36,131 nt of DNA. It comes from a virus. The position numbers and the translations under genes were made by a program. Location of the stretch: IMG/VR virus record IMGVR_UViG_3300030060_003471, positions 1 through 36,131 of that record; one strand, given 5' to 3'. Under the pieces are notes generated by a model, which worked only from the letters and a program-made list of their open reading frames with translations, was not told the origin of the DNA and searched no databases. Shown here one piece after another: positions 1-36,131 of the stretch (its first letter is position 1; the number at the start of each line of letters is the position of its first letter).

Positions 1-1049
1 CTAAAAAGGCTATGGATGTCACAGTCAAGTGGGATGGAGCACCAGCGGTGTTCACTGGCATCAACCCCGAGAACGGAAAGTTCTTCGTCGCAACCAAATC
101 ACTTTTCAACAAGACACCAAAGATCAACTATACCGATGCCGACATTGACGCTAACCACAAAGGTGGTTTGGCAGAAAAACTAAAGGTTGCATTACAGGAA
201 CTTCCAAAACTTGGAATTAAGGGCGTGTTACAAGGCGACATGCTTTTCACCAACGATGTATCAACGGACGTTATCGATGGCGAGTCCTACTATGTCTTTA
301 CCCCCAACACAATCACCTACGCAGTGCCTGTCAACTCGAAGTTGGGAAAGACAATTAACTCAGCAGGACTAGGGATTGTCTTCCACACCACATACACCGG
401 TGACACCATCGCCGATCTTGCGGCACAATTTGGTGCAGATGTCTCTGGTCTCAAAAAGACGAAGGGTGTCTGGTTTCAAGATGCTTCGTACAGGGATCTC
501 TCTGGCAAGGCTACGTTCACGGCGAGCGATGATGAAGAAGTTCGTCGCTACGTCAAAGGAACTGAAAGAATCGTAAAAGCCAATCGCAAACTTTTAAACG
601 ACATTGCAAAAAGTCCGATGAAAGATATTATCAAGATTTATCTGAACGCCAACGTTCGGGCTGGGGTTGACCGTGGAGATGTTAAGGGTCTGGCATCATT
701 GATGCGGGGAAGGTTTGCAACAAAGATTTCTTCCCTAAAAACTGAGAAGGCTCAACTGCGGGTGAAGGAAGAGGAGAAAGAAATGCTCACTTTCTTGAAA
801 AAGATCAGCCGAGGTCTTGATCAAATCTTCACCGCACACAACTATCTGGCTAAAGCAAAGATGATTGTGCTTAGAAAACTACAGGCACTAAATACTATGC
901 CGTCATTTATTAAAACGAGTGATGGATACAGAGTTACCGATCCCGAGGGATTTGTGGCAATTGATAGCACGGGGAAAGCAGTGAAACTTGTTGATCGTAT
1001 GGAGTTCTCACGGGCTAACTTTACAGTCGATAAAGACTGGGACAAATAG
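1..1049 (+). CDS. Conserved T4-like phage protein with KxDG motif (5' partial)
   Basis: The frame is open to the left edge of the window (codons for K-K-A precede the first ATG at 12), so the true N-terminus lies outside. I recognise the family as a conserved protein of marine T4-like phages (I believe DUF6267); its function is unknown. Visible features are VKWDGAPAVF near the start and GVLQGDMLF about 65 residues later. These resemble motif I (KxDG, with the adenylated lysine) and a downstream acidic strand of covalent nucleotidyltransferases such as RNA or DNA ligases. The C-terminal half is helical and lysine-rich. Relatives I remember begin with an MKTFK-type sequence shared by other proteins in this window. 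Coding is certain; the ligase-like fold is inference. Confidence 0.85.
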   Translation, partial: KKAMDVTVKWDGAPAVFTGINPENGKFFVATKSLFNKTPKINYTDADIDANHKGGLAEKLKVALQELPKLGIKGVLQGDMLFTNDVSTDVIDGESYYVFTPNTITYAVPVNSKLGKTINSAGLGIVFHTTYTGDTIADLAAQFGADVSGLKKTKGVWFQDASYRDLSGKATFTASDDEEVRRYVKGTERIVKANRKLLNDIAKSPMKDIIKIYLNANVRAGVDRGDVKGLASLMRGRFATKISSLKTEKAQLRVKEEEKEMLTFLKKISRGLDQIFTAHNYLAKAKMIVLRKLQALNTMPSFIKTSDGYRVTDPEGFVAIDSTGKAVKLVDRMEFSRANFTVDKDWDK

Positions 1050-1061
1050 AAAGGTACAAAA

Positions 1062-1238
1062 ATGAGACTTCCTAAAGAGTACAGAAAATTTGCAGTCCCC
1101 GGTGGCTACGCTAAGTGCAATAATGCGTATGGACGCAAAATGCTTCGCAAGTTTGGATTCGGTCCAGTGGTGGAAGCAGCCCCGGTAGCCCCAGCAACCC
1201 CTAAGAAAAAGAAGGTTGCAAAGAAAAAGACTGACTAA
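1062..1238 (+). CDS. Small basic protein, 58 aa
   Basis: A 58-residue reading frame starts 12 bases after the upstream stop, preceded by AAAGG. The product begins MRLPKEYRKFAVPGGYAKCN. It ends in an Ala/Pro-rich linker and a lysine-rich tail with PKKKKVAKKKTD, giving a strongly basic C-terminus. It lies co-directionally between two well-supported genes and fills the space with no alternative frame. A basic tail suggests nucleic-acid binding, but no family is recognised. Confidence 0.6.
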   Translation: MRLPKEYRKFAVPGGYAKCNNAYGRKMLRKFGFGPVVEAAPVAPATPKKKKVAKKKTD

Positions 1239-1241
1239 ATA
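1234..1241 (+). promoter_or_regulatory. Candidate T4-type late promoter (ACTAAATA)
   Basis: ACTAAATA overlaps the stop codon of the 58-aa gene and lies 27 bases before the next start. It keeps the TAAATA core of the T4 late promoter TATAAATA. The same core precedes genes on the minus strand at 7952-7959, 24820-24827 and 28155-28162. Identical strings also occur inside genes, so this is a candidate only. Confidence 0.3.
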
Positions 1242-1268
1242 CAGTAGACCAATCAAAGGAGATCTATT

Positions 1269-1391
1269 ATGGAATTTGTATCAACAACTTACGGACTCAT
1301 CGCTCACACAGTAATCACTTTTATCGCGGGTGCTTTGATTGGCAGACCACTTTGGGAATGGGCAAGAACCTACTTGCCGTGGAACAAGTAA
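1269..1391 (+). CDS. Single-pass membrane mini-protein, 40 aa
   Basis: The ATG at 1269 has a strong Shine-Dalgarno sequence (AAAGGAG about 6 bases upstream). The 40-residue product is one hydrophobic segment (roughly residues 8-27, GLIAHTVITFIAGALIGRPL) followed by a Trp-rich amphipathic tail (WEWARTYLPWNK). This is typical of small phage inner-membrane proteins. No family is recognised; a role in lysis control or exclusion is possible but not shown. The good ribosome site and tight fit between neighbours support it as a real gene. Confidence 0.6.
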   Translation: MEFVSTTYGLIAHTVITFIAGALIGRPLWEWARTYLPWNK

Positions 1392-1449
1392 TTGTTCGTA
1401 CCCGAAGTGGGGGGTGTTCTTTACACACAGCGTAGGAGGTGATCAACAA

Positions 1450-3546
1450 ATGAAACCGAATACTATCGGCGTGGATCGTCATGAACTTAGTGAAGAACGC
1501 TCTGCAAGCAAGAAGGCGGTTCTTACATTTGGGCGTTTTAACCCGCCCACTTCGGGACACGAACTATTGGTGTCTAAGGTTGTCGGAGAAGCGAAGAAGC
1601 GGAAAGCCGATAACTTCATATTCGCCAGCCATTCTCAAGACAAGAAGAAGAATCCACTCGACTCAAAAACCAAGAACAAATACATGAAGGCTTTCTTCAA
1701 GAAAGCCACAATTATGTATAATCCTGCTGTTCGCACAATCTTCGAGGCTATCGGATATTTAGCGGATGAAGGATACAAAGACATTACTGTCGTTGTTGGT
1801 GGAGACAGAGTAGACGAGTTCGAAAGAACTATCAGACCATACGTCAATCACCCAGATCCAGATAAGTCTTTTGACCTCGACTCGTTCGATGTCGTGAGTG
1901 CGGGGCAGCGTGACCCCGATGCTAAAGACATCACGGGTATGTCTGCATCAAAGATGCGTGCAGCCGCCGCTGACGGCAACTTCAAAGATTTTAAACTAGG
2001 TGTACCCACCTCAGTATCCGACACATTAGCCCGTAAACTTTTTGACGATGTTAGAAAGGGCATGGGTGTTCGTGGTGGTGATATCGTAGAAGAGGTCGCT
2101 CGACTACCAAAGCGTAGGGTTAGAATTGTTGTTTTCACAAAAGACGGCAGCGAGGGTACAGCAAAAAGAATTGTAGAAGAATGTGGGAAGAGTGGAAATC
2201 AAGTCTTTATTGCAGAGGTTCCCTCCGCCCGAGTCATTAAACAAGATAATGGCGACTTCGTTATTCGCAACAAAGATGGTTCAGAATTCATCGCCAATCG
2301 TCTGAATACAGTAATCGTTGTTCGAGTTGTTGCGGGGGGAAGAACCCTTGATAATGTCTCACAACTACAAGCAGCCGGGTTCTTTGTGGTAAACTCAATC
2401 GAGGCAATTGAGTCATGTAACGATAAATTTAGAACGTCTGTATTACTCAACGAGGCAGGATTGCCGACTCCCAAAACAAGCATTATCACCGATCCTGACT
2501 TGGCACTTGCTGCCCACAAGGAAGTCGGCGGTCAGTTCCCCGTGGTTATGAAAACAGTCTCGGGTGCTGGTGGTCGTGGTGTCTTTATCATTGAAAGTGA
2601 TATGTCCTTGAAGTCAACTGTCTCTGCTTTCTTCGAGAGCGATGCACAGACCGAACTTTTGATTCAAGAATTCATTCCAATCAATGGAGACATCCGAGTC
2701 CTAGTCCTGAATGGCGAGGTAGTTGGTGCGATGCACCGCCAGAAGGTCAAGAAGGATTTCAGAAGCAATGCCTCTCTGGGTGCTAATGTAAAAGAGGCAG
2801 AGGTGTCTGATGAAATCAAAGACCTTGCAATGAACGCCGCTAAGGCTATGGGTTGCTACTACTGTGGTGTAGATATCGCAATCAGAAAAAGAAACAGAAA
2901 ACCATTCATCCTTGAAGTTAACACATCACCCGGATCTGAGAACATTGAAAAGGCTACGGGTCAGAATGTGATTGGCAAACTAGTGAACGTAATCACTGAA
3001 AAGGAAAATTGGATCTACCCACCAACAACCGTTGGAAGGCGAGAGGTCATTGACATTAATGGTATCGGGAAGGTTGTCGCTAAGTTTGATACAGGCAACA
3101 CCGCACCAAACACGCTACATGCAGACACATTCACTATTGCTAATGGTATTGTGACTTGGAACCACAGCGGAAAAACCTTCACCAATAAAGTTGTGCGGAC
3201 CCTTAACATCGAGCAGGGTGGAATCGCCTCACACAGAGAGGACAGACCTGTAATCGAGTTAGACATGGAGTTCATGGGTGTCAAGTATCCTAAGCAACAT
3301 TTTACACTAGATGATAGATCTGATAAATCAACCCCCGTTCTCGTTGGCGTTCCTTTCATGAAGCAATTCCATATTGTCGTGGATTCGAGCAAAACTTATA
3401 TCAAAACTAAGCGTCTTGATGAATATGCTGGTGGAAACTTGGTTGGAACCGATACTCTTACTAAAAAGCGTAAGAAGATGACCCCCGGACAGGTAAATGA
3501 AATCGCAGATACATACTTCAAAGGAGTTTTACTATGTCAGGATTAG
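1450..3546 (+). CDS. Fusion: nucleotidyltransferase + RimK-like ATP-grasp ligase + retropepsin-like protease
   Basis: This is a 698-aa protein. The start at 1450 is chosen because TAGGAGGTGATC lies just upstream; the frame is open further 5' without such a signal. Residues 20-205 form a nucleotidyltransferase domain, with GRFNPPTSGH (28-37) as the HxGH-type ATP loop and ITGMSASKMR (161-170) as the ISxxxxR-type motif. Residues 220-520 are an ATP-grasp ligase of RimK type, with FPVVMKTVSGAGGRGVF near 363-379 and the metal-binding FILEVNTSPG (486-495). Residues 528-655 match the RimB/ATP-dependent 'zinc protease' family, which has a retropepsin fold: AKFDTGN (544-550), then PVLVGVPFMKQF before a VDSS turn. 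RimK ligases add glutamate to protein C-termini, and RimB partners act on that tail. The substrate here is unknown. All key motifs look intact. Confidence 0.85.
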   Translation: MKPNTIGVDRHELSEERSASKKAVLTFGRFNPPTSGHELLVSKVVGEAKKRKADNFIFASHSQDKKKNPLDSKTKNKYMKAFFKKATIMYNPAVRTIFEAIGYLADEGYKDITVVVGGDRVDEFERTIRPYVNHPDPDKSFDLDSFDVVSAGQRDPDAKDITGMSASKMRAAAADGNFKDFKLGVPTSVSDTLARKLFDDVRKGMGVRGGDIVEEVARLPKRRVRIVVFTKDGSEGTAKRIVEECGKSGNQVFIAEVPSARVIKQDNGDFVIRNKDGSEFIANRLNTVIVVRVVAGGRTLDNVSQLQAAGFFVVNSIEAIESCNDKFRTSVLLNEAGLPTPKTSIITDPDLALAAHKEVGGQFPVVMKTVSGAGGRGVFIIESDMSLKSTVSAFFESDAQTELLIQEFIPINGDIRVLVLNGEVVGAMHRQKVKKDFRSNASLGANVKEAEVSDEIKDLAMNAAKAMGCYYCGVDIAIRKRNRKPFILEVNTSPGSENIEKATGQNVIGKLVNVITEKENWIYPPTTVGRREVIDINGIGKVVAKFDTGNTAPNTLHADTFTIANGIVTWNHSGKTFTNKVVRTLNIEQGGIASHREDRPVIELDMEFMGVKYPKQHFTLDDRSDKSTPVLVGVPFMKQFHIVVDSSKTYIKTKRLDEYAGGNLVGTDTLTKKRKKMTPGQVNEIADTYFKGVLLCQD

Positions 3547-3845
3547 GTCACGGACCATTTAACGGAAACGACAACAGCATTAAAAATGTTGCGGACGTTG
3601 CTAGACAGATTATGTCTAGTGGTAGCCCCCAAGTGGATATGCACTCCAACGTAACACCAGAACACATCGCTGCTGCGGCTGATGATGTGCGACAAAATGC
3701 AACCACACTTGAGGACAGAAACAATATCATCACCAAACACATGAGAGAAATTGGTGATGAAAACACAACCACGGGTAATGTTGCAGCATTCTCAAATGAA
3801 GTGCTTAGACAGGCAAACACCCGCAGACCACCACAGGAGCAATGA
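3534..3845 (+). CDS. Uncharacterised phage protein, 103 aa
   Basis: The ATG at 3534 lies inside the end of the fusion gene (13-base overlap), with AAAGGAG 7 bases upstream, so the two are translationally coupled. The product is hydrophilic and rich in Asn, Asp and Thr. It has a predicted helical middle (PEHIAAAADDVRQNATTLED) and no membrane segment or cysteine. No family is recognised. Being coupled to the fusion gene makes a partner or substrate role for that enzyme worth considering, but nothing in the sequence demonstrates it. Confidence 0.7.
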   Translation: MSGLGHGPFNGNDNSIKNVADVARQIMSSGSPQVDMHSNVTPEHIAAAADDVRQNATTLEDRNNIITKHMREIGDENTTTGNVAAFSNEVLRQANTRRPPQEQ

Positions 3846-4381
3846 TGAAAACTTTCAAGGAACTTAGAAGTCAGGTTAACGAGGAATACTACACTGGTCC
3901 CACTGCCTATTCGGGTAGCGACAGAACCAATGTTGGAGATGAGGGCGGTGCTGATCTTGGTTCCTACGCGAACGGCTCCCGTAAGACTAACGGCATTAAG
4001 GCGACAAACCCCGTTGTTGATAACCTTAAGCAGATGGTTGCTGGACTAAACGTTGAGATGTCCGGCACTAAGTTTGGAGCAAACGCAGTTGTTAGTGCGA
4101 TCACAAAGGCTAGAGCAAAGTTTAACCTTACTGGTATGAACTTTAATATCGACGCTGGTGGTATTCACAGTGCCATTGCCGAGGGTGACAGATATGTCAC
4201 TTCTTTGATGTTTGGTGATCGTCCCCTCGGGGGAGATTCTCCAGTTGAAGATCTCATCGCAAATGGAGAGATTGGAAACGTAGAGGAAACCCCCATTGAA
4301 AAGCAATTACCTGCGGTCAGTCTTGGGTTTAACTTTGTCCCATCTGGCACAGGATTCAGGATTACAGCAGAACTTGTATAA
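3845..4381 (+). CDS. Phage protein with MKTFKEL N-terminus
   Basis: Two ATGs lie side by side (3842 and 3845). AGGAG sits 5 bases before the second but only 2 before the first, so 3845 is preferred, giving 178 aa. The protein begins MKTFKELRSQVNEE, like two minus-strand genes near 34100 and 34500 (MKSFKxxxxEE) and like the T4 internal-protein capsid-targeting sequence. The rest is Gly/Asn-rich, with alternating hydrophobic stretches near the C-terminus (LPAVSLGFNFVPSGTGFRIT) that suggest beta structure. No enzymatic motif is seen. A head-packaged or structural role is inferred from the N-terminus only. Confidence 0.7.
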   Translation: MKTFKELRSQVNEEYYTGPTAYSGSDRTNVGDEGGADLGSYANGSRKTNGIKATNPVVDNLKQMVAGLNVEMSGTKFGANAVVSAITKARAKFNLTGMNFNIDAGGIHSAIAEGDRYVTSLMFGDRPLGGDSPVEDLIANGEIGNVEETPIEKQLPAVSLGFNFVPSGTGFRITAELV

Positions 4382-4383
4382 TT

Positions 4384-4770
4384 ATGAACTTTATGAGGCT
4401 GGACGATAGCAATATCGTCACCTATGCGATGAATAACTATGTGAATCCCTCATGCACTGACATTAAAGAGTTTGAGGAAGATTTTAACAAGTTTAAATAT
4501 ATCAAGAGACTATTCAATCGTTATGAATCAGCAGGTGTGCTTCGTGAGAGACTAATACTCAATCACATGATCACCCTTTACAATGTGTTTGGAAGAACAC
4601 CTGCTACTAGGATGCTCTTTAATCGGTGTGCGGAAAAACACTACATCATGCTCAAGACATTTCTTGTCTTTCTAAATTACTGTCCCGAAAAAATGTTTGA
4701 CGGGATCGATATTGAGAGTATACCGTGTGATCCATTTATAGTAAAAGCACTGAGGAACATCGATGCCTAA
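4384..4770 (+). CDS. Conserved T4-like phage protein of unknown function, 128 aa
   Basis: The product is a mostly helical, charged protein with the pattern EFEEDFNKFKYIKRLF, RLILNHMITLYNVFG and LKTFLVFLNYCPE. I recognise this type as widespread in marine T4-like phages, where it has no assigned function. It has no signal peptide or clear membrane span. The start at 4384 follows the upstream stop by 2 bases; a second ATG lies three codons in, and neither has a strong ribosome site. It ends overlapping the next gene by 8 bases, consistent with one transcription unit. Confidence 0.8.
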   Translation: MNFMRLDDSNIVTYAMNNYVNPSCTDIKEFEEDFNKFKYIKRLFNRYESAGVLRERLILNHMITLYNVFGRTPATRMLFNRCAEKHYIMLKTFLVFLNYCPEKMFDGIDIESIPCDPFIVKALRNIDA

Positions 4771-5569
4771 TTTTAGTAAGACAATTGAAAGACTACTCAA
4801 ACTTGAAACAATGAGACTTGAGCCTGCGGACACAGACTGTTTGATTGAGTCTCTTTCTCTTTTCGATGTAGACCAACCAATTAAAAGTATCGAGAGTGTT
4901 TTTGATATGTTTGTGGACAACTCTGCTTTCATTGAAGAAGAGATCTACAGTAAAACCTATCAAAACATGCCGGGTAATTATGGTGATTACTATGTTCAGT
5001 CACCAGAGGTTATGGACTTGATTCGCTCACTTCCATTCAATCTTAGACAAGCACTTCCGGGTCTCGGTAAGCAAAAGAAAATCAATCAAGCCATTTTGTT
5101 TAACAAACTAAAGAGCGAACTCATAATTGTCAACAAAGACGAAATGGACTTCTACTTAGCAAGAGGATACAACCTAATCGATGAACAAGTTGCGTATGCG
5201 TCAGAGGAAACTATTTCTGGGGCTGATGGTCTTAACACTGATGGTACTGGTAAAGTTCGCGGTTTTGACAAACCTCTTTTCATGAGGAACCGCAAAGAAC
5301 TTTCTAAGTATTTGGGCAAAGTTTTTGAGATTCCTTCCGCACTATTCGACCGGATGAAAAAAGGTAGAAAGAAGTTTGAAAGTTGGGGTGGCTATATTGA
5401 AGAAGATGGCGATGAAACTTTCGTCTCTGATATTAAGTCATACTCCTTGCGTAACAACGGTAGACCCGTGATCATTCAAAACTCAGACACTGGAGAAAGA
5501 GCCATGCTTCGTCGTAAGCAAGGTGATAATAGATTGATCTACAACAGAAAGAGAAACAGTAATGCTTGA
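4763..5569 (+). CDS. Uncharacterised phage protein, 268 aa
   Basis: The ATG at 4763 overlaps the previous gene's end, with GAGG 7 bases upstream. The N-terminal half is acidic and helical. The middle (PGLGKQKKINQAILFNKLKS) is basic. The C-terminal third is rich in Gly, Arg and Lys, with short beta-like stretches (VIIQNSDTGERAMLRRKQ) and ends in a basic tail. No family or catalytic motif is recognised. It is co-transcribed with the 128-aa conserved protein and the membrane protein that follows (8-base overlap). It could be a structural or assembly factor. Confidence 0.75.
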   Translation: MPNFSKTIERLLKLETMRLEPADTDCLIESLSLFDVDQPIKSIESVFDMFVDNSAFIEEEIYSKTYQNMPGNYGDYYVQSPEVMDLIRSLPFNLRQALPGLGKQKKINQAILFNKLKSELIIVNKDEMDFYLARGYNLIDEQVAYASEETISGADGLNTDGTGKVRGFDKPLFMRNRKELSKYLGKVFEIPSALFDRMKKGRKKFESWGGYIEEDGDETFVSDIKSYSLRNNGRPVIIQNSDTGERAMLRRKQGDNRLIYNRKRNSNA

Positions 5570-6005
5570 GTTTTTATCCCCCGACTTCTTGTCGCTAATC
5601 GCAGGCTCCGCAACTGGTTTTCTTTTCAAAGCAATAGCAGAACGCCGTCAGAATGATCAGGAACGATTCATGCGTGCGATGGGTGCTGCTGACAAGCAAA
5701 ATGAAACTGCAAATGCTGCGACCGAACGAGTTGGTATTGATGCTGGTAAATTGGTAAGAAGATTCATTGTTTTGTGTATTATGTTTGGAACAATCATTGC
5801 TCCGTTTATTCTTCCATTCTTCAGTGTGCCTGTCGTGGTCGAGCATGAGAGTATGAGGTATGAGTGGTGGGACTTCTTTGGTCTGTTTGGACACATGGGA
5901 AGAACGTACACTGAAGTGCATGGGTATCTCTTTACCGAGGAAAATCGACAGATCCTTGTTACAATCGTAGGTTTCTACTTCGGGACTGCCGTCAAAGGAA
6001 GGTAA
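5562..6005 (+). CDS. Three-TM holin-like membrane protein
   Basis: The 147-aa protein has three hydrophobic segments at about residues 8-24, 66-92 and 130-145. A charged amphipathic stretch (AERRQNDQERFMRAMG) separates the first two. This resembles three-transmembrane holins such as those of gene transfer agents and some marine phages, which form the membrane lesion that starts lysis. A lipoprotein with a C-terminal membrane span lies one gene downstream, as expected for a lysis pair; no endolysin is visible in this window. T4 itself uses a different holin (T). The call rests on topology and context, not on a sequence signature. Confidence 0.55.
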   Translation: MLEFLSPDFLSLIAGSATGFLFKAIAERRQNDQERFMRAMGAADKQNETANAATERVGIDAGKLVRRFIVLCIMFGTIIAPFILPFFSVPVVVEHESMRYEWWDFFGLFGHMGRTYTEVHGYLFTEENRQILVTIVGFYFGTAVKGR

Positions 6006-6008
6006 AAA

Positions 6009-6350
6009 ATGAAAAAGATGAGACCCCAATATCTCTACAAAGCGGTCGTGACTAAAATTGTAGATGGAGACACTGTTGACCTTCTGGTTGATTGTGGATT
6101 TAACATCATCAAAAAAGAGCGTATCCGATTCTACGGTGTGGACGCATGGGAGACTCGCGGCGAAGAGCGAGAACGCGGTTTGTTGGCAAAGCAATTTGTC
6201 GAAGAGGTTATTCCCGTAGGCTCAGAGGTCATGGTGAGAACTGGGAAAGAGCAGGGAAAATTTGGTCGATATCTGGGTGAAATTTTCGTAAACGATGAAA
6301 GTCTAAACGAGATGTTACTCGAAGAAGGACACGCGGAGTTGTACAAATGA
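6009..6350 (+). CDS. Thermonuclease (SNase-like nuclease)
   Basis: The 113-aa protein matches the staphylococcal nuclease family. The calcium-site loop IVDGDTVDL is at residues 17-25. R40-x4-D45-x2-E48 in RFYGVDAWE follows the catalytic Arg/Asp/Glu spacing, and the second catalytic arginine lies in KFGRYLG (R87). The family cleaves DNA and RNA with calcium. AAAGGAAGG precedes the start. There is no signal peptide, so it should act in the cytoplasm, perhaps in host nucleic-acid breakdown. At 113 aa it is a minimal version of the fold. Its position between a holin-like gene and a lipoprotein gene is probably ordinary phage packing. Confidence 0.88.
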   Translation: MKKMRPQYLYKAVVTKIVDGDTVDLLVDCGFNIIKKERIRFYGVDAWETRGEERERGLLAKQFVEEVIPVGSEVMVRTGKEQGKFGRYLGEIFVNDESLNEMLLEEGHAELYK

Positions 6351-6604
6351 GATACTTGTTTTTACTAATATTGTCTGGCTGTAGCACCAAACAACAAGTA
6401 GGATCATTTCCCTCTGGAAGTAACATGTCATTGGACGAAGCCGCGAAGCCCGTTAATGTGAAACTTGGTGCAGGGGACGCTCTTGGATATCAAACGTTTC
6501 AGGAGATGAGTATCTTTACTCCAGAGAACATTACATTTTACCTTTTGATGCTTGGTGTCACTGGCTTTCTCGTGTGGAAAGAGTTTTTAGGCAAGAAGCG
6601 ATAG
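6347..6604 (+). CDS. Small lipoprotein with C-terminal TM: u-spanin candidate
   Basis: The 85-aa product starts MRYLFLLILSGC, a short signal sequence with an LSGC lipobox giving lipidated Cys12. A second hydrophobic segment spans about residues 61-77 and is followed by a basic tail (KEFLGKKR). A lipid anchor at one end and an inner-membrane span at the other is the architecture of unimolecular spanins such as phage T1 gp11. These bridge the outer and inner membranes and fuse them in the last step of lysis. The mature periplasmic part is only about 50 residues, short for a spanin. Start and upstream stop overlap as ATGA. The last codons lie in a repeat duplicated 3' of the HNH gene. Confidence 0.6.
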   Translation: MRYLFLLILSGCSTKQQVGSFPSGSNMSLDEAAKPVNVKLGAGDALGYQTFQEMSIFTPENITFYLLMLGVTGFLVWKEFLGKKR

Positions 6605-6612
6605 CCTGTCTG
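6558..6612 (+). repeat. Direct repeat copy 1 flanking HNH gene
   Basis: These 55 bases match 7167-7221 at 47 positions, without gaps. On the plus strand this copy encodes the end of the lipoprotein. On the minus strand it still reads RQAIASCLKTLSTRESQ then stop, recognisably like KQATASYLKTLSR at the end of the RuvC-like gene in copy 2. Confidence 0.85.
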
Positions 6613-6669
6613 ATCATCCATGTTTTATAGATAAAAGCGAGACATACCTAACGACATCGGAGAAACTGG

Positions 6670-7203
6670 ATGAAGAGAGAGGTCTTGCTCTTGAACCAAA
6701 GCGAAGAAGTTCTTCAAATTATTTCTTGGAAGCGAGCGGTGCGACTGCTCCATTCAGGTCGTGCAACGAAACCATACAAGTATAGTAACTCATATGAGAT
6801 AAGGACAGTCACGGGGGTTTATAGTCTACCCACTGCGATTGTCCTTCTTGAATATGTACTTCTACCATCAGACAACTTCAAACCAACTAGAAGAAATGTA
6901 TTCAAGCGGGATAAGTGGACTTGTCAGTATTGTGGTTTTCGATCACACGACCCTACAAAATTAACAGTCGATCATGTCCATCCAAGATGTATGGGTGGCG
7001 ATTCTTCTTGGACCAATCTAGTCACAGCGTGTCCTACATGTAACCAGAAAAAAGCAAATCATTCTCTTCGTGAGTGTGATATGACTCTCAAAGAAAAACC
7101 AAAGAAACCAAACTTCTATGCCATGCGATTGGTGGGTTTAGATGGGACTGGAAAAAAAATGTGGTCTCGCTGGCTTTCTCATCTAGAAAGAGTTTTTAGG
7201 TAA
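6670..7203 (+). CDS. HNH endonuclease
   Basis: The 177-aa protein has an HNH nuclease core. CxxC pairs at 85-88 (CQYC) and 121-124 (CPTC) form a zinc knuckle, with DH at 101-102 in LTVDHVHP and N116 of SSWTNL. HNH proteins of this size in phages are often freestanding homing endonucleases that cut DNA and promote their own spread. GGAG lies 7 bases before the start. The gene is bounded by two imperfect 55-bp direct repeats; its own last codons lie inside the second copy, in a different frame from the lipoprotein that ends in the first. This indicates insertion or duplication at a convergent gene junction. It overlaps the RuvC-like gene tail-to-tail by 25 bases. Confidence 0.88.
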   Translation: MKREVLLLNQSEEVLQIISWKRAVRLLHSGRATKPYKYSNSYEIRTVTGVYSLPTAIVLLEYVLLPSDNFKPTRRNVFKRDKWTCQYCGFRSHDPTKLTVDHVHPRCMGGDSSWTNLVTACPTCNQKKANHSLRECDMTLKEKPKKPNFYAMRLVGLDGTGKKMWSRWLSHLERVFR

Positions 7204-7221
7204 GAAGCGGTAGCCTGCTTG
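7167..7221 (+). repeat. Direct repeat copy 2 flanking HNH gene
   Basis: This is the second copy of the 55-base repeat at 6558-6612 (47 of 55 identical). It encodes the C-terminus of the HNH protein on the plus strand and the C-terminus of the RuvC-like protein on the minus strand. Confidence 0.85.
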
Positions 7222-7766
7222 CAGATAAAGTAAGCGTCTGCAATATCAGACACGGGTGATCCAATATTTGCCCGAGTGGGTGTGATCAACTTCTGCAAGT
7301 CAACACCGGTGTGAGTTTTGAATGACTTCACCATACCATCTTTGTTTGCGTTACCTTTACCTGTAGCAAATTTTTTAACCGAGGTCGGGGCGATCACTTC
7401 AATGGGGATTCTATGTTCCCACAACTTGTATTTTAAAAGCCCACAGTTCTCTGCGATCTGAAAAATTGCACGACCTGCCGCTCCATAAGCATATCCCTCC
7501 AGCCCCACATAATCGCACCCCTGAACTTTCTCGACTGCCCAGTCAGATATGGAATCATATCGTTGACAATCAGTGCTGTACTCATTGAATAGTTGTCCGT
7601 GGAATCTGTATTGATAAACTTGAGCCAACTTTTTAGTGTTTGTTAAAAAGTAGAAAGAACATTGCTTTACATTGAAATCTCCAAGACCCTCATAGACACA
7701 CACACAAGGACCGTTCAGCGAGTAGTCGATTCCAGCGACTGCTATTCTTTTATTCTTCTTCGTCAT
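7179..7766 (-). CDS. RuvC-like Holliday junction resolvase
   Basis: The 195-aa protein has an RNase H-like fold signature of the RuvC type. GIDYS carries the first catalytic Asp (D14), YVGLEGYAYG the Glu (E90), and SDIADAYF the final acidic pair (D174/D177), with a KGNANKDGM stretch before it. RuvC-type enzymes resolve four-way DNA junctions. T4 uses the unrelated endonuclease VII (gp49) for this job and for clearing branches before packaging, so this may be its replacement. It overlaps the small CxxC gene upstream by 17 bases. Its 3' end lies in the repeat next to the HNH gene, and a decayed copy of that end is visible at 6558-6612. Confidence 0.75.
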   Translation of the reverse strand: MTKKNKRIAVAGIDYSLNGPCVCVYEGLGDFNVKQCSFYFLTNTKKLAQVYQYRFHGQLFNEYSTDCQRYDSISDWAVEKVQGCDYVGLEGYAYGAAGRAIFQIAENCGLLKYKLWEHRIPIEVIAPTSVKKFATGKGNANKDGMVKSFKTHTGVDLQKLITPTRANIGSPVSDIADAYFICKQATASYLKTLSR

Positions 7767-7947
7767 TTTCTCTGATCGCCGCCTTAAACTTTAGAAGATC
7801 ATTTAAAACTTCTTGTCTATTTTTACAAGATCCACATGGAGTCACACCACCCATAGTAAGAAGTTCAATACTTTCCTTCACCAGATCACCCAAGCCTTTA
7901 TCCTCGATTCGATCTCTAATAAATTTTGGAAAGCGTGATACATCCAT
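7750..7947 (-). CDS. Small CxxC protein, 65 aa
   Basis: This hydrophilic helical protein begins MDVSRFPKFIRDR and carries one cysteine pair in TPCGSCKNRQ, which could bind metal or form a disulfide. It overlaps the start of the RuvC-like gene by 17 bases, so the two are probably translated together. No clear ribosome site precedes the ATG; instead CCTAAATA lies 4 bases upstream. No family is recognised. Confidence 0.65.
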   Translation of the reverse strand: MDVSRFPKFIRDRIEDKGLGDLVKESIELLTMGGVTPCGSCKNRQEVLNDLLKFKAAIRENDEEE

Positions 7948-7951
7948 ACCA

Positions 7952-7959
7952 TATTTAGG
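7952..7959 (-). promoter_or_regulatory. Candidate late promoter (CCTAAATA)
   Basis: CCTAAATA on the minus strand retains the T4 late promoter core TAAATA. It falls in the short gap between the secreted-protein gene and the CxxC gene. It is only 4 bases from the ATG, so a transcript from it would have almost no leader. Low confidence. Confidence 0.25.
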
Positions 7960-7967
7960 TACAGTTT

Positions 7968-9569
7968 TCAGCCCTCACAACCCCAGTTTCCAAGAATGGT
8001 AGTCAGGTCAAGGAAACCAACCACACCATCGGCATTTGCATCACCCACACAAGTTCCACAATCGCTATCGTCAGTTCCTTCCAAGAAACCAAACTCATCA
8101 GCAGCGGACCAACCAGCCAACCAATTTTCGCCGGGAGCAAAACCACCACGATAGGTCACGGGTGAGTAGAAACCATTTGCAGGTGCGGGAGCAGATGTCG
8201 TGATGATGGCAGAGTCAATCGGTGTCGGGTCAATCGACGCAACAGCACTCACGGACTTGCCACCGACAACAACACTCGGCGAACGAACCAGTGAGCGAAT
8301 TGGAAGTTCTGCGGTTTCAACATTTGTCGCACGCATTGACGCAGGCACGATGTCGTAGTATGGATCGTCCGTGATATCACCAAAACCAGAGATGATGTTG
8401 TTTGACAATTCTGCAAGTTTACCATCGGTTTGTGCTTGATACAGGTTGTCCATCATAGACGAAGCACCAGCGTTCACATAATCAATGTAGGCAATCCCGT
8501 CCGTCCCTACTGCGTCAGTCTCAAAGCGTTCAGCGAGCGTCAGAGTCCCGTTATGACCATATCCCGAAGAACCATCTCCGTCATCCCCGTCAACACGAAC
8601 GAGTTTGTCGCCCCTACCGATAAAGATATTGTTTCGGAATTGAACCGATGCGTTGTCTCTCCAAGTGGTCGTGCCGTCACCGGATTCGGTATTCGCAATC
8701 GTAGTAAAGTTATAGATTGCAGCACGGGTTCTTGGTTGTGCGTCAGAGTTTTCTGCACCATCAAACTCAAAGATATTGTCTCCGAGTCCAGAGCCTTGTG
8801 AAGCGTTTCGTGAGTAACCTTGTACAATCAGACCAAACTGTGATCGACCTCTCCAGCCTTGATCAACGTCAAACGAGTCATCACCGACATTCCAAATGGA
8901 AACATACTTGAGGTCAACTGTGCCGCCCCAAATCTCGATGCCGTCATCGACATTGTTCATTACTTCAATGTGGTGGATTTTCGTATTCCGACCAATAGCA
9001 CCAAGAGACAGACCATTGAGTTCGTTAGAAAGTCCGACAACTCTACCCGCATAGCGAATAGACAGATAAGATAAATTACCTGCATCATAATCGTCATTAC
9101 CACCACCATAATTATTTAGAGATGGGTCGCCTGCCGTTTCAACAAGTCCTTCCATGTTTGCTTGATTAGACGCACTCGGAGTCGGGGTGTTGTTCGGGAA
9201 TCCACCGGAGTTAGTCGTTCCGTCAAACCCGATGAAGGCATCACCACAAAGTGTAAGATTACCCCACTCGTTTGCAGACGCTCTCCAAGTTCCATCGTCA
9301 AGGGTAGAGGTCATCACGACTGGTGCGTGTCGCTCTCCGTTCACAAAGATTTGTCCTCCATTTGTTACACATAACCCACCCGCACCATTCGCAGATGCTT
9401 CGGAAGCAATCACTGTCCCTGCTTCAATTGTCAAAGTTGCTCCCGGCAAGACATAGATTTGTTTCGTCAAGTTGTAAACATTGTCAGCCGTCCAAGTTGT
9501 TGATGTTGCGATGTCTTCGGTGACATCAATGTTTGCTGAAAGTAAGATAACGCTCAAAAGTAAGTGCAT
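7968..9569 (-). CDS. Secreted beta-helix protein with dockerin-like EF-hand tail
   Basis: The 533-aa protein begins with a short hydrophobic signal-like segment (MHLLLSVILLSANI). The body shows repeated short beta turns rich in Gly, Asn and Asp (PGATLTIEAGTVI, KIHHIEVMNNVDDGIEIWGG, VQFRNNIFIGRGD), as in right-handed parallel beta-helix surface proteins. The last 30 residues contain two Cys residues and GDANADGVVGFLDL, an EF-hand calcium loop as in dockerin type I repeats, followed by LTTILGNWG. That kind of tail is common in secreted proteins of Planctomycetota. AGGGA lies 6 bases before the start, and a terminator separates it from the porin upstream, so it needs its own promoter. It looks acquired from a bacterium; a virion depolymerase is the alternative. 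Confidence 0.65.
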   Translation of the reverse strand: MHLLLSVILLSANIDVTEDIATSTTWTADNVYNLTKQIYVLPGATLTIEAGTVIASEASANGAGGLCVTNGGQIFVNGERHAPVVMTSTLDDGTWRASANEWGNLTLCGDAFIGFDGTTNSGGFPNNTPTPSASNQANMEGLVETAGDPSLNNYGGGNDDYDAGNLSYLSIRYAGRVVGLSNELNGLSLGAIGRNTKIHHIEVMNNVDDGIEIWGGTVDLKYVSIWNVGDDSFDVDQGWRGRSQFGLIVQGYSRNASQGSGLGDNIFEFDGAENSDAQPRTRAAIYNFTTIANTESGDGTTTWRDNASVQFRNNIFIGRGDKLVRVDGDDGDGSSGYGHNGTLTLAERFETDAVGTDGIAYIDYVNAGASSMMDNLYQAQTDGKLAELSNNIISGFGDITDDPYYDIVPASMRATNVETAELPIRSLVRSPSVVVGGKSVSAVASIDPTPIDSAIITTSAPAPANGFYSPVTYRGGFAPGENWLAGWSAADEFGFLEGTDDSDCGTCVGDANADGVVGFLDLTTILGNWGCEG

Positions 9570-9642
9570 AATGGTCCCTAAAATACTTATCCCAGTTCGT
9601 GTTATTAACTTGTGTGAAATCGGTTAGCGTTTAATTAAGTGT

Positions 9643-9673
9643 AAAAGAAAACAGCCCACCTTTCGATGGGCTG
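9643..9673 (-). terminator. Rho-independent terminator after the porin gene
   Basis: Read on the minus strand, CAGCCCA and TGGGCTG form a perfect 7-bp stem around an 8-base loop, immediately followed by TTTTCTTTT. It lies 29 bases past the porin stop codon and before the secreted-protein gene. It is the only strong hairpin-plus-T-run I found in the window. Confidence 0.85.
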
Positions 9674-9701
9674 CTTTCAGTTTTTGAGATGTCTAGTATG
9701 A

Positions 9702-10553
9702 TCAGAAAGTGATTCTGATTCCGACATTCACAGAGTCTTCACCGGCATCAGCGTAGTCGTACTCCGCTGCGATGAAAGCGTTTTCGCCAAGTTGGTAAGT
9801 TGCACCAATGGCGAGTTCATAATCAAACTCGGAACCAGTCTCTGCTCTTCCGTAAAAGCCCAGATCGCCAATACATTCGCGTTCTGCAAGGAAGAGGGTT
9901 CCATACCACTCATCTCCAACGTCCGTGTAGGAGACAAAAGAATCACCACGACTAAAGTCAACGGTCCAAGAGTCGGAAACATCTCCTTCAAGGAAACCAA
10001 CTCCAACAGAACCAAAGCCAAGATCGTAGGCTGCTCGACCGGAGAAGTTGGCTTCGTTTAGATCGCCGTCAGTTCCTCCGTATACGAGTTCAAAAGAAAG
10101 GTCTCCATACTCTGCACCCCAACCAATACCATCGGTGGAAACATCGTCACCAATAGTGGCGTTGTATGCAACAGAGTTTGTGAGACCATAATTGAAACCG
10201 AGATAGGTGTCTGCGAGTTCCGCAGAGAAAACCTTCTGGAAACGACCAAAAGTCACGGTTCCAAAATTACCGGTATCATAGGCGAGGTTCCCAAAAAGAA
10301 CATCAACCTCTGATACATTGTCGGTGGTTTGAAAAACAAGATTGAAAGCAACAGCATCAACCTTGTATGTGCCACCGAGAACCAGACGGGTGTCTAGATC
10401 AGACTCTCCATCAGCAATAGAGACTGCCGCCTGACCAGCACCGTAAATGTCTAGGTTATCAAAAACGGTGTCGCCACCGTTGTGGTCGGTCGCAACAGCG
10501 GACCCTGCGAAAGCAAGAGACGCTGCAACTCCGAGGATGCTTGTGTTACTCAT
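9702..10553 (-). CDS. Outer-membrane porin (phage-encoded)
   Basis: The 283-aa protein has a signal peptide (MSNTSILGVAASLAFAGSAVA, cleavage probably after the AVA). This is followed by many alternating hydrophobic strands separated by Asp/Gly-rich turns, ending in VNVGIRITF. A terminal phenylalanine on the last strand is the outer-membrane barrel targeting signal. The start NLDIYGAGQAAVSI resembles the first strand of Gram-negative trimeric porins. It would insert in the host outer membrane. Known phage porins (for example lc of PA-2) replace host porin and block superinfection; nutrient uptake is an alternative role. The gene overlaps the 65-aa membrane protein by ATGA and is last before a strong terminator. 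It follows the replication and nucleotide genes, implying early or middle expression. Confidence 0.82.
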   Translation of the reverse strand: MSNTSILGVAASLAFAGSAVATDHNGGDTVFDNLDIYGAGQAAVSIADGESDLDTRLVLGGTYKVDAVAFNLVFQTTDNVSEVDVLFGNLAYDTGNFGTVTFGRFQKVFSAELADTYLGFNYGLTNSVAYNATIGDDVSTDGIGWGAEYGDLSFELVYGGTDGDLNEANFSGRAAYDLGFGSVGVGFLEGDVSDSWTVDFSRGDSFVSYTDVGDEWYGTLFLAERECIGDLGFYGRAETGSEFDYELAIGATYQLGENAFIAAEYDYADAGEDSVNVGIRITF

Positions 10554-10750
10554 CAGTTACCAACTCCCGATGCAAGATCAAACAACGCACGGGCTGCGTC
10601 AGCAAACCACACGATGCCTTCCCAAGCAAATGGGATCAGGGCAAGGGTAATTAGAGTTGAGCGACAAAGACCCAACTTGTGCAGACCCTTACAAACATAT
10701 CCTCCATCGCAACATTCAACGATGGGACAATTAGAACTCTTAGTAGCCAT
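10553..10750 (-). CDS. Small Cys-rich membrane protein, 65 aa
   Basis: The start at 10750 (MATKSSNC) is chosen over a longer frame because AAGGAG lies 8 bases upstream. The N-terminal 30 residues carry five cysteines (SNCPIVECCDGGYVCKGLHKLGLC). They are followed by a hydrophobic segment, STLITLALIPFAWEGIVWFA, that could span the membrane. It sits between ribonucleotide reductase and the porin, and its stop overlaps the porin start. No family is recognised. The cysteines might bind metal or form disulfides. Coupling to the porin gene suggests an envelope-related role, but this is inference. Confidence 0.65.
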   Translation of the reverse strand: MATKSSNCPIVECCDGGYVCKGLHKLGLCRSTLITLALIPFAWEGIVWFADAARALFDLASGVGN

Positions 10751-10773
10751 ATAATTTCTCCTTATGTTGGCTA

Positions 10774-12717
10774 TTACGAAGTCAAATCCACGACTTCGCA
10801 ACTATCACCGGAACACGCAAACGTTTGCGAACCGGATGTCTGGTCTTCTGTCTCATACTTTGAGAGTTCGGACCAATCAATCTCACTCGGCAGTTTTGTA
10901 ACCATTTCATCATACTCATCCTTCGTACAATCTTGATATGGAGCCTGCCTGTAAGTGTGATCAGAAAACGGTAGGAATGAAATCCCTGAGATACTATCCA
11001 GATGATTCCAAACCCAAGCACCGACACCAACCCATTCTTCTTCCTTGACTGAGATGGTGACGGATGGCTTGTGTTCGCACCAATGATACTGGTACTTTAG
11101 CCACAAGTCAAGTTGTTCTTCCGCAGAAAGATCTGTTCTATAAACTGAATTTTCAGGAGCCTTGATTGGGAAAGAGAAAACAGTAACATTGTCGGGCTTC
11201 ATCACACATGCTTCGTATGGGAAACCTTTATCTTTCATAAAAACACAAAGCGGATCTTTGTTGTCCGCTCTTACGGTGCGAATGTAATACGGGTTGTGGC
11301 GAGCATGAATGCCGGAGGCAGCATCAACGAGTTGTGACACAGTTCCAGAGGGCTTCACACAAGTGGTTGCCACAGATTGCTCAATGCCAATGTTCTTTGC
11401 AGTATCTCGGTTAACATTAATTACCTCTTGTCTCAATTCACAAAGTAACGAGTCGAGTCCTGCTTCCTTTCCGTTGGTAAGTTCGCAGTCCATGATACCT
11501 GTCATTGAAACACCAAGTAATCTTTCATCTTCACAGTTCTTTTTCCACGAAGATGAAAGATATCTAAAATCTGTCAACGTGGATTGCCAAGTTCCGAGGA
11601 TCGTAGCCAGCCGTGCTTTTCGCATAAGAGTCTCTTGAGTGTCATCGGCTCTTACGACCATTTCTGTAAGATTACAAAACTCACAATCTCGCAGAACAAT
11701 CTCCGAGCAGGGGTTGGTTCCGAAGTGGTGTTCTGTCTCTCTCTGGCGTTCAGAGTCCCCCCTGTTGGCTGTGTTTCGTTCAATACCCTTTCGGGCTGCG
11801 ACTCGATTGAAGATGCCTCTCTCGCCGCTCTTGGACTTGTAGAGAGCCAGCCATTCTTCCATAAACTGTCCGGGTTCTACGGGTCCGTCATAGACTGCTG
11901 AGTTATTCGCCAATGCACGCTGTGGATTAGTCACCCACCACTGCCCAGACTTGGCATCACGCATTCTGTCATCCTGTAAAGACGAAAGTGAAATCAACGC
12001 CGAACGTCGAACACCACCGACCACAACAATCTCTGCAATCTTACAAACGATGTCGTGACACTCTGCCGAGGTCAGTCTACGACCTGCTGCCTTCTTAAAT
12101 GTTTCAATCGTAAACTCAAAAAGTTCGACCAGAGGATCAGGACCAGATGCACGACCACCAAAGGTTTTTAGTCTAGCCCCACCGGGACGAATCTTAGAGA
12201 CATCCCATGTGGGAACTTGACCATTCATTAATAGTGAAACAAGTTCCTTGTATGCCTTCGACCAACCAATCTTTGAGTCTGCAACAACAATCATTGTATC
12301 TGAATCGTGGAATTCCTCCGCCAGAATTGGCATCTGATCTACCTCTCGTCTCTCTACAGAGAAACCAACACCAGTACCACACATAAGAACATAAAGAATT
12401 TCATCAAATGCACGCATTCTGTTGACCGAAACAAAAGAACAATTGTATCCTGCAACATTGTCACGCTTTAGGGCTTCGCCTGCCGTCATCAACGCACGCA
12501 TTGATGGCATAATCTCAAGATTCAAAACAGCACTTTCGAGTTCATCTCTCTCTGACTTCGTTACTCGATAACCATGTTTTTCTGTAAGGTGTGCCTCAAA
12601 AAAATCAAAGTAGCGGCGTACAGTTTCCTCCCATGACTCACGACGATTTTCTTCTGGCAACCACCGTGAGTAACGCGAGAGATGAATAAAATCTTGATAC
12701 AATGTTGGTAGACTCAT
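10774..12717 (-). CDS. nrdJ: Class II (B12-dependent) ribonucleotide reductase, monomeric type
   Basis: The 647-aa protein matches monomeric adenosylcobalamin-dependent ribonucleoside triphosphate reductase. Visible elements are GYNCSF with the active-site Cys (C93), TNPCSEI with the thiyl-radical Cys and Glu, the partner Cys 11 residues later (LRDCEFCNL), VKPSGTVSQL, and the C-terminal redox pair CSGDSC. It makes deoxyribonucleotides for phage replication, using cobalamin from the host and no separate radical subunit. T4 itself encodes the oxygen-dependent class Ia enzyme (NrdA and NrdB), so this is a different solution. The length is a little under the roughly 740 aa of the Lactobacillus enzyme. 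Its start overlaps the thyX stop. Confidence 0.92.
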   Translation of the reverse strand: MSLPTLYQDFIHLSRYSRWLPEENRRESWEETVRRYFDFFEAHLTEKHGYRVTKSERDELESAVLNLEIMPSMRALMTAGEALKRDNVAGYNCSFVSVNRMRAFDEILYVLMCGTGVGFSVERREVDQMPILAEEFHDSDTMIVVADSKIGWSKAYKELVSLLMNGQVPTWDVSKIRPGGARLKTFGGRASGPDPLVELFEFTIETFKKAAGRRLTSAECHDIVCKIAEIVVVGGVRRSALISLSSLQDDRMRDAKSGQWWVTNPQRALANNSAVYDGPVEPGQFMEEWLALYKSKSGERGIFNRVAARKGIERNTANRGDSERQRETEHHFGTNPCSEIVLRDCEFCNLTEMVVRADDTQETLMRKARLATILGTWQSTLTDFRYLSSSWKKNCEDERLLGVSMTGIMDCELTNGKEAGLDSLLCELRQEVINVNRDTAKNIGIEQSVATTCVKPSGTVSQLVDAASGIHARHNPYYIRTVRADNKDPLCVFMKDKGFPYEACVMKPDNVTVFSFPIKAPENSVYRTDLSAEEQLDLWLKYQYHWCEHKPSVTISVKEEEWVGVGAWVWNHLDSISGISFLPFSDHTYRQAPYQDCTKDEYDEMVTKLPSEIDWSELSKYETEDQTSGSQTFACSGDSCEVVDLTS

Positions 12718-13457
12718 GCGTTATCCTCTTTTTTCTGACAAAGATATTTCCAACTCACAGGGAACAGGGGGCGAACAAAGTCACTAATCGCCCCTGCATA
12801 TTGTCTTACTTCCCATTGAGCGTGTTCATCAAGACGGAGATGACAAACCCTTGCGAACGCCGCAAGACTCCCCGTCCAATACCACTCCGTAAACATCGCT
12901 TGCGGTAAAGCGAAGCGTGCCTGCTCTGGAGCGATGCCATTATCTATAAGTTCTCTATACAAGTCAAAAGAGTAACGGCAAAGATTTTCCATTTGTTCGT
13001 TGTAGAACTCACATTTCTTTTCGTCGGCTAAGAAATCCTCACTACCTTGTTTCGCCCCACCGGCTGGTTGTGATCTCCACTGCGGAATATAAAAGGTTGG
13101 ATCGTCTTTTACATACCGCCGAGACACTTCATTTTCCGTGAGTCCGACTTTGTGCTTGAACAACTGCGTGCGAATTGAAACCGGAGCCTTGATACGAAAT
13201 GTAAGTTGGGGATGGGCGAAGGGTGTCCAATGATTGTGTGTTGAAAGATAGCGAATCAACTTTTCGTCTTTATCACTCAACTTTCTAACGTCTTCATCAT
13301 GGTAATACGAACCAGTGTCCGTGAGTCGTGCAACTACCTTCTCATCCACAGACCAGTCAGCCTGTTTACTAAACGACACTCTCGCAGCATTAACAACTGT
13401 GAGATCACTACCCATGTAATCGATTAGTTCTACGCTTCCTTCGTCTAAAACTTTCAT
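12714..13457 (-). CDS. thyX: Flavin-dependent thymidylate synthase
   Basis: This is ThyX, which makes dTMP from dUMP using FAD and methylene-tetrahydrofolate. The family's signature region reads QLFKHKVGLTENEVSRRY, where the usual form is RHRxxSxNExSxRY. The flanking HNHWTPFAHPQLTF and the EQARFALPQAMFTEWYWTGS regions are also typical. The core motif has Lys in place of both outer arginines, one extra residue, and no serine at the usual place. The start at 13457 (MKVLDEG) is preferred to one four codons upstream because GGAG lies 6 bases before it and it forms an ATGA overlap with the primase stop. It lies with ribonucleotide reductase and replication genes, matching a dNTP-supply role. Confidence 0.92.
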   Translation of the reverse strand: MKVLDEGSVELIDYMGSDLTVVNAARVSFSKQADWSVDEKVVARLTDTGSYYHDEDVRKLSDKDEKLIRYLSTHNHWTPFAHPQLTFRIKAPVSIRTQLFKHKVGLTENEVSRRYVKDDPTFYIPQWRSQPAGGAKQGSEDFLADEKKCEFYNEQMENLCRYSFDLYRELIDNGIAPEQARFALPQAMFTEWYWTGSLAAFARVCHLRLDEHAQWEVRQYAGAISDFVRPLFPVSWKYLCQKKEDNA

Positions 13458-14476
13458 ACACAACTCCATTGCGTTAGTGCCGCTTGGGCAAGTATACCAC
13501 CATAAGTGTGATCGTCAATATATTCAACGATATTCTCGGATGTTTTCCCAGACAAGATCATTTCGTTTATGTCCTTATGTTCAAGTCTATCGGGAATGAA
13601 TACTTGATGTTCTTTGGCGATCAGGTTTCGCATCATGTTAACAATCTCAGAACTTCGAGGCTCGTTGTCTAGACAAAAAACGACATCACACATATGCAAC
13701 TTGTCTGGAAGGTTTACGGATTTAGATGCACCGACCATTGCAACGGCATTTGGTAGAAACATCGAATCGAACGGACCTTCGGTTACATAGATTCTTTTGT
13801 TAACATCAACCTTATGAATATTGTAAAACAGTCTGTCCTGACCCTCAGTCTTGACTGTGATGTATCGTAGTCCATTCCCAGACAATGCACGACCTTGTAC
13901 ACCAATCAAATTCTTGTTCTCATCATAGAAAGGTATTACAATTCTTTCTTCTTTCTGTAGAACCATCTGTGGATTTATTTGCTCTGCAATCTTAGAAAAG
14001 TCTTCTGTGTAGAACAGTTCATCTAGTTTATCGTCTGGGATCATACGACTTTTCAGATAAACTCTTGCTTTGTGTGTGGTGGACAGTGAGGAGAGTTTTG
14101 AAGCGTGTGTTAAAGTATTTTGGCTAACAACTTTAACTTTCTTTAACTTCTCTGCAACACCAGTGTTCGTAATACCGCGAGTGTCTTGTGTTACTCCGCT
14201 TTTTTCCCTTAGCCATTCAAGTCTAAAGTCGGAATACATCGCAGGATTTACTTTCTCAAGAAAACTCGAAACTGTCAGGGCAGCACTACAGTTGTGACAT
14301 TTATAATAGTATCTACCCTCACGCTCGTAGAAGTAGCCTCTACACTTGTTCTTGTTTTTCTTTGAGTCACCACATAACGGACATCGACAGTTAGCCAATG
14401 TGGCTCTTTGCCACTTGAACCGTTCTAACTGAGATGAAATTATGTTGATGAACTTTTTATCAAGAATTGCGTTCAT
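13454..14476 (-). CDS. 61: DNA primase, T4 gp61-like
   Basis: The 340-aa protein matches the T4-type primase in length (T4 gp61 is 342 aa). It has an N-terminal zinc finger, CRCPLCGD near residue 30 and CHNC near residue 60. A Toprim domain follows: IYVTEGPFDSMFLPNAVAMVGAS with the catalytic Glu, and VVFCLDNEPRS with the acidic metal site. It makes RNA primers for lagging-strand synthesis in complex with the gp41 helicase. The start overlaps the preceding 58-aa ORF by 17 bases, and helicase and primase genes are adjacent apart from that ORF, as expected for a primosome operon. Confidence 0.9.
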   Translation of the reverse strand: MNAILDKKFINIISSQLERFKWQRATLANCRCPLCGDSKKNKNKCRGYFYEREGRYYYKCHNCSAALTVSSFLEKVNPAMYSDFRLEWLREKSGVTQDTRGITNTGVAEKLKKVKVVSQNTLTHASKLSSLSTTHKARVYLKSRMIPDDKLDELFYTEDFSKIAEQINPQMVLQKEERIVIPFYDENKNLIGVQGRALSGNGLRYITVKTEGQDRLFYNIHKVDVNKRIYVTEGPFDSMFLPNAVAMVGASKSVNLPDKLHMCDVVFCLDNEPRSSEIVNMMRNLIAKEHQVFIPDRLEHKDINEMILSGKTSENIVEYIDDHTYGGILAQAALTQWSCV

Positions 14477-14636
14477 TGCGACGATTCATGTTTACGGATT
14501 CACGAAGATTTCTACGGCTTCCTTTCCGCTTCCAATCATCAGCCCATCTACGCCACTCTTCGAGTTCCTCGCGGTCGATACCACGAAGGGAGTTACGGGG
14601 ATCCTTGTATGGATCATACTTTCTTTTTTCAGACAT
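14460..14636 (-). CDS. Small highly charged protein between helicase and primase, 58 aa
   Basis: The ATG at 14636 (MSEKRKYDPYKDP) is preferred to an upstream TTG. GAGG lies 7 bases before it, within the last codons of gene 41. The protein is rich in Arg, Glu and Asp (REELEEWRRWADDWKRKGSRRN), is probably helical, and carries a strong positive charge at its C-terminus. It overlaps both the helicase and primase genes, so all three are probably translated together. No family is recognised; binding to nucleic acid or to the primosome is a guess from composition and position. Confidence 0.65.
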   Translation of the reverse strand: MSEKRKYDPYKDPRNSLRGIDREELEEWRRWADDWKRKGSRRNLRESVNMNRRNERNS

Positions 14637-16059
14637 CTTCAAACCTCAGTTCGTCAAAGTTTTTCTTAGAAGTGCGAAACTTTTCATCAAAGTTTTCGCC
14701 GTTAAAACCTACACCAGCAGTATCAACTAGATCACCGCTATCTTGATTTGATCCGATCAGTGTCACATCATTATTAGCGACATCGTACAAACGCATCTTT
14801 CCTCTATTTATCCCAACCACAAACTTACGATTGGTAGCCACATCGTTGTAACGATTCTTCAACTGCTTGACCATAATCGTGCTTTGTTCGTCTAGTTCCT
14901 CAGTCGCAATAAGACCAAACATCAGGTCAGCAGTCGCTGGCAATCCAAATGACTCGGAGGTATCCTCCAACCCAAAGTCACTAGATGCAAATCCAGTACG
15001 ATTGGTCTGTGTTGCAGTGAAAATCGGCACATCCCACTCCACCGCAAGACCACGAAGTTCCTCAGCGATAGACTTGATGTAAATGTAAGAGTTCACATTA
15101 CCACCCTGCTTGAATCTAGACGAGGAGCAGATATTCAAATAATCGATAAAGATCACATCAGGTTTGAAGTTTTTCTTTAACTTCAATTCCTCAAGCAAGT
15201 GCCTGAAGTGATTCGAGTTGGCTGTTGCTGTTGGATATTCTTTAATAATTAGTTTGCTCTTGATATTCGCAGTTGCTTTTTGCAACTTCTTATCATACCC
15301 AACCTTTGGTAGGTGACGAAGTTCATCCATTGTCACATCCATTAGATTTGCATCAATCCGCTCTGCGATTCTTTGCTCTGCCATCTCACAAGTAATATAC
15401 AAAACATTTAGGTTTGCAGAATAACAGTTTGCAGCGTGGTGACACATAAACAATGACTTGCCAACACCAGTGCCAGCGAGGATTACGTTCAGCGTTTTGT
15501 TTGGAACACCGCCGTTTGTAATCTTGTTGAACATATCAAGATCGAACGGAATCTTATGCTCTACCTTATGATAGAAGTCAAACCGTTCATCTGCGTCAAC
15601 AAAATAATCGTGTCCGATCTGCTGATCAAAGGACACAGAGAGTGCGTCAGATAGAATGTTAGGGATTGCGTTCTTGGTCTCATGTTGTGACTTCCCGTCG
15701 ATGATTTCAATTGAGCGAATGATTGCATTGTAGACAGCCTTGTCCTTGCAAAACTTTTCTGTCTCATCTAATAGCCAGTCGATGTCATCATCAGACCTAC
15801 CGTCCGTGATACTTTCAGAGACCGTTTTACAATCCTTGTACGCCTGCTCTGATAGACCACCCCTATTGTCTAGGGCAATACCAATAGCATCTTTATTGGG
15901 AGCCTTGTTGTACTTGTGGATGTGGTCTCTAACCACACCGAAGACAACACGCTCGCTTCTGTCCTTGAAATAATCTTCGTCTACGAAGGGCAAAGCCCTG
16001 CGAATGTATTCATCATTGTGAATCAGGTTGCGAAGAATTATCGTCTCGATTGTCTCCAT
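14629..16059 (-). CDS. 41: Replicative DNA helicase, T4 gp41-like (DnaB family)
   Basis: The 476-aa protein matches T4 gp41 (475 aa), a hexameric RecA-fold helicase that unwinds the fork 5' to 3'. An N-terminal helical domain precedes the motor domain. Walker A is GTGVGKS (196-202), Walker B is DVIFIDYLNI near residue 290, and TATQTNRTGF supplies the sensor region, followed by KNRYND with a likely arginine finger. The ATG at 16059 is chosen; the frame reaches an upstream TTG two codons earlier. The start overlaps the preceding 102-aa gene by 47 bases. A sigma70-like promoter pair lies about 75-100 bases upstream, inside that gene. Confidence 0.93.
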   Translation of the reverse strand: METIETIILRNLIHNDEYIRRALPFVDEDYFKDRSERVVFGVVRDHIHKYNKAPNKDAIGIALDNRGGLSEQAYKDCKTVSESITDGRSDDDIDWLLDETEKFCKDKAVYNAIIRSIEIIDGKSQHETKNAIPNILSDALSVSFDQQIGHDYFVDADERFDFYHKVEHKIPFDLDMFNKITNGGVPNKTLNVILAGTGVGKSLFMCHHAANCYSANLNVLYITCEMAEQRIAERIDANLMDVTMDELRHLPKVGYDKKLQKATANIKSKLIIKEYPTATANSNHFRHLLEELKLKKNFKPDVIFIDYLNICSSSRFKQGGNVNSYIYIKSIAEELRGLAVEWDVPIFTATQTNRTGFASSDFGLEDTSESFGLPATADLMFGLIATEELDEQSTIMVKQLKNRYNDVATNRKFVVGINRGKMRLYDVANNDVTLIGSNQDSGDLVDTAGVGFNGENFDEKFRTSKKNFDELRFEDV

Positions 16060-16321
16060 AGTCAACTACCTCTGCGTGGTTTTCAAGAACATCCACAAGG
16101 ATGTCACCAATGACTTCCTTGAACTCGTCATTATCTTCTACCTTGTCCTCGTTGTCAAGAACAAAGTAGTCGAAGTACAAACGGCAATCGTTGGTTCTTT
16201 CGTCAATCCCAACTTTGCCAAAAGTAAAAACAACTTCGTTGTACTTACCCTCGTCGATTTGAAGAGCGGTTTCATCGCTTTTTTCGCCGACTACAAATTT
16301 ATACTTAACTGGCATTGGCAC
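16013..16321 (-). CDS. Small acidic protein between uvsX and 41, 102 aa
   Basis: A GTG start at 16321 is favoured because GAGG lies 7 bases before it. An in-frame ATG at 16315 has a poorer spacing of 13. The N-terminal half looks like a small beta-rich domain (VKYKFVVGEKS, YNEVVFTFGKV, CRLYFDYFVL). The C-terminal half is extremely acidic, ending in a low-complexity Asp/Asn/Ser tail. It sits where T4 carries gene 40, a head-assembly factor, but I see no sequence basis for that identity. An acidic protein between the recombinase and helicase genes could also be a DNA mimic or loader; this is unproven. Confidence 0.7.
   Translation of the reverse strand: MPMPVKYKFVVGEKSDETALQIDEGKYNEVVFTFGKVGIDERTNDCRLYFDYFVLDNEDKVEDNDEFKEVIGDILVDVLENHAEVVDYGDNRDDNSSQPDSQ
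16130..16158 (-). promoter_or_regulatory. Candidate sigma70 promoter upstream of gene 41
   Basis: On the minus strand TTGACA (16153-16158) and GATAAT (16130-16135) are separated by 17 bases, close to the bacterial vegetative consensus. It lies within the 102-aa gene, about 70 bases before the helicase start, and could give extra helicase and primase transcripts. It may be chance, since both halves encode ordinary acidic residues. Confidence 0.35.
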
Positions 16322-16330
16322 GATTAAACC

Positions 16331-17377
16331 TCAATCTTCAACTGGGATTGTTTCTTCTGTGTCCCCAACAGAGGAGCCATACTTAAATTCTTTACCCACA
16401 GCAATCTCAAGTTGTTCCATTACAGAATCAGTGAAATACTTTTCAGGACTTTCGTTGATCTGCTTTTCATAAACTTTCTTGCCATCGGGAAGTTCAATCC
16501 GAGTAGAGACCTTATTGAACACACCGTACTTCACTGCGATGTCCGTTAGACCATAGTAAGGTGAAAGCCCTGACTCGTAGTTCAGCAGAGTTTCTGCTAT
16601 AGAGTTTTCTTTGGTAACCCGTGACTTGTGCAGTCGGCACTTGATGATGTTGCCGACCACATCAGTGCCGTCCTTGACTTTCTTCTTGGACAAGAACACG
16701 ATTGTGCCTGCGTTGTATTTCAGACCAGAGCCACCAGACATTTCTTTCATCGGGACATAAGACCCAACGACATCATAGGTGTGGTTTGTAATCAGCAGCG
16801 GAATACCAGCAGACCCACACTTGACGGTGAGCGTTCGGAAAGTTGCCTTCAACGCTTGGGCTTTGGTCATGTCCCGCACGTTCTTGCCGCTTGCAGTGTC
16901 TTCCATTTCTTTCAGCGTAGACAAGTTGCCAAGTGAATCAAGAACCACAAGAATAGGCTTCTTTTCTCTATCAGCCCTATACTTGTCTGCCACCTGAATC
17001 ATCTGATGTCGGAACTCTTCGATGGTCGAGACGGGGAACACTGCAACGCGGGCGGAGTCAATACCACGCTCCTCGAACATCTGTGAGGTGATCGCTTGCT
17101 CTGAATCGAAGTAAAGAACGACACCTTCGGGGTTGTCATCAAGAAAAGTTTTCAAGATGTTGAAACAAAAGAAAGTCTTTCCGGTTGCCTGTTCGCCAGC
17201 CAGAGCCGTGATCTTGTTGTTTGGAATACCACCGTAAAGAGATCCCGATAGGAGGGCGTTTAGGGTGTACGAACCCGTGCTAATGAATCCCTTGATATCG
17301 GAGACAAGTCCTTTATCAACGGATGTTGCGTTTTCGTTACCTGATACCTCAACGAGGTCACTTAGAAAATTAGACAT
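16331..17377 (-). CDS. uvsX: UvsX recombinase (RecA-like)
   Basis: The 348-aa protein is a RecA-family strand-exchange protein like T4 UvsX (391 aa). It drives recombination-dependent replication and repair. It shows TGSYTLNALLSG (the segment before the core), Walker A GEQATGKT (61-68), Walker B ILVVLDSLGNL near 141-151, and a DNA-binding loop region around MSGGSGLKYNA. The C-terminus is acidic (VGDTEETIPVED), as in RecA proteins where it modulates activity. It follows a 60-aa ORF with an 8-aa-scale overlap removed by choosing the ATG at 17552. It lies in the replication unit between polymerase and helicase. Confidence 0.93.
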   Translation of the reverse strand: MSNFLSDLVEVSGNENATSVDKGLVSDIKGFISTGSYTLNALLSGSLYGGIPNNKITALAGEQATGKTFFCFNILKTFLDDNPEGVVLYFDSEQAITSQMFEERGIDSARVAVFPVSTIEEFRHQMIQVADKYRADREKKPILVVLDSLGNLSTLKEMEDTASGKNVRDMTKAQALKATFRTLTVKCGSAGIPLLITNHTYDVVGSYVPMKEMSGGSGLKYNAGTIVFLSKKKVKDGTDVVGNIIKCRLHKSRVTKENSIAETLLNYESGLSPYYGLTDIAVKYGVFNKVSTRIELPDGKKVYEKQINESPEKYFTDSVMEQLEIAVGKEFKYGSSVGDTEETIPVED

Positions 17378-17552
17378 GATTACTCCATTTCTTTATTAAT
17401 ACATCAATGTGACGTAACTTTTCAATTACTTGTTCATGGTCTTCTGTGCTAGAGGATTTTGCCTTTAACACCAACCGTTCGACTCGTTCTGTATCATACC
17501 GAAGACACTTTAGTGCCTCAAGTAAAATATCAGATTCTTTTTGCTCATCCAT
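17370..17552 (-). CDS. Small helical protein between 43 and uvsX, 60 aa
   Basis: The ATG at 17552 has AAAGGAG 5 bases upstream and is preferred over an upstream TTG. The product (MDEQKESDILLEALKCLRYD...) is almost entirely charged helix, with heptad-like leucines and isoleucines that suggest a coiled coil. Its 3' end overlaps the uvsX start by 8 bases. No family is recognised. Its place in the replication operon suggests a helper of polymerase or recombinase. Confidence 0.65.
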   Translation of the reverse strand: MDEQKESDILLEALKCLRYDTERVERLVLKAKSSSTEDHEQVIEKLRHIDVLIKKWSNHV

Positions 17553-17563
17553 TGCTTCTCCTT

Positions 17564-20062
17564 TCAAAACAATGTTGCCTTTTGCTCATAGTCCCACCCA
17601 ACCTTTTCTAGAATATTCTTCAGTGGCTCAAGGAATGAGACTGAAAACTGTTTATCATAATCAGCATACGTTTCTAGTTCAAACTCTTTGGGTGATGATC
17701 CGGGGAAAGATATCACCGTGTCTCGATACGGATTGGGGGCTTGAAGGTAAAGAAACTTAACTTTATCACCTTCGTTGATCTTGTAGTATTTGTTGTCTAG
17801 TTGCCTCTTCTTTAAGAAGTGGTTGTAAATCAACGCACCCTTTACGGCAATCGGAGTGGATTTACGATATATCAGTGCCTCATCGACGTATGTGTTAATA
17901 TTGTTACAACCACGAGGGAAGGCAATCTCATCTGGACCGTAACCACGGAACTCCTCCTTGAAGTTAGCCACAAAGTCGATAATTTGATCTTCAGTTCCGG
18001 TCAACACCAACTTGATCGCGTCCTTCAACTTCTGACGCACAACCATCGGAGTTGAAGAGCGTGTGGTTTCAATGCCCATGATCTTCATCTTGGGTTCATC
18101 GTATTGTACGCCCTCCGAGTTATGCACGTTGAGCATATATCGCTTCTTGGCTGTCCAGACTCCAACATCGGCAATGACTTCTCGCTCCATCACCATCTTG
18201 TTGGAGTACGCATTCATCTTTTGTGCAAGTTCGTCGTAACACTTATTGATGAATGGTTCAATGACCTCCCGGCAAGATTTATCAAGAAAGGATACGATCT
18301 CCGCCTTTGTCTTTCCCCGAGCCGCAGCCCGAACCAAGTTCCCAAGCCGAAGGTAAACGGAATCAGTATCAGAAGCCACCACATAATCATAATCTCCTGT
18401 GTTCAAAGTCTTGTTCAGAAATTTGTTCAACTCATCGGCGATGTATTGAATCGACAACTGACCCGAGGTCGTAATCGCCTCTGCAATGTCAGTGTTGAAG
18501 TAACGAAAATACTGGTTACCCATCGCACCATATGCTGAGTTTAGTTGAATCTTTCGCACCAGTTGGAAGTTATGATACTTGGCGATCTCAAAGTCCAAAC
18601 TCTCATCGTCTGGATTCTGTTGCTTTTTCTTCTGGGCTTCGATCATCAACTTCTTGTAGTGCTTGCGTTCTGCATAAAACTTTTCCATGAGTTCCGGCAT
18701 GAAGCCAAGTCGATCTTTGCGGAAACAGACACCATTGGATGCGACCGAAAAGTTTTTCTTTGCCAAAGCATTCAAATGCTCAGAACACATTTCTGACTTT
18801 TCAAGAATACCGTTTGGTGTGATGCACGGATCTTTGGGAAACCCTCCCGGCATTACCTTAGTATCGGGAGAAATGTTATATTGCATGATGAGGTGTGGAT
18901 ACAGACTGTTGAGGTCAAAGGACACAACCCAGTCGTGCCGACCAGTGATCGGCTCCTTGACATATGCACCGATAATCTGTCCGTCTTTCTTGCCACCATT
19001 CTTCTTGCGTGGAATCACTATGTTTTTGGCACGAAGATGATGATAGATGATCTGATCCCACGTTCTGACCTGTGAAAACACATCGCCAAGATTCACCTTT
19101 GCCGTATACGCAAGTGCGAGGGCGAGTTCCATGAGTCCAAGTTTCTTCTCCAACTTCTGCACCAACTTAACATCTTGGTGATTATATTCAACAAACAGTT
19201 GAAAGTCATTTGTATAGAAATCTTTGAAGTGGTCATACTCATACTCGACTTTCTTTTCGCCGAGTTCGACCGATGTGATGTGATCCAACTTGTATGACTC
19301 TTGGTTCACATAGGTGAACTTTTGATACAGGTCATAGTAGTCGAGGATTGTCACGCCCATAAACTCAAAGGCGATTCTATCTCCACTTTGTGTTTGGATA
19401 TTCCTCTGCTTTACAATGCCCCACGGAGAAAGTCGTTTTGCCTGCTTTTCAATCACACGCTCCATGCGTGCATAAAGATAAGGCATATCGAAAAACTTGA
19501 CATTCCAACCAGTTACGATGTCAGGGTCTTCTTCTTCCCAGACGCTCACGAATTTCATGAGCAGATCTTTCTCATTCGTGAACGTAAACAGATTGATATG
19601 TTCTGGTAAGGAACAGTCGCCTAGTGCAAACACATATTCTCGCTCGTCAATTATGAGAGTGATAACATTGACTCTCTCAACTGGATTGAGAACTTGTGGG
19701 AAACCGTTCTCGGAAGTAGTTTCAATGTCAAGGTATGCCACCTTGATTTGATTCTTATCATATGGAACATCATCGGGAAACTTGTCACCGATGAACTGAT
19801 AGATGTAATCAGTGTTTCCGTGAATCTCAAACCCCGTCACACTTTCGTGGCGGAGAATAAAGTCCCTACAATCAGACATGGATCCGGGTTGAAATGTTTC
19901 AACACTTCGACCATCCATTGTGTGGTACTTCGAAGCCTTGTCCGTGGAGACAAAGAGAGTGGGGCGATAGTCGATCCTACCCTCGACTCTCTTTCCGTTC
20001 TCATAACCTCTGTAGAGAACGTTGTCTCCACGGACACTGACACTTGTGTAGAATCGACTCAT
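17564..20062 (-). CDS. 43: DNA polymerase, family B, T4 gp43-like
   Basis: The 832-aa protein is a complete replicative polymerase with proofreading. Exonuclease motifs are LDIETT (D112, E114), NVKFFD (to D192) and YNHQDV (D297). Polymerase motif A is SFDLNSLYPHLIMQYNISP (D383), motif B is KIQLNSAYGAMGN, and motif C is ASDTDSVYL. The C-terminal end QKATLF resembles the short clamp-binding tail of T4 gp43. It is slightly shorter than T4 gp43 (898 aa). A strong sigma70-like promoter lies immediately upstream, with its -10 box only 6 bases from the ATG. In T4 this gene directly follows regA; here about 7.6 kb of glycan and fibre genes separate them. Confidence 0.95.
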   Translation of the reverse strand: MSRFYTSVSVRGDNVLYRGYENGKRVEGRIDYRPTLFVSTDKASKYHTMDGRSVETFQPGSMSDCRDFILRHESVTGFEIHGNTDYIYQFIGDKFPDDVPYDKNQIKVAYLDIETTSENGFPQVLNPVERVNVITLIIDEREYVFALGDCSLPEHINLFTFTNEKDLLMKFVSVWEEEDPDIVTGWNVKFFDMPYLYARMERVIEKQAKRLSPWGIVKQRNIQTQSGDRIAFEFMGVTILDYYDLYQKFTYVNQESYKLDHITSVELGEKKVEYEYDHFKDFYTNDFQLFVEYNHQDVKLVQKLEKKLGLMELALALAYTAKVNLGDVFSQVRTWDQIIYHHLRAKNIVIPRKKNGGKKDGQIIGAYVKEPITGRHDWVVSFDLNSLYPHLIMQYNISPDTKVMPGGFPKDPCITPNGILEKSEMCSEHLNALAKKNFSVASNGVCFRKDRLGFMPELMEKFYAERKHYKKLMIEAQKKKQQNPDDESLDFEIAKYHNFQLVRKIQLNSAYGAMGNQYFRYFNTDIAEAITTSGQLSIQYIADELNKFLNKTLNTGDYDYVVASDTDSVYLRLGNLVRAAARGKTKAEIVSFLDKSCREVIEPFINKCYDELAQKMNAYSNKMVMEREVIADVGVWTAKKRYMLNVHNSEGVQYDEPKMKIMGIETTRSSTPMVVRQKLKDAIKLVLTGTEDQIIDFVANFKEEFRGYGPDEIAFPRGCNNINTYVDEALIYRKSTPIAVKGALIYNHFLKKRQLDNKYYKINEGDKVKFLYLQAPNPYRDTVISFPGSSPKEFELETYADYDKQFSVSFLEPLKNILEKVGWDYEQKATLF

Positions 20063-20068
20063 TAGAGT

Positions 20069-20096
20069 ATTCTATCTCCAATCCGAACGATGTCAA
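20069..20096 (-). promoter_or_regulatory. Sigma70-like promoter for gene 43
   Basis: On the minus strand, consensus -35 TTGACA (20091-20096) and -10 TAGAAT (20069-20074) are separated by 16 bases. The -10 box ends 6 bases before the gp43 ATG, so transcription would begin at or near the start codon, giving a leaderless message. The TGA stop of the upstream gene lies inside the -35 box. Confidence 0.6.
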
Positions 20097-20413
20097 CTAG
20101 ATTCTCTATCACCAATATACGATGAAAGCAGAACCATATAGTTTATGATATCCACACAAGAGTCATGAAAAGATTCATTCTCAACGTGCATTGTTCCTGA
20201 TTCAATAAAAGAACTCATGCGAGAAAGTTTGTCAACGATCCGAACAAGGAATCCTTGCTCCGTGGTGCAAACACCCATCGCCTCGCAGCGAGTAAAGTTT
20301 GCGAAAGGCTCAGTTCCTCCGTTGCCTGCGTAATCTTTATTTTTCACTTCCATCAACTTACGGGCTTCCTCGCAAATTGATTCGTGGTTCTTCAACAGTT
20401 CATCTCTGGTCAT
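20093..20413 (-). CDS. DUF1599 / Nmad1-like protein
   Basis: The 106-aa protein shows KNKDYAGNGGTEPFANF, a run around GFLVRIVDKLSRMSSF, and SFHDSCVDIINYMVLLSSYI. This fits the DUF1599 family, also called nucleotide modification associated domain 1. It is an all-alpha family related in pattern to MazG/dUTPase-type nucleotide pyrophosphohydrolases, with acidic residues on two helices binding metal. The family occurs in phages near nucleotide genes, and here it follows dUTPase. A nucleotide-binding or hydrolysing role is likely; the substrate cannot be read from the sequence. GGAG lies 8 bases before the ATG. Confidence 0.7.
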   Translation of the reverse strand: MTRDELLKNHESICEEARKLMEVKNKDYAGNGGTEPFANFTRCEAMGVCTTEQGFLVRIVDKLSRMSSFIESGTMHVENESFHDSCVDIINYMVLLSSYIGDRESS

Positions 20414-20431
20414 AATATATTCTCCGTTGTT

Positions 20432-20884
20432 TTATCTAATACCTGTGCTACCAAAACCACCCTTGCGATCACCACGCGGTGAGGGCATTTCTTGGAGCCA
20501 CTTCATTCGAAGTGGTTCCACTCGTTTAATTTCAATCTGGGCGACACGATCCCCATCTCTGATGGTAAAGTTTTTTAAACCATGATTGATCATTGGTACA
20601 AAGACTTCATCTGTGTAGTCGTGATCAATCATTCCCTCTGTAACTACAAGAGTTACGCCGTGCTTCAAAGCCCATCCAGATCTACTATGGATCCGAACAG
20701 AAAACCCAACTGGAATATCAAAAATTAAACCAGTTGGAATCTTTCCAATTTCGCCCGGTGGGATAGTGATTGAATCATTGAGTTCTTCAAACGCCGCGTA
20801 AAGGTCGCAGCACGCAGCACCTACAGTTGCTGCACTTGGTCGTTTTGCGTTATGCCTAACTGGGAATAATCCGAGTTCTGTCAA
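20432..20884 (-). CDS. dut: dUTP pyrophosphatase
   Basis: The 150-aa protein has the five motifs of trimeric dUTPases: AACCDLYAA (23-31), HSRSGWALKHG (66-76), a TEGMIDHDYTDEV block (82-94), DGDRVAQIEI (110-119) and the C-terminal RGDRKGGFGSTG (137-148). It converts dUTP to dUMP, which feeds ThyX and keeps uracil out of DNA. In the third motif the usual Gly of YxGE is replaced by Asp (YTDE). The start is a TTG: AGGAG lies 6 bases upstream, an in-frame stop is close 5', and there is no nearby in-frame ATG. This is an unusual start that may limit expression. Confidence 0.93.
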   Translation of the reverse strand: MTELGLFPVRHNAKRPSAATVGAACCDLYAAFEELNDSITIPPGEIGKIPTGLIFDIPVGFSVRIHSRSGWALKHGVTLVVTEGMIDHDYTDEVFVPMINHGLKNFTIRDGDRVAQIEIKRVEPLRMKWLQEMPSPRGDRKGGFGSTGIR

Positions 20885-20903
20885 TCTAATCTCCTAGCCG
20901 CTA

Positions 20904-21176
20904 CTAAGTTACGATACCTCTCTCAGACAGTGAGAGAGTCTGTGTTGTATCGTCTCGTTGCTCTAGGATTATACTCTTTGGCTCGGTCATGTAAAGGGTA
21001 ATTGTGGTATCTTGTCTCTTTTGAACTGTGATGCTACCATCAAGAATCCTTGAGGGGTCTGTTAGTTCGTTGTTAGATACGGTTGGTGTCTGTGGTTTTT
21101 CAATCTCAAGAATATTACTTGAGTATGAAAATGTGAGAAGGGGATCTCTTTGTTTCTCAACGGCAAGTTTGTTCAT
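20904..21176 (-). CDS. Small unknown protein, probably virion-associated, 90 aa
   Basis: The ATG at 21176 overlaps the upstream stop (ATGA), coupling it to the 140-aa structural-type protein. The sequence is Thr/Ser-rich, with two internal repeats of the pattern VQKRQDTTITL and LEQRDDTTQTLSL, implying a short beta-repeat. There is no membrane segment or enzyme motif. No family is recognised. Context (beta-helix, collagen-like and structural neighbours) suggests a tail or decoration protein. Confidence 0.65.
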   Translation of the reverse strand: MNKLAVEKQRDPLLTFSYSSNILEIEKPQTPTVSNNELTDPSRILDGSITVQKRQDTTITLYMTEPKSIILEQRDDTTQTLSLSERGIVT

Positions 21177-21595
21177 CGTGTAATATTCGCTCTTGCTTCA
21201 AAGCGACCTTCGACAAGTCTAGTAATATCCTCGCCATTAACTAACTCAAGATCGTAGAACATTCTTCCAGTCGGTAGATTCGCAGAGGACACGGCGTTAA
21301 ATTCAATGTAAACCCCACCATTTGTTCCAGCAGCACCGCTAGAGGATGCGTTCAGGGTGATACCACCTGTGCCGCTGACTCCACCAGTCCCCGAAAACTC
21401 TCCAGTGGTCCCACCATTTGTCACACCAGAACCTGTGACGAACAAAGTCATTTTGGGATCATCTGGACTTCTTCTGATTTGCATTCTTGCACTATATCCC
21501 GAAAGGTTTACAGCACTACCCGCAGAGTCTTTATACAAAGCATAAAATTTAAAGGACGTACCTTTGTCGTGTGAGATGTTAAATTCGGCAGCCAT
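21173..21595 (-). CDS. Phage structural protein, baseplate/fibre type, 140 aa
   Basis: The protein starts MAAEFNISHDKGTSFKF, continues with LSGYSARMQIRRSP, and ends with MFYDLELVNGEDITRLVEGRF. This pattern (a 'no cost' interaction domain with YDLE...G...RL.EG) is one I recognise from virion structural proteins of marine T4-like phages. It also resembles N-terminal domains of baseplate upper proteins in other phages. The middle is Gly/Ser/Thr-rich and probably flexible. GGAG lies 6 bases before the start. It likely links fibre or adhesin proteins, such as its upstream beta-helix neighbour, to the virion. Confidence 0.65.
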   Translation of the reverse strand: MAAEFNISHDKGTSFKFYALYKDSAGSAVNLSGYSARMQIRRSPDDPKMTLFVTGSGVTNGGTTGEFSGTGGVSGTGGITLNASSSGAAGTNGGVYIEFNAVSSANLPTGRMFYDLELVNGEDITRLVEGRFEARANITR

Positions 21596-21613
21596 GAGAT
21601 TCTCCTATCCTAT

Positions 21614-22776
21614 CTAGGAAACTGAAATAAACTCAAAATCTTCATTTTGGATTGCACCGAGATTCAAGTTGCCTGCCTCGGTTTTCTTGTAAAGTGCAGA
21701 GTCCCTGCGAATGCGATAGTCTTGGTTTGCATAATCTACAAAATCTGTCGTTGCAACTGCGGTGACTGTGAAAAGATTTTCATATTCATCAAGATTACTA
21801 AAGTTCCCAGACGTTGCATCGCCAATCGCAATCTGTGAACCTAGAAGTCTATCGTCATCGTTTGCATTTGCAGTGACGGCAAAGCCACCTACATCGTAAA
21901 CGATGTTGTTCTCCACCAACACACCACCTTGAGATTGAGCAGCACCAGCAGAGTCAACACCATTCCCACCCATACGAGTGATTGTGTTAGCGAAGAATGT
22001 TCCGTTTCTACCCTCTGTTGTTGATTGGTCAGAAATACCATTTCCGTGTAGATTGTCAATCACGCAGTTTATAATGATTGGTGAAATGGTATCGCACTTG
22101 ACACCGTTTCCGTTTCCACTACCCGATGTTCCTGATCCGTAGAGTCGGCAGTTGATGAGCGTGCTGTAATGTGTTCCGGCATTGTTGACAATACAATCCA
22201 ACTTTGTTCCCAAATGAACAAACTCACACATCACACACTTTGCACCAAAGTTGGAGTGAACCCTTGAGTTGTTATTGCTCGCACTTGCGTTCGCAGGAGC
22301 ACGCATAAACAATCCGTGATGGAAGTTGCGAAGAGATTCAGAAAATGTAGAGTTGAGAACACCACCTTGATTATAACTTGTGCTTGTGTTTTCTAAATGC
22401 AAACATTTGTAAACCGTAGATGTTCCAGCACCATCAAAAATCGTGCCGTTGTTCGTTCGGATAATCTTTGGATAGTCGGTGGTGTCGAGATGTGCCTGTG
22501 AATCATCAGACCACTTTGGTTCAAGAAGATTACCGCTTGCATCTGCACCAACCCAGAAGTGTGGATTGTCTGCGTTTGGGTCGGTGGATGTTGGTTGTAA
22601 CTCTTCGGTGCAGGTATAAGTTCCGGCAAGAAAAACCCAACGAGTGTTTTGTCGTGTTTCTCCTTCGATGTCAGTTGTCCATGAAGTTCCCGTAAGTGCT
22701 GCCTTTGCGTTTGCAGCAGATGATCCGTCCTGTGAACCTGCTCCCGATGGTGAATAAAAAACATTAGTGAGTGCCA

Positions 22777-22777
<1 letters not shown>
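21614..22777 (-). CDS. Beta-helix virion protein (tail spike/adhesin candidate)
   Basis: The 387-aa protein has no signal peptide. It begins MALTNVFYSPSGAGSQDGSS, a start typical of pectate-lyase-like beta-helix proteins. It continues with repeated short strands and Asn/Gly turns (TLINCRLYGSG, IIINCVIDNLHGNGI, GTFFANTITRMGGNGV, GVLVENNIVYDVGGFAV), the rungs of a right-handed parallel beta-helix. Such proteins in phages bind or cleave surface polysaccharide. I cannot identify catalytic residues. The start overlaps the stop of the collagen-like fibre gene (TAATG), so fibre and spike are probably made together. Confidence 0.7.
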
Positions 22778-23522
<745 letters not shown>

Positions 23523-23526
<4 letters not shown>

Positions 23527-24800
23527 TTCTTACTCTTTGCTCTTTTCCTTCTAGATTCTGGCTTCCTAGTTTTAAAGGTTTTATTCTTCTTTGCAACATC
23601 TTGTTTCATCTGTTCCTGTTGCATGATTTTCATTGCCTCTTCTTGTTGGGATAGCCACTTGGCATACTGTTGGAAGTTCCCGACAATTCTCTCTTTGTGT
23701 TCTTCTGGGAATTTCTTTTGCTCTAGTAGTGTGTTTGATGCTTCGAGACCAGCCATCATATCGCCTGCGTAGAAAGCAGATGAAGCCAACTCATCAAGAC
23801 ACATCCAATCGTAAATCTCTTGTGTCAGGAACAGAATGTCTTGTGGTGGGAAGGGAATTGAAGCAGCAGTCTTTGCAAATAGGTAGCCAATTCTTGGGTT
23901 GTTATTTTGTCTGTGGATACGAGCCAGTTGATATAGTGGCTCCGCTCTATGTGGTCGAAGATTCCATGCCTGAAGGAAATTATCCTGTGCTTGCTCCCAC
24001 GGCTTGTTTAAAAGACATTTACAAATGCCGACTCTGTAGACAGAATACCAAACCTCTTCGTCCCAACCGCCCATCTTCGCACGCTTTTCATACCACTCTA
24101 ATGAATTTTCATAATCTGCTGCATCAAAATATGACTGTGCAACATAGAAGTGATAGCGGTGATTATCTGGCTCGTAGTTTGGATTGTCCTCGTTAGTAAG
24201 ACAATCAATTAGAGTGGCGGCATCTTTGAGATACTTAGCCGCTTGATCTTCACCAAACTCTTTAGTTCGGTTACCCATCGTTCTTGCTTCGATGTGGTAG
24301 TTACCTTCATGTCGAACTGTAACGGGCTGCTCACCCTTTTCTGCTTTGGTTCTACAGTTTGCGTATTCGTGAAGAACACCAACGTACTCCCAATCCATTT
24401 CAAGTCTAAAGATTTGGTTTCGCCACCAGTTGAATTCACCACGATGGATGTTCAGGGCATAACTATCTGCATCCATTTTTGCCGGGTACTTAAAGTCCCC
24501 TTCAACTTTATCATCTGCATCGATGACCCAAGCGTACTCTGCACCACCGGTCTTTGCGTTTTCTAGTGATACTGTTCGGCTCTTTCCGAAACCTTGCCAC
24601 TCGGTTTCATAAACTTCACCGGGAATGTTGTTTTCTTCGCCCCACTTGCGAATGACTTCGATTGTGTTATCACTAGATCCGGTATCTGTGATGTCGTATC
24701 TATCGACATACGGGACCATAGAATCGAGACACTCACGAATGATGTGTTCTTCGTCTTTGACGATCATACAAAGGGTAACGGTGGTTGGTCGCTTACTCAT
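23523..24800 (-). CDS. Glycosyltransferase family 2 with TPR-like C-terminal region
   Basis: The N-terminal domain is a GT-A fold family 2 glycosyltransferase: [32 protein letters not shown], and the metal-binding acidic motif in [10 protein letters not shown]. After about residue 200 come helical TPR-like repeats ([36 protein letters not shown]), then a very basic tail ([16 protein letters not shown]). The sugar donor and acceptor are not evident. An ATG at 24815 opens the frame, but the one at 24800 (MSKRPTT) has GGAG 9 bases upstream and fits better with a candidate late promoter at 24820, so it is preferred. It is last in a five-gene glycan cluster. Confidence 0.8.
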
Positions 24801-24819
24801 GTTATTGTTCTCCATGTTG

Positions 24820-24827
24820 TATTTAGT
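24820..24827 (-). promoter_or_regulatory. Candidate late promoter (ACTAAATA) before GT2/fibre genes
   Basis: ACTAAATA on the minus strand lies in the gap between the GT10 and GT2 genes and keeps the T4 late core TAAATA. It precedes the GT2, collagen fibre and beta-helix genes, which would suit late expression. It is 19 bases before the preferred GT2 start. Confidence 0.35.
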
Positions 24828-24830
24828 GAG

Positions 24831-25652
24831 TCACAGGCACTCTAGTATTTTTTCAAAAAGGACATCATCTGATATCCGGTGAGTTTTTTGCAACTCAAAA
24901 TTTTCCTCGATTGCATCAGACATGCTCTCGTATAGATCTTTATTTAGGTCTGCCAAATCGAAGTTTTCATCGATGGTAATGATTCCATTGGGATTGAACA
25001 TATCACCAATGTCTGGACTCCCCATATAAACCGGAACGGTTCCTGTTGCAAAGCAGTCCATGATCTTTTCTGTATAGTAGTTTGAGTACACTCCATTTTC
25101 TATGGCGATAGAAAACATGTAGTCCTTCAAAACATCCTCTTTATTATCAAAAGGATTTGTGTCCCTACCGTACATATCAATTCCAATAGGATGATTGGAA
25201 TACTCTATGGCTAGGGCATTCCGCCTCCGATGACCATCACACATAGTTTTCCCAGACGAAATCATCGAAACCAACTTGCTCTTTGTGTAAACACTTTGAT
25301 TCCCCTCAGCAACCCATGATGCGTTTGATGCTGGCGGACAATACTCAATGTTTTCATGTAGTTTTACAAGATCATGATCACATGTAAAAATCTTTGTGTA
25401 ACATGAAACATATTCTGGGAGCCATACATGAATTGAATCATGTTGTTTATCTGAAATCTGTTTAGACTCTGATAGCCATAGAAACTTGTGTTTAGCATCA
25501 GACTGGAACCCACCGATGCTATCATAGTCGAGATATAACTCTACCTCAGAATCGGGATGTTTTCCATTTACATACTTGTGTTTTTGTGGCTCTCTGCCCA
25601 TACACGAACAAACATCATGGGAAAATGGTGAGCCAAAAGTTTGGATAATCAC
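24831..25652 (-). CDS. Glycosyltransferase family 10 (alpha-1,3-fucosyltransferase-like)
   Basis: The 273-aa protein carries the GT10 signature DYMFSIAIENGVYSNYYTEK followed by ATGTVPVYMGSPDIGDMF. This is the GDP-fucose binding region that places the Glu and Lys of the TEK triad. The N-terminal half has the expected FLWLSESK and acceptor-side region. The family transfers fucose from GDP-fucose to glycans. The start is a GTG overlapping the FkbM stop (GTGA), with no closer in-frame ATG that keeps the domain. No signal peptide or membrane segment is seen. It belongs to a cluster with a GT11-like gene that also implies fucose transfer. Confidence 0.85.
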   Translation of the reverse strand: MIIQTFGSPFSHDVCSCMGREPQKHKYVNGKHPDSEVELYLDYDSIGGFQSDAKHKFLWLSESKQISDKQHDSIHVWLPEYVSCYTKIFTCDHDLVKLHENIEYCPPASNASWVAEGNQSVYTKSKLVSMISSGKTMCDGHRRRNALAIEYSNHPIGIDMYGRDTNPFDNKEDVLKDYMFSIAIENGVYSNYYTEKIMDCFATGTVPVYMGSPDIGDMFNPNGIITIDENFDLADLNKDLYESMSDAIEENFELQKTHRISDDVLFEKILECL

Positions 25653-26293
25653 TCTTTGATTCTTTCATAAAAAACGTCACCCCATGCATTTGCATACTGC
25701 ACGCCGTGGTTTGGTTTGAATCCATGTTCCTTTAGGAATTGATTCATGTCATCTAATTTAGAACATCCCTCGTACATTTCAGCAAGATTAAATTCACTGA
25801 TGATCCAATCAAAATTAGTTAAAGTGTTTTCTGCACCTCTAAAGACATGCATCTCATAACCCTGAACGTCAATGTTCAGAAGATTGAAGTTAACATTTTC
25901 TGGAAGTAATCCCTCACCAATAACTGAGTCTAGTGTTCTTTGCTCAACTTCAACTGACCCGTCATCAAAAACGATTCCGGGGTAAAGATTCTTATGTTGC
26001 ACTGGCTTGAGTAAAGAATTCGATTGCCCTTTGTTTGCAGTTTCACAGAACATTGTCTTTGTCACCCCATCCACATCCCCCAGAGCAAAATTCAACAAAG
26101 TGACGTTTTCATTTTTCTCAAACTGTTTTGTTAGGTTTGCAAAGGACTCTGGGTGTGGCTCAAAGTAAACAACATGATCCACGCCGAGTTCTTCGTAAAA
26201 GTTATGCTCTTCCCCGAAATGCCCACCAATATGAATAACCCCAGTTACTTCATCTCCAACAACTTTTGTAATAACATCTCTTTCGATCAACAT
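25649..26293 (-). CDS. FkbM-family methyltransferase
   Basis: The 214-aa protein is a class I SAM-dependent methyltransferase of FkbM type. VIHIGGHFGEEHNFYEELG is the SAM-binding glycine loop, YFEPHPESF the acidic residue after strand 2, and NFALGDVDG is another conserved segment. FNLLNIDVQGYEMHVFRGAE is the family hallmark. Such enzymes O-methylate sugars in surface glycans and antibiotics. The ATG at 26293 is chosen over a GTG three codons upstream. It overlaps the GT11-like gene at its start and the GT10 gene at its end, so methylation of the same glycan is likely. Confidence 0.85.
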   Translation of the reverse strand: MLIERDVITKVVGDEVTGVIHIGGHFGEEHNFYEELGVDHVVYFEPHPESFANLTKQFEKNENVTLLNFALGDVDGVTKTMFCETANKGQSNSLLKPVQHKNLYPGIVFDDGSVEVEQRTLDSVIGEGLLPENVNFNLLNIDVQGYEMHVFRGAENTLTNFDWIISEFNLAEMYEGCSKLDDMNQFLKEHGFKPNHGVQYANAWGDVFYERIKE

Positions 26294-26949
26294 GCAATCC
26301 ACCCTTCACAGTAAATGTCTGACCATTCTGGTGGACCTTGTTCACCGAACCATCTTTTTGGTGCTACTGTCTTGTTGTTTCCAAGCCAAGCACCCCACCA
26401 ACTAAAACTACTGTTGGCGATTATGTGACCATCACATAACGTCATCATACACAGGTCGGTGTATAAATCAGTACCCTCAACAAACACAGGATCTCCCTTA
26501 AGGTGAGATAGGTTTTTCTTACACCACTCAATGTCATCAGAGAAGACGACTGGTGTGTGGTTCTCAAAATGCCCTAGTGCCTCCTCATAGTAAGAAATTT
26601 CTGGTGTGGGATGAACGTGGGTAAGGTTGAGGTAGTCTCCCCTCCTAACGTGAAGAGAAACAACCTTGCGTTCCGGGTTGAATGATTTTAAACACTCGTC
26701 TGCCCTTTCTTTAACCTCGGGCTTAAACGTAAAGTTTTTTCTTACCACCTCTTCAATGCTCTTGAAATACTTCTCTGATTGGAAGTACCCAAAAAGATCA
26801 ACATTTCTGCTTGGAGGCAACTTAAAAATGCTGTCATTGAATGCAAACTCATCACCCTGTGTGAAACCTAAGTCTAGGCTGGCAGGCATATCATCGATGA
26901 CATCCCCAAGCACAAAGCAATCTTTTAGTGTGCTGTTTTGTAGGGGCAT
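26287..26949 (-). CDS. Glycosyltransferase family 11 (alpha-1,2-fucosyltransferase-like), N-terminus displaced by frameshift
   Basis: The open frame of 220 aa contains the GT11 hallmarks VVSLHVRRGDYLNL, SDDIEWCKKNL and IIANSSFSWWGAWLG, i.e. the GDP-fucose and substrate region. It lacks the family's first motif (GxxGNQMFQYA). That motif is present just upstream in another frame at 26925-27032 (INIGKWGRHGNQMFQYAAT-like), so the gene appears to have been broken by a frameshift, probably with loss of some residues. The ATG at 26949 has no ribosome site. Either the product is a truncated protein, or the read is erroneous, or frameshifting rejoins the parts. Downstream genes remain intact and overlapping. 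Confidence 0.75.
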   Translation of the reverse strand: MPLQNSTLKDCFVLGDVIDDMPASLDLGFTQGDEFAFNDSIFKLPPSRNVDLFGYFQSEKYFKSIEEVVRKNFTFKPEVKERADECLKSFNPERKVVSLHVRRGDYLNLTHVHPTPEISYYEEALGHFENHTPVVFSDDIEWCKKNLSHLKGDPVFVEGTDLYTDLCMMTLCDGHIIANSSFSWWGAWLGNNKTVAPKRWFGEQGPPEWSDIYCEGWIAC

Positions 26950-27032
26950 GAGTGCATCGGTCGCGTGGCTGCATACTGAAACATTTGGTTTCCATGCCTA
27001 CCCCACTTGCCAATGTTTACAAATGTTATCAC
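26925..27032 (-). pseudogene. Out-of-frame N-terminal fragment of the GT11 gene
   Basis: A GTG at 27032 overlaps the stop of the GT25-like gene (GTGA), the same junction type used by its neighbours. The frame encodes 35 residues including VNIGKWGRHGNQMFQYAATR, which fits the N-terminal strand-loop-helix motif of GT11 fucosyltransferases. It then runs into TAA at 26925. The rest of the family's sequence continues in a different frame from 26949, a shift of 83 bases between starts. The two pieces together define the original gene at 26287-27032. Confidence 0.7.
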
Positions 27033-27700
27033 TTCATTGTTCCAATTTTAAAGGTGGGCTGAACATGGAGTGGTGTTCTTGTGATTTGCTCCCACTTGTT
27101 TGCATTGTTCTTTGCATCTGCCTGATAAAACATTGGATGATGATATGCGTAAACATTGAAATGTTCTTGCAACTGATAAACAAATACATCGAAAGGTTGG
27201 TTGAGTTCATACATTGCAGTTGGGACATCTTTCAGAATCTGCTCAAGGTATCGCTCACTTGTGTAAAGAATCGCATGAGCCGCAAGCATCCTTGAAATTC
27301 TGCAAAGACCGTTTCCAACATCTTTGGCGACGTAGTTACCATCTCCATGTGAGATACCAAGATAGATTGCATCTGCATCATCCGGCACTTCAATTTCTGC
27401 CTTGCCATTAGTTACCTCAGGAAATAACTCGGTGACCTCAACGTCATCTTCGAGGATCAGACCGGGAACTTTCTTGTCTAGAATATCTCTCATACAGGCA
27501 AACTGAGACTCTGCAATACCGGGGTAGTGTTCCTCTCCCGCACGCACGCCCTCATGTGTGGCTGATTTTCTGATCGCTGAAAAGCGGTGTGTATTTTTCA
27601 TACCACACCGGTCAAACAATTCGCCCATCATTTCGGCGTTGTCTGTCTTTTCATCTAAGTTAATCCATCTGGTATAAACGTTACTCAGGTCAATCTTCAT
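27029..27700 (-). CDS. Glycosyltransferase family 25-like
   Basis: The ATG at 27700 (MKIDLSNVYTRWINLDEK) is chosen because AGGAG lies 5 bases upstream; the frame also runs further 5' into regA. The 223-aa product resembles family 25 LPS glycosyltransferases. INLDEKTDNAEMMGELFDRCG is followed by HRFSAIRK at the N-terminus, then GIAESQFACMRDIL and GLILEDDVEV with the EDD metal site, and later AIYLGISHG. The family adds galactose or related sugars to lipooligosaccharide or protein. It opens the glycan cluster directly after regA, overlapping regA's stop by 11 bases. Confidence 0.72.
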   Translation of the reverse strand: MKIDLSNVYTRWINLDEKTDNAEMMGELFDRCGMKNTHRFSAIRKSATHEGVRAGEEHYPGIAESQFACMRDILDKKVPGLILEDDVEVTELFPEVTNGKAEIEVPDDADAIYLGISHGDGNYVAKDVGNGLCRISRMLAAHAILYTSERYLEQILKDVPTAMYELNQPFDVFVYQLQEHFNVYAYHHPMFYQADAKNNANKWEQITRTPLHVQPTFKIGTMK

Positions 27701-28118
27701 TATCACTCCTCGGTGGCTTTCTGCCAATATGGTATTTGGGAATAAGATCCCATTCATGTCGATTCTTATGAGAGATTATCTTGATTCTTCGTAAAGATGC
27801 AAGAGGTTCTTCACATTTTTTTGGATCAACAATTTTCACTAGGTTCCACTCGGCAAGCAGACCCACAATTGTGTTTCTGCGACCGTAATCATCATCTGTC
27901 ATTTTGGAAGGAAGCCCATCGAGGGCAAATAGTTCTTTGAAATGTGTAATGTAATACTTGCCACGTTTGTGCAAGATATGACACGACTGAAATAATTTGT
28001 TTCCGACTCGGGATGAAACACCAATTCTTGTAAGTGTTTCTTTCACCTTTAAAAAGTCTTGGGGGTCGTCTAAAGTCACTTCAACCAGAGATTCGACCAC
28101 TTTATCTGTGCTATCCAT
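27690..28118 (-). CDS. regA: RegA translational repressor
   Basis: The 142-aa protein closely follows T4 RegA (122 aa): LDDPQDFLKVKETLTRIGV, FQSCHILHKRGKYYITHFKELF, RRNTIVGLLAEWNLVKIV and KNRHEWDLIPKYHIG all match family blocks. RegA binds initiation regions of many phage early mRNAs and blocks their translation. There is a short N-terminal extension (about 15 residues) and a longer, charged C-terminal tail. GGAG lies 5 bases before the ATG. It sits right after gp62, as in T4, but is followed by glycosyltransferase genes where T4 has gene 43. Confidence 0.95.
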   Translation of the reverse strand: MDSTDKVVESLVEVTLDDPQDFLKVKETLTRIGVSSRVGNKLFQSCHILHKRGKYYITHFKELFALDGLPSKMTDDDYGRRNTIVGLLAEWNLVKIVDPKKCEEPLASLRRIKIISHKNRHEWDLIPKYHIGRKPPRSDNED

Positions 28119-28154
28119 GATAACTCCATATACAAAAAGCAGGTAACTGCCTAG

Positions 28155-28162
28155 TATTTAGG
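28155..28162 (-). promoter_or_regulatory. Candidate late promoter (CCTAAATA) before regA
   Basis: CCTAAATA on the minus strand overlaps the gp62 stop codon and is 36 bases before the regA start. It contains the TAAATA core seen at three other gene junctions here. It could drive regA and the glycan cluster. Confidence 0.3.
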
Positions 28163-28535
28163 AGCCAGTCATTTTGACCATTTGGTCGTGGATTTGATCC
28201 ACCTGCTCCTCTGAAAGGACTCTCATCGCCTCCAGTGCTTTCTTGGTGCTGTACCCGTAATACAGTTTGACTGACTCCACCCGCTCGTCCTCCGCCCTCT
28301 TCAGCCACTTGCTGAACCGTCTTCTCTTTCGGATCGAATGCCGTAGATAATCGAACTGCTCACGCTTTCCGAGGTGATGCTGTGTGTTCATCTCATTGGC
28401 TTGTAGAACGGTATCTGGGAAGTATGACAGGCTTCGGTTGATCACGAAGGGAACGTAGCCACCGTGGGCGGATGTGTCCTCAAGAAGGTTGTCCTTCGTG
28501 TAATTGATTGCGTTCAGGTAGTCACCGAGTTTCAT
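28158..28535 (-). CDS. 62: Clamp-loader small subunit, T4 gp62-like
   Basis: The 125-aa protein matches the short gp62 of marine T4-like phages. It has LGDYLNAINYTKDNLL at the N-terminus, YVPFVINRSLSYFPDTVLQANEMN, and a C-terminal region (VKLYYGYSTKKALEAMRVL). T4's own gp62 is longer (187 aa). It forms a complex with four gp44 subunits and loads the gp45 clamp onto DNA. The start overlaps the stop of a methyltransferase-like gene, which separates it from gene 44; in T4 genes 44 and 62 are adjacent. Charged middle segment SIRKRRRFSKWLKR is typical. Confidence 0.9.
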   Translation of the reverse strand: MKLGDYLNAINYTKDNLLEDTSAHGGYVPFVINRSLSYFPDTVLQANEMNTQHHLGKREQFDYLRHSIRKRRRFSKWLKRAEDERVESVKLYYGYSTKKALEAMRVLSEEQVDQIHDQMVKMTGS

Positions 28536-29206
28536 TTCCAGTCATCCCTTGCAATAAGAACGTCATTACGAGCAACAAAATATTTTCGAAGCAGGCTTGG
28601 TTTTGTTTCCCCTGTGATGTCGTCTCGAATATTGACAATACTATCTTTTAGTGTCAGACCCGACTCATCGTATGCCCGGACTTCCAAGTCCACATATTTG
28701 AATTTGTATTTTGGATTGATTGACATGATCAAATTATTCAATGCCTCTTCTGTAAGAATTTGACCATTATCCTTGTATAATCCTTTCCTGACAAATCTGA
28801 GATCATCAACCATGATAACATGATCATTTCTGGATGACGAATTCTTGATTGTACGAATCTCATTCAGCAGGGGATTGAAGTTATCGTCTCCACCAGTTTT
28901 CCCCTTACTACAGTGAGCATCCAGCCAAAATACGATACGCTTCTTAGTCATGCCAATCATGACCGATAGAAGATTTGCAGAGTCTCCGTGATATAATTTC
29001 ACTTTGCCAGACGAAACTTCCTTACTAAACCGCTCACGGCAGTGATTGTAATACTCATCTGCTATTTCAACACTACGAACCTGAGAAAATCCTAGTTCAA
29101 GTGCTGTCTCTATTTGGTTGCCCATGTAACTTCCAGTCTCAACAAAAATCATTTCGCTTTTTGGAAGACCTTTTGTGGCATTCAAAATCCCGTCGCCAGA
29201 TATCAT
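28532..29206 (-). CDS. SAM-methyltransferase-like protein inserted between 44 and 62
   Basis: The 224-aa protein reads as a class I SAM-binding fold: MIFVETGSYMGNQIETALELG (glycine loop), VRSVEIADEYYNHCRERF (acidic residue after strand 2), VKLYHGDSANLL, and IVFWLDAHCSKG. No DNA-methylase catalytic motif such as (D/N)PPY is seen. The sequence resembles methyltransferase-like proteins that modify sugars or small molecules. It starts and ends with ATGA overlaps to genes 44 and 62, so it is translated with the clamp loader, an odd setting for a glycan enzyme. The substrate is unknown. Confidence 0.7.
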   Translation of the reverse strand: MISGDGILNATKGLPKSEMIFVETGSYMGNQIETALELGFSQVRSVEIADEYYNHCRERFSKEVSSGKVKLYHGDSANLLSVMIGMTKKRIVFWLDAHCSKGKTGGDDNFNPLLNEIRTIKNSSSRNDHVIMVDDLRFVRKGLYKDNGQILTEEALNNLIMSINPKYKFKYVDLEVRAYDESGLTLKDSIVNIRDDITGETKPSLLRKYFVARNDVLIARDDWK

Positions 29207-30147
29207 TTAAACTCTGCTTCCATCATGATCTCGGTCAGGCACGCCATCATGTTGATTTCTGAATCAGCAGCGAACGCAGCCTTGTATTGATAGTTGGCAA
29301 GAATCAGAATTACCGCTGGCACGGACTGTGCTTTGAGATTTTCACTGAGGGAATCATACACTTTACGGTACACCTCGGTCTCTTCGTTTCCGCTGTTGTC
29401 AACCACCCATCCACGCAACTTGGAAAATTCCTTGTTCTTCAGAATGGTCATCAGTGAGTGGACACCAACGTCACCAATCTCAGACAGAATGCCCACATCG
29501 ATCTCGCCGGACGCAGAGTATCGCTGACACTCGTTCAGGATACGCCGCCAGTCAGGAGCATGACGCATGATCATTTTAGCAATCACTCGATCATCATAGT
29601 GGATGCTCTCCTCGCCAAGAATCATCTGAAGCCTGTTCAAGAACTTGGAACCCAACTTCATCTGTTCATTCTTGCTAAAGTTAAAATCAACACATGTGCA
29701 TCGAGAGTGCAATGGCTCGATGATTCGATTCTTGAAGTTACATGTCAAAACAAACCGACAATTTATCGCAAACTCTTCAATGAACCCCCGAAGGGCGGGC
29801 TGAAAACTGTTTGCGTTCGCATAGTCAAATTCGTCAAGAATGACAACCTTCTGTTCTCCCGACAAGGACTGTGCAGATGCAAAGTCACGAATACGAGTTC
29901 GGAGTGTGTCGATGTTTCCATCCTCCGAGCAGTTGATCTTCAACCACTCCGCACCCATCTCTTCACACATGGCGATGGCGGCTGTAGTCTTACCACAACC
30001 GGGACCACCGGAAAAGAGAAGGTTCTGCATCTCTCCAGAATCCACAATGGCTTGAAGGGTTGTCTTGAGAGTATCAGGCAAAATACACTCACTAATTCTA
30101 GATGGTCGATACTTTTCGACCCAGATGTGTTGCTTCGTTGTCAACAT
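29203..30147 (-). CDS. 44: Clamp-loader large subunit, T4 gp44-like AAA+ ATPase
   Basis: The 314-aa protein (T4 gp44 is 319 aa) is an AAA+ clamp-loader ATPase. It has WVEKYRPSRISECILP at the N-terminus, Walker A GGPGCGKTT (47-55), Walker B VVILDEFDYA (101-110), and the arginine-finger motif SRC (148-150). With gp62 it opens the gp45 ring and places it on primed DNA. GAGG lies 4 bases before the start. A 93-aa ORF lies between it and gene 45. Confidence 0.95.
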   Translation of the reverse strand: MLTTKQHIWVEKYRPSRISECILPDTLKTTLQAIVDSGEMQNLLFSGGPGCGKTTAAIAMCEEMGAEWLKINCSEDGNIDTLRTRIRDFASAQSLSGEQKVVILDEFDYANANSFQPALRGFIEEFAINCRFVLTCNFKNRIIEPLHSRCTCVDFNFSKNEQMKLGSKFLNRLQMILGEESIHYDDRVIAKMIMRHAPDWRRILNECQRYSASGEIDVGILSEIGDVGVHSLMTILKNKEFSKLRGWVVDNSGNEETEVYRKVYDSLSENLKAQSVPAVILILANYQYKAAFAADSEINMMACLTEIMMEAEFK

Positions 30148-30162
30148 TTTACCTCACTTTTT

Positions 30163-30444
30163 TCATGCTGGTTTATGATATCCGTTCTTCAAGAAAAATT
30201 CAAACTCCTCTTCACACCCCTCTTTGATCTTTCCGGGGTCGGCGTTGGGGTCCAAGTAATTCTCCGCCATTTGTATCTCTTGATCTTCGTTAAAGTAAAT
30301 GTTGTTATCAACAACACCATCGACATGCTCAAGACACCAATATGTTTTTTTATCTGGTCGGTGAACCATCTTCTTACAAAAAGCATTACAGGTTGCAATG
30401 ATGGTTTGATCTTTATCGATGATATACCACTCATGTTGTCTCAT
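30163..30444 (-). CDS. Unknown protein between 45 and 44, 93 aa
   Basis: The product (MRQHEWYIIDKDQTIIATCN...) is acidic with a basic patch, has three cysteines (positions about 19, 23 and 37) and a His, and ends EFFLKNGYHKP. CNAFCKK and CLEH might form a small zinc site. Its start overlaps the gene 45 stop (TAATG), and its stop lies 15 bases before the gene 44 start. No family is recognised. Its position inside the clamp operon suggests a replication or transcription accessory role, unproven. Confidence 0.7.
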   Translation of the reverse strand: MRQHEWYIIDKDQTIIATCNAFCKKMVHRPDKKTYWCLEHVDGVVDNNIYFNEDQEIQMAENYLDPNADPGKIKEGCEEEFEFFLKNGYHKPA

Positions 30445-31157
30445 TAAGAAAGTCCACTGTAGACTGAATCATTATCGACTGCGAGTGTGTAGTTGGCATC
30501 AATATTCTTGTGTGTCATAAGAATGGCAAGTTTTTCACACACGGAAAACTCATAGTCGCCGGGAAGAACCTTGAGGTTCTCTGCACGAATGTGAATCTTA
30601 AAGTCGCTGTTTACGTCCATGTCTGTGGGAGATACCACAACTTCAAACTTGTTGGTTGAGTTTGGCTTTTCCTTGTCATGGGCAACAACCTTAACCTTGT
30701 CACCTTCATTTGTGATTAGAAGGTTCGGCAACTGAAGAACTGCTGCTGCTCTAAGAACATCACTGAGTTCTTGTTGGGACAACTCAAAGACTACCTTCAC
30801 TGGAGGAAGGTTCAAAGTCTTCGGGGGGCGACAACCGTCAACCAATCTAGGATCTGCATAGTGATACTCACAGAACTGGCGACCAGACTTCATTCGCAGG
30901 GATCCCTCACCAAATTCAATCTCGGGATCATTGAATAGAGAATGTGTTCCAAGAAACTGCGTCAAGTCCCAGATTGCAAACTCAGTTGGAAACTGCTCCT
31001 CAACGTGAGCGTTAAACATAATATTTTTACCGGGAGAGACACACACAAGTTCATCGCCGGGGAGAACATGGATGTTGGAATTGATACCTGCCATGCTCTT
31101 TAGAATTGCTACGGTTTGCTTTGATAGTTTCATAGTATTATTTGCCACAGTTGTCAT
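30444..31157 (-). CDS. 45: Sliding clamp, T4 gp45-like
   Basis: The 237-aa protein matches the T4-type trimeric clamp (T4 gp45 is 228 aa). MKLSKQTVAILKSMAGINSN is the typical N-terminal helix, followed by NIMFNAHVEEQFPTEFAIWDL with FLGTHSLF, and VKVVFELSQQELSDVLRAA with LPNLLI in the second domain. It gives processivity to gp43 and in T4 also activates late transcription. The ATG at 31157 is chosen, adding eight residues before MKLSK, because AGGAG lies 7 bases upstream of it. Confidence 0.93.
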   Translation of the reverse strand: MTTVANNTMKLSKQTVAILKSMAGINSNIHVLPGDELVCVSPGKNIMFNAHVEEQFPTEFAIWDLTQFLGTHSLFNDPEIEFGEGSLRMKSGRQFCEYHYADPRLVDGCRPPKTLNLPPVKVVFELSQQELSDVLRAAAVLQLPNLLITNEGDKVKVVAHDKEKPNSTNKFEVVVSPTDMDVNSDFKIHIRAENLKVLPGDYEFSVCEKLAILMTHKNIDANYTLAVDNDSVYSGLS

Positions 31158-31167
31158 TCACATGCTC

Positions 31168-31575
31168 CTAGTTTTTTGGTTGGTTTTCTGCGAGTCTCTC
31201 GATATCAGTTTTCAGTTTTTCGATGTCGGGGACTTCTGAAGTATACACGACACTGCACTCCTCCACAACTGATTTCATTAGATTCTTAACAGCAACTTTT
31301 TGTTCCTTATCCATGAACGAGTACCTAGAGGTTTCATCATCTTTATCAAGGTCAACAAGAGGAATGGTAAAGATATCGGTAGCCGCCACAGCAACTGTCC
31401 CTGCCTCTTTCATATCAACAAAGACATCACCCAACACGGGAGACTCGACTTCTTTGCCCTCAAGAATTTGCTTGTATTTTTCATTGACCACATCTGATAC
31501 TTGCTTGATGCCGTCCTCGATAATTGCCATGAGTTCCTCTTCTGTATACTCTGGACTTTCTGCTTCTTTACTCAT
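31168..31575 (-). CDS. Acidic unknown protein next to gene 45, 135 aa
   Basis: The protein (MSKEAESPEYTEEELMAIIEDG...) is very acidic, helical at both ends, with a hydrophobic strand-rich middle (GTVAVAATDIFTIPLVDLDK). T4 has the RNA-polymerase binding protein RpbA in a comparable place, but I see no convincing similarity. It overlaps galE by the ATGA rule and lies 10 bases before the gene 45 start. No family is recognised. Confidence 0.7.
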   Translation of the reverse strand: MSKEAESPEYTEEELMAIIEDGIKQVSDVVNEKYKQILEGKEVESPVLGDVFVDMKEAGTVAVAATDIFTIPLVDLDKDDETSRYSFMDKEQKVAVKNLMKSVVEECSVVYTSEVPDIEKLKTDIERLAENQPKN

Positions 31576-32570
31576 TTCGAAACCTTTCTATATGATTTGT
31601 ATGCACTTTCAACTATCTCTCTCAAGTTGTATGAAGGCTCCCAACCACTAACATTCTTGAATTTTGTTGATTCTGCAATTACAAGATGGGGGTCACCCTC
31701 TCTTGGTTTAACATGTTGAATGTCAAGTTCGCCCTGTGTTATTGATACAACCTCTTTGATTACTTCCCATACAGTGCTACCTTTGTTGGTTCCCAGATTA
31801 AACACACCATTGATCTCTTCATTTTCAATAGAAATCAAGATAGCAGAGGCGATATCCGTTGGGTGGATGTAATCACGAATACACGTTCCGTCTGGTGTTG
31901 GTAGATCTGTTCCATAGATTTTCACCGAACCAGTATCTTTAATAACAGATTTTAAGACCTGTGGAATTAGGTTTGATTTACTACCCCAGTTGATGTCTTG
32001 GATTTTATTATCGATGTCATTACCAGCCGCGTTGAAGAAGCGAAACGAAACATACCTGAAAGCAGGGCTTTGACTCGCGTGCTTTTTCAGCACAGTTTCC
32101 ACCATCAGTTTACTCTCACCGTAGGGAGTGACTGGCTTACATCTATCGCTCTCTCTTAAGATACCATCAGGAGAGATATTTCCGTACACGGCTGCCGATG
32201 ATGCAAATATAAAAATATTTACACCATGAGACTTCATCATCTCAAGTAGTTTTAATGTCTTTGCTGTGTTGTTTTCATAATACTTGAGTGGACTCTGAAT
32301 TGATTCTGGTGCAGAGATATAAGCAGCACAATGTACCACTGCATCAATCTTGTTGTTTGACATAATGCCGTTCATATAGACATCATTTTCGATATCTGCA
32401 TTGTATACAGACAACTTCTTTCGTCTACTCAAACACTTCTTTAGATGTTTACACGCTTTCTCGTCTTTGTCAACTACAATCACTTTGCAACCAGAACGCA
32501 AACAAGAAAGGACAACATGGCTTCCGATGTATCCTGCACCACCTGTAATTAAAATAGTTTTGTTCTTCAT
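31572..32570 (-). CDS. galE: UDP-glucose 4-epimerase
   Basis: The 332-aa protein is an extended short-chain dehydrogenase of the GalE type. ILITGGAGYIGSHVVLSCL is the NAD-binding loop, VVHCAAYISAPESIQSPL is typical of GalE, and FASSAAVYG holds the catalytic Ser. YGESKLMVE supplies Tyr and Lys of the YxxxK pair, and RYVSFRFFNAAG and IRDYIHPTDIA follow. It interconverts UDP-glucose and UDP-galactose, supplying donor sugar for glycosyltransferases. The start at 32570 (MKNKTILITGG) makes an ATGA overlap with the upstream gene and is preferred to one three codons earlier. It lies in the replication block, 4 kb from the glycan cluster. Confidence 0.92.
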   Translation of the reverse strand: MKNKTILITGGAGYIGSHVVLSCLRSGCKVIVVDKDEKACKHLKKCLSRRKKLSVYNADIENDVYMNGIMSNNKIDAVVHCAAYISAPESIQSPLKYYENNTAKTLKLLEMMKSHGVNIFIFASSAAVYGNISPDGILRESDRCKPVTPYGESKLMVETVLKKHASQSPAFRYVSFRFFNAAGNDIDNKIQDINWGSKSNLIPQVLKSVIKDTGSVKIYGTDLPTPDGTCIRDYIHPTDIASAILISIENEEINGVFNLGTNKGSTVWEVIKEVVSITQGELDIQHVKPREGDPHLVIAESTKFKNVSGWEPSYNLREIVESAYKSYRKVSK

Positions 32571-33100
32571 TGCCACCATTCTGGTACATCCCTATTTTTC
32601 CACTTGGCGAAGTATGCTTTTTCGCCTCGATAGTAATTTCTGTAAGATTCTACAGGACACTCCACCTTGTATTCGTCAGGCATTGCAACGGCAAATGTGG
32701 TTTGCTCTGTTACTGGAATATTGATCGGTTCACGATTGAACAGATATTCGATTAGTGTCTGTGATTTGTGTGTCTTTTCGTAGCGGTGTGTATACTCACG
32801 ACAGAGAGCCATCGCGTGCGTGGCGTGCCAGCGGTAGTTCATTCGGCTTTCCATCGTCCACCTTGTACAGGGATGATTGACAAACGATGCCTTCCAGAGT
32901 TTGTCTTCACGCTCATCACTTAGCCGCCATCGCTTGATGCGTCTTCCATTCTTTGTCTTGTCGTAGTATTCGTCACCATCGAGAACACGATGGGAGGTCG
33001 AAAGCATCTGACCCGCTTCGAGGATCATTTTCACCACATGCTTATCAACCATCTGTCTCGCGGCTTTAACCGGATTCTCATCAATAACAAAAATATTCAT
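32567..33100 (-). CDS. Conserved phage protein of unknown function, 177 aa
   Basis: I recognise this protein type from many tailed phages, but no function is secure. It starts MNIFVIDENPVKAARQMVDKHVVKMILEAGQMLST and shows a central FVNHPCTRWTMESRMNYRWH. It ends MPDEYKVECPVESYRNYYR followed by KNRDVPEWW. The fixed pattern of His, Trp, Arg and Tyr residues suggests an enzyme or nucleic-acid-binding protein. I vaguely recall DNA-repair-type labels for relatives but cannot support them from the sequence. It overlaps its neighbours on both sides by ATGA junctions. Confidence 0.75.
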   Translation of the reverse strand: MNIFVIDENPVKAARQMVDKHVVKMILEAGQMLSTSHRVLDGDEYYDKTKNGRRIKRWRLSDEREDKLWKASFVNHPCTRWTMESRMNYRWHATHAMALCREYTHRYEKTHKSQTLIEYLFNREPINIPVTEQTTFAVAMPDEYKVECPVESYRNYYRGEKAYFAKWKNRDVPEWWQ

Positions 33101-33468
33101 TTTGGAAGTGGAGCCTCGTAAAAGATTTTAATACCCAAAGCACGAGCAAGGGCAAGTTCTGCATTTGCACCTTTGCTCTTCTCCCAACCACTCATCATAT
33201 AGATTGCCGTGCAATCATCGCACAGTGCGTCCATGTCACGCTTAAGAGCAGCACGCATGAATTCATGATCCTCATAGCAGTTATCAGGATCGAAATCATA
33301 TGAAGATGAAATTGGTTTACCTTGATCCCGGTCTAGTTCAGCGGGGTTGATCACCTTCCAACCCTGATCTCTAAGGACTCTGGCACAACGATCAAATGCA
33401 GGGTAGTTGTAATTTTCAAACCCTCGCATCGGACCTGCAACATAGATTGTTGGTAGTCTTTCACTCAT
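33097..33468 (-). CDS. DUF4406 / nucleoside 2-deoxyribosyltransferase-like protein
   Basis: The ATG at 33468 (MSERLPTIYVAGPMRG) is chosen because the domain begins there and a promoter-like sequence occupies the extension used by a longer frame. The 123-aa product has IYVAGPMRGFENYNYPAFDRCA, INPAELDRDQG, RDMDALCDDCTAIYMMSGWEKSKGANAELALARALG and a final strand. This is the Rossmann-like pattern of nucleoside 2-deoxyribosyltransferases and the related DUF4406. Such proteins can hydrolyse or exchange bases of (deoxy)nucleosides. No ribosome site is visible before the ATG. Confidence 0.75.
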   Translation of the reverse strand: MSERLPTIYVAGPMRGFENYNYPAFDRCARVLRDQGWKVINPAELDRDQGKPISSSYDFDPDNCYEDHEFMRAALKRDMDALCDDCTAIYMMSGWEKSKGANAELALARALGIKIFYEAPLPK

Positions 33469-33475
33469 GATGTAA

Positions 33476-33503
33476 ATCTTATCACTTCTATGAGTGTTGT
33501 CAA
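33476..33503 (-). promoter_or_regulatory. Sigma70-like promoter before the DUF4406 gene
   Basis: On the minus strand TTGACA (33498-33503) and TAAGAT (33476-33481) are separated by 16 bases. The -10 box ends 7 bases before the ATG at 33468. This has the same box sequences, spacing and start-codon proximity as the gene 43 promoter, so both may make leaderless messages. Confidence 0.55.
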
Positions 33504-34105
33504 GTAGGATTCTGAACAACTACTCCAGTTGGTTTGCCTAACATAATCTTAAGATGTTCTTTCCCACCAATCTTTCTCTTATACCACCCAGTGTAACCGG
33601 GATATTTTCCATTTGGGTTTTCACCGACAAACGTAAACACTTTGTTGGGTAGTAACTTTTTAATATCATCTTCGTTCGCAACAAAGGGGACTTTCTTTCG
33701 AGTAATCATAATGTGAGCAATCGCGTCACTCATCTCAGCATAGTTGCCTGTGGTGTTCAGCATCTTGGCTGTCTTATTGATAAGGATAGCCTTTGCCGCC
33801 TCGGAGCCATCGCTTGCAGAGCCGGTCATCTTCATCCCTCCGGGTCCGGGTTTTCCAAATCTAACAATATCGGCATCTGGATCTTTGTCTACATTGGCAA
33901 CAAGCCAACTGGTGTGGTCATCAGGTAGATCCGAAAACTTTTTGAAGTCTGGATAGCCACCGATCTTCTTATAGGTTTTTTCAATCATGTCATAGATCTC
34001 TTTCGAGATGTCATTGTTCTTACCAAGAAGTTTTGTTGGAACGCTTACAAACTTTCTGTTGGGAAGTTTCAATTCTTCTTTGACAAAATGCTTAAATGAT
34101 TTCAT
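33500..34105 (-). CDS. Phage protein with MKSFKHF N-terminus, 201 aa
   Basis: The product begins MKSFKHFVKEELKLP, close to the next gene's start and to the T4 internal-protein targeting sequence. A folded domain follows, containing WLVANVDKDPDADIVRFGKPG, KMTGSASDGSEAAKAILINKTAKML, YAEMSDAIAHIMI and a basic C-terminus (YKRKIGGKEHLKIMLGKPTG). The pattern is like a conserved family of marine T4-like phages with no known function. GAGG lies 7 bases before the ATG. It may be an acetyltransferase-like fold, but I see no decisive motif. Confidence 0.72.
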   Translation of the reverse strand: MKSFKHFVKEELKLPNRKFVSVPTKLLGKNNDISKEIYDMIEKTYKKIGGYPDFKKFSDLPDDHTSWLVANVDKDPDADIVRFGKPGPGGMKMTGSASDGSEAAKAILINKTAKMLNTTGNYAEMSDAIAHIMITRKKVPFVANEDDIKKLLPNKVFTFVGENPNGKYPGYTGWYKRKIGGKEHLKIMLGKPTGVVVQNPT

Positions 34106-34114
34106 GGCTTTACC

Positions 34115-34510
34115 TCAGTATACGATTTTCTTATTGGGCGACTGGAAATTTTTCTTACGCATGATGGTCTTTGCCCTGACCTCAAAACTACCATCAGATT
34201 TTGTGTCAATTACAACAGGAAGGTTCAAATCTTTTTGCATATCAAACACAACGGCTTGACCCTCCCCGTGTCCTTTGATTCGCTTCCCTCCATATTTGTT
34301 CATCTTCTTGAACAACTGCTGCAACTCACTGATTTTGATACAGGGTCTGTTTCGATCATCGCTCATACGATCACGGAAGTGTTTCGTAAACTCTACGTCA
34401 ATGTCAAACTTACTCAGTAGACGATCAGCAAAGATCTCTAGATCTTTCATCTGCTTGGGGGAATACTGTTGACACTCCTCCTCCGTAATGTAACGCTTAA
34501 ATGACTTCAT
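34115..34510 (-). CDS. Phage protein with MKSFKRYITEE N-terminus, 131 aa
   Basis: The protein starts MKSFKRYITEEECQQYS and continues with a conserved block: VEFTKHFRDRMSDDRNRPCIKISELQQLF, DLNLPVVIDTKSDGSFEVRAKTIMRKKNF. I recognise it as a conserved small protein of marine T4-like phages. The HFxxR...R pattern and the final basic strands recall RelE/BrnT-type RNase folds, though no catalytic set can be confirmed. ITE|E in the N-terminal segment fits the IxE cleavage rule of the T4 prohead protease. It overlaps the upstream LamG-like gene. Confidence 0.72.
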   Translation of the reverse strand: MKSFKRYITEEECQQYSPKQMKDLEIFADRLLSKFDIDVEFTKHFRDRMSDDRNRPCIKISELQQLFKKMNKYGGKRIKGHGEGQAVVFDMQKDLNLPVVIDTKSDGSFEVRAKTIMRKKNFQSPNKKIVY

Positions 34511-35472
34511 ACTCGGGGTGGTCCGTATCTGTACTTATGGTTACTAGGCAGTTCGTTTTGTCTACCGTACTTGTGTGCAAGGTATCCTTCACAAAGAATC
34601 CTCGTAGTCGCATCTTTTGTATTGTAGATAAGAATCTCGGGGAATCCGTGGCTGAAGGCTGAACTGCTGTAAAGGTTACCCCCTCCAGCCTCAGTGATAA
34701 CCTCGCAGAAAATATTTCTTGGTTTGGTATCAGACAAATTTCCATTTTGACCTGTTGACGTTCCTAAAGATGTTCCATCTTCAAAGAACTCGGAGTTTCC
34801 ACTACCGTCTCTTTGATAAGCGATAATGAACTGTTCTTTATCAAATATCTGTGAGTTTCCGCTTTTAGATTGAAGTGTTTCTTCGTGTGTATTTCCGCTC
34901 ATCACAGACTGAATTTTAACGGTACATGTTCCTGACACAAGACTTGAATTAACCTGAAATTTCAAGGAATACCTTGATGCCACCGTTTGAGTGCCGTCAG
35001 ATATGATACTCACATCCGTACCTGAATAGGGGAATTCAGCCGAGCCTGAGCGTGCCAAGCCAGCCACTACAAGGACGCTAAACGCTCCAGTTCCGGGGTC
35101 AATCTGTGGGGCAGAAGATTCGGGTATCGAACCCCCCCGTGCTTGATCTGCTGCTCGGTAGACATCAAACTTTCTTGTGTTTTGCGTACCGAATGTCATT
35201 CCATTCCCGGCACTAACCAAACTTGGAACCAAACCTTTTACCGCTGTAAATTCTTGGTCGTCTGGTCCACCCATTACACTTCCAAAAGAACTTGAGTCAA
35301 ACCATTTGTTTTGTGCAGTGTCTGTGTCACTGGTTGACTCGCCGTTGTGTGGACGAATCACCTCTGGACGCATCCACAACTTTAAGTCGTCGCCAATGCT
35401 TGCAGGTGTCCATAAGCGACTACCGGCAGGCATCGTCTGATTGTTCTGAGATTTGATTCCTGCTGATTTCAT
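34507..35472 (-). CDS. LamG/concanavalin-like virion protein, 321 aa
   Basis: The protein starts with a Pro/Gly-rich segment (AGSRLWTPASIGDDLKLWM), a motif I know from phage and marine bacterial LamG proteins. It then has a beta-rich jelly-roll body with FSVLVVAGLARSG and QFIIAYQRDGSGNSEFFEDG. The C-terminus FPEILIYN...CEGYLAHKYG...LPSNHKYRYGPP is the 'EGYLAHKYG' end shared with the preceding gene on the same strand. LamG-like domains bind carbohydrates and are common in phage fibres. No signal peptide is present. It probably forms part of a tail fibre or capsid decoration. Confidence 0.75.
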   Translation of the reverse strand: MKSAGIKSQNNQTMPAGSRLWTPASIGDDLKLWMRPEVIRPHNGESTSDTDTAQNKWFDSSSFGSVMGGPDDQEFTAVKGLVPSLVSAGNGMTFGTQNTRKFDVYRAADQARGGSIPESSAPQIDPGTGAFSVLVVAGLARSGSAEFPYSGTDVSIISDGTQTVASRYSLKFQVNSSLVSGTCTVKIQSVMSGNTHEETLQSKSGNSQIFDKEQFIIAYQRDGSGNSEFFEDGTSLGTSTGQNGNLSDTKPRNIFCEVITEAGGGNLYSSSAFSHGFPEILIYNTKDATTRILCEGYLAHKYGRQNELPSNHKYRYGPPRV

Positions 35473-36131
35473 GTTGCCTTCTTTGGTGGTCCGTATTTGT
35501 ATGGATGAGTTGTTGGGAGAACAGAGGAAATGCCAACCTCATGTGCAAGATATCCCTCTAGTCGTTGTCTATCAAAGTCTGTAATCACACCGGTCGAACC
35601 CGAACCGCCGTAGATAAACTCAGCAATCTCTCCAGTTGCATGACCTGAAACTCCCTTAGAACCCAAGTTTATACAGCCAAGTCTAAGTGCTCCGTCTCCG
35701 CCAATAGCAATGGTTGTTCCTGAAAGAGGAGTACCAGTAGATACACCATTTATGAATAAAGAAATAGTGCCAGAAACTCTGGTGGCAACGAGCAAAGTGG
35801 TGCTACCAAAAACGCTAGAGTCTCCAGTCACCGTTCCTCCGTTACCCAACTTTAATTGGGGGGTTCCAAGAGCGGTAAGAGAAAGTTTAATTTCATTACT
35901 GTTGGATTGTCTTTGGGCGGAACACAATATGGGTGTCCCACTTGCAGCAAATTGAAAAGCAGATGCAAAAAGAAAATCTCCAAGACCGAATTCAAGTGCA
36001 TCGGGTGGAGGGTCGAGGATCATGGACTTATCATCAGTAGCATCAAACACTGCAACCTTCTTACCTCCAAAGTTAGATGATGTTGCAATGTCCGGTCGCT
36101 GAGTCGCACCTCCGGAATCGGCGGGAGAGAG
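35469..36131 (-). CDS. LamG-like virion protein (5' partial)
   Basis: The frame is open to the right edge of the window: 27 codons precede the first possible start (a GTG at 36050), so the gene continues beyond. The visible 220 residues are a beta-rich domain (FLFASAFQFAASGTPILCSAQ, LLVATRVSGTISLFINGVSTG, GEIAEFIYGG). They end in LEGYLAHEVG...LPTTHPYKYGPP, the same end as the next gene downstream. The two are tandem paralogues at the C-terminus and probably share a structural role as carbohydrate-binding fibre or decoration proteins. The stop overlaps the next start (ATGA). Confidence 0.75.
   Translation of the reverse strand, partial: LSPADSGGATQRPDIATSSNFGGKKVAVFDATDDKSMILDPPPDALEFGLGDFLFASAFQFAASGTPILCSAQRQSNSNEIKLSLTALGTPQLKLGNGGTVTGDSSVFGSTTLLVATRVSGTISLFINGVSTGTPLSGTTIAIGGDGALRLGCINLGSKGVSGHATGEIAEFIYGGSGSTGVITDFDRQRLEGYLAHEVGISSVLPTTHPYKYGPPKKAT

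Follow-up and report, generated by a model that had tools for sequence, protein, structure and literature searches.

A T4-like phage protein combines nucleotidyltransferase, RimK-type ligase and RimB-type retropepsin domains and may be packaged in the virion

Among the means by which bacteria adjust their ribosomes and other processes is reversible polyglutamylation, a mechanism characterised only recently. In the RimBK hybrid of Desulfotalea psychrophila (DP2392), both enzyme families reside in one chain, as they do in the phage protein described here, which is encoded in the window, the whole 36,131-nt stretch of viral DNA that was analysed. The RimB part of the hybrid cleaves poly-glutamate on RpsF and RimB stimulates RimK, while no glutamylation by RimBK was seen on the S6 that was assayed (PMC11957791). 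The joining of RimK and RimB is not new in itself, since the bacterial hybrid is known and has been assayed (PMC11957791). However, the hybrid is bacterial, carries RimB at its N-terminus and has no nucleotidyltransferase (NTase), whereas in the window protein RimK precedes RimB and an NTase domain is present. Among solved structures, RloA of Pseudomonas is nearest to the window protease, and both have the catalytic aspartate and poly-glutamate-binding arginine residues (PMC12239564). RloA is a periplasmic protein distinct from the ATP-grasp RloC, in an operon with a membrane protein, whereas the window protease is fused to its ligase. Like the window protein, ATP-grasp–retropepsin proteins of the Moranbacteria type place the ligase first, with a C-terminal DTG segment, although their retropepsin part is recognised by motif only and they belong to a different ATP-grasp clade. 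Their operons, in a Moranbacteria MAG (L091:18-4843) and a related bacterium (L092:681-5791), encode, besides this ATP-grasp protein, a membrane protein and several more ligases of the RimK type.

Components of the window protein also have phage counterparts. RimK genes are annotated in cyanophages (PMC6722890), where the ‘ribosomal protein S6 glutaminyl transferase’ (phrog_2599) is a phage-borne RimK-type ligase, as in the window; the one inspected, from S-RIM12 (296 aa), lacks RimB and falls outside the phage RimK-RimB group in our tree. Virion-associated NMNAT-like proteins are on record (PMC10665884). The cyanophage NMNAT/cytidylyltransferase of the gp184 type (S-SCSM1 ORF91, S-SZBM1_140) belongs to the window's NTase family but has neither RimK nor RimB, and S-SZBM1 shares the upstream DUF6267 gene with the window locus. 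In T4, IPI–IPIII and Alt have a short N-terminal targeting segment, are cleaved at L/I-x-E and are ejected with the DNA, a fate that the window protein may share. Alt also modifies proteins, but it is an ADP-ribosyltransferase, and the T4 internal proteins are unrelated to the window enzymes. In the open-access literature searched, we found no description of a phage family with RimK followed by RimB, of its recurrent fusion to an NTase or of a link to packaging.

The 698-aa open frame is a single polypeptide of NTase, RimK and RimB domains (Table 1). This architecture is genuine: the same order is present in at least 57 distinct contigs of uncultured phages and so is not a false merge. The original prediction had described one phage polypeptide with three domains in this order, and the profile and structure matches agree with it; the sequencing join that it had named as a possible source of error is contradicted by the recurrence of the order in phages. 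The motifs FILEVNTSPG and AKFDTGN, which it had singled out, are both present.

Table 1. Positions of the features discussed, numbered from the first letter of the window.
Feature	Position	Strand	Remarks
DUF6267 protein	12..1049	+	PF19782 E 1e-103; directly upstream neighbour
Shine-Dalgarno AGGAGGT	1434..1440	+	strong site, 9 nt upstream of ATG, read from sequence
NTase-RimK-RimB gene, 698 aa	1450..3546	+	open frame; architecture recurs in at least 57 distinct contigs
N-terminal extension MKPNTIGVDRHELSE/ERSA	1450..1506	+	L-x-E site of prohead-protease type, residues 13-15; precedes NTase domain
NTase domain (PPAT/NadD/NMNAT fold), residues 20-208	1507..2073	+	motifs GRFNPPTSGH, GMSASKMR
RimK-type ATP-grasp alpha-L-glutamate ligase domain, residues 222-519	2113..3006	+	K326, K368, R416, R438, D475, E489, N491
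RimB/RloA-type retropepsin domain, about residues 526-654	3025..3411	+	PF05618, 9g59 matches
RimB active site D547-T548-G549	3088-3096	+	
RimB R599	3244-3246	+	
RimB R623	3316-3318	+	
C-terminal tail with motif GTDTLTKKRKKMTPGQVNEIADTYFK	3439..3522	+	
103-aa protein gene	3534..3845	+	overlaps end of main gene; lineage-restricted neighbour
DUF7207 protein	4384..4770	+	PF23837 E 2e-38; downstream neighbour
533-aa protein	7968-9569	-	dockerin-like repeat CVGDANADGVVGFLDLTTILGNWG at end
gp43-type polymerase	17564-20062	-	
Clamp loader	29203-30147	-	

The RimK domain (profile matches at residues 228–515) scores 203 bits against TIGR00768 (cut-off 143), matches PF08443 at E 2e-44 and aligns to E. 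coli RimK (4iwx) at E 2e-32, with the DFRSN and EVN-SPG motifs common to both. Residues K326, K368, R416, R438, D475, E489 and N491 are invariant in 55 fused relatives and in at least 110 of 111 unfused ones. By alignment, the last five correspond to R189, R211, D248, E260 and N262 of E. coli and Pseudomonas RimK. Of these, R189, D248, E260 and N262 serve in ATP/Mg and glutamate binding, and the P. aeruginosa RimK structure shows the glutamate contacted by R189 and N262 (PMC10092738). Glutamate ligase activity is strongly predicted. The S6-specific model NF007764 scores 122 bits, below its equivalog cut-off of 331, and the ribosome, which had been offered as an example target, gains no support from it. 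The MptN and CofF models match the domain at 165 and 106 bits, both also below their equivalog cut-offs.

Residues 525–665 had been expected to adopt a RimB/retropepsin fold, and this fold was found. The window domain scores 38 bits against PF05618 (cut-off 27), a family labelled ‘zinc protease’ that is the RimB retropepsin family, and its profile matches 9g59 at E 5e-16. The AlphaFold2 model has a pLDDT of 88, with an alignment drawn from the window and fetched loci only. Its best structural match is P. aeruginosa RloA2 (9g59; Z 16.8, rmsd 1.7 Å over 121 residues, 29% identity), and HIV-type retropepsins match at Z about 9. D547, G549 and N550 are invariant, with at most one gap, across the 55 fused and 111 unfused relatives, and R599 and R623 are kept in every relative that has a residue at those positions. 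Alignment to 9g58/9g59 together with residue spacing equates D547, R599 and R623 with RloA D48, R114 and R137, and R114A and R137A are the RloA mutants with the greatest drop in poly-glutamate cleavage (PMC12239564). Poly-glutamate protease activity is strongly predicted. Conservation of the ligase and protease residues, poly-glutamate-binding arginines included, is consistent with the earlier proposal that one chain would add and remove a peptide tag. Values of dN/dS lie mostly between 0.02 and 0.15 per domain, with one noisy value of 0.32 from a near-identical pair.

The NTase domain has an adenylyltransferase fold. Over residues 13–208 it matches phrog_3041 at E 8e-54 (hmmscan), within the phage families phrog_3041/phrog_395, and its AlphaFold2 model (pLDDT 90, from the same restricted alignment) resembles PPAT at Z 14.5 and NadD at about 13, with a Foldseek E of 1e-6 for NadD. 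PPAT and NadD/NMNAT are not separated by these matches. The window protein scores 13.8 bits against PF01467, below the cut-off of 21 that many relatives exceed. The signature residues T34, G36, H37, S165, K168 and R170 are present, giving (H/T)xGH and a C-terminal S-x-x-K-x-R. The HxGH motif originally assigned is correct as to GRFNPPTSGH but not as to its first histidine, which is a threonine here and in 48 of the 54 relatives that have no gap there. The NTase gene also carries alternative C-terminal modules, namely SET domain, HNH_3 and DUF5824 (L104, L108, L137, L118, L148, L166), and so resembles a platform on which enzymes can be exchanged.

The three-domain form occupies one conserved locus, DUF6267-[NTase-RimK-RimB]-...-DUF7207. 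Among the matches listed, the upstream neighbour is DUF6267 in 54 of the 57 three-domain loci and in 65 of the 79 with the NTase only, and DUF7207 lies downstream in 43 of the 57. The 103-aa gene, previously put forward as a partner or substrate, is a weak candidate for a universal one, being recognised in 14 of these 57 loci among the matches listed. As a glutamylation substrate its product is not supported, given its sparse occurrence and a C-terminus that is not glutamate (...PPQEQ in the window, ...HLNK in L005). The window phage is T4-like, with the gp43-type polymerase and clamp loader accompanied by a DnaB-like helicase, UvsX, primase, RNR and thymidylate synthase. No further RimK-RimB was found in the 36-kb window besides the NTase gene.

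Relatives were gathered from about 250 distinct loci in GenBank phages, IMG/VR and MAG contigs. The window protein as sole query recovered none and alignment queries recovered hundreds, and the first negative scan was therefore a limit of the method. There are at least 63 NTase-RimK-RimB ORFs (at least 57 without known duplicates), at least 112 RimK-RimB and at least 79 NTase-only; one NTase-RimK ORF occurs among the matches listed, and most RimK-RimB ORFs among them lack the NTase. The three-domain protein is common in marine T4-like phages. Unfused RimK-RimB lies mostly at the regA/gp43 junction of a T4-like cluster, gp45-gp44-gp62-regA-[RimK-RimB]-gp43; in a few contigs it is immediately 3' of DUF7207, and in Yersinia phages it adjoins RNR. 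Each of the 13 records with a match held a single RimK-RimB copy and no second. A genome scan gave four good matches, which appear to be phage contigs sorted into MAG bins, as one of them (L090) bears T4-like gp45, gp44 and gp43. Two variants stand apart. In a contig binned as Saprospiraceae the fusion order is reversed, with the NTase as a gene of its own that comes directly after RimK-RimB and overlaps it (L087:375-2772), and the Methylophilales phage Melnitz has, at the position between regA and gp43, a RimK that lacks RimB (L098:82-1131).

In a tree of the RimK part, the phage RimK-RimB proteins form one group (97/81), which includes one very long bacterial branch and lies apart from the RimK of cyanophages and bacteria. 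The NTase-fused forms do not make up a single clade: 9–10 changes are counted, at least five forced by well-supported branches, and fusion or fission must have happened independently several times. That the same partners were joined more than once points to a functional link, although shared delivery alone could account for it.

The original prediction overlooked three things: a packaging signature at the N-terminus, a conserved neighbourhood of head genes and how large the family is. In T4 heads, the first ten residues target proteins to the head and the prohead protease cleaves after L/I-x-E (PMC9026906); IPII and IPIII begin MKTYQEFIAE/A (slash after L/I-x-E). NTase relatives start MKTYQRFMTE, MKTYKSFMTE or MKTFNNFISE, and RimK-RimB proteins MEAFKSFITE or KFKDYITE. 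A pattern like that of the T4 capsid-targeting sequence (CTS), [FY]xx[FY][ILMV]xE, occurs in the first 40 residues of 23/52 NTase (44%), 12/24 RimK-RimB (50%) and 33/63 DUF6267 proteins (52%), compared with 0/92 proteins of eight other families and less than 1% of shuffled N-termini of the same three groups. Among 26 non-redundant three-domain proteins, 21 have L/I-x-E within the N-terminal extension; shuffles gave 18%, with 0/400 equally high, and none of 11 bacterial and cyanophage RimK controls has it. The strict CTS pattern was found in 0/27 three-domain forms and a relaxed one in 6/27. The window protein itself has LSE at residues 13–15 but lacks the aromatics that mark a canonical CTS. 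CTS-like starts (MKTFKEYIKE, MKSFKQFLTE) also occur in other ORFs of L102-L178 and other T4-like loci, 60 of 817 non-redundant; these phages may package a large set of ejected proteins.

Published virion mass spectrometry detected S-SCSM1 ORF91 and S-SZBM1_140, although the S-SCSM1 authors allow for carry-over. Both are members of the NTase family (E 7e-68 and 7e-59) and have CTS-like starts, MKSFLQFLKE/A and MRFRQFIIE/A. A ‘ribosomal protein modification protein’ of phage YerA41, g112, is middle-expressed and particle-associated, in particles that also contained polymerases and helicases. It was identified as a RimK-RimB homologue by its description, by the label ‘structural protein’ where YerA41 matched and by gene order relative to RNR. 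The YerA41/GN1 homologue has an N-terminus that is not CTS-like, and its phage does not belong to the type with a T4-like replication cluster, unlike the others. Abundant cytosolic enzymes can turn up in particle proteomics. Packaging is moderately supported, and for the window member we infer it.

We regard it as an even call that the three-domain protein is a packaged, probably ejected enzyme of T4-like phages that both extends and trims poly-alpha-glutamate tails on a protein. Its RimK domain, using ATP, would ligate L-glutamate to the C-terminus of an acceptor protein, probably processively. A dimer of the RimB retropepsin would hold poly-alpha-glutamate via R599 and R623 and cleave it with D547, and tail length would be set by a single chain with both ligase and protease. 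The NTase could be the source of an allied activation step, or an ancestral packaged enzyme onto which a tail-editing module was grafted. More tentatively, the enzyme, ejected at infection, might reversibly poly-glutamate-tag host ribosomes or another host protein, with a head-packaged NTase as its platform. This would be a protein-modifying takeover system against major marine bacteria, with a logic like that of T4 Alt and a different chemistry, and the cyanophage virion ‘cytidylyltransferase/NMNAT’, so far unexplained, becomes testable as a delivery platform for swappable enzyme modules.

An unpackaged enzyme, made during infection and polyglutamylating S6 on host ribosomes in the cytoplasm to favour translation of phage mRNA, is unlikely. 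In most Pelagibacter-type loci unfused RimK-RimB is indeed flanked by the translational repressor regA and gp43, and a phage bS21 gene lies a few genes from RimK-RimB (L002:2548-2757, and as cluster 12 in 12 other regA-type loci); bS21 neighbours bS6 on the 30S platform (PMC9976891). Expression of the YerA41 homologue peaks mid-infection. However, bS21 occurs in only 1 of 15 longer records, one with the unfused form, the regA/bS21 association may reflect lineage alone, and the N-terminal signature and the virion-detected NTase family are left unaccounted for. Phage-carried bS21 or S6 was likewise rejected as a hint to the substrate, with bS21 in that one record of 15 and no S6 above cut-off.

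There is a small chance that tail editing targets a phage protein in head assembly, the poly-glutamate tag serving scaffold or packaging control. The locus is part of a conserved cluster, several of whose products in S-SCSM1 are annotated as virion proteins, and cyanophage relatives adjoin head genes. Against this, no conserved neighbour among those inspected has a C-terminal glutamate run, and RimK-RimB is also found far from head genes, at the regA-gp43 site and beside RNR in Yersinia phages. It is also improbable that the protein is a cofactor or small-molecule enzyme, in which the NTase adenylylates a compound of the NAD, CoA or flavin type and RimK glutamylates it as CofF and MptN do. Such ligases exist within the RimK family, the MptN and CofF models match, the NTase has the PPAT/NadD fold and NTase-RimK fusion recurs; but those matches fall below the equivalog cut-offs, RimB retains its residues for alpha-linked poly-glutamate and RimK-RimB mostly lacks the NTase. 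The chance that the gene is decayed or is an artefact of sequencing or assembly, in favour of which nothing was found, is negligible given the at least 57 distinct contigs, invariant active sites and purifying selection.

Of 55 complete three-domain (or NTase-RimK) ORFs, 24 carry the C-terminal tail motif. The short GT(D)...(D/M)TPG(Q/E) motif is found in 56 unrelated phage ORFs, including ORFs of L107, L112, L136 and L147, and in no shuffled sequences. The tail as proof that RimK-RimB was inserted into an ancestral NTase gene is weakened, as GT...TPG(Q/E) is common to other phage proteins. The repeat at the end of the 533-aa window protein is one that we take to be of the type found in Planctomycetes proteins, a possible hint to the host.
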